Below are positions 1 to 64,000 of a DNA stretch of 64,000 bases, one piece after another; the stretch's first letter is position 1; every line of letters starts with the position of its first letter. Source of the stretch: Cladocopium goreaui (lineage: Eukaryota; Sar; Dinophyceae; Suessiales; Symbiodiniaceae); the NCBI GenBank assembly GCA_947184155.2, contig CAMXCT020006744.1:211857-275856 (forward strand), given 5' to 3'. The position numbers and the translations under genes were made by a program. The notes under the pieces were generated by a model, which saw only the letters and a list, made by a program, of their open reading frames with translations, was not told where the DNA came from and did no database searches.

Positions 1-802
1 CACGTGCCCAGGGCACCGCGAGGCACAGAGAGCCCCAGGTGGCAGGGTCCAGACGGAGCCAACGGCGCTGCATCTCATCCTTGCGGGAAAATTGCTGGGA
101 AGGGCTCAAAAGAAATTAGCAAGAAACCATATGAAACCCAAGAATGGTTCCGTTGTCAACAGGAAATTCTTCTCCCAAACCCAAAGTTGTGGGTGGTTCT
201 AATGTGATACTACTGCAATAGTTGTATCATACCATTTCCTCTTCAAAAAGGTTCGATCACCGCAGCTTCCACCGAGAAACCAGGACATGAACTGCCCGCC
301 ACCATGGAAGCTGGCCACAGCCTTGGATCGGAACCATTATATCAGCTGGTCACGATAAGGAGATATATACTGTACATGTATTCCTATTATTTTGATATTG
401 CTATCACCCAATACCTATACCGCCTATGCCATCCAACTCATCCATAGTATATTTACTCGCTACATTGGCTCATTGTGGTGAAATCTGAAATGTAATGAAA
501 TGTATAGGTATGTAAATATGATATGAATGGGCTGGAATCTAACATGGCCGAATACATGCAAAATGTCAACGAAGGCTAGGGATTTGAAAAAAAAATGTTT
601 GGCGGATCGTTTTCCGACGGGAAAAAAATGTTGTGGATACAGTATACAGTTCCAAAAAATTGGGGCGCTGAAGGACGGGAAGGATTTTAAAAACGACTCA
701 AGACATGAATCCATCAATCATGCCTCTAACTTGCAAGCGGACAACAGAAAGCAATCATGGGATATGAAGGGAATCAAAGGTGCTGGGGACAGTGTTGCGG
801 AA
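1..802. other. no gene recognised
   Basis: I see no convincing exon here. The open frames are short, on both strands and without domain signatures. The stretch is downstream of the last PPR-like exon and could hold the 3' UTR of that gene. Confidence 0.4.
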
Positions 803-3800
803 ATATTGTTGCAGCATGTTGCAGCTCTGTTCCCCCCACAGATCCATGCAACCCATGGCATTGTAGCTCACCCTGCTCAGCTGCAGCCCATTGGGCTCAT
901 GGTTTTCTAGCCCCTGCAAGGCCCACGTCCAGACTTCACCACGAGCACAGGCCGTAACGACCTCCAGGTTTTGGGTCGGTTTGAGTCTAATGATGTCCAA
1001 TGATCTTGAAGCAAAGCAAATCTTAGTTGGGTAAATGCTCATGGTGCTTTAAACCCATTCTCCTCAAAAAACAATATATGATTGATATGTATTACATGGC
1101 CATTGCCAACCAAGTTCATCGAGGCTGTGAAGCAAAACAGGCTTGAAACCACCAGGACCAGGTGGCCAGAACACTCAAAAAGTCAAAACGAATAACGCAC
1201 GCTGAATCAAGTGCGGGTGACCGCATTCACGGAGATGATCTCTGGCTTGAATGCAGTTTCGGCATGAAGCTGGCAGAACCTGAGCAATGGCGGTCGCTGC
1301 GTTGAAAACGTCCGGACCTCGCTGACCTTTAGCCTCTGGCAATTTAACCTCGCATTGGAAACTCAACTAGTTATATCCACGAATGGATTATTTTCACATC
1401 AAAAGATTGGGGTGTTACATTGCCAATTTCATTACCGGACAACTTCTGCGCATCTCTCCCTGCTGAATGCAGAGTTTTGCGACTGTATCATACTGTATCT
1501 GCGCATAGTGGCCTGTAAGACCTGTAAGGCATATATCGTTCATCCAATCGACAGTGTATAGTGACTGGCACCGACCTGTACCCAAGCAACGTGTGAAGGG
1601 CTTCTGACCAATTGGGTCCAAAGGTTGAAAGAAGTGCGTTGTAGGTGGCCCTTGGCAGGTGGGAGTGCGGCTGCCAAATGGCAGAAAATGTCCTTTTCTG
1701 GGGCTTGCGCAGCTGAAACCAACAGATTTTTTTGAATGACTCTGCCCCATCCTTCTTTTAAATTGAAGACTAGAGCGCCTTCTAAAAGCCAACAGCCCCA
1801 TCTTCGGCCACGGCTTCATCATGTCACAGCTAAGAGTCATGGAGATTCTCATCCGCGCCACACTGAAGTCCTGCACCATGGCCAGAGCTGTCTGCCACGC
1901 GGCCGCTTCAGCGCAGGCACTGACAGCTGCAGTGGCAGTGACCACTGTCGCTTGCAGCTGCAACCTCCCGTCAGCCATGCACTGTGTGAGTGGAGAACAT
2001 GCGCATCCCAAGCATCCCAGGCACCCCAAACCATTTGCATTCATTTGGCAGTATGCTACCCCATATGAAGATCAGCCATCAAAGTGCGATTCTTCTGGTT
2101 TCTTAAGTGTTGACCTTAATTAATTATCTATCATGGCTAGGGTGGCTACTGCCAGAGTCTATGATCAGTGGGTAGTGGGTGTCACACATGCCCGACTGCC
2201 CAATTCACTGTCACTTCGCTGAGAGGCTCCGATAAGCTGCTTAGCAGCAGCAAAGCCCGACTCCTGGGAATTGCAATGGCAAGGGCTGAAACCTCGGGGT
2301 TGTACCACTGAATCCTACTGTGGCCTCAAAAATGGGATGGGGATGAATCTCAGGTCAAAAATATGTTGCCTTCCCTTATCAAGAAGACCCAAATGAAATT
2401 CGCAAACACAAAATAACATAAAATATAACATGATGTTGTAATAGTAGCCGTTGGTACCCTTTCTCTCCCGAGCAAAGGTGCTGAAGTGCTTCTCACAGCT
2501 GTGCCAAGCAGCCATTCTGAAGCCTTGCCGCACGCGGACAGCGCAGCATTGAAGGACACAATGCCCCGTCGGATCTTCACCGCCTTCCTGACGAATGGGG
2601 CACCATTCAACCGCCATATTTCTAGATCTTTTTTGGTAATGAGTCGAGCACTCAACCACCAATTTTTGAAGGTCGGAAATTCCAAATAGGGTAGCATTGG
2701 GAAACGGAAACCGGGACTAAAGCTTTCCGCATGTCAGCTCTCGCTAGCTCTCGAAGGATTCTCGCAACAAACATTTGCAGAAACCACGTTCCAGTCCATT
2801 GACAGCTATATTCCACCCTGTGGGCTCTTGCATTGAATCATTGACAGCTTTCCCTGGGTTGCGGCTAGGCGGCATTTCCGATAGCAAATGCAAAGCAAAC
2901 TGCCATTGAGCAGAGCTGCCACCTCATGAGAGCTTCAAGCCGTTCAACAACTGGTTGCAGCATGTTGCAGCAATGCTTGACATTAGGGGGAAAGCCATCA
3001 TCTGTCCAAAGTACTGATCCCCTTTATAAATCAACCACTGGGAAGAAGACATCCAATGTCTATAGTCTTTATACTATACCAATCTTAGATCATCTGCAAA
3101 AGTTGAATGTTTGGATGGCTATAGAACCTCCTCCCATTATAAACCCAATGCCACTGGACTTTTCATCATTGTCCCTTATCCCCATTAAAATTGCCTTCAG
3201 TGAAGGGTTTAAAGTTTAACCCTTGTCAGACAAACCCATATATCATGTTGTTGGTTGGTTCTATCCCATTACAGTAAATCACCATAAATCATCACAAATC
3301 ATCATAAATGATCATAAATCCCAATATGAAATGCTGCACAAGCTTACAACCCGTGACTCATCAGGCACGCTACAGGCACTCATCGACGCGTTGTAGCTCA
3401 CCTCGGAGGCTCTCGGTCGCGAGCCACCTGCCATGGTCCATGTTCTGGGATTGAAATCTTGAGTTTCTATTCTCAATGGATTGGCTTAAGGGAAATTTTA
3501 CAGGAAAACCCCATATTTAATGGGAAAATCGATGGTTTCCTGTAGATTTTCCCTTGAACCAATCCATTGATATTCAATTCAGGGATTTACCAAAGATATT
3601 CCCAACTATGGGTCAAGCATCACTAGTGTACACTAAGACTGTATCCCCAGTTAACTCCTAGCTACAACCCATTGTGATGGGCAGAAATTGGCATATGTAG
3701 AGCTCATGAAACTGTCCTATTTGCAGCCGGCAGTAGCTGGGGGCACATGAATCTCGGGGGTCGCACCCAGTGCCTTGCAACTGTCCCAGCAGAACGGTGG

Positions 3801-4440
3801 CTAAACTCCAACGAGCCGTTTTCTCCAATGCGCTGATACATGAGTTGAAGCTAATCACCTCAACGATGTGCAATGGGAAGTGTGGTCCTAAAGAATGCCG
3901 GAAGGTTTCAAGTTTTTCATGGATATGGATGGATATGGATGGATATGGATGGATATGGCCTACGTCTAAGTTTTCTGCATTTAAAAAGTGCACAGCAGAC
4001 AGCTGCATCTTTGCATCTTTGGAACGCCCATGCCCCAAGGCTACATTCTTCATTCAAGCTGCATCTGCCTGAACTTCGGCCAACGGCATCATGCTCAACC
4101 TAGTCAAGGCAGAGCCAGATTGCTGGGACAGCGTTAATCTGACAGAATACCTTCCTCCATTGTGAAGAGGCGACGAATCTGAGGTCCTTCAAGGTGTAAA
4201 TTGACGATTTTGAGAATCTTCCAGATCATCCCTTTCCCCTTTCCTTTCATTCCCATCTTTGGGGCGATTTTTCTGCATCAAGAGTCCAAACAATCTCCAA
4301 ATTTCAAGTCCCCACAAATTGTGGATGAAATTGACCCATCCGTGTCCCATCGTCTCCCCAGCAGTTTAGCCCAGGGTACACATCCAGGGCCCCGCTCCAC
4401 TGATGCTGTTTCTCTAAGGCGCTGCAAACCACGTTGCAAA
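803..4440 (-). CDS. pentatricopeptide-repeat (PPR) protein, exon set
   Basis: Separate minus-strand frames carry PPR-type helices. In transcription order they are about 4440-4355 ([16 protein letters not shown]), 3858-3751 ([17 protein letters not shown]), 2562-2458 ([17 protein letters not shown]), 1951-1835 ([20 protein letters not shown]), 1312-1223 ([17 protein letters not shown]) and 970-803 ([18 protein letters not shown]). The spacing of S/N-A-x-x-A-C-x-x-x-x-x-W is typical of dinoflagellate PPR proteins, which bind organellar RNA for editing, processing or stability. Each frame is short and ends in intron-like sequence, so this is a many-exon gene or its relic. Two exons have lost residues usual at the second-helix start, so decay is possible. 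Boundaries are approximate, and the listed span covers introns. The organelle cannot be told because no start exon was identified. Confidence 0.55.
3471..3573. repeat. foldback (inverted-repeat) element, about 40-nt arms
   Basis: The arm at 3471-3510 (TCTCAATGGATTGG...) and the arm at 3534-3573 (...CCAATCCATTGATA) are imperfect reverse complements, separated by about 23 nt. Mismatches are few and scattered. The pair would fold into a long hairpin. It lies in a long intron or intergenic part of the PPR exon set and resembles a small MITE-like or foldback element. Confidence 0.75.
3919..3958. repeat. 10-bp tandem repeat, 4 copies
   Basis: GGATATGGAT occurs four times without interruption. It lies just upstream, in minus-strand sense, of a PPR-like exon. 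Confidence 0.9.
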
Positions 4441-5384
4441 GGATAACCTCCCATCATTCAATGGATTGATTTTGTTGCAAAAAAAATCTATGAAAATCTA
4501 TTGAACTATTGGAAACGATCGTTGGAAAACCAGTACCTACGGCCCATCACCCAATTTTGGGAGTGATGATGGCCACCATGATGTCAAAACTCAAAAAATG
4601 TATCAAACTTGAGGTGTCAATGGGTTGGTTGAAGGAAAATATGGCGGGAAACCAACGTGTGTATAACCACTCATGCAGCAGGTCCCTGCAAAGGTGTCAA
4701 AAACAAGCAATGGATGGGAATGGTACTAATCATATCCCAGGATCATGTTCAATACCCAAGGTTTAAGAGACCCCCAATGGCATGGGTAGTTTATTATCGG
4801 TAGGACGGGGAAAAACACGTGGGTCGCAACGGTGTCTCCGGTTGCTCAGTTGGATGTGGGGTTTTGGCTGTGTCTGCGAATTTTCAACCCTAGGAGTCAG
4901 GTTGTGTAGGTTTCTTTTTTGGGAATCTCAAAGGGACCGCGTAGAAACACCGGTTCCAACTCAGTTCCTGTGTCAGAAAATCTGTGTATTCGCCTGTCTT
5001 GTTTACAGACCTGGTGAGTCATGCCATTAAAAAGTGCTGAGTTCCACCACTGACCGCCAATGACAGAATTGCATCATATCCATATCAAACAATTGCATCG
5101 CTGATTATATATAGACAACGGCAGCAAGTTACATCAACTTACAGTGTATCTCAATGATTTCAACGTTCCATCCTCTCTCTCTCTCTCTATCTCTCTATCT
5201 CTCTATCTCTCTCTCTCTCTCTCTCCCTCCCTCCCTCCCTCCCTCCCTCCCTCCCTCCATCATCTGGAGTCAACTCGAAATGAGTTATCCCAACGCACTG
5301 TTTATCATCATTTTCCTTTATGAAAATTGCCAAATTTGGGGTGTATGTTCCATTATCAAACACGGCCAGTTTCATCATTTTCAG
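4441..5384. other. gap between PPR-like exons, no gene recognised
   Basis: Apart from the CT-rich microsatellite at 5172-5258 I see no exon signature. It is read as intron or spacer between PPR-like exons on the minus strand. Confidence 0.4.
5172..5258. repeat. (TC)n/(CTCC)n pyrimidine microsatellite
   Basis: An uninterrupted pyrimidine-rich run of TCTC, TATC and CCTC units. The open frames through it are composition artefacts. Confidence 0.9.
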
Positions 5385-5597
5385 GCCCCCGGGCATTGCC
5401 AGAAACCACGCCGAGAGCGAAAACCGCACGCTGCCAGCTGGCGGCACGGCAAGAGCTGGTGAGGCTCCTTGGCGAACGGCTGGGAGGAGGAAAACTTGGC
5501 AGACTAATTAGCTGTTCAAAGTGTATGCTTTGATGACCATAATTTTGGATATGAGGCTTTGATGAGTTGAATTGATTTGATGCGTGTATGCATATGC

Positions 5598-5647
<50 letters not shown>

Positions 5648-7875
5648 GATATATATATATATTATACATACATGTGTATGCATTATAATATGCGTGTTTG
5701 GCATGATGATCGATGTACATAATTTTGGAAACTTACCCCTGTCTTGTTACTAGACTGCCATTGGTATACATATGTTTCTATACACCTGATAAATCTCAAA
5801 GTATCTTAAAGTATCTTAAAGTTAAAGAGAAATACCGGCATTACATACGTGGCTGATATGATTGGTGCCTCAAGGGGATCTAACACGTGAACTCACCTGG
5901 TGGCAAAGTCAAGAGGCACTTCGTCAGGCTCCAAGGCCTGGTACCTTGGTGCTGAGAGGAATCCTATCAGGATGTAGGCGAATGAGGTAGGAATGCTATA
6001 AAGCTATAAATACATATAAACACGACAACGTCTACATCGTTATCACTGAAAATAGTGCAAGATAGTGACAATAATGATTTCTTAAATGCTAGCAGCAAAC
6101 ACTTGGAAGACAGTAGAGGTTAAAGAATGCAGTGAGCTTACTCACAAGGCATCCTGCTGGCCATGGCCAAAACTACCCGAGTCCCCAAACAGATGCAGGC
6201 ACCACGATACAAAACTCCAAGGCACCTCATCTCCAGAATGATTTCCAGTACATTTTGCCAAGCTGAAGACTTCTCACCTTGTGGCGATAGGATGCGATAG
6301 GGCCACTAGGCCACTAGGTTTCAGTAGCTCCATAGGATAAGCACCTATTGCTCCAAGAGTTGGTTCCTGCTCGGTGTTTCCTTCGTGTTCATCCTTTTCG
6401 CACCTTGCTACCTTTCCAAAACGGTACTACTAATGTACTGCCACTACAGTCACCACATCACAGCCCTCAAGTAACCCTCCAGTAGCCAGGTACATGCATT
6501 GAGGCTGCCGTTGACCACCACCACAGGGCGCCGGTGCTGCAGGGCCAGCTGCCGCGGCAGCAGCTGCAAACTGCTGAGCCACGCGCCGCCGCGATTGCAG
6601 GCGATGACGGCCTCTGTGACATCTGAAGCCAACCTCCAAATCACCTCAGCCACCGGACACCTGGGACCGCCCTGAAGGTACCCACGGAAGCACTGGAGTC
6701 ACTGGAGTTCCAATGAGTGCTGCTCTTCCAGTCTTGTCAAGCCGCTTGAAGCTACTTGATCAATCATGATCAAAATGCAATTCTACTTCATGGATTTGAT
6801 GGTAAAAGACGGCTGATGTGGCACCCAAAGGATGACAAGAGACCAGGGCTTGGCGCCAGTCCTCCAAACACTGCCACGGCCACAGCTACAGTACAGCAAT
6901 TGCAACTGCCATGACATCAAAAGCGACTCCCGATGTTGGTGTTGGCAAGAGCAGATTCCCTGTGATTCTCATCCATTGATCTCTTTTACAGGTAGTAGTG
7001 TCAACCCCAGATCAAAGACCTTTTGTTTGCGTGTATGATTAGGGGGAGCCCCCCAAACATCCCCAAACAACTAGTGATAAAATCCTTTTAACACTGGCAC
7101 CCCCGTAAAAATGAACCAGGGGTTAATCATGGTTAATCCTCGATATCGTGAGTTGAGATTTGCTGGTCGCATCCAACACACCAACTTCGCCCCATCCTGA
7201 GCTCCACGGCAACCAGAGGCTTGGCGGAGTGGTCCTGCAGACTGGCGCCAGTGATATGAGCGGAGCATATGCATCCAGATCATCCGCACACACATACAAG
7301 AAATGGTACGCTTTATATATTTATAAAAGGTCCGAAAGTATTTTTTATACTGCATATAGATGTATGGTCTAAACCCTTGTTCAGGAACCAAAGAAAATCA
7401 AACGCATATATATATAATATGTGTGTGTGCCTACAAATTTTCCAGTATCATCCCACTTGGGGTTGCAACGGCACTTCCTGGGCCTGTATCCTCGGGCCCG
7501 TGAGCTCAAAAAAACACAAGTTCGAACCATGTTTGGAAGTTGCCATGGTGTTCTTGGGGGATGCATGAACGCAATAATATTATGTAACACTGTATAACAT
7601 TGTATAACTATAATTTGGCAAAGTCAACCATCAACCATGCCTTAAATGTTATGTGAGTTCCAGTTAGCCCTCTATATATATATATGCATATTGTCAAAAA
7701 CTATGTAGTATACATATTATATATATACACCGTATACTGTATACCACATTGAATTACGTAATGTTTCAGAACTTGGGACCCTTTTCCCACCTCAACAGCC
7801 TCGCCTGGGCGTGATGCAGATGCCATAGCACCTCATGGCCAGCTGCAGCGCTTTCGCGGCAAACCTACCATGACT
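5385..7875 (-). CDS. further PPR-like exons, probably 5' part of the same gene
   Basis: Minus-strand stretches with PPR-like helices continue upstream of the main set. They are about 7875-7805 ([15 protein letters not shown]), 6653-6470 ([20 protein letters not shown], followed by [10 protein letters not shown]) and 5487-5385 ([20 protein letters not shown]). The W at the first-to-second helix turn and the A-C two residues into the helix are kept. A possible linker exon at about 5950-5895 is followed by a GTGAGT donor. Whether these belong to the same transcript as the exons at 0.8-4.4 kb is inferred from strand and spacing only. A second PPR gene or decayed duplicates are equally possible. 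Confidence 0.4.
5588..5668. repeat. (TATATG)n hexanucleotide microsatellite
   Basis: TATATG units run through this stretch and grade into a plain TA run. The Tyr/His-rich frames across it are artefacts. Confidence 0.9.
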
Positions 7876-10010
7876 GGGGATGGTTTCTACCTCCCAGAAA
7901 AATGGGGATTTTGGGGATGATGTGGGATGATTTATGATTGGGTTTACATGGGTTTACCATATGAATGATGAAGAATGTGGAAACATGATGACTTGACAAA
8001 ATGAATAGATGAACACTGTTGCAGAACTATCTATTCATCCCATGCCGCACATACGCCCCAAAATCAGTTGATCCAGTACCAAAAAAACTGGGGAAGGGAT
8101 TGATAAATAAGTATTATGATGAATTTGTAAATAATCTCAACCGATGTCAACCGACGATGCACCAAAACACCTATCTTCTGGATGCTCATGGATATAATAT
8201 AGAGGATGTATTATTTTATTTGATTTTGATGTGGTTTCCACTTCGCATCTTTTGGCTGAATAGACCCAGGGTTCAGGCCGGCGCTCAAGCGGATTGTGCC
8301 GCGCACGCAATTGCGGGCTCGGGGTGAAAAAAGACTGCTATTGTACTGTACTTCGAAATGTAATGTCACTATTTAGATTTTGGTTCCCCTAATTCATAAG
8401 CTGGGTGTTCACTAATCCCGGGTTGCCATCATCAAATATTGATGAAATCTGTGGGAAGGTGTGGGAAGAATGAGTTTTGTAACAATCGTTATTCTTCACG
8501 CCTTTGATATTCCAAGCCTGAAATCCTGCCAGAAGTCACAGCCTCCCACGCCAATCACGGCGATCTCAGAACGCCATGGCAGCGTGTTCGCTCTCTAGAT
8601 TTCGATTGGTAGTAGCATTCATGGGGCAAGGGCAAGGGGGTGTTTCTTCGAAATCAGCACCTGGAAAAATGTGAAGCCCTTAACCCATAAATGGTCTTAT
8701 CATTTCCAGCATGACTCATCCGCGTTCTACTACTATTTTCCTTCAATTTTTTACTAGTAAAACCCAATTTGACCCATGCCCAAGGTCTTTTTGCACGCAC
8801 CTTTCTCATTAGAGTTGGAATAGTGGGGACACATTGTGCACCCACTTCTGCTTAACTACAAAGTAGGATGTCTTTCATGGCTGGCTTGTGCAGTCGGACT
8901 AGCTGCTAGAGCCACATTGTGTCTGGATGTCTGACCAGCAAAGTGTCGGAAATCATGATTTGAAATCGATGTTTGGGAAAAAAGAAGCTCCAAATCATCT
9001 CTGGGTTCCTTTTGCACTTTTAAATCGATTTTTTGGGGAGACACTTCCCACTAAGTCACTACCATTCCTGGCATGCAACTGAATGTCTCAGTCTCTGCCT
9101 CACACTCTCCTGATCAAGAGCGGTTCTTAACACTTTCGCCTGCTTCAAGAAATTCCTGATCATCTTCCCTCTTACTTGTCATACCTTCCCCAAACAAAAT
9201 TGATTCATGGGTGATGAGGAATGCCTCCACCCACGCCATCCCCTCAGGTGTTTCACAGGCGATTCTGTCCCGATTGGCCACGGAAGACGGCTCCGTTTGG
9301 CGCCATCTCAGGCAGGGTCAAATCCCCCCTGGCAGTGTATAGAGCATGGGGCCCACCAAATATCTGAAGTTTTCCGAGGGGTCATCTTGATGTCAATAGC
9401 GATCATCATTCTGGGCACGATGAAAAAAAACACATATTTAAAACCACGAACCAGATTTTAGTGAAAAATCTCTGTTGAAACTGCTAAACTCATAGAGGTG
9501 CCATTGCCCTCTTTGTGTCCGCAAGCTATGACATTATAATATATATATATATGTATATATATATAATTGAATGAACAGCCTAATCAATCAAGAAATTATA
9601 TAATTAAATAGTTGATTTTTGGCGGCCGTGGGCACTCAACTGTCTGTGGGCCCGCGTTGCGACTACATTCAAAAGGTCCGTGCGAGAGCCAATTGATGTT
9701 TTTGCTTGTTTTGTCTGTTTGTGTTTTCGTACTCCGTTCGTTCATCCTAAAGTGTCGCCATTACTGCCTCGGACCTCCTACCCTCCTTTTTCCAATTGGA
9801 TAAGTGCATGCTGTACTAGGTGCATAGGTGGTCTGTCTTAATGGATCACTGCCATTTGTTCCAATTTCAATGGTATGTAGTTGATTATTAAACAAGTATA
9901 TCGATTAGTTGGTTAAATTATGTTAAATTCATTGAGAAAAAGGAACAAAAATACCCTTGATGGTTTGGCAAAACCATTCGTCATTCTGTGGCAGCTTGGC
10001 CTAAGCTGCT
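7876..10010. other. gap of about 2.1 kb with at most one weak exon candidate
   Basis: There is a TA run at about 9536-9562. A minus-strand frame at about 8600-8525 reads SEIAVIGVGGCDFWQDF and could be an isolated exon. A minus frame at about 9300-9195 is open with mixed composition. Neither has supporting neighbours. Nothing else is recognised. Confidence 0.35.
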
Positions 10011-11939
10011 CTAGCTGGGCTTGTAGAACTTCTCCATGTCCTCGTTGTTCTCGATTTCCTCGGCACCATCACCCCAATCTCTTGAAGTGACAAACCTTCC
10101 CTGATTTCAGGAAGATCCATTGCCTTCAAAGTAACAGCTGCGACTGAGTTTGGCACCTTGCCCTGGAAGCCACCCACCTTGGGTGACCTGTTCTTGTCGA
10201 CTGGGATGTTGTACCTGGAGATTTTCAGGTTGTGCAAACCGGAGTAAGACCTACACCATAATGGTGAAACGAAGCTGGCCTACCCCCAGGATGGATAGAC
10301 CACCAACATCCATCAACTAGGAAAGGCATGGAAAGGCTCTGGGTTTCCAAGTTTTTGACCCCACTAGGGCCGCCCAAACTCCCATGGAGTGCTTGGTGGC
10401 AGCGTTCTTCAACACCGCACCGTAGTAGACAATGACCTCGTTGAGCCGCATCGGTCATTCAAAGGCCCCCTGGCCCTATTCAAAGGGATGCTATTCAACT
10501 TTGCAAAGGTCAGAGGCAATTTGGCTACGAACAAGCAACAAAATGCATTGAGGTAGCCCAAAATGGAAAATATTTGTCATATTTTAATTAATCTAAAATA
10601 AAAATATATATATATAAATAGATAAAAATAAATAAAACAAATAAAATAAAAAATAAAAAACATATTTTGGGGGGGGGCCGATGTTTTGCTTCCAATACTA
10701 CTTTTAGAAGGGGGCAGGGCACCCTTCTGCTCAACGACCTCCTCCCACACCTCACAACGCAGAAAAAATAGGTTTTCACAGGAAAAAAAAAACTATTTTT
10801 GGGGGGGCCAATTCCATCAATTTTAAAATACCATAAAACAAGATAAATTAAGATAATTTAGCAAAAAGACTCTGATTAGCACCCCTTTGAATAGAGCCCC
10901 AGAGATGGAGAAAGAATCGGTGGCACCATTAAGAGTCCAGACCACCAAACAACTCCCATGGATACCCAAAAAAAATGCGTCAAGGCATCAAGCTCAAAAC
11001 TGATCAAAACTGTCGCATACAATTGGCAAACCATCTTCCAAACATGTCGCCACGTGCAGCTTTTCCCTTGGCAATTTCGAGCAGGTTGGTCCGTCACATT
11101 CCGTCACGGAAGCGTTCCACTCGATCCTAAGCATCCCCACGAATCCGCAGAAGGCCCAGGCCAATGGCTCAATACCTCAAACAGGCTAGGCATCATCCCA
11201 ACCTTGTTCAATCCCCTGTTTCCCCTCGATGCTTGTGAGCACCAGTCATGAACGCAAAGAAATCGAACCCTCTCGAACTTCATTGGTCAAACTTCCTCAG
11301 CTCTACAAAGCCTTGTTGGCTCCTCATTGCAACACTCTGTTAGCAAAAATCCAGCTGTAATTACATATGTGATCTAGCATACAAGTCACTATAAACTGGG
11401 TGATCGTCATCAAACAAGTATCAGTATAAGATAGTATAAGTATCGCGAATTGTGTTAGGAGTGCGGGAGCTCGAATGGATTCGCTCTTTCTCATCCGTAT
11501 CCACCCGCGATCCCTTTGCGTGAGCACAGTTTAGTTCATCTCCCTACAGTCCACCCCTCCCAAGTTCACTCTACCAAGGCACCGTAGAAGACATCGAAAT
11601 ACTCCTTGCCTGCCAGCACGGGCTGATACAAATGTCATGCTCTCAGTTCCCCAGTAATTACAATTTGGTTCGGCTGTGTGGGGGGGTTGGATTGTCCAAA
11701 AAATCGAGCGAGAGGTAGGCTCATGGCTTGTCAGTTTCTCCTAAATTGCTGGCAAAGCTACCCTTGAAGACGAAGGCTTCCGCATTCTGTGGTGCGCCAA
11801 CAGCCATGACACCAGCTGCCGCTGCTACGGCTCCTGTGTCCATGGCACGGGCTCGGCTTTCTGGAGCTGGCACGAAGGCCATGCTGTTCAGGAGGCAGGC
11901 GACAGCCGCCAAGACGCACACAGCTGCAAGACGGGCCAT
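10011..11939 (-). CDS. small plastid thylakoid protein, tandem copy D
   Basis: Exons on the minus strand are 11939-11762, 11609-11583 (27 nt), 11175-11141, 10436-10393, 10214-10157 and 10100-10011, summing to 432 nt (143 codons plus TAG). Residues 1-21 form a signal peptide ending SMA, followed by FVPAPESRA, the F-V-P type transit motif of peridinin plastids. A second hydrophobic stretch ends AEA just before FVFKG, like a lumenal processing site. The predicted mature part of about 89 aa has one membrane helix (PLAWAFCGFVIVYYGAVL) and a charged tail ending EKFYKPS. Layout and size resemble PsbW, PsbX or CFoII-type nuclear-encoded thylakoid proteins, but I do not recognise the family. Intron 4 uses a GC donor. 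Intron 5 is only 56 nt and is inferred from a frame change. The ATG was preferred over an in-frame TTG because all copies share it. Confidence 0.82.
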
Positions 11940-12010
11940 GGTGAGGACAGGAAAAGGGCGGGACAAAGCGCGTGGCTATGTGCTGCTAGCAGCTTTCAAA
12001 AACAGCTTCG
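11940..12010 (-). promoter_or_regulatory. conserved leader upstream of copy D
   Basis: The 5' flank is conserved between tandem copies. A CCTTTTCCTGTCCTCACC stretch lies directly before the ATG, and a GCTGTTTTTGAAAGCTG-like stretch lies about 50 nt further upstream (here 11990-12006, one mismatch). The T-run followed by AG would suit a spliced-leader trans-splicing acceptor, as expected for dinoflagellate mRNAs. That role is inferred. Confidence 0.45.
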
Positions 12011-12411
12011 GAAAGTCCTTGAATCAAACAGAAATGTGTGGAGCTAGGGGACACAGGGGCAAACTAAAGATAGCTCAAGCATCCTAAATTCAGAAATTGA
12101 CAAACTCTTGTCTCTGTCCCACAATGCCCCCCTCAAACATCGTTCATGGCTTCTGAGCATCGTCACACTGCTCGCAGCATCTAACCCCTCTTTTCTTGCG
12201 CCATGTCGGCCACAGGTCACGCCACACGCGGCCTGTGAGCTCGTCCGGATTGCAATCTCCTGATCTGTTGCAGACCACCAAGGGATAGGTGACTTGGACA
12301 CCTCATGCACCCAACTAGTTCGGTCTGCATGCGAAAGACACGCTCTCCCAAGAAAAACAACGAAAACAAGTGCATCCACTTATCTCCCAGCCATGTCCAA
12401 GCCTGAGAAGC
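12011..12411. other. spacer between copies D and C
   Basis: No exon is recognised. The last 35 nt or so before copy C's stop codon (about 12376-12411) are shared with the same position downstream of copy B, and mark the edge of a homogenised tract. Confidence 0.5.
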
Positions 12412-13595
12412 TCAGCTGGGCTTGTAAAACTTCTCCATGTCCTCGTTGTTCTCGATTTCCTCGGCACCATCACCCCAATCTCTTGAAGTGACAAACCTTC
12501 CCTGATTTCAGGAAGATCCATTGCCTTCAAAGTAACAGCTGCGACTGAGTTTGGCACCTTGCCCTGGAAGCCGCCCACCTTGGGTGACCTGTTCTTGTCG
12601 ACTGGGATGTTGTACCTGCTGCCGGGACGCGGAAATGTCATCGGATCGGAATCATCCGCAAAGACTTGCATCTCCACTGCTTCCCCCCTCGAAAACCCTG
12701 AAAAAAAAACTAACTACCAACGATCTAACATAACCAAACCGAGCAAACAAAACACACACACACACCAACCAACCAAAGTGGAAAGTCGCTGCTGCCACTG
12801 AGCGGCTTGGTGGCGGCGTTCTTTAGCACAGCGCCATAGTAGACGATGACCTCAGAATCGCCAACTAAATGTCCCAAGCAGGTTTGCTTCCACATCTGGA
12901 AGGAATGCGAAAGGAAATGGGCATGGATTCTGATATATGATCATAGATCATCATAGATCATCATAGATCAAGCAATCATTGCACCCAACGACTTGCGCGC
13001 GTTCTCTCCTGGCTCCGGGTTCCCAGACGAAGCCACAGAAGGCCCATGCCAATGGTTCAATGCCTCAGTGTTTGCAGCTAGGAGCCAACGTAAAATCTGA
13101 GCGCCATCCTGATGCAGCCCAGATACCGTAGAAGACGTCGAAGTACTCCTTGCCTCGCAAGCAGAGCCGCCAAGGAATCCCGGGAGGAACTAGGTCAACA
13201 GGCTCAACACCGCAGCTATCAGAGCAATGGTGATTGGGTGGGCATGGATGGTCGTTGGCGATGTTCCATTATGCCAATACTATTCAGATACAGGTGCAGG
13301 TAATTATTTCTAAGAAAAAAATGATCACTCTGAGAACAGCAGCCGAAATGATGAGTCGATCATCTTTTTAGATATGGTGCAAAAACGTGCAAACATATTT
13401 TGTGTCGCCAAAGTTACCCTTGAAGACGAAGGCTTCCGCATTCTGTGGTGCGCCAACAGCAATGACACCAGCTGCCGCTGCCACGGCTCCTGTGTCCATG
13501 GCGCGGGCTCGGCTTTCTGGAGCTGGCATGAAGGCCATGCTGTTCAGGAGGCAGGCGACAGCCGCCAAGACGCACACAGCTGCAAGACGGGCCAT
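12412..13595 (-). CDS. small plastid thylakoid protein, tandem copy C
   Basis: Exons are 13595-13418, 13153-13127, 13063-13029, 12850-12807, 12615-12558 and 12501-12412, with the same lengths and phases as copies B and D, giving 143 aa ending in TGA. Differences from the other copies are small: FMP replaces FVP after the signal peptide, and GVIAVG replaces GVMAVG before the AEA site. From exon 2 to the stop codon, introns included, it is nearly identical to copy B, while intron 1 (264 nt) is unrelated in length. The leader directly before the ATG is kept, but the T-run further upstream is degenerate (about 13638-13660). This copy is therefore the one whose expression is least certain from sequence. 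Confidence 0.82.
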
Positions 13596-13655
13596 GGTGA
13601 GGACAGGAAAAGGGCGGGACAAAGCGCGTGGCTGCTAGCAGCTGATCAAAAATGT

Positions 13656-14297
13656 CTGCAGTGCTGCAAAGCTGGAGCTTTCGCCTTCCAGATTAGGAGA
13701 ATGTCATGCCATGGCCAAGAGTGCCAGATATATCATATATTCTTTTCTAAACGGACATTGGCAGCAAACTGCGCAATGCACAGTTTAAAGCTGGAAGGAA
13801 TATGTTGAATCGAAGAACAATTGAACCATATCGAGAGCCTCCAGTCCTAATGACCTGTCGCTGCAAAATCGCTCATTTTAAAGCGTTTTGTTGCCGTCTG
13901 TGCCACAGGTCACAGCACCTGCAGCCATTTGCAGCCATTTGCAGCTTGGCATGGTAGGGTTACAATCTAAAATTGTGGTAGTCATAGTGAAGAATCCAAA
14001 ATGAAATAGTCATGATTCATGATATTTAAAATCGCGATAGCCATGGTGGTTGCAGTGGTTGCAATGAATAATCAAAGCAATCGGACGCAGTAGAAATGAA
14101 GACAGGAATGCAACAAAGCATGTTCCTATTGACAAGCGCACGGAAGTCGCTACACTCCTCAATCAAAAGAACAAAACATTCCCTATGTCTTCTGATAGGG
14201 AAGGGGAGGGGGGCGAGGGGCTAGGAGGTAAGGATTTTTGACACTTGCCGCCACACACCATCCACTTATCTCCCAGCCATGTCCAAGCCTGAGAAGC
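13656..14297. other. spacer between copies C and B
   Basis: No exon is recognised. There are short direct repeats (GCAGCCATTT twice near 13920-13940), and the shared downstream flank of copies B and C lies at the right edge (about 14262-14297). Confidence 0.45.
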
Positions 14298-15905
14298 TCA
14301 GCTGGGCTTGTAAAACTTCTCCATGTCCTCGTTGTTCTCGATTTCCTCGGCACCATCACCCCAATCTCTTGAAGTGACAAACCTTCCCTGATTTCAGGAA
14401 GATCCATTGCCTTCAAAGTAACAGCTGCGACTGAGTTTGGCACCTTGCCCTGGAAGCCGCCCACCTTGGGTGACCTGTTCTTGTCGACTGGGATGTTGTA
14501 CCTGCTGCCGGGACGCGGAAATGTCATCGGATCGGAATCATCCGCAAAGACTTGCATCTCCACTGCTTCCCCCCTCGAAAACCCTCAAAAAAAAAACTAA
14601 CTACCAACGATCTAACATAACCAAACCGAGCAAACAAAACACACACACCAACCAACCAGTGGAAAAGTCGCTGCTGCCACTGAGCGGCTTGGTGGCGGCG
14701 TTCTTCAGCACAGCGCCATAGTAGACGATGACCTCAGAATCGCTAACTACTGTAAATGTCCCAAGCATGTTTGCTTCATTTTGCTTCCACATCTGGAAGG
14801 AATGCGAAAGGAAATGGGCATGGATTCTGATATATGATCATAGATCATCATAGATCATCATAGATCAAGCAATCATTGCACCCAACGACTTGCGCGCGTT
14901 CTCTCCTGGCTCCGGGTTCCCAGACGAAGCCACAGAAGGCCCATGCCAATGGTTCAATGCCTCAGTGTTTGCAGCTAGGAGCCAACGTAAAATCTGAGCG
15001 CCATCCTGATGCAGCCCAGATACCGTAGAAGACGTCGAAGTACTCCTTGCCTGGAAAGGGCAAGCCGGGTCGGCAATGAGCCAAACACCGCAGTAATCCA
15101 GTTGCCTATCATGGACAGGATTCTAGTGGCCAACCTCGTGCAAGTAAACAGAAAGTGGGTTCACGTGAGCAACTTGACTTCTGAACTCCTACTGTGGCAT
15201 GAAAGCATTGTCTTGCCTTGCTTTAGTGCTACAATGATCTAAAATGTATCATAACAGAAAAGCCTGAAAGCATAACCAACGGCTTGGCTTTTCTGCACCA
15301 AATCTGCCTTTAAGCAGTTTGTGATTATATTCATGGTGGTCGTCTTATTAAATTTCCGGATTGCTTATTCCACACTGCACCATCAAGTCAAGGCTATGCA
15401 AAAAAGAATGCCAGGGTGAGATGGGGCGTGCAGCTTCGGGCCTAAAACCAAATCTGGTTTGTGATTTCATGAATGTGCATGGAAGTGAAAGATGTCCATG
15501 TCTCTATTCGCCAACCAAAGTGGAAAGCATTTGCACTGATCTCTTGTTTCCGGATTTTTGATCCCCCTTACATCTGTACTGTGATATTTCCTCCTCGAAT
15601 TCTCAAAAATGGTGAGGTCGTGCAACCTCCAATAGACCACTATCCTTGGAGATTTGGAAAGATTTGGTCTTCAAACCAATTTGGCCAGAATTGCCAGTTT
15701 CAATTCTGCTGGAGGCAGCAAAGCTACCCTTGAAGACGAAGGCTTCCGCATTCTGTGGTGCGCCAACAGCCATGACACCAGCTGCCGCTGCCATGGCTCC
15801 CGTGTCCATGGCACGGGCTCGGCTTTCCGGAGCTGGCACGAAGGCCATGCTGTTCAGGAGGCAGGCGACAGCCGCCAAAACGCACACAGCTGCAAGACGG
15901 GCCAT
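14298..15905 (-). CDS. small plastid thylakoid protein, tandem copy B
   Basis: Exons are 15905-15728, 15050-15024 (27 nt), 14960-14926, 14732-14689, 14501-14444 and 14387-14298, giving 143 aa ending in TGA. The domain order is signal peptide (1-21, ending SMA), FVPAPE transit segment, a second hydrophobic stretch with an AEA site, a short KEYFDVFYG segment, one membrane helix, then a basic-to-acidic tail. Introns 2 to 5 (63, 193, 187 and 56 nt) match copy C almost base for base. Intron 1 (677 nt, 15051-15727) is the longest intron 1 of the array and holds no other recognisable feature. Intron 4 begins with GC after ACCAA. Product function is unknown; the thylakoid location is inferred from the three-part leader. 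Confidence 0.84.
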
Positions 15906-15972
15906 GGTGAGGACAGGAAAAGGACGGGGCAAAGCGCAAAGCAGCTTGCAGCTTTCAAAAACAGCTGCGGGA
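15906..15972 (-). promoter_or_regulatory. conserved leader upstream of copy B
   Basis: It shares the pyrimidine-rich stretch before the ATG and the CAGCTGTTTTTGAAAGCTG element (15950-15968) with copies A and D. This is the probable 5' UTR and candidate trans-splice acceptor region. No TATA-like element is evident. Confidence 0.45.
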
Positions 15973-16354
15973 AGAACGCTAATACATCGGAGTAAACTGA
16001 GTCACTTTGATCTGTCGCACAGCATCACACTTGTGCAAACGGAAAAGAACTGGAAATTATAGGAAATTATCTCCAGCCAACTGGTGGATGCCATGCCACT
16101 TCCATGCCTTCGTAAAACGCCAGAGGTTCTGGCCTTCAAACGTCCTAGCAGCTTCACTTGCACCAGTTTTAAAACCCCGCTGTAGTCCATCGGTCCCACA
16201 GGACGCCACTTGCGCCGTCTGTGCGGTTCTCGATCTCCTGCGGCATGCCACATCACAGCAGAATTCAATTCCTTTGACTTGAAGCCATGCTCTTGAGAAA
16301 CACTAAAGCCCGCATTTTTTGTGATGGCCCCTTGTCACCAGCCCTGGGAGCTCC
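15973..16354. other. spacer between copies B and A
   Basis: Short frames are open on both strands, but none has a domain or a convincing exon context. Confidence 0.4.
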
Positions 16355-17535
16355 TCAGCTGGGCTTGTAAAACTTCTCCATGTCCTCGCTGTTCTCGATT
16401 TCCTCGGCACCATCACCCCAATCTCTTGAAGTGACCACCTTCCCTGATTTTAGGAAGATCCATTGCCTTCAAAGTAACAGCTGCGACTGAGTTTGGCACC
16501 TTGCCCTGGAAGCCGCCCACCTTGGGTGACCTGGTCTTGTCGACTGGGATGTTGTACCTGCACGCACAAACAAACCAAGATCACGACAGGCCCGCCAAAA
16601 CAATGTCATCAGCATCATCGTCATCATCAAGAAAACCTGGATGCTCCAGTAGTGCTAGAAATACCAAATAAACCCAGTTGCTGGAATAATTTATGATGAT
16701 TCTCGGGTGATAAATCTGGTAATCATGGAAAATAAGAATCCCAGCTGTAAACCTATAGAGCTCCATTTATGGCCATGATTGCCGAAGGGTGGCTTGGTGG
16801 CAGCGTTCTTCAGCACGGCGCCGTAGTAGACGATGACGAAGCCGCAGAAGGCCCAGGCCAGTGGCTCAATGCCTCGCCACATCCAATTCTGGGACACATG
16901 ATAGTGTTCCGCCTATGGCAATGGCCCATGAGTTTCAATCAATTGCGCATCTCATACCAACCCTCATTGCCAGACAGAATGACAAGGCACCGTAGAAAAC
17001 ATCGAAGTACTCCTTGCCTTGGCAGGGTTCGTGGCTTGCAGTGATCAGTTGAGGGACCAAGGCACACGGATTACATAGGTAGAGGATCCTAACCAGCTTT
17101 GGACCAGATGTTTGATCATGCAGCGTCTACTACAGTACATACCTGTGCTTTGCCTCAATATCTCATAGGTTGCCTAAACTAATTAATCAATAAAATAATG
17201 ATCGTGTATTTGGCCACAGGTGAACACCTTGCTTATCAAACCGGCATTCTGGGGTGTTCTACATCAGCAGCAACTGATTAGGGGAAAAACCACGTGAAGA
17301 AACTGCAGGTCGCCCGCATTCAGCTACATGATTCCCGGGGTTGGCTGCCAAAGATACCCTTGAAGACGAAGGCTTCCGCATTCTGTGGTGCGCCAACAGC
17401 CATGACACCAGCTGCCGCTGCCATGGCTCCTGTGTCCATGGCACGTGCTCGGCTCTCCGGAGCTGGCACGAAGGCCATGCTGTTCAGGAGGCAGGCGACA
17501 GCCGCCAAGACGCACACAGCTGCAAGACGGGCCAT
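16355..17535 (-). CDS. small plastid thylakoid protein, tandem copy A (variant)
   Basis: Exons are 17535-17358, 17017-16991, 16872-16794 (79 nt, a fusion of exons 3 and 4), 16557-16500 and a last exon ending at 16355. Two things set it apart. First, the intron between the FCGF and VIVYYG codons is absent. Second, the last exon is one base shorter than in the other copies, which would break the frame with the usual acceptor. An AG five bases further on (intron 16439-16499, 61 nt) restores the frame and gives 141 aa ending EKFYKPS. Amino-acid changes include DKTRSP for DKNRSP and NSED for NNED. It is either a functional variant with a shifted acceptor or an early pseudogene. Leader and membrane helix are intact. 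Confidence 0.75.
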
Positions 17536-17602
17536 GGTGAGGACAGGAAAAGGACGGGGCAAAGCGCGTGTTGCTCCCAGCTTTCAAAAACAGCTGCAGA
17601 AG
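17536..17602 (-). promoter_or_regulatory. conserved leader upstream of copy A
   Basis: It has the same pyrimidine-rich pre-ATG stretch and the CAGCTGTTTTTGAAAGCTG element (17579-17597) as copies B and D. Conservation in flanks that otherwise differ points to a 5' UTR or trans-splicing role (inference). Confidence 0.45.
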
Positions 17603-18364
17603 GCACAAAAAACCTCTCAATTCCATGGAAACTGATCGGACATTTGCAGGTCTTCCATGATCTCAGCACATCTCCTGACCATTTCAGTTCGACTTTTTCC
17701 GTGCGACAACTGAATCTCTGCCCCCTTCGCCTACCTTTCAGGCTGAGGTGGCTCAAAGCAGCTCTCGCCTGGCGTTGGTCAGAAGTCTGGGCCCTGGTTT
17801 TGGCGGCAAATTTTGGGGAGATCGAGTGGAAATCGCCATGTCGAACATTGGAAACTGTGGGGAAAAGCATTGCATTAGGGATACCATTCTTGTGTTGCTT
17901 GCTTGTAGATGTATTAGATGTTCATCCTCCAACAAAAATCCCACGAAATATTGACCCAACATGACCCATCACCACATTGATTTCGCAAGATCATTATCAC
18001 TGGAGTAGATGAAATATCCCCGAAGTTCAGGTCTTGGGTAGGGGGTGGGTGTTCCAATTATCTGTGCTATCAATAGTCCAGGATGAGCATAATCACGCAC
18101 AAAGGACACTCCAACATAATGGATTTCGGGTCTTTTTTCTGCAACTCAATTAGTTGAGACAGTCACATTTGCAAACACAATTCCCCTCCAGCAAATTTCA
18201 ATTCCCTTCAGATGTTCGGAAACAGCCAGTGTTTCCCTAATTGGAAACACCCAGATTTTCCCGCAGACAGTAAATCAATGTAAATATCAGTAAAATTCAA
18301 TGTAAATTCAATGTAAATATCAGTAACTCACCCCAAATTCAATGGCCTGGCCTACAGTGGCCAT
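17603..18364. other. spacer upstream of the tandem array
   Basis: Frames on both strands at about 17640-17870 are open but carry no recognised motif. Short imperfect repeats of AATGTAAAT/ATCAGTAA occur at about 18270-18330. Confidence 0.4.
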
Positions 18365-20250
18365 CGCCTCTCACGGTTTAATCCGAGGACTTTGACCGGC
18401 ATTCTTCGTCGCCACGCGCTTGGCTGGAAGGGCTGGGAGGAACCTCAGGTGGGGACTACGGTGGGGAGGGGGTTCCAATGGGTTCCATATCACAATCAAC
18501 GTGGCACGCTCCCGAATCCGTGGAATTCAATGGGACACTAAAACTGGGAACAAAAAGATTCAAAAACAAAATTGACCAAAAGCCAATGTCCATCAGATAT
18601 GATATATCAAATGGAAGACCAGTGCATGTACAGTAGCGCGTTTGTGTGTGTGTGTTCATCTGTTGGGCTCTTCTGCAAGTAGGCACCCGAAAAACAAGAA
18701 ACTTAGCGGACTTAGCGGTTCCTAAAATGAAGGTAACCCCAACTCATCCAAAAATTACACCATTTTCTGAAACCCATGGTTTTGGGGATACCCCCCAATT
18801 TTGGGAAACCTCCGCTTGGCTATCGAGGTCCCAACAGCAGAGAAACACCATGAACTGAGCCAAGCAGCACATACAAGGCCACACTCAAGGTAGAGAGGCT
18901 GTAGCCCAAAACCGCCATCCAGCCCAGATCCTTCCTGGCCTCAAATCATTCAATGGTAATTGCAACATATTGCAACTCCAGGACAGTACGAGTAGCAAAA
19001 AAATCTCACAATATGTAAAATATTTGTGGCCTATAATGGCCTATAATGGCCTATATACTGGCACACATCGGCACACCAAGCCGATGGTTGCCACAACTCT
19101 GACTTAAGTGAGACCCTCATTGCTCGTTGATGCTGCATCGATTCACACGCCTGGGGGAAGACCACAAGGGACAGAACGGTTGTGGCCAACTTGTAGCACA
19201 AACTCGCAATTTGGGTGGTCCTTGTGTAAAGGCTGGGGAATCCCCGGAGTGGATGAAGATCTTGATTGCAAAATGCCCAATGAAACTTAAAATAGTTGGA
19301 ACATTTAGTTGATGCTCATAGTCTGACATAGTTTAAGAGACTTAGATAGACTCTAGATAGACCTAGCATGATCCGGCTCAAGTCACCAAACTCCAACGTA
19401 GGAATGATATAGCTGGAGGGACTCATCAACCTTTCCCATCAAATGCAGGTTTAAACATAGGTGGAGACCTCACCATGTCATGCTGACGTGCTTCGTTGCG
19501 CTCACCCGCCCTTGCAGCGTAAAGATGAAGAGACCAGCCGCTGCACTGAAGACAGTCGATGCTGCAAAAACCTGAGTTATGATCTTCTCACTGGGCAAAT
19601 GTTCCAGAAAAATCTCGAACATACAATCCAGGAAAGCTTGACCATCCAACCAAAAATCCATGTAAAAAATAAATCCATGTAAAAAATAAACATAAATGCA
19701 TGGCGTTTGCATGGAGTTCCTGCAAATTTTCCGTGTGACCAATTCTGAGAGAGGTTGGCTATACAATGATGTTTGGAAGCACATTGCAAAGCATAAGAGT
19801 TGATTGACACGTAGTATGTTGTCACAGGTGGGGTGGAAAACAATACTGCAAATAGATACTGAAAATAGAGTGATATAATTATGATATAATCTATAATCAC
19901 AACCTCCAGTACGGGATCATGTCAGCTATGAAGCCCAGGGCCAGTTGCAACCATGGCCCCAAGGGAATGAGGAGAAAGGGACCCATTCTCTGTGTTGAGT
20001 TTGCACTATTTAAATTCCCAAGCTGGCACACAAAATCGCAACAACGATCGATTTTTTGTCCGCCCTTTTTCCTCGCAGCAGCTCAGCCCCTCTCCCCCTC
20101 CACCTCGACGTCCATGTCGCAGCCGAAGTTTGGTTTTCTGCAGATCTGGGTATGTCTGGGTGTCCTTGTAGATCAGCAGCACCAACGCACCCCAGCCAGC
20201 CACCAGCCCAGCCACCACCTCCATTGCTGATAGGCTTCCGCCAGTCATGA
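18365..20250 (-). CDS. DMT/SLC35-like membrane transporter, exon set
   Basis: Candidate minus-strand exons, in order: about 20250-20070 (AMEVVAGLVAGWGALVLLIY), 19972-19920 (LGPWLQLALGFIADMI), 19855-19800 (YLFAVLFSTPPVTT), 19640-19472 (two hydrophobic stretches around LPSEKIITQVFAASTVFSAA), 19232-19130 (TTQIASLCYKLATTVLSLVV), 18925-18860 (WMAVLGYSLSTLSVALYVLL) and a possible tail exon near 18450-18365. The K-L-x-T-T-V-L-S-L-V-V-F-P helix followed by a G-Y-S-L-S-T helix is the C-terminal pattern of drug/metabolite-transporter proteins such as nucleotide-sugar carriers. Substrate cannot be told. No start codon is assigned, and exon edges are approximate. Confidence 0.5.
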
Positions 20251-20710
20251 ACTTTGGATGCAGGTCTCACCATTTTGGAGGTACCAACGGCTTTGGTACG
20301 ACTCGGCTGCTTGGCTCAGCAGAAACAACACACAACAAAACACAAAACGGGCCCCCAAATGCAGAGCACTGGTCAAAAAGACAAATTATATACATGCAGA
20401 ATGGTAAGTGAAATTCAGGGCAACTTCAGACCCTACACATAATATGTCAACACGATGTGGTCTACCTTCAATCTCAGCTGCTAACTTCAGGCACAAAATT
20501 CAGCACCACCGGGTCCGTTGCAGTGGTACCGAAGGTGCCATGAGCCTGCGAGACCTCGGTAAGGGATGATAAGAATCATCATGATACATCTAGTAATCTG
20601 CTAGTAATCTGCTAAATCGTACTTGGTCTCTTGATGTCTGTAGGGTGGATTTTCATCCAGATTGCCAATCCCCATATAGGTGAATTCTATTGAATTCTGA
20701 TTTTTCACCA

Positions 20711-22427
20711 TCAAACACCCTGAGATAAGGCCGTTATAAACCGGGGTATTTCGACAGATCTCATCCCAGCAGCTTCAGCGACTTTTTCGCAGATCGCTTC
20801 TCCAAAGAGTTCCATGTGGTCGCGGGGCAGCGGAGAGAACTCTTTGCCAAGATATATGCCCAGCACGGTCATGTGAAAGGGCATCCTGGATCGACAACAC
20901 ACGCAGCCTGACGAACTCTGAGATCAAGATTGTCAAGATTGGCTAGAATGAGCTTTAATTTAACATACTTGGTGGCTCACCCAAGTAGTATGTGGGTTCG
21001 AACCCCAGTTGTAAGTGGACAAACCCTACTTATCCGACTTGTAACTGGGGTTGTAACCCACCTACGAACTGAGGTGAACCACCATGTAGAGTATACAGTG
21101 TACTGGTCAAAAATCATCGAAGAGAGTTCCACTCCAAAGTCTCCTTATAAAAGGTATTTTTAAAATCTTGGAGCAAAACTCCAAGCCCACTGGACTTTTG
21201 ACCATAATCTATACATCAAGCATCATCAAACCAATTTCAACCGTTCATTTTTGCCCAGTTTGACCCTACCAGCACTGATCTTCTCGAGCATCTGATCTTC
21301 TCTTTGCACCAGCACTGGGATGTCATGGCTCCGCAGCAGTTCGTTCAGCTGATGATTCCATCGCAGGAGCTCTCTCTGAGCGGCGGAATCCACCACTGCG
21401 ATGATGGTCAAAGAATTGAACCTCCAAGGTGGAAGGCATGTGTGAGTCGATATATACATATATTATCATATATGCATCTATCCGTATCTATATCTACATC
21501 TATATCTATATCTATATCAATAAGTTACACGCAATATATACATGTGCATGTACATATATATACACACACACATACAGTGTATATACAGTATGTGCGAGCG
21601 TATGTAAATAGACAAACACATATTTGAGTGCAGTAAACACTAACGATAAAACATGTGTTAGCAAAAGAACTTTGGTTACTTTTGTCTTCATTGGTTTCTT
21701 TCACATTATTAAGCGGGTCACAACCACAGTGATTAACCAGCAGGGCTGACAGCGCATGGCTAATGCAGGCTGACTCTCGCCATGAAACCTACAGTAATGA
21801 CTTAGTGCCGTTGCAAAGTTTGGTGTGCCAGCCTTTCCAACCAGCATTCCAAGTGAGTGAAGTGCAAGTGAAGATTGAAGCGCGTTTGGCCCAACCATCT
21901 TCGAAAGACCAGTTGAAAGTTCTGAACCTCCTCTTCTGTCCAGCAGCAGTCGTACGACAAAGAAAGGTGCATGGATTTTTGCTGGTGGTAAAACATCATA
22001 TGCCTTAGCTGAACCCGGTGGACCAAATATGACCACAACACGTGGCCCTTTGGAAGTTGGATCGGTCCCCTCTGGAGCAGTCCTGTCTTCAGGGGGTTGT
22101 CTACTTTCCTGTAGTGGCGGCGCTTGGTTTAGTTTTGCCTGCAGAATAAAGTGCAATCTACAAGGCACAACAAACAAGTATCAAAGATCAACACAGATCG
22201 ACAAACATCACAAACCATTATCAATCAATACCAATTCCGTTTTCATCAACAATTGTATAAACATCAATAACTATCAAAAAAAGTGATCAACCAACCAGGT
22301 GTTCATCATACTTCCAGCCATTTTGCCCTCGCGGAATTGGTCACCGAGCCACTCCAGCGCAAAGGGTAGTTCCTGTACCTCGCGCATGATCTCGGATTCC
22401 ACCAGGTCCTTGGATGGCGATCTTTTT
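20711..22427 (-). CDS. P-loop-containing protein of unknown function, exon set
   Basis: Candidate exons: about 22427-22300 (SEIMREVQELPFALEWLGDQ), 22145-21990 (SKGPRVVVIFGPPGSAK), 21990-21812 (YDCCWTEEEVQNFQLVFRRW), 21420-21255 (AVVDSAAQRELLRWNHQLNE) and 20895-20711 (MTVLGIYLGKEFSPLPRDHM, ending in TAA). GPPGSAK after a beta-strand-like VVVIF is close to the Walker A of adenylate-kinase-like nucleoside phosphate kinases, but the second glycine of the usual GSGK is alanine and no Walker B was found. The third exon starts in a different frame from the Walker exon, so a splice near 21990 or a frameshift is needed. Function is unassigned. Confidence 0.45.
20967..21088. repeat. foldback element with about 52-nt arms and tRNA-B-box-like core
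   Basis: The arm at 20967-21018 and the reverse complement of 21035-21088 align over about 50 nt with few mismatches, with a spacer of about 16 nt. The left arm contains GTGGGTTCGAACCCC, which matches the T-arm/B-box consensus of tRNA genes. It lies between two exons of the P-loop gene set. Confidence 0.75.
21465..21605. repeat. TATATC/TATACA simple repeats
   Basis: Hexanucleotide-like runs of TATATC followed by alternating TA/CA tracts. The Ile/Tyr- and His/Thr-rich frames here are artefacts. Confidence 0.85.
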
Positions 22428-22439
22428 TGGACAGTAACG

Positions 22440-22810
22440 TAATATGATCGTCACCATAAGTCATCATCTGGTAGTCATTTACTATGATTGTCTGTTCTTA
22501 GTATCAGTAGAGTTCAGTTGTAATTTATCAGTAAGATTACGTTCAGTAATCATGATTGTCATCAGTAACGTTGGTGATATGAGTCACCAATAGTAAGAAA
22601 GGGTAAATCACAGTAATTAATTGTAATTTGTAGTTAGTAGTAGTCAGTTGTACTTCAGAGCAATTAATAGCAATTGATGATACTTAATACTTAATAGTAA
22701 TTAATAGCAACGAAAATGGTGATAGTAGTTCGCAATATAATGACAATACTGATGTATGGCAATAGTAAGACGCAAGAATTAAATAGAAACTAATGATTAA
22801 AAAATACTGA

Positions 22811-22845
<35 letters not shown>

Positions 22846-22912
22846 CGATGATGCGATGATGCGATGATGCGATGATGTGATGATGTGATGGTTTGATGAT
22901 GATGACATGGCG
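22440..22912. repeat. AT-rich GTAAT-type simple sequence and (GAT)n microsatellite
   Basis: Irregular AGTAAT/GTAATT units fill about 22440-22700. A (GATGAT)n run with GCGAT variants follows at 22814-22912. The poly-His frame through it is an artefact. Confidence 0.85.
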
Positions 22913-23164
22913 ATGCCAAAAAATAACAATGAATATATAATCTCATACATTAACTCTAATAGTAATAGCAACATTAATGGACACCAAAATGAAATAGAAT
23001 TTACAGTAGTAAGTTCCATCTCTAAATTTCAATGGTAGATCGAAGTGGCTCGATCCTTTTGGGATTGCCATAATGGTTTACGGATAATGCGACCACTGGC
23101 TAGGTTGGGATTGATTGTAGGCGAAATATCATGAAAGCACGGGAAATGTTGGATGGTAGAGGTC

Positions 23165-23440
23165 ATTAAAAGTACTAACCCATCAAATGTTGGGTTACCC
23201 AATGACTTGACCCACAGGTCATGCTCTGGATCCACCACACCTGCCATGTATCAAAAGAAGTTCCGAAGTCTCGTGGCACGGATTCTGCCCGGATCTTTTG
23301 CTCAATCTGTGAGGCATTCTGCAAATGTCTTCCAGACAAACTCCACAGGGTGCCTGTCCGAAAGTACGTGTCCTGTCCAGTTGTGGCTGAGCTGGTGGGA
23401 AAGTGGCACCAAACACCGCCAGGCATGCCAAAGGACTGAC
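23165..23440 (-). CDS. isolated exon candidates, unknown product
   Basis: Two minus-strand frames look coding: about 23370-23250 (NASQIEQKIRAESVPRDFGT) and, in another frame after a CATGGCAG acceptor-like site, about 23250-23165 (GVVDPEHDLWVKSLGNPTFD). They may be upstream exons of the P-loop gene. There is no recognisable domain. Confidence 0.3.
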
Positions 23441-23524
23441 TACAAGCTATCACGGTATATCTGTTCTCTGCGTACTTGTAAGTCATGGTTGTATTCATAT
23501 GCTTATATCTATCTATGTCGATAG

Positions 23525-24420
23525 TCGATACTTAGACTTATCTCTACATTGGCATGTATATCGATATACATATTTCATCGGTACTTGCAAGATATTTCCA
23601 TACTATAGCAGCCCCGGAAAAATAGAAAAGTGATGTATCGTAAATGTATCAAACGTATCACTATTTTCATCGGATTTTTACCGTTCTATCTTTTTGGTGG
23701 TTGCTATACACATGGATTCTCCATAGCCTTAACTCCAACGGTCAACAACCGCTCTCCTCCAGCTTCAAGGCTGCAGCTGCACCTGACAACTCAATGTTCC
23801 AGCAACGGGAGGGGAGTTCACCAGGCATTCGAAATGGATACTAGAACCAAAATAGGGATTCAGGCAATGAAGAATGGATTTGGGTTTGGTGAAATGCCCC
23901 GCATAAATAGAGGTAGACTTGGAGGATACAGAAATTTATGCACATTCATTCTATGTCATTCCAACATATTTTAAGGCAGGAAATGATGAGAAACCTTGAG
24001 ATTCTGGGGTATGCCGGGTATGCCCTCTTGTGTCCAATTTTCAGACCAACCCAAATCAGAGGGGTTAACAGTGAACATGTGTTCACTTCGGCCCAAGGCA
24101 CGCAGCTTCGAGCATCCCTCAGGACACCCTGTTCGGAAGGGAAAAATCTTTGTCTTAGACATGTACTTCCAAGATCCATTGCGAAAGTTGATATCCTGGG
24201 CAGGACTTATCAAGATCATCAGTGATGGTCAAGATGGATGGTGGGATGCGTTTCTCATCATTAACCATGACAGTTCAAAAACGGATCCAAGTTGTATAAA
24301 AACCAGGTGGGAGGAGCCAGAATGAAAAGAAGCAAACCAATTTTATCCGTCCTTGAGAAACATCATCTGAGTCTAGGTTTCTTGGGTGCCTGGATGAAGA
24401 TCCTGATGATCCTGTGAGTT
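23525..24420. other. no clear gene
   Basis: Competing open frames on both strands at about 24000-24200 have similar composition, and I could not choose between them. The remainder shows nothing recognisable. Confidence 0.35.
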
Positions 24421-24429
24421 CGCCAGCAT

Positions 24430-25580
24430 CTCTCCAGTGTGTTCACATGGGATGCGCATCCCATTCAACAACAAAATAGCCCAAACTGGCCAACAAGCAA
24501 TTACGAATCCGAAGTTCCTGAATTTGGACAGGTTTGAGACATTTTAGAGATCCAAGCGTCTTTCCCCATCAATCTCCAGTCTTGCTCGGTTCTGTCAGAC
24601 AAGCCCTCGAGGCCAGATGATTGCTGACCCAGAAATAAGCACAGGAAGATGCCGAAAGACCCGAGAAGCACCACGGTGCGGCAGGGACACGGGAATCTTT
24701 GAGCTGTCCTCCAAGACCATTCCCAACCTCAGAATGATTTGGATGGGAAGCGGGCCAAACCGTGGGCGTCCTTTGTGGTGATAATTAATGCCACTGTAAT
24801 GCCACTCATTTCAAATGTCATTAAACAAATCATCCAATCCACTTTGTTTGGACCCTCCGGTTGCGTGGCTGATTTCCATCCATCATTTCCCTTTCAGCCA
24901 TTGTGAAACCGGGATGATTCCCCTATTTTGGACCAGGTCACACCGAAGATTCACCTCACCTGCGTTGCGTTTCAAGAAGTGCGGCCGCATTTCTCCGGCT
25001 GCCAACGTGCATGGCTCGCAAGTCGATTCTCAAGCTGAAACCAACCATCAATTTCGGAGGCTAACAGCTGCGAATAGGAAATGAGCCCTTGACACTTCTG
25101 AGATTCATGGTCTGACGATGGGTCAAAATGAAACACCTGAGTGAGCGACCATGCCAATTTACGCTCCACATTTGAACATATAGGTGTAATGATAGCTGTG
25201 CGCAAGGCTCATCTTCCACAACTCCTTGATAGTAATCCAGCAACCCACCAGAGCTGCCAGCACTCTCTCCATCAATCCAAGAGACACTCCAGCAAAAGCT
25301 ACTTGCCTTACTGAAGGCTTCCAGGGCACCACCAAAGTTTTCCATACCTCGGGGCAGGCCCTCAGAGCCTAACATCAACCCCATCCAGGTCGCCCCGGTG
25401 AGACAAATCGACTTGGTGTGGCCAAAAATGCCACAACTCCAACAGGAAAGGGCCGTCATCTGCTGAAGCCCAGTCGCCAACTGTCATCAGTATCCATAGC
25501 AGTGGAATGGCCACAGCATTTCCTCAGCCACAGATCCCCCAAGAAGATTTGCGAACAACTGATGCGGTATCTCCTCTGCT
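24430..25580 (-). CDS. putative membrane protein, exon set
   Basis: Minus-strand frames with coding character, in order: about 25575-25480 (EIPHQLFANLLGGSVAEEML), 25400-25215 (GATWMGLMLGSEGLPRGMEN and WIDGESAGSSGGLLDYYQGV), 25065-24970 (LLASEIDGWFQLENRLASHA), 24700-24620 (CRTVVLLGSFGIFLCLFLG) and 24535-24430 (FGFVIACWPVWAILLLNGMR). The last two hold one membrane helix each. They could be the C-terminal exons of the transporter directly upstream (26.0-27.1 kb) or a separate gene. No family is recognised. Confidence 0.35.
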
Positions 25581-26059
25581 TGGTGGCTCCCCCTGAACAA
25601 CATTGGTTTTGGGGATCATCGTCCTAACCAACGAATTTTGCTCTATGTGCGCGCGGTGTGATATGTGCGCGTGGTGTGAAAGGTGATCTGCTTCAACTGG
25701 CTAAAACGAAGAGAATGAAGCAGCGCCCTTATCACCGGCAAGGCATCACACCAACCCACGCAGTTCAATGATTCGAACCTGGAAAGTCCAGCTGAAAGCC
25801 GTGCAGGTGACATCTTGCTTTGCAAGGTTCGATACAAGCTGAAACCCAGGGCAGCCTTAGCTTGGACTGGAAAAGACCCAAGGATAAGCCCTTTTGCTTG
25901 GGATATTGTTTTGTCATGCCACAAGGTGGAGCATGACTTGTTACTGGATTTGCCACATCAATGACGGGCCTCACATATCTCACATGCTGATGAATTGGAA
26001 TTTCCGCTTTTTCAGGACTGAACAGGACGCGAAGCCTTGACACATTTCCGTTGCCTAGC

Positions 26060-27140
26060 AGCCTGATCCACATTCCGCACCACATACTTTTCAGAGACGG
26101 AAGTGAAAGCCACCAGCAGAGCATTGCTGCCAACCCAGAATAGACCTGGAGCTTTCAGATCCCAATGGGATGTGTCACTTCTACTGCCAAGTTTCACTCT
26201 TCCCCACCACTCCCACTGTCGGCCAAGTTGCCTTCTAAGTCCTAGGTTCAACGGGAGCAAAAGACTTGCGTTGCCACTTCGTCTTGCATTTTTGGGCGCA
26301 CGGGGTAAACTGCAACACTGTCGTCTGTTGCTGGCCTTCAATAAATCACTAGGATGTCGAAAAAGTATCCAAACATAGCTGAAACTGGTTCTGTTTCTTA
26401 GCTTTGGACGCTCTTGATCATGAGGATTCTGATTCTGAATAATTGTTGAAAAAATGGGAAGAGAGAACCCAAAAAATGAAAACACCAAGCCATCCACCAC
26501 ACTTGCACTGACCAAGGTTCTGAGTTGGCATCTCCCATTGCATAGAGGGTGCTGCCCAGCACACCAATAAGCAGCGAGAAAAGTGTCCGTGGGTTTAAGG
26601 GTGCCTGCGCACAACAATGGGAAGCTTCTGGGGCACCTAACCCCTGAGATATTCTTCTCATTTGGGGATGTATCAAATCATTCAAACCCTATCAATGAAC
26701 GTCCATTGAACGGCGCCAAGGTTTTGACCCAAACCTGTCCAAACCTATTTTTTCTCCTTTGAGGTTTCGACTCGAAAGATTGGGGCTACCGGCTGGCTAC
26801 ATCAAGCTGCTGCAACCTTCTCCCATCAGCGGGCCAGCCTTCAAGATCACGGTTTCTAGCAAGGCTGTCCAAAAGGGGCCTAAGTTTGCCATGGAGAAAT
26901 CTTCACGCTGCCAGGGATCGCCCCAAAGATTGCAGCGGAGATCAGGTACAGTACGAACCAAGGTCCAAATGTCCTGTTCAAACCATTGCACAATGTGCTG
27001 AAGGTGCAGCGGTTTCTCAAAACGATTGCCCCAAAGAGTGGGTGGCTAAATGTCAATGTATTTGCCTGCTTCCAAGCTGCCTAAATTCTTGCCGACCACA
27101 ACCATGGGCACATGAACGCGCTTCAACCCCAGCAAGCTGC
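26060..27140 (-). CDS. nucleotide-sugar-transporter-like (SLC35/DMT) protein, exon set
   Basis: Exons on the minus strand: about 27130-27060 (KRVHVPMVVVGKNLGSLEAG), 26895-26815 (NLGPFWTALLETVILKAGP), 26604-26479 (NPRTLFSLLIGVLGSTLYAM followed by GDANSEP) and 26158-26060 (FWVGSNALLVAFTSVSEKYV followed by VRNVDQ). The order matches the middle of GDP-mannose-transporter-like proteins: a VPM-VVV-x-KNL helix, then a helix with L-G-x-x-L-Y-A-x-x-D, then a helix ending V-x-E-K-x-V-V-R. Such carriers exchange sugar nucleotides for nucleoside monophosphates in Golgi or plastid membranes. The N-terminal helices are not identified here; the transporter-like exon at 34.1 kb is too far away and of a different subfamily type. 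Edges are approximate. Confidence 0.55.
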
Positions 27141-27259
27141 TGGCCCTCAGTGACCAAGTGGGATTAAGTGGATCTTCTAACTTCCAAGTGGGCAGCAGTA
27201 GCCGTTAGGCAAAGGACAGAGCCCCAACAGTATGATGGGAAGGAAAGATAATATAGAGA

Positions 27260-27690
27260 GTACACATAGAGAGAGAGAGATGAGATGAGATGAGATGAGA
27301 TGAGATGAGATGAGATGAGATGAGACGAGATGAGATGAGATGAGATGAGATTAGATTAGATTTAGGTTAGATTAGATCTGATTAGATTAGATTTAGCTTA
27401 GATTTAGATTAGACTAGATTGGATTAGATTAGGTTAGATTAGATAGATAGATAGATAGAGAGAAAGAGAGAGACAGATATATACATATATAGATATATAG
27501 ATATACAGATATATATATAGATAGAGAGAGATATATATATATATAGATAGAGAGAGAGATATATATATATGTATAGATGAATATATACATATATAGATAT
27601 AGATATATACATATACATATATAGATATAGATATAGATAAAGATATAGATGTAGATGTATAGATATGATATATGTATATATAGATATAAA
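27260..27690. repeat. compound microsatellite (GAGAT)n-(TTAGA)n-(GATA/TA)n
   Basis: GAGAT units at about 27275-27350 pass into TTAGA-type units (to about 27440) and then GATA/TATA tracts to about 27690. The Tyr/Ile/Ser-rich frames on the minus strand are composition artefacts. Confidence 0.92.
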
Positions 27691-28667
27691 CGCACATCAA
27701 AAAATTGCAATGTAAAACTTGACTGCTAGAACTTCAGAGGCAATCGACAAGTGCTCGAGAAACGAAAACATCATCCAAAAGCACCAAAAACAAAAACACT
27801 CTGCTCAGGCCACTGCGAAGTGCGGAGCAAAGAAGAGAGCGAACAACACCCTTTAAAAGCGCTTGAAGAAACACACTGCAAACAATCAACACACGCAAGC
27901 AGCACACAATATTGCTCAGCATCGCAAAATACCTTGAGGCTTAATGTAAGTTCCAAACAAACCAAACTCCAAAAATGTAAGCTTCCATACATGTGCCTTC
28001 ACTTAAGATGGACTTAGGAGCTTTGCACTTTTTTGGGGGAAGTTAACCTGAAGTAATGTTACGTTCTGTTGTAGTTATAGGTTTTGCAAGTCCAGTTATT
28101 TCTCTTGTACCTTCACAGTGCACATTGATGTTGCAAATCCAATCCTGAAAGGTATGCTCATGAAGCTCTTTGACAAACAACATGTTGCAAAAAGAAAAAA
28201 GAATGCACATCATCATATTGCTACATTCGATTACTGATCCTAGCCAAGTCCAACAAGTCATGTTTGCTGAAATCGAATGACCGATCAGCTGAATGCAGTG
28301 CATCTCCTGCTGCAAAGGGTCAACAGAATCTTTTTTTTGCCAGCTTTGTCCATCAAAATCTGCGCGATTGAAGTTTAAACACAATGCACAATCTCAAAAG
28401 GATCATTCCGAAGAGAGGTTGAAACAGAGTTGTTTTCTGTTCCCCCAGGCCGAGGCACCCCCTTCGCTGTGCTACAGCTACCTCTTTGAAAAAGGGTTGA
28501 AGACATTGACATAAAAAGGGAACCAAACGGGAATACTTAGGTGACAACTTAAGTGACCTTGATGCCCTCTAGAAAAACTAATCAATTTAAACAGAACCAG
28601 GTGAGAACCGTCATTTGCAAATTTCAAAGAGGTAGCGTGGTGTTCCTTTTCTACCTAGATATAGCCA
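27691..28667. other. no gene recognised
   Basis: Short open frames lie on both strands with no domain and no convincing splice context. Confidence 0.4.
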
Positions 28668-29384
28668 CTAGCTTGGGGGTGGGGGGGGCCCAGCTGCTTC
28701 GGGGCGAGGGTGCGCATCAGCAGGTGGGGCTGCGCCTACCGGGCTCAGGTGGCGGGGGCTACGGCTGCGATGTTTTCCTTTACCTCCTTTGTTGCCTTCC
28801 TGCGCCTTTCCTTTTCCTTTTCCTCGTCCTTTGTTGCCATCCTGTGCTTTGCTTCTGCCCTGTAAGATTGCAGGCTTTTTGTTGTCATAGCTGATGCGCT
28901 GTGGGATTTCCATCGTGCGCAGTTTTTCGCCAATGATATGGGTCAGATAATATGCCAGCTTAAGGGAGCCTTCGACATTGCGGAATATCAGTAGGTAGTT
29001 ATTTTCCCCCTTTTGGAAAATTCCAACAATATTCCTCTGTGTCAAAAACTCCACGAATTCCAGGGCCATAGGCCTCTCTCCCATTATCCATTGGCTGATC
29101 ACTGCGCTTACGCCCGCGTCTCTGCACTCACGCTCTAGCCTCTCAAATATCTCACGCGTGCCAGCTGCCATCCGCGGCGCGCTCCACTCTTGTCCCATAA
29201 CTTCAGCAAAGAAAGCCAACAGAGGAGGAATCATATCCTTCACAACGCTCTTTAGGTCATGAGCGGCTTTCAGCCTGGTGAAGATGGGCGTGAGAAAATT
29301 GAAGTTCCAGAGCATTATTTTCAGACCTTGGGTTACATAGTGCAGGTCGCGGGCGATCCGAATTATGTCCTGGCTAGGAGGCAT
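28668..29384 (-). CDS. intronless ORF of a repeated family (copy 1 of 3)
   Basis: An uninterrupted frame of 238 codons starts at MPPSQDIIRIARDLHYV. It has a helical N-terminal half (VTQGLKIMLWNF), a central stretch with VMGQEWSAPRMAAGTREIF and QWIMGERPMALEFVEFLTQ, then FRNVEGSLKLAYYLTHIIGE and ISYDNKKP. The tail is rich in Lys/Gly (GKGKGKAQEG) and Pro. Diverged relatives lie at 47.4-48.0 kb and 55.5-56.2 kb. The start was chosen because the third copy begins with the equivalent MPPTQEVIRL. The intronless state, several copies and basic tail suggest a nucleic-acid-binding protein of a retroelement (ORF1-like). That is an inference, since I recognise no known domain. It is the only copy without a lesion. 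Confidence 0.7.
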   Translation of the reverse strand: MPPSQDIIRIARDLHYVTQGLKIMLWNFNFLTPIFTRLKAAHDLKSVVKDMIPPLLAFFAEVMGQEWSAPRMAAGTREIFERLERECRDAGVSAVISQWIMGERPMALEFVEFLTQRNIVGIFQKGENNYLLIFRNVEGSLKLAYYLTHIIGEKLRTMEIPQRISYDNKKPAILQGRSKAQDGNKGRGKGKGKAQEGNKGGKGKHRSRSPRHLSPVGAAPPADAHPRPEAAGPPPPPS

Positions 29385-29479
29385 TCTCGACCTTTGTCTT
29401 CTTTTTTTTGGTGGTGGATTTTTGAATCTACGTGCAAGATCCCAAATATTGCAAAACAGAACAATCATCTACATTCAAC

Positions 29480-32400
29480 ACGCAACAGATCGAAACTAGG
29501 ACCCTTTCAGTTATTAAAAAAAGGAATCTCCACTGGCTTCCAATTCCAAACCTTTCCTCCGAGGCAAAGACGCTGCCGCAGCCCCAATCTCTTTGCTCGC
29601 TAACTGCACCTGGCATAGCGCGAGAAAGAAACAATGTGGCCAAAGCTAAACCGCCAAACACTCAGAAAAAAGGCAAAAACGAACAACAAAAACGTTTCAT
29701 ATGTGCATTAAAGAATCGAACATCGCACCCAGGTAAAACTGAGAACCCCGCTTGGCGACAAAGAAAATTAAACATCGGCTGTCTCCTGGCAATAGAAAAA
29801 ATGTCATACGGTTGGTGGCCAGAAACTTGAATATGTAAAGCAAAGTTACATCTGCACAAACCCGGCATCCTAAAGCAGAAAACAACAACAAACAGCCTAA
29901 GTTGCAGACATACTTGAGGCTTTACGGCTTTTCTTTTGAAAGCCACCTCCCAAAAGCGAAGAACCGTCTTTACTATACATATTCAAATTTATAGATATTT
30001 TTAAACATGTATATATATATAAGAATAAAGACAAATCAACACAAACAAGTTCATGAACATACAGATAAGTAGATAGATAGACAGATAAATAGAGAGATAA
30101 ACAAATTCATGAACATATAGATACGTAGATAGATAGATAGATAGATAGGTAGATAGGTAGATAGGTAGATAGGTAGATAGGTAGATAGGTAGATAGATAG
30201 AAAGATAAAGGCATGATTAACTAGAAAGTGAATGCTAGATACAAACAAGCACATCTGTAATATATCAATGCACATTGTCACCAAAGGCCTGCCAAAGCAA
30301 TCGCCGCTTCATCGCGACGATGATACCGCCTTCAAAAATGCTACAGCACACACAAACACATGCGAACGCACGCGCACACACAAACAAACGAACAACCCCC
30401 CCCAAAAAAAAAAACACTCTTTGCAAAATATGCTGCCGCCTGTTGCAGAAAACCCTTACGATGTGGCGGCGGCCCAAGGACCTCAGAAACAGATGGATGC
30501 CAAAAACAAGGCTACGGCGCAGTTAGCGACCCGGGGTAATTCATTGATTTTTCATGATGCTTCGTTCACAAAATCATGGTATTTGCAAGGTTTTGTAAAA
30601 TCGTGATAAAAACGTCAAGTCGTAGTTCCACTGGGGCCTGCTCTCAAAAGTGCGTTTCGTGTGGAACGTTAATCGATTTTCAACACGTCTGAGAAAAATT
30701 ATTGTTTTTTTTCTTCTGTTGGCCAGATTCAGTCACCTCTGTTCCACCAGTCAGTCAGCATAACTCATTTTTCAACTCACCCTTGCAAGTTGTTCAGCGT
30801 GACCCAAGTTATGCATGTGACGCAAGTTAACATGGACGTTAACATCCCCACCCCACCCCAACCCAGTGACGTGACGCAAGTTGTGCATCTGACGCAAGTT
30901 AACATGGACGTTAACCCCACCCCAACCCAACCCAACCCAGTGACGTGAACGCAAGTTTGTGCATCTGGACGCAAGTTTAACTGGACGTTAACATCCCCAC
31001 CCCAACCCAACCAGTGACGTGACGTCACGCAAGTTGTGCTCTGACTCAAGTTAACATGCCGTTAACATCGCCCACACCCACCCCAACCCAGTGCGTGACG
31101 CAGTTGGTTGCATGTGACGCACGTAACATGGACTTAACATCCCCACCCCACCCCCACCCAGTGACGTGACGCAAGTTGTGCATGTGACGCAAGTTAACAT
31201 GGACGTTAACATCCCCACCCCACCCCAACCCAGTGACGTGACGCAAGTTGTGCATGTGACGCAAGTTAACATGGACGTTAACATCCCCACCCCACCCCAA
31301 CCCAGTGACGTGACGCAAGTTGTGCATGTGACGCAAGTTCACATGGACGTTAACATCCCCACCCCACCCCAACCCAGTGACGTGACGCAAGTTGTGCATG
31401 TGACGCAAGTTAACATGGACGTTAACATCCCCACCCCACCCCAACCCAGTGACGTGACGCAAGTTGTGCATGTGACGCAAGTTCACATGGACGTTAACAT
31501 CCCCACCCCACCCCAACCCAGTGACGTGACGCAAGTTGTGCATCTGACGCAAGTTAACATGGACGTTAACATCCCCACCCCACCCCAACCCAGTGACGTG
31601 ACGCAAGTTGTGCATGTGACGCAAGTTAACATGGACGTTAACATCCCCACCCCACCCCAACCCAGTAACGTGACGCAAGTTGTGCATGTGACGCAAGTTC
31701 ACATGGACGTTAACATCCCCACCCCACCCCAGTGACGTGACGTCAGTTGTGCATGTGACGCAAGTTAACATGGACGTTAACATCCCCACCCCACCCCAAC
31801 CCAGTGACGTGACGCAAGTTGTGCATGTGACGCAAGTTAACATGGACGTTAACATCCCCACCCCACCCCCACCCAACCCACATGTGGCGTAGCATCTTCA
31901 TCACAAGAAGATGAAATTTGCATTTTGCCATCGGGTCGTAAATGGCGCCGCTGGCAAAAACAACACAATCAAAAGGTCAGCAAAAACAAAGCAACCCCCC
32001 CAAAAAAAAAAAGCAAACAAACAACTGGGAACAGCACATCCTGAGATCTCACCTTGTTGGCCCACACCACGTCTTGGGCGGTCACCTCAAAATCCTGAGC
32101 AGCAACGAGCAAGAAGAAAAGAACCCCCCCAAAAAAAAGTGCTACGGCGACTTAAAAGTATCAAACCGACTCCAAGCAAACATTAAATAATGCAAGCAAG
32201 TAACAAGGTGGCGAAAAAAATCCTCAACACCGACTGGGCCGGAAAGAGACTCCTGCGCCCAGTCGGTGTATCTCTTGGCCTTGTACCAGACCTTCGCTGG
32301 TACATGCCAGGTGGAGGCGCCATGCTGATCGACCCACCAGTCCTGCAAGCAAGGAAAAAAAACACACACCAAAGCAAAAACTACACGCGCTTGATGCAAA

Positions 32401-33250
32401 GATGAAGAAAATTCTTATGATGAAAATGAGCACCCGGGCAAGATTCCATAGATGAACCCCTGGCCGAAGAACAGCGAGAACACGGCGGTCACCTTCGCAA
32501 GGAAAAAGTTCGGAAACAAAAGAACAAAACTGCAAGGCCCACAAAAAGAAACAAACACACACCCGCCTGCATTGGCCTGCGCCACCGCAAACCAAAATGC
32601 CACTTCAACGCTGTTGGGCCACGAAAGCCACGGCGAATCCTAAGCAAAACCAAGAGAGGGGGGAGAGCGGGAGAAGAAAAAAAAAAGCGAAAGAAAACGC
32701 AACGAAGAATCACCAACACTACAAAACACAGTCTAAGAGCAAAGCCCAAGGGTTGAGCGCCACATGTTCCCAAACATACGTCGGGCGGGCGCCCTTGGGT
32801 TTCACACAGAAATCCAACCACGCCGCGCTGCGAAACAGAGGGCCTGAGTCAAGCAAAACAAGACACAGAGGAGAAGAAAAAAAACGCACACAGAAAGCAC
32901 ACATGAAAAAGCCAAACGAACAACAGCAATCCGACCTGAGGGATAGAGGCGACCAAAAGTACGCCCACCCGCAGGATACGCACCAACCTTCCAAGAAGAC
33001 AAGATTTCAAAAGAAGAAAGCAAACTTCTTCAACCTACAGCGACAACAACATATGTCTGTCCGCCCATAACCAGCCTCAGGAACAGCAACAGCCTCACAA
33101 CAATGTGGCAAAAAAACAAGACAGCAACAAAAGGAAAAACAACAAGAAATCAACAACGCAAAACAAGAAAGCAATTTAAAAAAAAAAACACAACAAGCAA
33201 GAGATCATGTTCCGCCTCAGAAGACATCTTCCTCGACCTGAGAAAACACA
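29480..33250 (-). CDS. multi-exon gene, unknown product, membrane-helix candidates
   Basis: Short minus-strand exons are separated by introns of about 60-120 nt, most with T-runs and some with a T-run/G-run. Candidates: 33225 (MSSEAEH, possible start), 33110-33065 (VVRLLLFLRLVMGG), 32995-32940 (LVRILRVGVLLVASIPQ), 32842-32750 (LDFCVKPKGARPTYVWEHVA), 32620-32570 (VEVAFWFAVAQANA), 32520-32440 (FFLAKVTAVFSLFFGQGFIY), 32345-32225 (DWWVDQHGASTWHVPAKVWY), 32092-32050 (DFEVTAQDVVWANK, GTGAGA donor), 31955-31905 (GAIYDPMAKCK), then beyond a minisatellite 30540-30425, 30330-30270 (GGIIVAMKRRLLWQAFG) and 29965-29910 (FWEVAFKRKAVKPQ, GTATGT donor). I recognise no family. Exons below 30.6 kb are less sure. 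Confidence 0.5.
30058..30205. repeat. (GATA)n/(GGTAGATA)n microsatellite
   Basis: GATA units pass into GTAGATAG units. The Tyr/Leu/Ser/Ile-rich minus-strand frame is an artefact. Confidence 0.92.
30780..31880. repeat. 72-bp minisatellite, about 15 copies, within an intron
   Basis: The unit runs GTGACGTGACGCAAGTTGTG through GTTAACATGGACGTTAAC to CCCCACCCCACCCCAACCCA. Units from about 31150 to 31720 are almost identical. The left end (30780-31150) has many indels. As 72 is divisible by three, the array is open on both strands (189 codons plus, 276 codons minus), but the product would be a 24-residue repeat with no non-repeat ends, so I do not call a gene. It separates exon candidates of the minus-strand gene around it. 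Confidence 0.95.
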
Positions 33251-33309
33251 ACGTAGACTACACTTGCACATCAGGCACAAGATCGAAACAAAGAAATGCA
33301 GCTATAAAT

Positions 33310-33405
33310 ATATATATATAGGTAGATTGATAGATTGATAGATTGATAGATTGATAGATAGATTGGTTGGTTGGTAGGTAGGTAGATAGATTGATAGATA
33401 GCCAC
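33310..33405. repeat. (GATTGATA)n/(GGTA)n microsatellite
   Basis: GATTGATA units run into TTGGTTGGTAGGTAGG and GATAGATT. Confidence 0.9.
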
Positions 33406-33599
33406 TCCACAACAAGCGAACCATGGGCCTGCTGGAGATACCACAGTGTCACTACAGCGGATGCAAAACCCACGTCAGCACTTCCAAACAGCAACCAAGC
33501 CTTTCCTCCAGTCACCTACAATTTTCTGCCAGGCAACAGGCAAGAGATGAACAAAACAGAAATCAGCAAAGCTCCAGGTAGATGCGAGGTCCGAATCGT

Positions 33600-34110
33600 C
33601 TTGATCTGATTGAATCGGGCGTTCGCAATCCTGAGCTGAACTGCCGCCAGGGACGGCTAGGAATAGAGCGTCCCAAATGCTCTCGGTGTCAAGCGCCACT
33701 GCAAGGCTCGGCCCACAGCGAAACATGTTCAACAAGCGCCGAGGATCAGAGTGAAGGGTATGCTCGCAAGGCATTGAAAGAGGACCTGCACCAGCATCAG
33801 ACACTTTTGCATCTGCAGCACCAGGACAATTCATGAAAATCCCCTATCAACCAACCTCGATTTCTGCCCAGTTCATAGATTGGGCTGGGGGTAGTTCCTG
33901 TGTCCTGTGAATTTTCTCATCATCCACTGGGACCCAGGCAATGGTTAATGGAAATGGTATCTCTTCCGCCAGCTGTTTGTTCAGCAGCGTCAAGCAGATG
34001 GAGCACACCGAATGCAATCCGAAGATCACGGCGAGTCCCAGCTCCATGGGGCCACCGGCCCACTTGGCAACCAGCTGGGCTGGACAGCGTCCCTTCGATG
34101 ACTTTGGGAA
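33600..34110 (-). pseudogene. triose-phosphate/sugar-phosphate-transporter-like exons, probably broken
   Basis: The exon at about 34080-33900 encodes KWAGGPMELGLAVIFGLHSV, continuing through a helix to CLTLLNKQLAEEIPFPLTI. This is the first-helix signature of TPT-like DMT carriers (x-x-x-S-I-x-L-x-L-x-N-K...F-P-F-P). A second frame at about 33815-33600 after a CTGCAG acceptor reads VLFQCLASIPFTLILGAC, then WRLTPRAFGTLYS and LAAVQLRIANARFNQIK, matching the second and third helices of the same family, but it is crossed by TGA and TAG. It may be a pseudogene, or further small introns may remove the stops. A possible upstream exon lies at 34735-34625. No C-terminal half was found. Confidence 0.4.
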
Positions 34111-35035
34111 GATCTATGAATTGTGGATCAAAAAATTGGGCAAATGGGGAAGAGAACAACTTTGACAACCCACTGCATGGATCCCAAACATTGTTTTCTG
34201 TGGAGGTGACTCATCGGTCAAGTATAGCTATACACCGGGTTCGGTCTGGAGTGCAGCACGCCCTTTGCATTAGACTGTTGCAAAAAGCACCTAGGGAATT
34301 AACGGAATATTGTGAGGATGACAGGATACACCCCAGGTCTGAGAGTTCCTAAAGCTTTCAGCAGTCATTTAATGTTGTGCCACTTGCGTGGAGCCAGCAA
34401 GCTGCTCTAGGCATCTCTAGGCATAGTATCCTGGAGCCATGTTCAGAAGGATCAGAAGGTGCTTCGGGCGGAACAGTTGTAAGCAATGTCTGGGGTTGTC
34501 TGGGGGCAACTTCATGGTTTTGATGGGACAGGGAGGAGAGAAAAACCGAAAAGCTTTGCTCTCGTTCTGGTACCTGGATAGTTTCCCGCTGCAGGCATAG
34601 CGCCTGGTCCTGACCTGTCCCACTCCAAACGCCAGCCCCTTCCCAGCCCGCTTTTCGCACAGCTGAAGTCCAACGCTCCGCAGCTTGCATCAGCAAGGTG
34701 TCCACAACCTTGCCAGTTGGAGTGGTGCAGCTCAATCTTTGGACTCTCTCTCTCTCTCTACAGCGATGCTCAATTTGAACCACATTGATCACAAAACACT
34801 TTAAAAGGCCGTTTTTGGAGGAGCTGCAGCCAAATCGACGGTGTGATTTGCCATGTGCAGAATGACCCCTTACAAGTCCTGTCATTGTGCGACAAAAAGA
34901 TGCGCACCTACCTCAACATATGCTGGTAAGTTACTCCCAACACAATCAAAGAAACAGAAACGAAAACTCCAAGTCCCCAACCTTCCCCATCCTGCTCAAC
35001 CCCTCACCCCCTCCCGGCTCCTTTTTTTTTCATCT
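34111..35035. other. spacer with one exon candidate
   Basis: A minus-strand frame at about 34735-34625 (GKVVDTLLMQAAERWTSAVR) has coding character but no recognised domain. A CT-rich run lies at about 34746-34760. Nothing else is recognised. Confidence 0.3.
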
Positions 35036-37990
35036 TTATGAAATCTTGAGATCCATCCCCACGCGATAAAACTTGGGCGCGATGGACTTCCGCGGCACCT
35101 TGCCGCGCCACGTCAGACGCACCTCGCCCTGGAGATGCGGATGCCCTGCAGCCAGGGCCCTGAAAGCCTCCAGCACCGCACTGGGCTCCTGGCCTCAGTG
35201 CAGCTTCGGATGGTGAGATAGTCATGGGGATGGATCCAATCTGCTTTGCTGGTGGTGGTTTAAACTCCATGTCCAAAGACTTTGAACTCCAAAAGTTGAG
35301 GGCCGTATCCCTTAGAAATGTACCGCCTTCCCAGCCCACCAAACTGAAGTCCATGGTACTGAACTCCTCCTTGGACTCGTGGTTGTAGTAGTGCAGCGTG
35401 CCTCCGGGCATCAAGGCTCCCATCAATGGCTGCAGGTTTTCAATCGGCTGGAACTTCAGAAAGGCACAAATCCTGATAGCAGAATCAATCAGTGACCGGC
35501 GTGCTGTGACCGCCCAGGGGAAAGGTGCTAAAGCAGGGAAGAAGCTTTCAGTATTATCCCAAAGCAGGCAGCATCTGTCAGTACCTGTGATCATCCAATC
35601 ATAGGAGTGATTGCACCTATGAATGAATCAAACGAAAGAAAAATACAATGCTTCCTCCCAACCCCATAAACACAAACCAACCTTTTTCGATTCATTGGAT
35701 TATGATTATACCGTTATACCCACCATAATATTGGATCATCACTAGCCCCCTCAGGTTCACCTTTGATGCCTCCGAGCATCCGATTGAAGCTGCCTAGCTG
35801 GGACATGTCCAACAAATCTCCAGCGATGCTGCGCACCGTTCTTTGAAGCTTGTTGTCGCATATGTTGGCCACGGCAAACTCCTTGGCCGCTAAAGGCTGC
35901 TGTAGCTGCCGCATGCTGTTGCCCTGTAAAGGTTTGAAGTGGGAGGTGAACATGAGGTGATTCGACCCGAATTGTGGCAATTTTTACTCGGAAAATTATG
36001 ATAAACCATCATAAACAGGTGGGCCCAAAGCCAAGAATATCCAAAAATGATGGGACTGTATCTGGTTCTTTCTGCTTTGACGATGCTTTCACGTTTCAAT
36101 GATGTCCCTCCCTAGCCCATGTTCTCAGCGTAACCCCGGCTTTGTTCATAAGTCTTCGAGGAGTGACTCACTCCATTCAACATCATTTCAACTATAAAGT
36201 CTCCATGGTAGTGGCACCAGAGACACAAACTTCTAAATCTTCTAAGGGGACAACCCTGAAATGTCCAATAGACGCGTGGTCCCTGACACTGGCACCCCAC
36301 AGCAAATCTTGGTCCATCTGAAAACAAGCGGAACACTGCCGGTTTGTCACCCGGAAGGCTCACACAGAAGATGGAATGAGAAGGGAACAAACATGTCCCA
36401 AAGGAAAACCTTGGTCAATTTTCATGACTCCCCCACCTCCAGATCAGGTCGCCAAAGAAGATCTTTGGTTCTGGGGCATCCTCCCACTAGCTGGGTATGA
36501 AAATTCTTGACCATACTGACCCCCAAGATTCTGGATGGTTTGGTACCGAACATTACCAAACATTAAAGACGACCAATTTGGGTTGTTGTTGGTGGTTTTG
36601 AACCCATCGCTGTGCTCAGCCAGCGGATCATTCTTCACCTCATCCCGCTCAATGCCCAGAACTTCCGCTGGCTCCGACCGAGCACCAAGGACGCAGGCGG
36701 TGATGCCAATGCCAGAGCCTCCACGCGTCATGGGCTTGGAAGATCCACGGGAAGAGGATCTAAATAACAGGAAGATGGGATAGATGTGCCATGTAGATCC
36801 ATGTAGTATATTAGTACACAAGGTGAATATTGGGGTATGGGCCGAAATTTGGCGACACCAACCCCAAGCTTGCATTCCTTCTCGAAATATGGAACATGTT
36901 GAGTGGATCTTTGGACTTCCCTCTGTGGGGCCACCTCTAAACGGATAGTAACGAGTTGCATCAGCCACTGCTAAGCAACATGTTGAAGATCTTTTTGGGG
37001 GAGCCCGGGAGGCAAGGGATGGGCAGCCGACAAAGCATGAAGTGGTCAGGAGTCAGGAATCCGTTCCATCGATGCTGATGCTGATGACGATGACAAGCAC
37101 TATGATGCCTGGTGTAGGCCCTGCCTAGGATAAGGACTCGCTCACCGGGAGCTACCAACGTCGCCAAGCGCTCCCGTTCACCACGTCCTCCCTGGCAGCG
37201 ACTGAAGCGACTCAGGCGCTGGGAGATGTCCAGCCGGAAGGAGAGGCCACTCTCCTGGTGACTCAAGCAGCTCAAGCATCAGCCTGGGGAAGTCCTGCAG
37301 GTGAGCTATCCCTTCTACAATGTTTTGGTCATTTTGGTCATCATGCATCAGTGGGGAATATGACATGTTTGATTATTAAAAAACGGCCCAGAAGGCCTCT
37401 CAGCTGGACAGGAAAACTTGCGGAGCCACTCTGAGATCCCCTTCCCACCTTGTAGATGATCTCCAGGTTGGGGTCCCCGGCCACATGCCGCACCCCTGCC
37501 CTCGACTCATCCAAGCCCACACCGCGTGGCTCGAAGACTGCCACGGAGCGGATGTGCGGCTGCGACAACAAGACCTTGGCATCTCGTTGCAGATCCTCCT
37601 CGCTGTCGCTGGCGGCAAGCACAGCCACGTCCACCATCATGTGATGTTTCGGCAGCCTGGGCACAAACACGTGCCTCGAACCCTCAAACTCGGGCTGTTT
37701 AAGAATGAAACCATCGGCCACGAGCAATATCAAAGCCACCTTCCAAACTCCAAACCCATGTATCTTTGGTTTCATTTTCAACTTCAAGCAGGTATCCTGC
37801 TTTGACATGTTTTGACATGTTTTAACCCAGAGTGACACCCATCCAAAACCAATAGATTCAAACCAAGCATCAACTGCTTCTTGGTGCTACGGCTCAATTC
37901 CCTTGGGGGATCTGCAAAAACGTCATCGCCTCGGCCGAGGCATTGATCCCAGGAAGGTTGGAAGGGTCCAGCATCGTCTTCCAGAACTTA
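35036..37990 (-). CDS. TRM5: Trm5/Met-10-type tRNA methyltransferase
   Basis: Exons on the minus strand: 37990-37905 (uncertain), about 37690-37449 (RDAKVLLSQPHIRSVAVFEP, then VRHVAGDPNLEIIYK), 37254-about 37126 (ESGLSFRLDISQRLSRF, RGERERLATLVAPGERVL), about 36745-36640 (GGSGIGITACVLGARSEPAE, VLGIERDE), about 35935-35755 (AKEFAVANICDNKLQRTVRS, GDLLDMSQLGSFNRML), about 35450-35370 (MGALMPGGTLHYYNHE) and 35190-35036 (KVPRKSIAPKFYRVGMDLKI, TAA). This follows the Trm5 family order: the HxxIxxV segment, F-x-L-D-x, E-R-x-R-L-x-x-L-V-x-P-G-E, a G-x-G-x-G SAM-binding loop, a V-G-I-E-R-D motif, N-x-x-x-N-K-L, G-D, P-G-G-x-x-H-Y-Y and the S-I-A-P C-terminus. Trm5 adds a methyl group at N1 of G37 next to the anticodon. 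TYW2-like relatives share these motifs, so the exact substrate is not proven. The usual D-x-F-A before the glycine loop is not visible and may lie across a splice. Confidence 0.65.
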
Positions 37991-38119
37991 CCCCATTGGG
38001 TGCTTCATTATATTGTTGCAGATATATAGGAACCACAGCAAATATCCAAAATTTAACTTTCAAATGTTTGTAGGATTTTACTTTTCTATCATATCGTATC
38101 TTGGGATTGCTAGATATAC

Positions 38120-38200
38120 ACGTAGTAACTCTTACATATGTATATATATATATATTATATATTTATATATATAATATTTATATTTATATATAATAATGCG
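38120..38200. repeat. TA-rich simple repeat
   Basis: TATATA and ATTTATAT units flanked by unique sequence. Confidence 0.85.
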
Positions 38201-38685
38201 CTTGCGCATTGCTAAGTATGGTGAGTTTGGGGCTCTTATTTTCCCATGTCCCTACGCATACAGGCCACCTGCTATGGTAACCGATGATGCAATCGCCAAG
38301 GGTCCACCCCTTGCGACCATCGCCACCTTCTGCGATGTCCGCAACCGGAGACCTTGACCCCGGCAGCGGGAAAGAACTGTTGCAGCAGTGGCCGTAGCAG
38401 CTACCTGGGGCAATCTCATGCCGCAAACTACTACAAAGCACCCTTACAGAAATCAAAGCCTGCCGAAAACACTTGCCATTGGACTGCAACTAAACCTTTT
38501 GACAAACATAACGCAAGGAATCGCCATGCGGACAGTAGAGAAAGATCAGTGCAAAGGATAAATTCATGTAAACTCTTCAAACAAAAGGGTCGGTCTGCCA
38601 CTGAGACCTGGACAGGGAGCACACACTGAATCACACTGAGTGACTTGAATCAGTTAAATCAGAAAGTTCAATCACACAAACTGGC
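38201..38685. other. no clear gene
   Basis: A minus-strand frame at about 38355-38240 (EGGDGRKGWTLGDCIIGYHS) is open but lacks splice or domain support. Confidence 0.3.
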
Positions 38686-38689
38686 AGTT

Positions 38690-39205
38690 GACTGGCTGTC
38701 AACGGCCGAAAATTATCGAATATTTAACGGTGTGGCACGCCTTCGACCAAGTTACAGAGGACCGGCTGGAGCAGAAACGGCTGGATGCATGGCTGCGGCA
38801 AGCAAATGAGGGCTGCAATCTTTGGCACTCCTTGGTGGGCTCATGGGCTCATGGGTCCATGGCCCAAGATATGCAGAAATGCTTCGTTTCCTCCATTAGA
38901 AAAAATGCGAAATGACTGCATCTGGTGGTCTAGTATTGTATTGCAGTATTGCATCACAAGGTGGGAAGGCAGTGGGCCAACCTTCGAAGCAGGTGGATTG
39001 GAGAATTCACGGGATGATCTCTTGCATCAAAGCTTCCCAGGGTGTAGGTATGCGGATGTCACTGCGCAAAAGCATGCTAGAAACCTCCCATTGCAACAGC
39101 ATCAGGCAAACTTTGGTCAACCGGCTGCACAGCCGGTTGACAGCCCAGAAATGGAAGTTGTCTTGCCATCAGCTGTCAATACATTACAGAATGTAACAGA
39201 ATGAC
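38690..39205 (+). CDS. plus-strand exon candidates, unknown product
   Basis: The plus frame at about 38712-38815 reads LTVWHAFDQVTEDRLEQKRL and then DAWLRQANEG, a charged helix-like stretch with better composition than the opposite strand. A later plus frame (38912-39196) is open but crosses a perfect hairpin. If real, this would be the only plus-strand gene of the window and convergent with the gene at 39.5-40.9 kb. The evidence is weak. Confidence 0.25.
39116..39141. repeat. perfect 12-bp inverted repeat with 2-nt loop
   Basis: GTCAACCGGCTG, then CA, then CAGCCGGTTGAC. A 12-bp GC-rich perfect stem with a two-base loop (too tight as RNA without opening a pair). Confidence 0.95.
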
Positions 39206-39484
39206 CAGGAAGCTCTTGTCCAATGGACGAAAAGGATTGCGTGTTTGACTACGATGCGACTCCCGAAACCTAACGCACAGTTACCGAAATAGATTGAAAT
39301 AGGACATGCTTGTGGGGAGGAGTGCTGTCCTATGGTTCAACTGATTCTAACTTTGCCCTGCACACTTCAGAACCTTCAATCGTAGAGAGTGTTGGGTGCC
39401 ACAATCCAGCTTTGGGATTGCATCAATGCTTTGAGCCAAGGGGTTGCAGCACCCACTGCAGCTTCAATACAAGCAATGAGACCC

Positions 39485-40868
39485 GGGGGGCTCCACCAAG
39501 CTCCATGCACCCATCCCTTGCTGCCTTCTCAAGGAGCTTAGCGGACCTGGCAAGTCATCGAAGTTGCAATCAAATTCGAAGTGAATATATGTGAAAATAT
39601 GACTTGAAATTCGCCAAACCGGGTAACCGAGCCCATCATTTTCTGCTGGTCCTACTTTTCTATCCAATGCTTGAAGCTCATCAACTGGAGTTCTTTGCTC
39701 CATATCCAGCAGTTGGTGATCCACTGGCACTCCGAAGGGCTTGTCCCCGTCGAACGAAGTTGTGGCAGTGGTTCTCCAGCTCCACAAACTGCTGCGGGTC
39801 CGACATTTTCGCATGGATCCGCCTCAAACAACTTGCCAAAACACTCCATGCCACTGCATCATGAGGCGCTTTCTAACACCCTCTCAATGGGTTTCTACCA
39901 AAAAGAAACATTTGCAATTGGGCACACAGTCCTTCCATTCAAAACATTAGCAGCCACAGCCATAACTTGGCCATAACCATAGCCACACATAGCTACAACC
40001 TAGCTGCTATAGCTACAACCATAGCTATACCCCATGCCTCCCCCAGCCTCAGGGGCTCCGTCTTCTCCGCCTTCGCAAACCACTTCCGCCAGCCCGTGGA
40101 GCTGCCACTGGCCTCGCCAACGCTGGCCGTGCCGGTGCCGTCGCCGGGGTCGGCTGAGGCCTCTGCCAGGTCCAGCACCTGCGTCAATGGGAGGACCGGT
40201 GAGTTGAAACCCTAGGAACAAAATGGGAGGTTTAAGGGATTTGAATCGATTTGATACTAATTTGGTAGTTTGTCGCTAGTTCATCAAAATGTTCATCCAG
40301 GTAAGCAACACGAATTGAAAATTGGACCTTTGAGAAGGCGGCTCAGGCCCACAGGCAATTCTGGTCATGCTACTATTGTGTGCGGCAGGCAATCACGCCT
40401 CAAGCCCCCCATTTGGTGCCAGATTTCAAATCGAAACCCGTCTAACACCAACCCCAAAAACCCAATAGCATACGTGCGTTGATGAACCATCAAAATACCC
40501 ATCCCAATTTTATTGCGTTGGAATTCCTACATATCTTGCAATATCGTTCTCAACTCCCCATGTTTCACTGATCAAATCCATTGGAATCCCCCAAAATGAT
40601 CGGAGTTGTTTTTTCCTGTTTTTTCATGTTTTTTCCACAATTGTTCGTCCATTTTTCTCCCTGTTTCCACCATTTTTGTTCAAGGCACCAGCTCCTGCCC
40701 CCTGCGTTGGAAGACGCACTTCGTGGCCCTTGGTGCATAGACCGAGGCCTTGACGTCAGCCTCCACTAGCTCCAACGGCGTGTCATCACCATCTGCGGCC
40801 GTTTTGGCACCCTTGGGGTCCTTGGGGTCGGGGAGGAAGAGGTGCAGGTAGCCGTGGATGGTCAAAAC
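39485..40868 (-). CDS. gene of unknown function, four exon candidates
   Basis: Exon 40868-40689 (180 nt, phase 0 at both ends) follows a CTGCCAG acceptor and ends at a GTGCCT donor; it reads VLTIHGYLHLFLPDPKDPKG and then LELVEADVKASVYAPRATKC. Exon 40211-about 40045 follows CCTAG in the same phase (PLTQVLDLAEASADPGDGTG, then GWRKWFAKAEKTEPLRLGEA). Further candidates are about 39815-39735 (KMSDPQQFVELENHCHNFVR) and about 39551-39485 (SAKLLEKAARDGCMELGGAP). The first two join in frame, which supports them. No family is recognised. The acidic, Gly/Ser-rich middle looks like a linker. Start and stop are not located. Confidence 0.5.
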
Positions 40869-41124
40869 CTGGCAGAAACCCAGGTCTGATCCTATGTTAA
40901 GGTGTTGATGCTTTTGGGTGCAAAACCAGTGAGATTGGGGAATGTAGCCTTATGTAGTCACCATGTCACTATGTTGGGGAGCTCCACCTCGGAAGGAAAC
41001 TAGACGACGGTTGGCCCGAGAGCGAAAAACACGTCCTTCAAGCAGCTCTGAGTATGGTAGTCGTAAAAAATAGTCGGTGAATGGTTGGTGAATTTTATAT
41101 GAGCTATGGAGGGGAAAGTTGTGA

Positions 41125-41448
41125 AATTACACACAGACGCTTTTACACACAAACACTTTCACAGACGCGTTTACACACAGAGACTTTTACACACAAACAC
41201 TTTTACACACAGACACTTTTACACGCAGACGCTTTTACACACAGGCGCTTTTACACGCAGATGCTTTTACACACAGAAGTTTTTACACACAAACACTTTT
41301 ACACAGAAACGCTTTTACACACAGACCCTTTTACACACAGACCCTTTTACACGCAGACGCTTTTACACACAGACGCTTTTACACGCAGATGCTTTTACAC
41401 ACACACACACACTTTCATACACAGAGGCTTTTACATACAGAAGCTTTT
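41125..41448. repeat. 16-bp minisatellite, left block
   Basis: About 20 units of TTTTACACACAGACGC with single-base variants (ACGCAGATGC, ACACAGACCC). It is the same family as the large block at 41.9-44.8 kb, from which it is separated by a 430-bp island. Confidence 0.95.
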
Positions 41449-41536
41449 GAAGAGTGTCTCTATATGACATTTTATGGTCCTGAACTCAAACGGTTCTGTT
41501 TTTGACATCAAGCACATGATGGCATCGAGCTCTGTT

Positions 41537-41878
41537 GCAAACGTTTGCAGACATTTCACTAGTGAAGTATTGTCACATGTGTCATTTACAGCATCATGGT
41601 ACCGATCTTTTTTGGGCCATTTATGTGGGATTTTCCATAATAAAATGAAATAACATGTGTCATACACAGCATCATGGTACCGAGCTTTTTTGGGCCATTT
41701 ATGTGGGATTTTCCATACTAAAATGAAATGACATGTGTCATACACGGCATCATGGTACCGACCTTTTTTGATAGTTTCTGTGGGATATTCCCAGAATAAA
41801 ATGAGATAACGCGTGTCATTTACTGCATTATGGTATTGGACCTTTTTTTGTGCAAACGTTTGCAGACATGTCACTAGT
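41537..41878. repeat. 78-bp tandem repeat flanked by 27-bp direct repeats
   Basis: Between two near-identical 27-bp copies starting GCAAACGTTTGCAGACAT (41537-41563 and 41852-41878, one mismatch), a 78-bp unit recurs: GCATCATGGTACCGA starts at 41591, 41669 and 41747, with a partial, diverged unit on each side. GCAAACGTTTGC is itself palindromic. The minus-strand frame of 147 codons merely reads the 26-residue repeat. Confidence 0.9.
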
Positions 41879-41884
41879 TTGCAG

Positions 41885-44848
41885 ATGCTTTACACACACA
41901 CAGAAGCTTTTACACACAGAAGCTTTTACACACACACACACGCTTTTCTTTTACACACACACACACATTCACACACAGAGGCTTTTACACACAGACGCTT
42001 ACACAGAGACTTTTACACACAGAAGCTTTTACATCACACACACACATACACACACACACACGCTTTTCTTGTACACACACACACACCTTCGCACACAGAG
42101 GCTTTTACACACAGACACTTACACAGAGACTTTTACACACAGACGCTTTTACACACAAACACTTTTACACAAAGACGCTTTTACACACAGAAGCTTTTCC
42201 ACACAGACTCCTTTACACACAGACGCTTTTACACACAGAAGTTTTTACACACAGGCACTTTTTTACACAGACGCTTTTAGACACAGAAGCTTTTACACAG
42301 AGACTTTTACACACAGACGCTTTTACACGCAAACACTTTTACACACAGAGCTTTTACACACAGAAGCTTTTACACACAGACTCCTTTACACACAGACGCT
42401 TTTACACACAGAGAGCTTTTACACACAGACGCTTTTACACACAAACACTTTCACACACAGAGGCTTTTACACACAGAAGCTTTTACACACAGAGGCTTTT
42501 ACACACAGAAGCTTTTAGACACAGGCGCTTTTACACACAGACGCTTTTACACACAGACGCTTTTACACACAGACACTTTTACACACACGCTTTTACACAG
42601 ACGCTTTTACACACAGACGATTTTACACACAGACGCTTTTACACACAGACGCTTTTACACACAGACGCTTTTTGCACACAGACGCTTTTACACACACACA
42701 CTTACATACACACACACTCTTTCACACACAGAGGCTATTACACAGACGCTTTTACACACAGACGCTTTTGCACACAGACACTTTTACACAGTCACTTTTA
42801 CACACAAACACTTTTACACAAACGCTTTTACACACAGACGCTTTTACACACAGACATTTTTACACACAGACTCCTTTACACACAGACGCTTTTACACACA
42901 GACGCTTTTGCACACAGGCACTTTTACACAGTCACTTTTACACACAAACACTTTTACACAAACGCTTTTACACACAGACGCTTTTACACACAGAAGCTTT
43001 TACACACAGACACTTTTACACACAGACGCTCTTACACACAGAAGCTTTTACACAGAGACTTTTACACACAGGCACTTTTACCCACAGAAGCTTTTACACA
43101 CACACGCACACACACACACACACTCTTTTCTTTTACACACACACAGAGGCTTTTACACACAGACGCTTGCCCAGAGACTTTTACACACAGACGCTTTTGC
43201 ACACAAACACTTTCACACACAGAGGCTTTTACACACAGAAGCCTTTACACAGAGACTCCTTTACACACAGACGCTTTTACACACAGAAGCTGGTACACAC
43301 AGAAGCTTTTACACCCAGACGCTTTTACACACAGACACTCTTACACACAGACGTTTTTACACACAAACGCTTTTACACACAGACACTTTTACACACAGAC
43401 ACTTTTACACACAGACTCCTTTACACACAGAGGCTTTTACACACGGAAACTTTTACACACAGACGCTTTTACACACAGGCACTTTTACACAAAGAGGCTT
43501 TTACACACAGACGCTTTTACACACAGACACTTTTACACACACGCTTTTACACAGACGCTTTTACACACAGACGCTTTTACACACAGACGCTTTTACACAC
43601 AGACGCTTTTACACACAGACCCTTTTACACACAGACGCTTTTACACACAACCGCTTTTACACACGGCACTTTTACACACAGACACTTTTACACACAGACG
43701 CTTTTACACACAGACGCTTTTACACACAGACGCTTTTACACACAGACGCTTTTACACACAGACCCTTTTTCACACAAACACTTTCACACACAGAAGTGTT
43801 TACACACAGACACTTTTACACGCAGACGCTTTTACACACAAAAGCTTTTACACACAAAGGCTTTTACACACAGACATTTTTACACACAGACGCTTTTACA
43901 CAGAGGCTTTTACACAGAGGCTTTTACACACAGACGCTTTTACACACAGACGCTTTTACACACAGATGCTTCTACACGCAGACGCTTTTACACGCAGATG
44001 CGTTTTACACACGCACACACGCTTTCACACACAAACGCTTTTACACACAGACGCGTTTACACACAGACGCTTCTACACGCAGACGCTTTTACACGCAGAT
44101 GCTTTTACACGCAGATGCGTTTTACACACGCACACACGCTTTCACACACAAACGCTTTTACACACAGACGCGTTTACACACAGACGCTTCTACAGGCAGA
44201 CGCTTTTACACGCAGATGCGTTTTACACACGCACACACGCTTTCACACACAAACACTTTTACACACAGACGCGTTTTCTACACACAGACGCTTTTACACG
44301 CAGAAGCTTTTTACACACGCACACACACTTTCACACACAAACGCTTTTACACACAGACGCTTTTACACACAGACGCTTTTACACACGGACGCTTTTACAC
44401 ACAAAAGCTTTTACACACAAAGGCTTTTACACACAGACGGTTTTACACACAGACGCTTTTACACTCAGACGCTTTTACACGCAGATGCGTTTTACACACG
44501 CACAAACGCTTTTACACACAGTCGCTTTTACACACAGACGCTTTTACACACAGACGCTTTTACACACAGACGCTTTTACACACAAAAGCTCTTACACACA
44601 AAGGCTTTTACACACAGACGGTTTTACACACAGACGCTTTTACACGCAGACGCTTTTACACGCAGATTCGTTTTACACACGCACGCACGCTTTCACACAC
44701 AAACGCTTTTACACACAGACGCGTTTACACACAGACGCTTTTACACACAGACGCTTTTACACGCAGATGCTTTTTACACACGCACACACGCTTTCACACA
44801 CAAACGCTTTTACACACAGACGCTTTTACACACAGACACTTGTACAGA
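41885..44848. repeat. 16-bp minisatellite, main block, roughly 180 units
   Basis: TTTTACACACAGACGC units with variants (GAAGC, GAGGC, AAACAC) are tandemly repeated for almost 3 kb, with CA-rich insertions near 41925, 42040, 42700 and 43105. The unit is not divisible by three and has no stop in any plus-strand frame, so plus frames stay open for hundreds of codons (up to 752 and 682) with the same 16-residue period (FYTQTLLHTDAFTHRR). I do not call these proteins. Confidence 0.97.
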
Positions 44849-44859
44849 AACGAAAGCGT

Positions 44860-45490
44860 CCATCGCAATTTTTCCGCAGTTTTTGACGTCCAACGTCCAT
44901 TTCGTGCGTGGGTTACGATTGACCAAGTAAAATCGCAATTTTTCCTCAGTTTTTGACGTCCAACGTCCATTTCGTGCGTGGGTTGCGATTGACAACTCAA
45001 AGTCGCAATTTTACCTAGGTTTTTGACGTCCAACGTCCATTTCGTGCGTAAGGGTTGCGATTGACACCTCAAAGTCGCAATTTTTCCTCAGTTTTTGACG
45101 TCCAACGTCCATTTCGTGCGTAAGGGTTGCGATTGACACCTCAAAGTCGCAATTTTTCTTCAGTTTTTGACGTCCAACGTCCATTTCGTGCGAAAGGGTT
45201 GCCGGGGACGCTTCAAAGTCGCAATTTTTCCTCAGTTTTTAACGTCCAACGTCCATTTCGTGCGAAAGGGTTGCGCGCGACCAATAAAAGTTGCAATTTT
45301 TCCTCAGTTTTTGACGTCCAACGTCCATTTCGTGCAAAAGGGTTGCGCGCGACCAATAAAAGTTGCAATTTTTCCTCAGTTTTTGGCGTCCAACGTCCAT
45401 TTCGTGCGAAAGGGTTGCCGGCGACGCTTCAAAATCGCATTTTTACCTAGGTTTTGGACGTCCAACGTCCATTTCGTGCGAAAGGGTTGC
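44860..45490. repeat. 70-72-bp tandem repeat, 9 copies
   Basis: Units share GCAATTTTTCCTCAG, TTTTTGACGTCCAACGTCC and ATTTCGTGCG, with starts of the TTTTGACG motif at 44881, 44951, 45021, 45093, 45165, 45237, 45309, 45381 and 45452. The first two steps are 70 bp, the rest 72 or 71. The array abuts the 16-bp array directly. Confidence 0.95.
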
Positions 45491-45554
45491 GTTTCGTGGC
45501 GCTCCGGCGGCACCGCCCCCGCCTTAAGAGAGAATAGAAGAAGAGCGAGAGGAG

Positions 45555-46082
45555 ATCTGCAGATGTGAAGGTGTGAAGATCTAGATCTGCAAGGTGTGAG
45601 GGTGTGATGATGTAGATCTGCAGATGTGAGGGTGTGAAGATCTAGATCTGCAGGTGTGAGGATGTGAAGATCTAGATCTGCAGGTGTGAGGATGTGAAGA
45701 TCTAGATCTGCAGTGTGAGGGTGTGAAGATCTAGATCTGCAGGTGTGAGGGTGTGAAGATCTAGATCTGCAGGTGTGAGGGTGTGAAGATCTAGATCTGC
45801 AGATGTGAGGGTGTGAAGATCTAGATCTGCAGGTGTGGGTGTGAAGATCTAGATCTGCAGATGTGAGGGTGTGAGAGATCTAGGTGTGAAGGTCTAGATC
45901 TGCAGGTGTGAAGGTGTGAATGAAGATCTAGATCTGCAGATGTCAGGGTGTGAAGGGTGTGAATCTGCAGATGTGAGGGTGTGAAGATCTAGATCTGCAG
46001 GTGTGAGGGTGTGAAGATCTAGATCTGCAGGTGTGAAGGTGTGAAGATGTAGATCAGCAGATGTGAAGGTGTGAAGATGTAG
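45555..46082. repeat. about 30-bp tandem repeat with AGATCTAGATCT palindrome
   Basis: About 17 units of GTGAAGATCTAGATCTGCAG followed by GTGTGAGGGT, with length variants. Each full unit carries a perfect 12-bp palindrome. The minus-strand frame reading Leu-His-Thr-Phe-Thr repeats is an artefact. Confidence 0.95.
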
Positions 46083-46189
46083 TACAACGGCTGCTTTTTT
46101 ACGAAGAACCCTTCGCAGGCGCTCTCGGGAATAAAGAAAAATCAAGAAAAGAAGAAAGTACACAAAAATGTTCAAACATTTCCAAAGGC

Positions 46190-46360
46190 AAAGGCCAGTT
46201 GCTAAGGTTGCCCCTTCCCTCCAATCACTCCCACGCCCAAAGAGCCCACTGGGGGCCATCATGGCAGCACTCACACGCTGGAGCACGGCACCAAAGGCGG
46301 TTGGCATGTCAGGCAACACCGGCATCTGAGGCGCTTGAAAGCTGTTTGAGACCATGCCAG
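46190..46360 (-). CDS. isolated exon candidate, unknown product
   Basis: The minus frame at about 46355-46200 reads PVLPDMPTAFGAVLQRVSAA and then PSGLFGRGSDWREGA, with coding-like composition directly left of a short microsatellite. No family is recognised; downstream it runs into repeat sequence. Confidence 0.3.
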
Positions 46361-46394
46361 GAGCCTGCCAAGAAGCGAATGGCAGGGTTGGACA

Positions 46395-46396
<2 letters not shown>

Positions 46397-46435
<39 letters not shown>

Positions 46436-46437
46436 AT
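46397..46437. repeat. (CATCGT)n hexanucleotide repeat
   Basis: CATCGT repeated about six times. Confidence 0.95.
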
Positions 46438-47401
46438 CCCTGAGTTATCCAAAAGTTGGAAGGTTTCGAAAAAGTTGCCTGAGCCTGGACCCTGCAGTGA
46501 CCAGGATCACAAACATGCCACAAGAACAGGAGAACTTCAAACATAGGTACACTACGTCCAACCTCCTGCACACTCCAACAACGAACAAATTCACAACGTT
46601 ACGATGCTTCTGACCGTGTTGGGACGAGTCACCTACTTCTCTGCACCACTCCCAATACCCCCCGTTAATGTGCCAGTTAGACTGTGTAGTTACGATTCCA
46701 CGTGTTCGATGTTGTACGTAGTAGCGTAGGTAAACCAGATATTCGAGCCATAACTGTGCCTTCCGAGGATCTTACTTTACAGGGTTACATAGTGGCCAGA
46801 GAATGCTGCTATCTATGTGTTTTCGTGTGAGACACATAGATTCCACAGGTGTCCGAGGGACACCACGTGGAGGTTTAGCACATGTCCAGTCGATGTGTGT
46901 CCAGACATCGATCCCTACTGTGTGTCTTCCATGGGTTGGGGGGGGAGACATGACCACGCGTAATAGGAAGAAAGGTGATGTCGTCCGCGAAAATCCACTC
47001 TTGGTTGGCTCTTTTTGGTCAGGTAACTGTTGTCATCACAGCGGTCCACAGTGACCCTATACCAAGATCATCATCATTTCATCATCATCACCATCATCAT
47101 CAGCTTGCTCTTGAACGCCACTATGCCATGGCAGTGAGCTGCGTCACCATGCGTCGTGTGTCCCTTACGAGGGTAAAATGAGGCGTGGACCCCGGAACAG
47201 TTGAGCGTGCCCGAAACGAACTGTTGGCCCCAACCGATTTTTAAAAAAACGCAGAACAACAAGTAGAACCAGAATTGGGGCAGGGTCAAGGATGTGAATT
47301 GATTTAAAATGAATTCTCAGCCCTATACATGTGCTAGCAAGGTGAAACTCGTGGTGGCTCCTCTTTTTGTTTTCGTTTTGTTTTGGGCTCCTAGGGCCAT
47401 T
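46438..47401. other. no gene recognised
   Basis: An ATC-rich run lies at about 47067-47102. Several inverted short words (TGTGTGTCC, GGACACC) occur at 46830-46930, but nothing is consistent with a gene. Confidence 0.4.
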
Positions 47402-47984
47402 TTAAAAACGGAGTGGACGGCTGTTGCTGTTCTGCTCGCCAAACAAAACCCTAATGTGAACTATAGCACAGTCAGTGCCCTTGGGGCCGAGGCCACGATG
47501 CGCTTTCTGCTCAGTGCTTCCGAATCCCATCGCTGCATCCACAGCTGCAGAGAATTGGTCCCTCTGGCGGAGCCTTGGCACTGCGCTTTTCCCCTGGGTT
47601 TTACCTTTCCCTTTCCTCTGATAGGTGCACGGGCACGGCCAGGACCATGTCCGTTGCACCCATTAACATTTCTCTGATGCATAGCCCGATCGGAATTTCA
47701 ACAAAAAAGTCATGTTGACCTGCTTTGCGTTGCGGGCATGTTCCGACAATGAAAGTTGGCTTCAACAGTAGCGTTCCCATTATGCACCGGGCAACCCCGG
47801 AGGCCGCTTCTCCCAAACCCTCACGTAGCTTCCGGTCCAAAAGTTCCATTGTCTCCTGGGCCCCAGGTGTGATGATAGGAAATACCCAATCATCCCCCAT
47901 TGCATCCTTACAAACGCCCAACAGTGTCCGCAGCGCGCGCTTTACCAACTCATTGAGCTTGTGCTCTTGATTGATCATCATCAA
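47402..47984 (-). pseudogene. repeated ORF family, copy 2 (truncated, frameshifted)
   Basis: The minus frame 47984-47601 matches the middle of the ORF at 28.7-29.4 kb: AMGDDWVFPIITPGAQETME against VMGQEWSAPRMAAGTREIFE, then RCIMG against QWIMG, and IVGTCPQRKAGQHDFFVEIP against IVGIFQKGENNYLLIFRNVE. A Lys/Gly-rich tail (RKGKGKTQGKS) follows in another frame at about 47625-47590. The N-terminal part is missing and at least one frameshift separates body and tail. The plus-strand frame across the same DNA is a shadow. Confidence 0.6.
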
Positions 47985-48069
47985 TCATCATCAAGCTCGT
48001 GGGTGCCGCCATGTGTGGCACCGTGTATACCCAGTCTCCCATGTTTTTTTGCACGAAAGACAAAATTTA

Positions 48070-48755
48070 AGATGAGGGGTCCTGATCCACTGAACTTGAA
48101 ATTGTCTGATCGGGCAGGATCATCTGAGGCGCTTCGATGCGGAAGGTCTGGGTCAGCAAGAGCAAAAAAAGCGGGGCTGTTGGAGGCAATGACTCTGGAA
48201 GCAACATCACCCGAACATGGATGAGAAGATCATAATCAAATGAATACACAGTCTGGGTTCCATTGTTGCGCGTGTCTAGATCATGAAGTGGCGCCCCAAT
48301 CCTCACCTTGATGTCCAAGATTCAACATTAGTTGGCTGAGGACCGCCAATTGCCACCCGAGCGCCCTCTGCAGCAGCTGCGCCACCGAAATAGCCAGTCC
48401 TATCCTTCTCTTGCTTCCGCGCTTCATCCTCAGCCGTGAAGGGGGCAATGGAGAGGAACGGTGATGAAATAGATGAAAAAATCAAATAAAGAAACGTATG
48501 GTATGAATATGCTTTCTGTCTTCCATTTAAAATACAACTCATGAATGCACATTTTACAGTATCATGATTCCAGCCATGGTTTTCCATCCCTTTTGAAGTG
48601 CTGTGAACCTTGGCATGCAACGCCTGAACAAGCCATGGTAGCATGAACCATGTTTGGATATGCCAAGAAACTCGTCCGCGTTGCTTCTGGCCGATGATTT
48701 TTTGGCCAAACTCATCATATCGCACCATGGCCCTTCTGAAGTTGCGACTTCGACT
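48070..48755 (-). CDS. gene of unknown function, exon candidates
   Basis: Exon candidates: about 48750-48680 (AMVRYDEFGQKIIGQKQRGR), 48455-48309 (FTAEDEARKQEKDRTGYFGG, then PQPTNVESWTS) with a GTGAGG donor, and about 48300-48070 (IGAPLHDLDTRNNGTQTVYS, then LLPESLPPTAPLFLLLLTQT), which may be intron read-through. The Lys/Glu-rich helix and GYFGGAAAAEGARVAIGG segment look coding. The product is not recognised. Confidence 0.4.
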
Positions 48756-48919
48756 TGGTTCTCAAAAATACCAGTAGTACCGCACAAGGCGGTGGCGGAA
48801 GTTTCAAAAATAGGAAACCTATAGGAGAGGTTGGTTGTTGTGAATCAGGGATGGCAGAGCGAAGCCACTGATGGACTGAAAGGTGCTTGCTTTCTCTCAC
48901 TCTTTCTATCTCTTTCTCT

Positions 48920-49136
48920 GACTATCTACCTACCTACCCATCTATTTTCTATGTATCTATCTATCTATCTATCGATCTATCTATCTATCTATCTCTCTCT
49001 CTCTTTCATCTAAGTACCCAATCTATCGATCTATCTATCAACCTATCTATCTATCTATCTTTCTATCTATCTATCTATCTATCTCTCTTTCATCTGTTTA
49101 TCTGTCTAGCTGTCTACCTGTCTATCTATCTATCTA

Positions 49137-49167
<31 letters not shown>

Positions 49168-49180
49168 GTCTCCCTGTCTA
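48920..49180. repeat. (TATC)n tetranucleotide microsatellite
   Basis: CTAT/TATC units with CTGT variants towards the right end. The Ser/Leu/Ile/Tyr-rich frames are artefacts. Confidence 0.95.
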
Positions 49181-49184
49181 TCTG

Positions 49185-49728
49185 TGGTGCAATGTCATTC
49201 AGTGTATTGTAGTGTAGTGTAGTGGAGTGTAGTGGAATGTAGTGTAGTGTAGTGTAGTGTAGTGTAATTTCGTGTAGTGGAGTGTAGTTGTGTAGTCGTA
49301 GTTGTAGTTGTAGTGTAGGGGAGTGTAGTGTAGTGGAGTGTAGTGGAAGGTAGTGTAGTGTAATGTAGTGTAGTGGAGTGTAGTGTAGTGTAATGTAGTG
49401 TAGGGTAATGTAGTGTAGTGTAATTTAGTGTAGTGGAGTGTAGTGGAGTGTAGTTGTGTAGTTGTAGTTGTAGTGTTGTGGAGCGTAGTGTAGTGTAATG
49501 TAGTGTAGTGGAGCGTCGCGTAATTTAATGTAGTGTAGTGTAGTGGAGCGTAGTGTAGTGTAATGTAGTGTAGTGAAATTTACTGTAGTGGAGAGTAGTG
49601 GAGTGTAGTCTAGTTTTGTAGTTGTAGTTGTAGTGTTGTGGAGTGTAGTGTTGTAGTGTAATGTAGTGTCGTATAGTGGAGTGTGGTGTACGGTAACGTA
49701 GTGTAGTGTAGTGAAGAGAAGCGGCGAA
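49185..49728. repeat. (TAGTG)n pentanucleotide satellite
   Basis: TAGTG/TAATG units extend for about 540 bp with irregular GTAGTTGTAGTT interruptions at about 49290, 49455 and 49620, suggesting a higher-order unit of about 165 bp. The minus frames rich in Thr/Leu/His/Tyr are artefacts. Confidence 0.93.
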
Positions 49729-49730
49729 GC

Positions 49731-50106
49731 GACATCTGAACCTCCAAAAGTGGTCCGAACCCCTAGTGTTTTGTACATTTTCACTTCGAAATGTGCTTCG
49801 CGCCACATCGGCGTGCACTTTTTCGACATCTGAACCTCCAAAAGTGGCGCGAACATGTGGTGTTTTGTACATTTTGACTTCGAAATGTGCTTCGCGCCTC
49901 AATGGCGTGCACTTTTTCGACATCGCAACTTCCAAAAGTGGTCCGAGACCGCCAGTTTTTAACACTTTTGACTTCGAAATGCGCTTCGCGCCACAACGGC
50001 GTGCACTTTTTTGACATCTCAACTTCCAAAAGTGGTCCGAGAATGGTGTGCTTTGTACATTTTCACTTGGAAATGTGCTTCGCGCCACAACGGCGTGCAA
50101 TTTTTC
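49731..50106. repeat. 94-bp tandem repeat, 4 copies
   Basis: Units start with GACATCTGAACCTCCAAAAG (or the CTTCC variant) at 49731, 49825, 49919 and 50013, exactly 94 bp apart. Each contains TTCGAAATGTGCTTCGCGCC. The array abuts the TAGTG satellite. Confidence 0.95.
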
Positions 50107-50344
50107 ATCGCTCCTCTGGCCAGCTGGCTCCGCACCCGCCGCTTTAGCGAGCCTACTTTTCGACCCTCCGGAGCCACAAATCATTGGAAAAACACAGTGT
50201 TTCGCGACTTTCCTACCTTTTTGCGTATCTGTATCTTCTGTCTTCTTACTCTTTCTCTTCTGATCTTCTCTCTGCTAATCTTCCTCTTCTCTCTGCCTCT
50301 GCCCTGCTCTGCTTTTCATCTCTCCATATTGTCGGAAGTTTGAC

Positions 50345-50760
50345 TTCTAAACTTCCTTCGATGATTGTTTAAGACGTTTTGTTTTATCTCAAACACATGG
50401 TGGTTTGAATTAAGACATTTCCTTTCATCTCAAAAGCATGGTGGTATGATTTAAAACATTTTGTTTCATCTCAAAAGTATAATGGTTTATGACATTACGT
50501 TTCATCTCCAAAGTACATTCCGTTCAATCTCAAACGTACGATGGTTTCAGACCATTTGTTTCATCTCAAAAGTATTTGGTTAAATTTAAAACATTTTGTT
50601 TCACCTCAAAAGTATGTTGTCAAATTCAAGACATTTTGTTTCACCTCAAGAGTGCGATGGTTTAAGACAATTCGTTTCATCTCAATAGTATGGTTTCAGA
50701 CAATTCGTTTCATCTCAAAAGTATGGTGGTTTATGACATTTCGTTTCATCTCTTTTCCGG
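50345..50760. repeat. about 35-bp degenerate tandem repeat
   Basis: GTTTCATCTCAAAAGTATGG and GGTTTAAGACATTT alternate about 12 times with substitutions and length changes. Confidence 0.88.
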
Positions 50761-53680
50761 CTCATGTGACTTCTGTTTTTACCCTCTGAACCACAGAGGC
50801 TGCAATAGCACACTCACATGGACTAGCTGTGAAAGACCCCAATGTCCATGTTAGCGCTGCAGTAACTTTGACAGGACTAGCCTGACCATGTATGCCATCA
50901 TCATTGGGCGATTCTGAATTTTGAGAAAATCATTACGCCTGATGCAAACAAGATATAGGCCACCACCTGCGGATGCCCTTCCCCACAGGTCTCACCTCTA
51001 TAGTTTGGAGGAGGTCGCCAACAAGGACCCAGCCTGCGGCTGGAACATTTGGCAGTGCATGCTTGTGTTAAAGTGGGCACTTTCTGTGATCAACGCATCC
51101 CTATGGGCTCAAATGAGGGTTGGCAGCCGGCAGCAACAGCAAAAAGCCACCAAAGGTTAAGAACGCGACATCATTGCATTGGAAACAGAAACTGGAGGTC
51201 ACGAGGCGCCCCAGCTTTAGTGCCTCAGCTACCTCTTTGACATGAAAGTGTCTTTGTCCAGGCCTGGACCATAAAGGAAGCGAGCGAATCTACTTGGTGG
51301 TCGGGTTTTAGATGGCAAAGATACAAGTAACATGTGAAACATGTGGTAAATGTAATGTAGATACATTACTTAGAAGCTAACTTTAAAAACTAAACTTTTT
51401 TGGTAATTTGTGATTGCTGTTTTGTTTTTAAAAAAACTGATACAAGTAACTTTAAGTTTTACAAGTTATTTTGATTCGTTTTGCCTTGATTTTTTACATG
51501 ATTTGTGAAAAAAATACTTTTTTCCGGGACGCTTGGAAATGTAGGGAAAATCAGTTTACCGCTGCCCAGTAGGCCGCAGGTAGGTGAATTTTTGGCAGTG
51601 GGCATATTGGAAAAGATTAATGATTTCATGTACAGTATTCCGGCCCATTGGGCCGCCAATGGCATTTACATGCAGTTAGGTGTATCACCGCTGCCCATTG
51701 GGACGCCAATGCTTTTGGCGACTAGGATTGCAAACGTTTTCGTCAAATTCAATGAAGCTCGCAGCTTGATGTATGGAACGTGCTGAAGATACTCATCAGA
51801 GAAAAATATTGCATGTCCACGTATGCATTCATAAAATGTGTGAAATATGTGTGGGTGATTTTAAATTGATGTACAAATGACATAAAAGACATATAAATGT
51901 CGTATAAACGATGTAAATATGATGTATAAATGAGGTTATAAATGTCGTAAAAATGATGTATTAATGATGTATAAATGATGTGTAAATGATGTATAGATGA
52001 TGTATGAATGATGTATAAATAATGTATAAGTGATGAAAATGATGTAAAATCAAGTGTAGAAAGCAACATCTGTTGATAAGAACTGAACAGTTTCAAAATG
52101 AGCGACCTAGTAGGCCGCTGTGGCGCTCTTCAAGAGCATTGATATATTTCCAACTACTCCAAAACCACCATCGAAAATCCAAAACAAGTAGATATTGGAA
52201 ACCCAAAAAGCACGTTTTTCAAACATCAAAAAAGACCAAGTTTCCTAAGTTACTTTTAAGTTAAATACATAACCTGAGAAGGGGTGGAACGAAAGCCAGC
52301 GCTTGCTTTTTGACTCGCGCGGGGGCGCGTGAAACTGAAACTCCACCTCATCCATATGGCATGGCTCAAACATGAAGCGCCCCAACATCAACAATTGCTA
52401 TCGGGTCATAATTTTCCAATCATTAAATGGACCTTTTTCGGGTAAACTCCACGATTTTGTAATTTCTATATCCAATATGTTTCCTACAATGTACTGCGGC
52501 ATTGTGAAAAGTTCTATCTCAAGTTCCGTAAATCCGCCTTTGGTTGCTCATTTATCTTAAAACAGCGCAAGTTTGCTCCCACCTATTGTAGATAAATAAT
52601 ACCCGTTTTTTTGTGTGAACAGTGGTCATGTGACCTCTCAAAGTCTAAATTGTTTTCTCCCCAGCGTGGTCCATGCTTCTCCGCGAAGTTCCGCAACATT
52701 TTGGCCGTACGGTGAGAAATCAAAACATAGCTCTACTCGCAAAATGGGCAGTGCAAACCCAAGACAAAATTATAACATACGTAAGAAAGGGTATAAGAAC
52801 GAATGAAAATCGAGGAAAACAATGCAAAACCCACGGGAAATATAGAACAGTGGCGAACATGCAGTCCAAATCAAAAGTATATATATTTAGGCCATTTACA
52901 GACCTGGGTACCCCCCCCCACCCCCCAAGGGGCTGGAAAATAGGGATTTTACAGGAAATGTCGCGGAATAGCATCATCCCTGACATCGATAGAGATAATT
53001 GTTTGGCATCCCGGAAAATCTTCTCAGCTATCACACTCGCCAAACATCCCTTTTAAAAGGCACACGTCATTGCCATTAGAAGATTCAAATTCTTTCTCGA
53101 TGTTTTAGTACAAGATTCACTTTTAGTTCTGTTTCAGCCTTCTCAGTACGGCCTCTTACAATGATATTACAGCATTTGTCTCCTAACCTGGGTGGCTCCT
53201 GGGCGCAATCTTCATTCCAATGCTTTGTGACAATAACCAGAGGCCTGGAGCCTATGCATCACTTGACAGTCGACTCAGTTCTAAACCGGAAAGACTATTC
53301 CTTCCGTTTACCAGTAGATCGTTTTTGTAGTTCTTATCACAAAACTACCAGAATCAGGGAGGCACAAAAAAACGTCAAACAGCTTTAAGCATTATAAATA
53401 CTCTAATCTGCAGATTGTATTTATTTTTCTTACTCTGTGAACGAAATCACACTTTTCTAACTTCACACAGATTACCATGAAACCAATTTTCCCATGCAAC
53501 TCCTAAAATCTTACAACTCATACATCTTTTTTCCTATACCAGCCGCATCTTGCTCCAAGGTTTCATGGCAATGTCTTGTACGCGAGTCAGCCACTATTTC
53601 CTATCACCAAACTACATTGCTCATCATCTAACATTATCTACAGAAACCAAATCGGATTTCCTGCTCAACGTTTCCGCTCG
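50761..53680. other. about 2.9 kb without a supported gene
   Basis: A plus frame at about 50940-51160 (ADALPHRSHLYSLEEVANKD) is open but has no second line of support. Degenerate ATGATGTATAA repeats fill about 51850-52050. Nothing else is recognised. Confidence 0.4.
51850..52050. repeat. degenerate 10-13-bp ATGATGTATAA repeats
   Basis: AATGATGTATAAATGATGTA-like units with drifting length. Confidence 0.85.
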
Positions 53681-55140
53681 TTAACATTGTCTTGGTTTTC
53701 ACTATATTTTTAAAGCATTTTTAGTTATAACATTTTCCTAGGTTTTCACTGTATTTTTCTAACATGTTACATGCCTCCTAGCATGTTCACGCGTGTCCTC
53801 CATGTTGTACTGTTTTCTACATCGTTTCCTCTAGTTGTTACAAGCATTTCCTAGCTTGTACACCGTTTCCTAATATTGTCACAACTTTTCTTCCAGTTTC
53901 CACTGCTTTTTCTACCGTTTCCTGTGGTTACTTTCTTCTCTTTTGTAGGTTTTCACTGTGTTTTGTCCAGCTTTTTTTATTACATGCTTCCTACCATTTT
54001 CACCGCTTTCCTCTATGGCTTTTTGTACCATTTCCTCTCGTTTCCTGCATTTCATGCATTTTCAATATATTTTTCCAAGAGTTTTACCCGTCTCCTTCAG
54101 TTTCCGATCGTTTTTGCACCATTTCCTCTGGTTGTTATCGCATTTTCCTGCACTTTCACTGTCTTTTTCCAACATGTTTACTGCATCGTCATAGTTTGTT
54201 CCTAGCAGCCACTCCGGCTTCCTCCATGTTCCAACAGATTTTGCATGGTTTGTTCCTAGCATTTTCCTCTGATCGTTATCATGTTTTCCTCAAGTTTCAT
54301 TGTATTTTCCAATACATCCTCTTCGTGGGTTTTCAATATGTTTTGTCCAGCATTTTTTTACTACATGTTTCCTATCATTTTCACCTCTTTCCTCCATAGG
54401 TTTTTGCACCATTTCCTCTGGCTTCCTGCATTTTCATACCTTTTCAATATTAATATTAATCCAAGAGTTTTACCTGTCTCCTTCATTTTCCGATCCTTTT
54501 TGCACCATTTCGTCTCGTTGTTATCACATTTTCCTGCACTTTCACTGTATTTTTCCAGCATGTTTACTGTATCGTCATGGTTTGCGCCTAGCATTCGCTC
54601 CGGTTTCCTCCATGTTCCAACAGATTTTGCATGGTTTGTTCCTAGCATTTTCCTCTGATCGTTATCATGTTTTCCTCAAGTTTCATTGTATTTTCCAATA
54701 CATCCTCTTCGTGGGCTTTCAATATGTTTTGTCCAGCATTTTTTTACTACATGTTTCCTATCATTTTCACCTCTTTCCTCCATAGGTTTTTGCACCATTT
54801 CCTCTGGTTTCCTGCATTTTCATACCTTTTCAATATTAATATTAATCCAAGAGTTTTACCTGTCTCCTTCATTCTCCGATCGTTTTTGCACCATTTCCTC
54901 TCGTTGTTATCGCATTTTCCTGCACTTTCACTGTATTTTTCCAGCATGTTTACTGCATCGTCATAGTTTGTTCCTAGCAGTCGCTCCGGTTTCCTCCATT
55001 TTCCAAGGGATTTTCCATGGTTTGTTCCTCGCATTCGCTCCGTTTTCGTCCGTTTTCCAGGGGATTTTGTACGATTTCCTCTGATCGTTATCATGTTCTC
55101 CTGCAGTTTCATTGTATTTTCCAATACATCCTCATGGTCT
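53680..55140. repeat. T/C-rich repeat region with 386-bp duplication
   Basis: The segment starting CAGATTTTGCATGGTTTG at 54235 recurs at 54621, exactly 386 bp later, and the two copies are almost identical for their whole length. An older, more diverged unit lies at about 53870-54235 and a partial one after 55007. Within units, short words (TTTCCTC, CATTTTC) recur every 15-30 bp. The Phe/Ser-rich plus frames are artefacts. Confidence 0.9.
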
Positions 55141-55332
55141 CTCCGGCCACCAAAAAGGCGGACCTAGGGGGAATCGATACCCCACCGTCAGCAAATTGCC
55201 TAGTGGTACATAATCCAGCAAAATGCTCCGTTTTCTGGCGCTCAACACAGGGGCACGGCGAGATTTCGTTCCCTTTCGGCAACCACCCCCCCCCACACCC
55301 CCTATTCTCACTTCGTTCGCAAACAGCAACTA

Positions 55333-55346
55333 GCCAGCTAGCTGGC
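55333..55346. repeat. 14-bp perfect palindrome
   Basis: GCCAGCTAGCTGGC, next to a C-run (about 55286-55295) in an otherwise unassigned 380-bp stretch that ends the T/C-rich region. Confidence 0.9.
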
Positions 55347-55525
55347 TTTCGTAATAATTTTAAACCAAAGCCAACACAACTTAGAAAACCTTTTAAAAAC
55401 ATAAGAAGTCAAATAACTAAATTAAAAACACGCATATCCGTGATACCATTGACTGTGAAACTAAAAACATAATGAACATACACCTGCTTTAAACGTATTT
55501 ACACAGAAATATATGTAAGTCAATT

Positions 55526-56246
55526 CTAACTTTGCCATATATATAACCCAGCTGTGAGGGTGGCTACTTGTGGCCGATTCGTCTGACGTCTGTTGTTTTG
55601 TTTTGTTGTGTCGCGTTTTGAGCCGCTATTCTTGTGCACTTGTTGCAAAGCTGTAATTTGATGCGTCTGTTCAGGACGCTTTCTGTCTGAGCTTGCTGCC
55701 GTTGGGCCCGGCTGCTGCTGCGGCTGTTTATTGTCATAGCTGATCCGGTAGGGGATCTCGAGGGCCTCGAGGGTGCGGACTTTTCCACCGATGACCGCTG
55801 TCATATAGTACGCCAACTTGAGTGATCCCTCCACATTCCTGAAAGTAATCTGATAGTTGTGCTCTCCCTTTCGGAAGATGCCTGATATTCCGCTGTGTGA
55901 AGACTTCCGGGAAATAAACGCCATCGGAGTTTGTCACATTAAGCACACTTTTGCTGATACAGGGCCCTACCCAGCGTCGCAAAGTTCCCTTTCCAAACGT
56001 TCGAAAAAATCCACTGTGCCCGGTGACATTCGAGAGCGCTCCATGCAGGTCCCACCGTTTCCGCAACAAAATAAAGGGCGTCGTTTCCTTAACTGCGGCC
56101 TCCTTGACTTGTTGGCTTCCTTCAACCGGTTGCAGGTGGGCGTTAAATGGCGTTAAGAATGTGAACTGCCAGAGCATTACCCGAAGTCCCTGGGACAAGT
56201 GATGGACGCCTTTCGTCAAGCGAATGACCTCTTGGGTAGGAGGCAT
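55526..56246 (-). pseudogene. repeated ORF family, copy 3 (frameshifted)
   Basis: It starts MPPTQEVIRLTKGVHHLSQG at 56246, aligning with the start of copy 1 (MPPSQDIIRIARDLHYVTQG), then RVMLWQFTFLTPF against KIMLWNFNFLTPI. After frame changes between about 56090 and 55900 the match resumes with FRKGEHNYQITFRNVEGSLK, TAVIGGKVRTLEALEIPYRI and SYDNKQPQQQPG. Two or more indels break the frame, so it is a pseudogene unless splicing removes them. The tail differs from copy 1, being Gln/Thr-rich. Confidence 0.7.
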
Positions 56247-57144
56247 GATTCCGGATAGCTTAAAGCTCTTTTTTATGCCCTTCTCTTTCTGGGCGGGTTG
56301 CGGGTTCTGAGCCAATCTGCGGGCCAGGAGAGTGAGCCGTAAGCAGGTATGTGTTCGAGGTACCGGAAAGAGGTGGGGGGGGGGGGGAGGAGCATGTGGC
56401 AGAGCAGTGGCAGAGTGAATCGAGCGTAGATGTGTGTCCGTGTGTGCACAAGAAACTTGCAAGCTGTGCTGCCGCCAAAGAATGCTTCCGCCAAAAAAAA
56501 GCTTTGGGGTCGCCAGAGGATGTCAGGTGCCAAAGAACACCTCCCCCATGCATGTTGTGCGATGTGCGCGTGGCGGAGGGATTGTCACTACATTGTACTG
56601 GCATGTGTGATTTGAGAAGGCGCATGACGCTTGATTATCCTTAGGTGACAAAGATTCAAAAAGAATAGACATCGGTTAGCGAATGGGAAATAGGAGGTGT
56701 ATCAGCATCCTATTGCGATTGACAGAAAGTAAAAGAAAATCGACATGAGGAAAGGATGTCGGCGTGAGGGAAGGAACGCACATGTTCAGCGATATGTGGT
56801 GTGTGGGAAAAAGTGTGCGCATGCATCGCGCAGCCGTCAAAGAACGGCTCAGGGGGCGCCAGAGAACGTCAGGTGCCAGAGAACACCTCCCCTTCAGGTG
56901 ATTTCCTCTTGGCGTCCTAGAAACCATGGTTGTGTCGTGTCTTTTTGTAACCCCAAAAACATCAGTGGCAATCTGCTGAGAAGGGTGGCTACTTCGGTCC
57001 AGTTTACCGGAGTGCCCTCGGCTGTGGTGTATTGGACAATTGTATCGTGATACTTTTGGCGCAGAGCCCTGTCGCTGGGCGCACAGGGAGGGGTCTACTT
57101 TGATATCCTTTGAGCGGTGCTAATTTCCTAGCTAATTAAATAAG
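56247..57144. other. spacer between element remnants
   Basis: A G-run lies at about 56374-56387. Two similar words (GTCAGGTGCCAAAGAACACC at about 56521 and GTCAGGTGCCAGAGAACACC at about 56869) mark an imperfect direct repeat about 348 bp apart. No gene is recognised. Confidence 0.45.
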
Positions 57145-58205
57145 TGAATGGTCCGTATACGGTGTCCAATCTCGTTGGAAGGCTTCCCATGCTACCTCGG
57201 GGTGGCTTGTTAAGACCCGGTGAGCATTTCCAAGGTGCTTCTCGGCTACTAAGCAATAATCCACCAGGTGAGGGGTCCCTTAGCGAGGGTGCAACCATGT
57301 GGTCTTCTTGGGTTGGGGTGTCCAAGTGTTAGCGACTACCAAGCCTTGATTGGTACAGAATTGAATTAGCATTGAGATGTGACGGGGCTGAAGTTGTCCA
57401 ATGAGGTGTTCAAGGTCATCTACGCATTCCTGTAGTTCATCCGCCGTGGCTCGACTGCTAGGAGCATAGGTCGCGATAATTGACAACCCCAGTTTTTGGA
57501 AACGCGGTATTTGTATCAACATGCTTTGACACTGTTCCCCTTCACCATCTGTGTTGACCGGTAGGGTGCTGTTCCACCAGGTCAAGGTCCAGTGTTCATT
57601 AATGACCATATTAACTTTACCTTGGCTGACTAACGTCCATCTAGGTTGACTTGCTGCTTGAGTTTCCAACACCATATTGGTACTGCGACTATCTCCCACG
57701 GTCTATGTTCCCACAAATCAATCATCTCATCCAGTTTGTGATCCTGATCGATATAATCCGTGCGTGCACCTAATTGACGCGTGTTCTAAGACCCTATGCG
57801 ACAGATACGTTTGACTTGACGTTTCTTCTGAAAGCGATCCAACCACTTCCTGTTCCCTATTCTCCTGAGTTTCTGCTCCCGTTTAGTCTTTTTCCGTGCT
57901 ACTCTGTCCAGTACCAAGGTAGGCCTATTGCGTTTGAACCCTGTGTCAGTTGAGGGTTGTAGGACCATTACGCTATGAGCCAAAGACGGGCCCATGGGAA
58001 TATGGTCAGCGGTGTCCCTACAAAGTTCTCTCGTTGAGTTGAAAGACGATGGGGGGTACTCGCAAAACAGAGGGTGGGTAGAAAGAAGAGAAGGCAAAAG
58101 AAAGTAGGTCAGTCTAATGCATTCCAGTGATTGCGAGTGTAATGTTACTGTGTCACTCAAGGATTGGTTGAAACCCACAACGTGAGTTGAAGTGTCGGTG
58201 CCCAC
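57145..58205 (-). mobile_element. LINE (non-LTR retrotransposon) remnant, endonuclease domain
   Basis: On the minus strand a basic leader (about 57905-57790, VARKKTKREQKLRRIGNRKW) precedes an APE-like endonuclease domain in pieces: YIDQDHKLDEMIDLWEHR (about 57765-57700), KVNMVINEHWTLTWWNSTLP, KLGLSIIATYAPSS, then TNQGLVVANTWTPQPKKTTW. An in-frame TAA at about 57283 is followed by THLVDYCLVAEKHLGNAHRV and FQRDWTPYTDHSLI. A-T-Y-A-P-S, the N-T-W/T-W-L pair and the final D-H-S-L match the endonuclease of LINE ORF2 proteins that nick target DNA. At least one frameshift and one stop inactivate it, and no reverse transcriptase follows. Confidence 0.7.
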
Positions 58206-58429
58206 CCGCCACTTCTAGATGGAGCAATTAAACTGGAGAGGAACATAGACAGTCATAGACCAGCCGAGTCCCCAAGATGATCGTTTGCCCCAACACCCCA
58301 ATTTGTGTGCTTCCCCCTCTAGTAGAACCAGAGCCCCCAGGGGAGTGGAGTTGGCCCTGTTGTCCTGGAATCTGGAATTGAGCCAGAAACACCACCCACT
58401 GCCATTCCCAATCATGGCCTCATCCTGTA

Positions 58430-61400
58430 ATACAACACCTTGCTGCCCACAACAGCTGCGATAGGACTCGGCGAAGGACTTCCAGTACTCGACACGTTGG
58501 GCCTCCAATGTAGCCAGCTGCTGAGCCGTGGACAGCAGCAGTTCATCTGCAGCCGCCTGATCGGTCACGTGCTTGCGCGCACGCTCGCGATATTGCACCT
58601 CACCTTGGGCGCCAAAGACCCAGTGGATTTGGGATCACTGTGGCCTCAAAATTGGGCAACGACTACTTAAGGACAACAGAAAAAGAGAGAGAGAGAGAGG
58701 GCGGTTTGGATCGCCGGGGCCCAACCTTTGGGTAACTCGCATAGAAATAGAAAACCCAAAGATTGTATATAAATCATTCTGAATCTTGATATGGGAAATG
58801 ATGGCCAGTTCATCCCGCTTCGAAGTTTGGGTGTTCAGGTTTCAAGGTTCATCAGAGGATGCTTCACCTAGGCACTCAGCCACGAGTCCGGTGGTGCTCG
58901 TTCTTGAGCAATGGCCCGTGCAGCTTCTTCCACGCGCTCGTGATGATTTTGCCACGCTTGCTCCGCAGCTTGATGGGATTCATCCCAGAGACGGATGGCG
59001 GAAACAACCTGAATTGTTCAGGGGCTGACTGCTGGTTTGTGACCTAGTAACTGGAAGGCCAGAAAACCCTTTGATGAGGGAGTAGCTGAGTAGCACTACT
59101 GAGGGCAGGCTAACGCAGTTGCAGAATCAGAAACATAATTGCACATCCCTGGTACCAAGTTTGTTGCTCCTATCATTGCGAACAAGGTAAGATCATGTTT
59201 GATCATGCTGCATGCGTACCTGTGCCTCCGGTGGCACCACCAATGGAAATTACTCGAGGAGCTGCTGTTCTTGCCAAGGGGCTTGTGAGGACAAGTGATC
59301 AGACAAAGTTTGAAACCGCTGTATAAGGTTCTGCCCGCCCTCTGGTGCTGCGGTTGCCCAGCACCTTTGTTGTTTTAAGGGGCTGCACAAGGGATATCAA
59401 GGGATGGTTTCTCCTACAATATTTCATGGGAAGGCCTATCCCTCGTCAATTAGGCATGAGGCTGCAAGCAGTGGTACAGCACCCAGCCAAACAAAGTCCA
59501 ATCTTTTTCGAAGGAGTTACCTCTTCTGGAGGGATGACGTCAACCCAGGCTTCCCATGATATGAACGCAGTAGTTCTAAAACCCTTGTCGAATTCCCTTG
59601 TGCTCCATGCGTCTTTTGAAATGAACCCTAATAAATTTCACTGCAATCAGCTCAATCCCCAACAGAGTGACTGACAATATTGAATCCCGCAATCCCCCAG
59701 ACATATCCTCGGCAACGACCCCCTGAATAAAATTGTAGTTCAATATGCCCAACTCAACTATTGGTCAAGATTGGGGTGCCCAAACATGGATGGTCAATAC
59801 TTCAAAATTCCTGTGGGTTGGCCTCCTATTTTTCATTATTTTTCCCTCACTCCATTGGGCACTCTCAAGGGTTACCCGTTCCCTCACCAATGATGTCATT
59901 TCCATGAATACCCTATGTGTTTGAAAGCAAAATATGGGAAAATTATATGTAAGTTCTGACTGCTGTGACCAGGATTCAACACAAACTCCGCCACTCGGCG
60001 ATGTGAATCGTGTCGCCACACCCTATGCGTGTTCGCTATCGTATAAAATAACCATTTAGGAAGACTTGCGCGGGATTGGGTTGTTTAGGAAATCTTGTAA
60101 GTAGCGTCACCAAAAAATTCAGATCAACTGACAGAGTGAGCACAAATCCTTACAATTACAACGCCGCTTCATCCCCCAACTCAACCATGGGATAGGGCAC
60201 CCCCCGAAAATTGGTGTTTTTTTCCACATTTTTCCCAATATATGTTAAAGTCACACATGGGAGGTATACCGAATTGTCATGTGAAAGCCAAATCCCATAT
60301 TCATGGGTGAAATTCCAATGTTTATGTCAAGTTATCATCCTAAATCCAAATTTTGGCTGGTGAAATCACCACCCACCTACGTGGACCGTCAAAAACATGA
60401 TATTATATACCAGCCCCATTCTTCTAGATGATTTTCCAGTGTTTTCCCATAGTTTTCCTGTTAACAAAGGGACCAGGGATACCCCCCGGTAAACTAACAT
60501 AGCTATGGCAAATCACCTTCTTTTTTCATAGGCAAACAAACTAAATGGCCATATTATCCATATTCATCCATATTCAATAAGTTCAACTGCTATGTTACTA
60601 CCCATGGCCCCACGGCTAGCCCTGGCCGCTCCAAGGCACTTGGTCAACCCTTGCAGCGCGTGGCGTTCGGAGGCCACGAGCCACGCGGCCGGCGCGGCGT
60701 CGGGCTCCAGGCGCAGCGGACGCCAACGACTGTCCAACTCATCCAGCGCCTGCACCGCGGCGTTGAAGGCCACTTGGTGCCTGGGAAGTGAAGAAGATGA
60801 ACAACATCTGCCTGGTCATATTTATATATTTTTTTTACCGTAACATATGGTAATATGAATGTGATATGAATGTAATATGAATGTAATATGAATGTAATAT
60901 AAATGTAATATGAATGTAATATGAATGTAGTATGAATGTAATATGAATGTAATATAAATGTAATATGAATGTAATATGAATGTAATATGAATGTAATATG
61001 AATGTAATATAAATGTAATATGAATGTAATATGAATGTAATATGAATGTAATATGAATGTAATATGTATATATGATATATATATATATAGATGTGATGTA
61101 TGAAATGATCTTGGTATGTGTGTGTGTGTGTCCGTATAGATCTGTATGATAATGTGTATGTGTGCGTGCATGTGGGCATGTAAAGACAGAGAGATTTACA
61201 CTGATTTGCACATGTAACATTGAGAAACGATAAATCTGGGCAAATCAGAATGATTTACCAAGCTGAAATAAGGAAATGTTGGGACGATTCCCTTACTAAC
61301 CCAACCATCAACATACGGTAACGTCGTAGCGGGATCGTTATCTGGTGCTGTCTCTTTCCGAGTTTCTGTTGTACCACTTGTTGTCCGTTCGTTTGAAGTG

Positions 61401-63285
61401 TTGACCCTGAACCTTCGAGGTTGGATTTTTGAACGAGTTCTCGAAGGGGTGATGATAAGAATCCCCAACATATTCTGTTTGTCTTTGGGTGCTTTATCAG
61501 CAATATTTTAGTGTCTCTTGGTTAGTTTTCTCCCCATCTTTACATTAGTCAAGAAATGTCAAGAACCACCCAATCTCTCCATAATAACATGTACGAACGA
61601 ACATCTCATAATTTCCATGACCAACCCAGGCTGCCCTTTGCCATGGCCATGGCGGCCAAGGCGCAGCCGTTGCCTCGTTTCCACCACTGCCAGCCACGAC
61701 TTGATGGAGGTCAATGCGCTCTGAAGCTGCAGCTGCTGTCGGCAAAGTTCACCTGGCGGAACAAAGGAACAAGCCGGACATCAGTGACATCACCATGAAA
61801 ATCATTCTTGGATATTAACCCCAATAAAAATGAATTGATATATATATATAGTAATTGTACTAGGGATTGATAGGGATTGATTGAGTTTTCCATCCTTTGG
61901 AATAGTTGGAACTTGTTTTCCCCCCGCATCTAAGCGCAATCGGTCCAGTTAGGAAACTTGCAAACCAAGATGGCCTGGAAGAACCATCTCCTTTGGAACT
62001 TGTGTCCACAAGTCGTGGGATGGCCAGAACTTTGTTGAACATGTTCCCTCTGAGCAACTTCGGACGGTATCTTCCGAATGATATTCATCAGAAGCACGAC
62101 AACTCTGCCAAACAAAACACATAAAGAGTCATGACAGCGGATAAAACAATCCCCTCCCAGGCCGTTGCATAGCCCAGTAGCTGGCCTTCGGTGTATTTCC
62201 TTCGAATCGCGTGGTTTTCTCTGCGGGCTGCCTCCCATTCGGACAGGAAGAGGCAGCTTTCTCTTTCAGCCGCCTCTGCCATGGCAACCCTCCCCTCCTG
62301 CTGATGTATGTCTCCTGTGCCCACATCAATGGGGCAAACGAAATTCATCGAAAATCTATGTCTGAAGAACCAGAATGCTGACATAGTCCACTTCTGTTTT
62401 TTTTTGGGCATGCATTGCTGATGTAAATCAAGGTCATTGGCTTCTCGGTCAGCTCGTGAGCAGCTGCAATCATCCAATCATCCAACTAGGAGACTGAAAT
62501 ATCGATGTTCAGTGAATTGCCATTGACACATGTGATACCTGTGCCTGGCTGCAAGACCCGTTTTCCAATCCTTCACACTGCTGTCAGCAGGCCTAGCTGC
62601 TTTGCACCAGGCCCCGAGGAAAAACATGGGAAAAACTATACAATCATATACAATCAAAGCAACTTTGTGCTGGGTGACTTCCCTGTTTGGTCGCACTTCA
62701 TGGTACGATGAAAATATTCAAAGTTCACCTGATGCTTGTCATCGTGCAATGATACCTTGCACCGGAGGCAATGTCATGGGGGTTCCCACAAATTCGGTTC
62801 AACGGTTCAACCACCAACCTACCAAACCAGCCACCCGTGCCAAGACACACAGGGTGCGAAGGTACAATTGTAGCGCAAATCTGATGCCGTGTAGGACTGG
62901 CGCGCCTCCAAGCTATTGCCTGTGATTGGACATGTGCCACTCAGAACCACGATGACTTCAAAGAAATCCATAGCCTTGGTGAGCGGCCACTAGCTCACTT
63001 GCAGCTTCCCCCAGTCGACGATGGTGTCAACCAACCAGCCATCTCCAAGAAACTTAATCTGTATACTATGTACTTACTACAGTGTTTACATATATCATAT
63101 ATATATATTCATATATCATACATTTGCCATCAAACTGTCAAATTGCCTCAAAATAATCTCCAGCTTTGGGGCCTCAACCTATGACCCCCCCCCTCCCCCT
63201 TGTCCGCGCTTTCCGGTCCAGCAGCCTGGATTTGGTCGTGAAACTGCTGCATGTTGCGTACAGGGCCACTACCTGAGCTGAAACC
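58430..63285 (-). CDS. coiled-coil-rich protein, widely spaced exon set
   Basis: Candidate exons, in order: about 63280-63195 (MQQFHDQIQAAGPESADKGE), 63062-63000 (IKFLGDGWLVDTIVDWGKLQ, GTGAGC donor), 62600-62530 (weak), about 62320-62150 (MAEAAERESCLFLSEWEAAR), 61760-61630 (ELCRQQLQLQSALTSIKSWL), 60780-60602 (VAFNAAVQALDELDSRWRPL, after a TTCCCAG acceptor, ending at GTAGTA), 59332-59255 (NLIQRFQTLSDHLSSQAPWQ), 59005-58885 (WDESHQAAEQAWQNHHERVE) and 58602-58430 (ERARKHVTDQAAADELLLST, then AQQLATLEAQRVEYWKSFAE). Heptad-like Leu/Ala spacing and many Gln/Glu suggest a long helical structural protein. One gene is inferred from strand and similar composition. No family is recognised. Confidence 0.45.
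60843..61068. repeat. 11-bp minisatellite ATATGAATGTA, about 20 copies, in an intron
   Basis: Uninterrupted 11-bp units with ATATAAATGTA variants. Because 11 is not divisible by three and the unit lacks minus-strand stops, all three minus frames stay open and encode the same rotating peptide. Confidence 0.95.
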
Positions 63286-64000
63286 ATTGACTTCTGAAGG
63301 GCTACTCTACACGGTTTCCAATAAAGAAAAAAAAACGGTGATAGATGGATGGCTCCAAAAATGGCGAAACAAGAGTTGGTGACCCCGAAATTGTATGTGT
63401 CGTATCATTGACCTTGAATTGGTATGTTTCGTGCGAACAATGGCCACATTGGCAGGCCATTGGTATCTGATTCTCGAACTTGTGGGTCCCCCAGTGGGGC
63501 CATAGTTGTCACATCCTAAAAGTCAACGGTTTGTTTGGGGTTGCAAGCCCCCTGCTGGTAACGTAAATCTAGCCAGCTAATCGCAACTGCTGTCAAGATG
63601 CTGAGGGGGCTGGTCTCGTCTAAACAATGAACCACTTTGGTAGGCAGTGTGAGAAAAAGTTTCCCATCCTCGGTGGCGCAATGAGAGGATGCTGCACTAT
63701 GGGAATGGCAACAAGTCAATGGCTGGGTCCCCCTGAAACCCAATATGTACGACCGAAAACAATTGCGTTAGAACTTTGGAGGACCGTTTTCGCGTTAGAA
63801 CTGGTCACTTTAGGTTCCAGGCTCAATCTTGATCATCCAATGATCATCCCATCCCCTTCATAGTAAGCCCTTGCAATTCGGACCCCCAAATTCCCAGTAT
63901 ATAACTGAATAAAGATACCCATAGATACCCCCACAAAACCAACTGTTTTTCCGATTTTCTCCGGCCCACAGGGCCCACGGCTGCATCCAAGCCACCGCAA
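63286..64000. other. right edge, no gene recognised
   Basis: Frames are open on both strands at about 63520-63740 without a recognised motif. An exon of a gene reaching beyond the window could lie at the very end (about 63960-64000). Confidence 0.35.

Follow-up and report, generated by a model that had tools for sequence, protein, structure and literature searches.

A tandem array of four Cladocopium goreaui genes for a putative one-helix thylakoid protein of dinoflagellates

We analyzed a 64,000-nt stretch of DNA (the window) from Cladocopium goreaui, an alga that is probably a coral symbiont, and found, on the minus strand from 17535 to 10011, four copies of one gene in a single orientation. 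The genes are real, and their spliced reading frames are under purifying selection. We propose, with a probability of about 0.6, that these four nuclear genes encode one low-mass dinoflagellate membrane protein that serves as a structural subunit of a thylakoid complex outside the modelled photosystem I (PSI) core. The thylakoid location is predicted; membership in a complex is what we infer from sequence, with the leader, the predicted topology, the enrichment of photosynthesis functions among tandem genes and the multi-copy state of psb genes together favoring this reading.

Four spliced genes in one array

We placed the gene boundaries by comparison with P0001, an annotated relative from C. 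goreaui whose 74 mature residues are all identical to those of copies 2, 3, and 4. Each array copy has an open 390-nt CDS for a 129-residue precursor (Table 1), and neighboring copies are spaced 449, 702, and 472 nt from stop to ATG. Over a 225-nt 5' block, the other three copies are 95–98% identical to the reference copy. Across all six copy pairs, dN is 0.005–0.017 against a dS of 0.06–0.25, indicating purifying selection and bearing out the initial annotation, which had called four real genes in the same orientation. A tblastn search of the 64-kb window yielded no convincing further array copy (next best E 0.23).

Table 1. Positions of the array genes, the leader exon, and intron 5
Feature	Position	Strand	Exons or segments	Remarks
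Copy 1	16355..17535	-	17535-17358, 17017-16991, 16872-16794 (exons 3 and 4 joined, intron 3 missing), 16557-16500, 16402-16355	ATG at 17535; stop TGA
Copy 2	14298..15905	-	15905-15728, 15050-15024, 14960-14926, 14732-14689, 14501-14444, 14345-14298	ATG at 15905; stop TGA
Copy 3	12412..13595	-	13595-13418, 13153-13127, 13063-13029, 12850-12807, 12615-12558, 12459-12412	ATG at 13595; stop TGA
Copy 4	10011..11939	-	11939-11762, 11609-11583, 11175-11141, 10436-10393, 10214-10157, 10058-10011	ATG at 11939; stop TAG
Exon 1 of copy 1	17358..17535	-		length 178 nt in all copies; codes for residues 1-55 (entire predicted targeting leader) and the first 4 mature residues
Intron 5	16403..16499 (copy 1)	-	14346-14443, 12460-12557, 10059-10156 (copies 2-4)	97 nt in copy 1; 98 nt in copies 2-4

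The exons measure 178, 27, 35, 44, 58, and 48 nt, with phases of 1, 1, 0, 2, and 0 calculated from these lengths. An earlier claim of constant exon lengths holds for the first five exons of copies 2–4 and fails for copy 1, where exons 3 and 4 are fused; the claim that splice phases agree stands for every intron present. Intron 3 is missing from copy 1 only (junction 16838/16837) and spans 193, 178, and 704 nt in copies 2–4; either copy 1 lost it precisely, or the ancestor of copies 2–4 gained it. In all four copies, intron 4 is of the GC-AG type. Both P0001 and the transcript-derived relative P0008 join ...GFQGK straight to EIENNEDMEKFYK, so exon 6 is 48 nt rather than the 84–90 nt first assigned to it; copies 2–4 encode EIENNEDMEKFYKPS here, and copy 1 encodes EIENSEDMEKFYKPS. 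The corrected exon 5–6 junction is supported by the transcript-derived relatives P0008, P0012, and P0014, which pass directly from GF(Q/V)GK to E(I/V)EN. Under the corrected model, the one-base deletion that makes copy 1 1 nt shorter lies inside intron 5. The database frame of P0045 runs through intron 5 in frame and reaches the same C-terminus, which leads us to consider that this intron may be retained in some copies. Exon 1 takes in just four residues of the mature protein and codes almost exactly for the targeting leader, so it can be called a leader exon.

Intron 5 is 97.9–100% identical between copies, with the other introns diverged in most pairs. Copies 2, 3, and 4 carry the same intron 5, from which copy 1 departs by two substitutions and the deletion. 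For four of the six pairs, synonymous divergence predicts about 15–21 differences where 0 or 2 are observed (binomial P 2e-5 to 6e-11). The simplest cause is gene conversion of the exon 5–6 block, since exons 5 and 6 are also little diverged. A constrained RNA element may instead lie behind the conservation, but neither an Rfam family nor notable folding backs it: no known RNA family was detected within the 64-kb window at Rfam gathering scores, and the folding energy of the intron is unremarkable (z -1.47 and -0.80). Its best blastn match in the window outside the array covers 24 nt at 87.5% identity (1391–1414, E 0.004). From exon 2 onward, copies 2 and 3 differ at a single one of 212 exon bases and share introns 2–5 at 98.9–100% identity, whereas their exon 1 differs at 7 of 178 bases and their intron 1 is only 73.9% identical. 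The array is thus a mosaic, and identity of the mature protein between copies could partly reflect gene conversion.

Elsewhere in the window, two minus-strand ORFs at 28668–29468 and 55734–56522 are related to one another (28% identity over 123 columns, E 6e-15), lack a Pfam match, and perhaps represent a second, dispersed gene family; 8 of the 32 long ORFs in the window were compared with Pfam, with no match at E 0.1. A 16-bp minisatellite at 41896–44846 (about 183 copies, consensus ACACACAGACGCTTTT) has all three plus-strand frames open along most of the array and is probably non-coding. Further long tandem arrays occupy 30798–31875 (72-bp unit), 44863–45491 (72-bp), and 53948–55035 (386-bp).

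Protein anatomy and predicted targeting

The precursor comprises a signal peptide, an F-[VLI] motif, an A-x-A site, a short predicted lumenal segment, one helix, and a basic, predicted stromal side. Counted from A-E-A, the mature part has 74 residues, shorter than the roughly 89 initially estimated. All 73 full-length members have A-x-A immediately ahead of the mature F, against 11% of shuffled leaders; 70 of the 73 have F-[VLI] at residues 13–45, against 16%. The three exceptions, P0043, P0075, and P0141, all have longer N-termini. The leader layout initially described for the array proteins, like their single helix, is kept among the relatives. The second hydrophobic stretch is weak, with a Kyte-Doolittle maximum of 1.38 over 19 residues, and the thylakoid step is therefore less certain than the signal peptide.

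AlphaFold2 modeling of P0001 gave a mean pLDDT of 69.9 and a pTM of 0.36 overall, with one block at pLDDT 86–95 that forms a helix at residues 72–96, the single predicted membrane span of the short mature chain. The model also has strands at 56–58 and 61–63 and, less certainly, helices at 2–22 and 35–48. Net charge, compared by position, is higher on the C-terminal side than on the other side in 109 of 110 members (mean +3.1 vs -1.5), P0047 alone lacking the difference; this count took 110 of 149 ids, leaving out 27 without GKE and 12 that were too short. Alignments of 23, 25, and 62 sequences share a near-invariant core of A-F, G-K-E-Y-F-D, G-I-x-P-L-x-W, G-A, K-N, and K-Y-N. The lumenal segment and helix are strongly conserved, and the tail varies in length and sequence. 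The three Skav paralogues have all 73 mature residues in common but agree at only 32, 29, and 43 of 53 leader positions, a pattern pointing to selection or conversion that works on the mature part separately from the leader.

From this anatomy, the precursor would enter the ER through its signal peptide, and reach the complex plastid by way of the short F-V-P transit segment, after which the second hydrophobic stretch, rich in alanine, would direct it to the thylakoid. Cleavage after A-x-A would yield a mature chain of about 74 residues. Its short lumenal segment, FVFKGKEYFDVFYG, is predicted to form a hairpin and would be followed by one membrane helix at about residues 72–96 and by a stromal tail of about 33 residues, basic in its first part.

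Family distribution and searches for a known identity

Protein-database searches returned 55 proteins at E up to 1, 125 at E up to 1, and 130 at E up to 10, the second having scored the 7998 best candidates. Among the matches listed (the best 120 of 125 and 120 of 130 for the latter two), there are at least 149 distinct ids, of which some represent mispredicted intron frames and 117 contain the core GKEY. An organism name accompanies 24 of the 149: 23 are dinoflagellates (Cladocopium, Symbiodinium, Durusdinium, Effrenium, Polarella, Prorocentrum, Alexandrium, Pyrodinium, Gambierdiscus, and Zooxanthella), and the last stems from transcriptome data of Sorites, a foraminifer that hosts dinoflagellate symbionts. 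We take the prefixes Skav and symbB to denote Fugacium and Breviolum. None of the 24 named matches among the 149 ids supports a source outside dinoflagellates, so the suggestion that the protein is dinoflagellate-specific agrees with every organism name. Two peptide patterns per collection, close to the Symbiodiniaceae sequence such that distant relatives could escape them, produced 141 and 182 matches in prokaryote genomes and a viral collection, of which tblastn confirmed 0. Judged by these sequences, the family is conserved across dinoflagellate orders. A divergent second subfamily (P0120, P0147, P0148, and P0149; core GYGPLPWAVAAITLISFGAQLLKTVKKYQPPPP) is possibly a paralogous subunit.

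The initial annotation had recognized no known photosystem or cytochrome subunit in the protein, and it matches none by Pfam, NCBIfam, the PDB, or comparison with small-subunit sequences. No Pfam or NCBIfam family scored better than E 0.02: a single protein gave one weak Pfam match (E 0.079), 23 members gave nine Pfam families (best E 0.021), and 25 members gave three NCBIfam families (best E 0.15), with the F0F1 ATP synthase B' model at E 0.16 in one member. Searches of the PDB with the single protein and three profiles (E up to 10) found no significant match to the mature part, and a Foldseek search of the P0001 model against the PDB found no match. We judged the remaining PDB hits to be chance or leader similarity: the light-harvesting chains cac-b (E 0.59) and ACPI-b (E 5.4) and PsaM (1.4) in the single-protein search, each with its best stretch in the leader, and PsaM (E 0.14) and seminal plasma PSP-II (1.4) in a profile search. 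A deltarhodopsin helix hit by two mature profiles (E 0.2 and 0.027, the latter over 22 residues) was judged likewise. Chlorophyll binding by HLIP/OHP one-helix light-harvesting-like proteins uses an E-x-x-N/H-x-R motif in the helix; helix 72–96 of the four array proteins contains neither E nor R, and the motif is missing from the invariant columns, so this identity was rejected.

The Symbiodinium PSI structure 8jjr was in the library searched, providing the comparison with dinoflagellate photosystem chains that had been suggested at the outset. The one match to its PSI chains falls in the leader of PsaM (E 1.4 and 0.14), the mature profiles retrieve no PSI chain, and the mature region matches no 8jjr chain at E up to 10. 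The family protein is thus not among the modelled chains of 8jjr. The PsaM leader alignment is weak and not significant at E 0.14; it is a hint that a proven PSI subunit may use a similar type of presequence.

Could the protein be a known low-mass subunit, such as PetN, PetM, PsbW, PsbX, or PsbY, diverged past recognition after nuclear transfer? Its size class and one-helix layout are alike, and plastid-transferred genes are described as very diverged in Symbiodinium minutum in passages of PMC4079212. Comparison with 21 sequences from 18 small photosystem and b6f subunit families produced nothing clearly above chance. The two highest scores belong to b6f subunits, plant PetN at 2.9 bits (8 of 300 shuffles scored as high) and PetM at 1.1 bits (7 of 300), but such ranks are expected by chance in 21 tests, and cyanobacterial PetN reached only 0.4 bits (56 of 300). 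PetN ends in a C-terminal W-G-R; the mature part here lacks this motif and is over twice as long. Together with the absence of a Pfam or NCBIfam match, these points make a diverged known subunit unlikely. The PsbW, PsbX, and PsbY type is alike in small size, single helix, predicted lumenal N-terminus, cleavable thylakoid-transfer segment, and nuclear gene; the array family differs in having no sequence match to the families tested, a longer predicted stromal tail, and organism names restricted to dinoflagellates and one host.

A candidate subunit of a thylakoid complex

If the protein is a structural subunit, candidate complexes are photosystem II (PSII), cytochrome b6f, or ATP synthase, in which the conserved W, G-A, K-N, and K-Y positions would anchor it. 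Tandem multiplication would raise transcript dose, as for photosynthesis genes in Cladocopium. Passages of PMC9412976 describe C. goreaui tandem repeated genes as enriched in 'chloroplast thylakoid membrane', 'photosystem I reaction center', and 'photosystem II', and passages of PMC4079212 describe psbH, psbL, and psbM as multi-copy in Symbiodinium minutum. There is precedent for lineage-specific subunits in PsaT and PsaU of Symbiodinium PSI (8jjr; PMC10944487). A more specific proposal, which we hold tentatively and with somewhat less than even odds, is that the protein is a previously unnamed, constitutive, dinoflagellate-wide subunit of PSII or cytochrome b6f that replaced small subunits lost as the plastid genome shrank to minicircles.

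Thylakoid assembly, repair, and stress factors can also be small one-helix proteins, a conserved membrane protein of this size could just as well serve assembly or regulation, and a tail that varies in length and sequence is what a flexible adaptor could have. We consider such a factor rather improbable, less likely than a stoichiometric subunit and slightly less likely than a diverged known one: the strongly conserved lumenal segment and helix, and a multi-copy array suited to an abundant protein, both weigh against it, neither decisively. Residence in another plastid compartment (the inner envelope or an outer membrane) is very improbable; the weak second hydrophobic segment and the predicted nature of the thylakoid targeting would allow it, but the A-x-A ahead of the mature start in every full-length member is what thylakoid processing predicts.

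Dinoflagellates feed corals, and their plastid genomes are extremely reduced. Little is known about how their PSII, b6f, and ATP synthase complexes are composed, and the best literature matches included no publication on a dinoflagellate PSII or b6f structure. Like the dinoflagellate 'dark' genes of PMC6249206, the family is conserved in several dinoflagellates and has no recognised relatives; it differs from those genes in that its targeting anatomy is clear and its site of action can be tested. This conserved, uncharacterised one-helix protein carries an explicit signature, F-V-[FY]-x-G-K-E-Y-F-D ahead of a W-containing helix, that can be searched for in maps and proteomes of PSII, b6f, and ATP synthase. 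Its leader-only first exon suggests a route by which a targeting sequence may evolve separately from its cargo, and the family may be an overlooked part of the dinoflagellate photosynthetic machinery.
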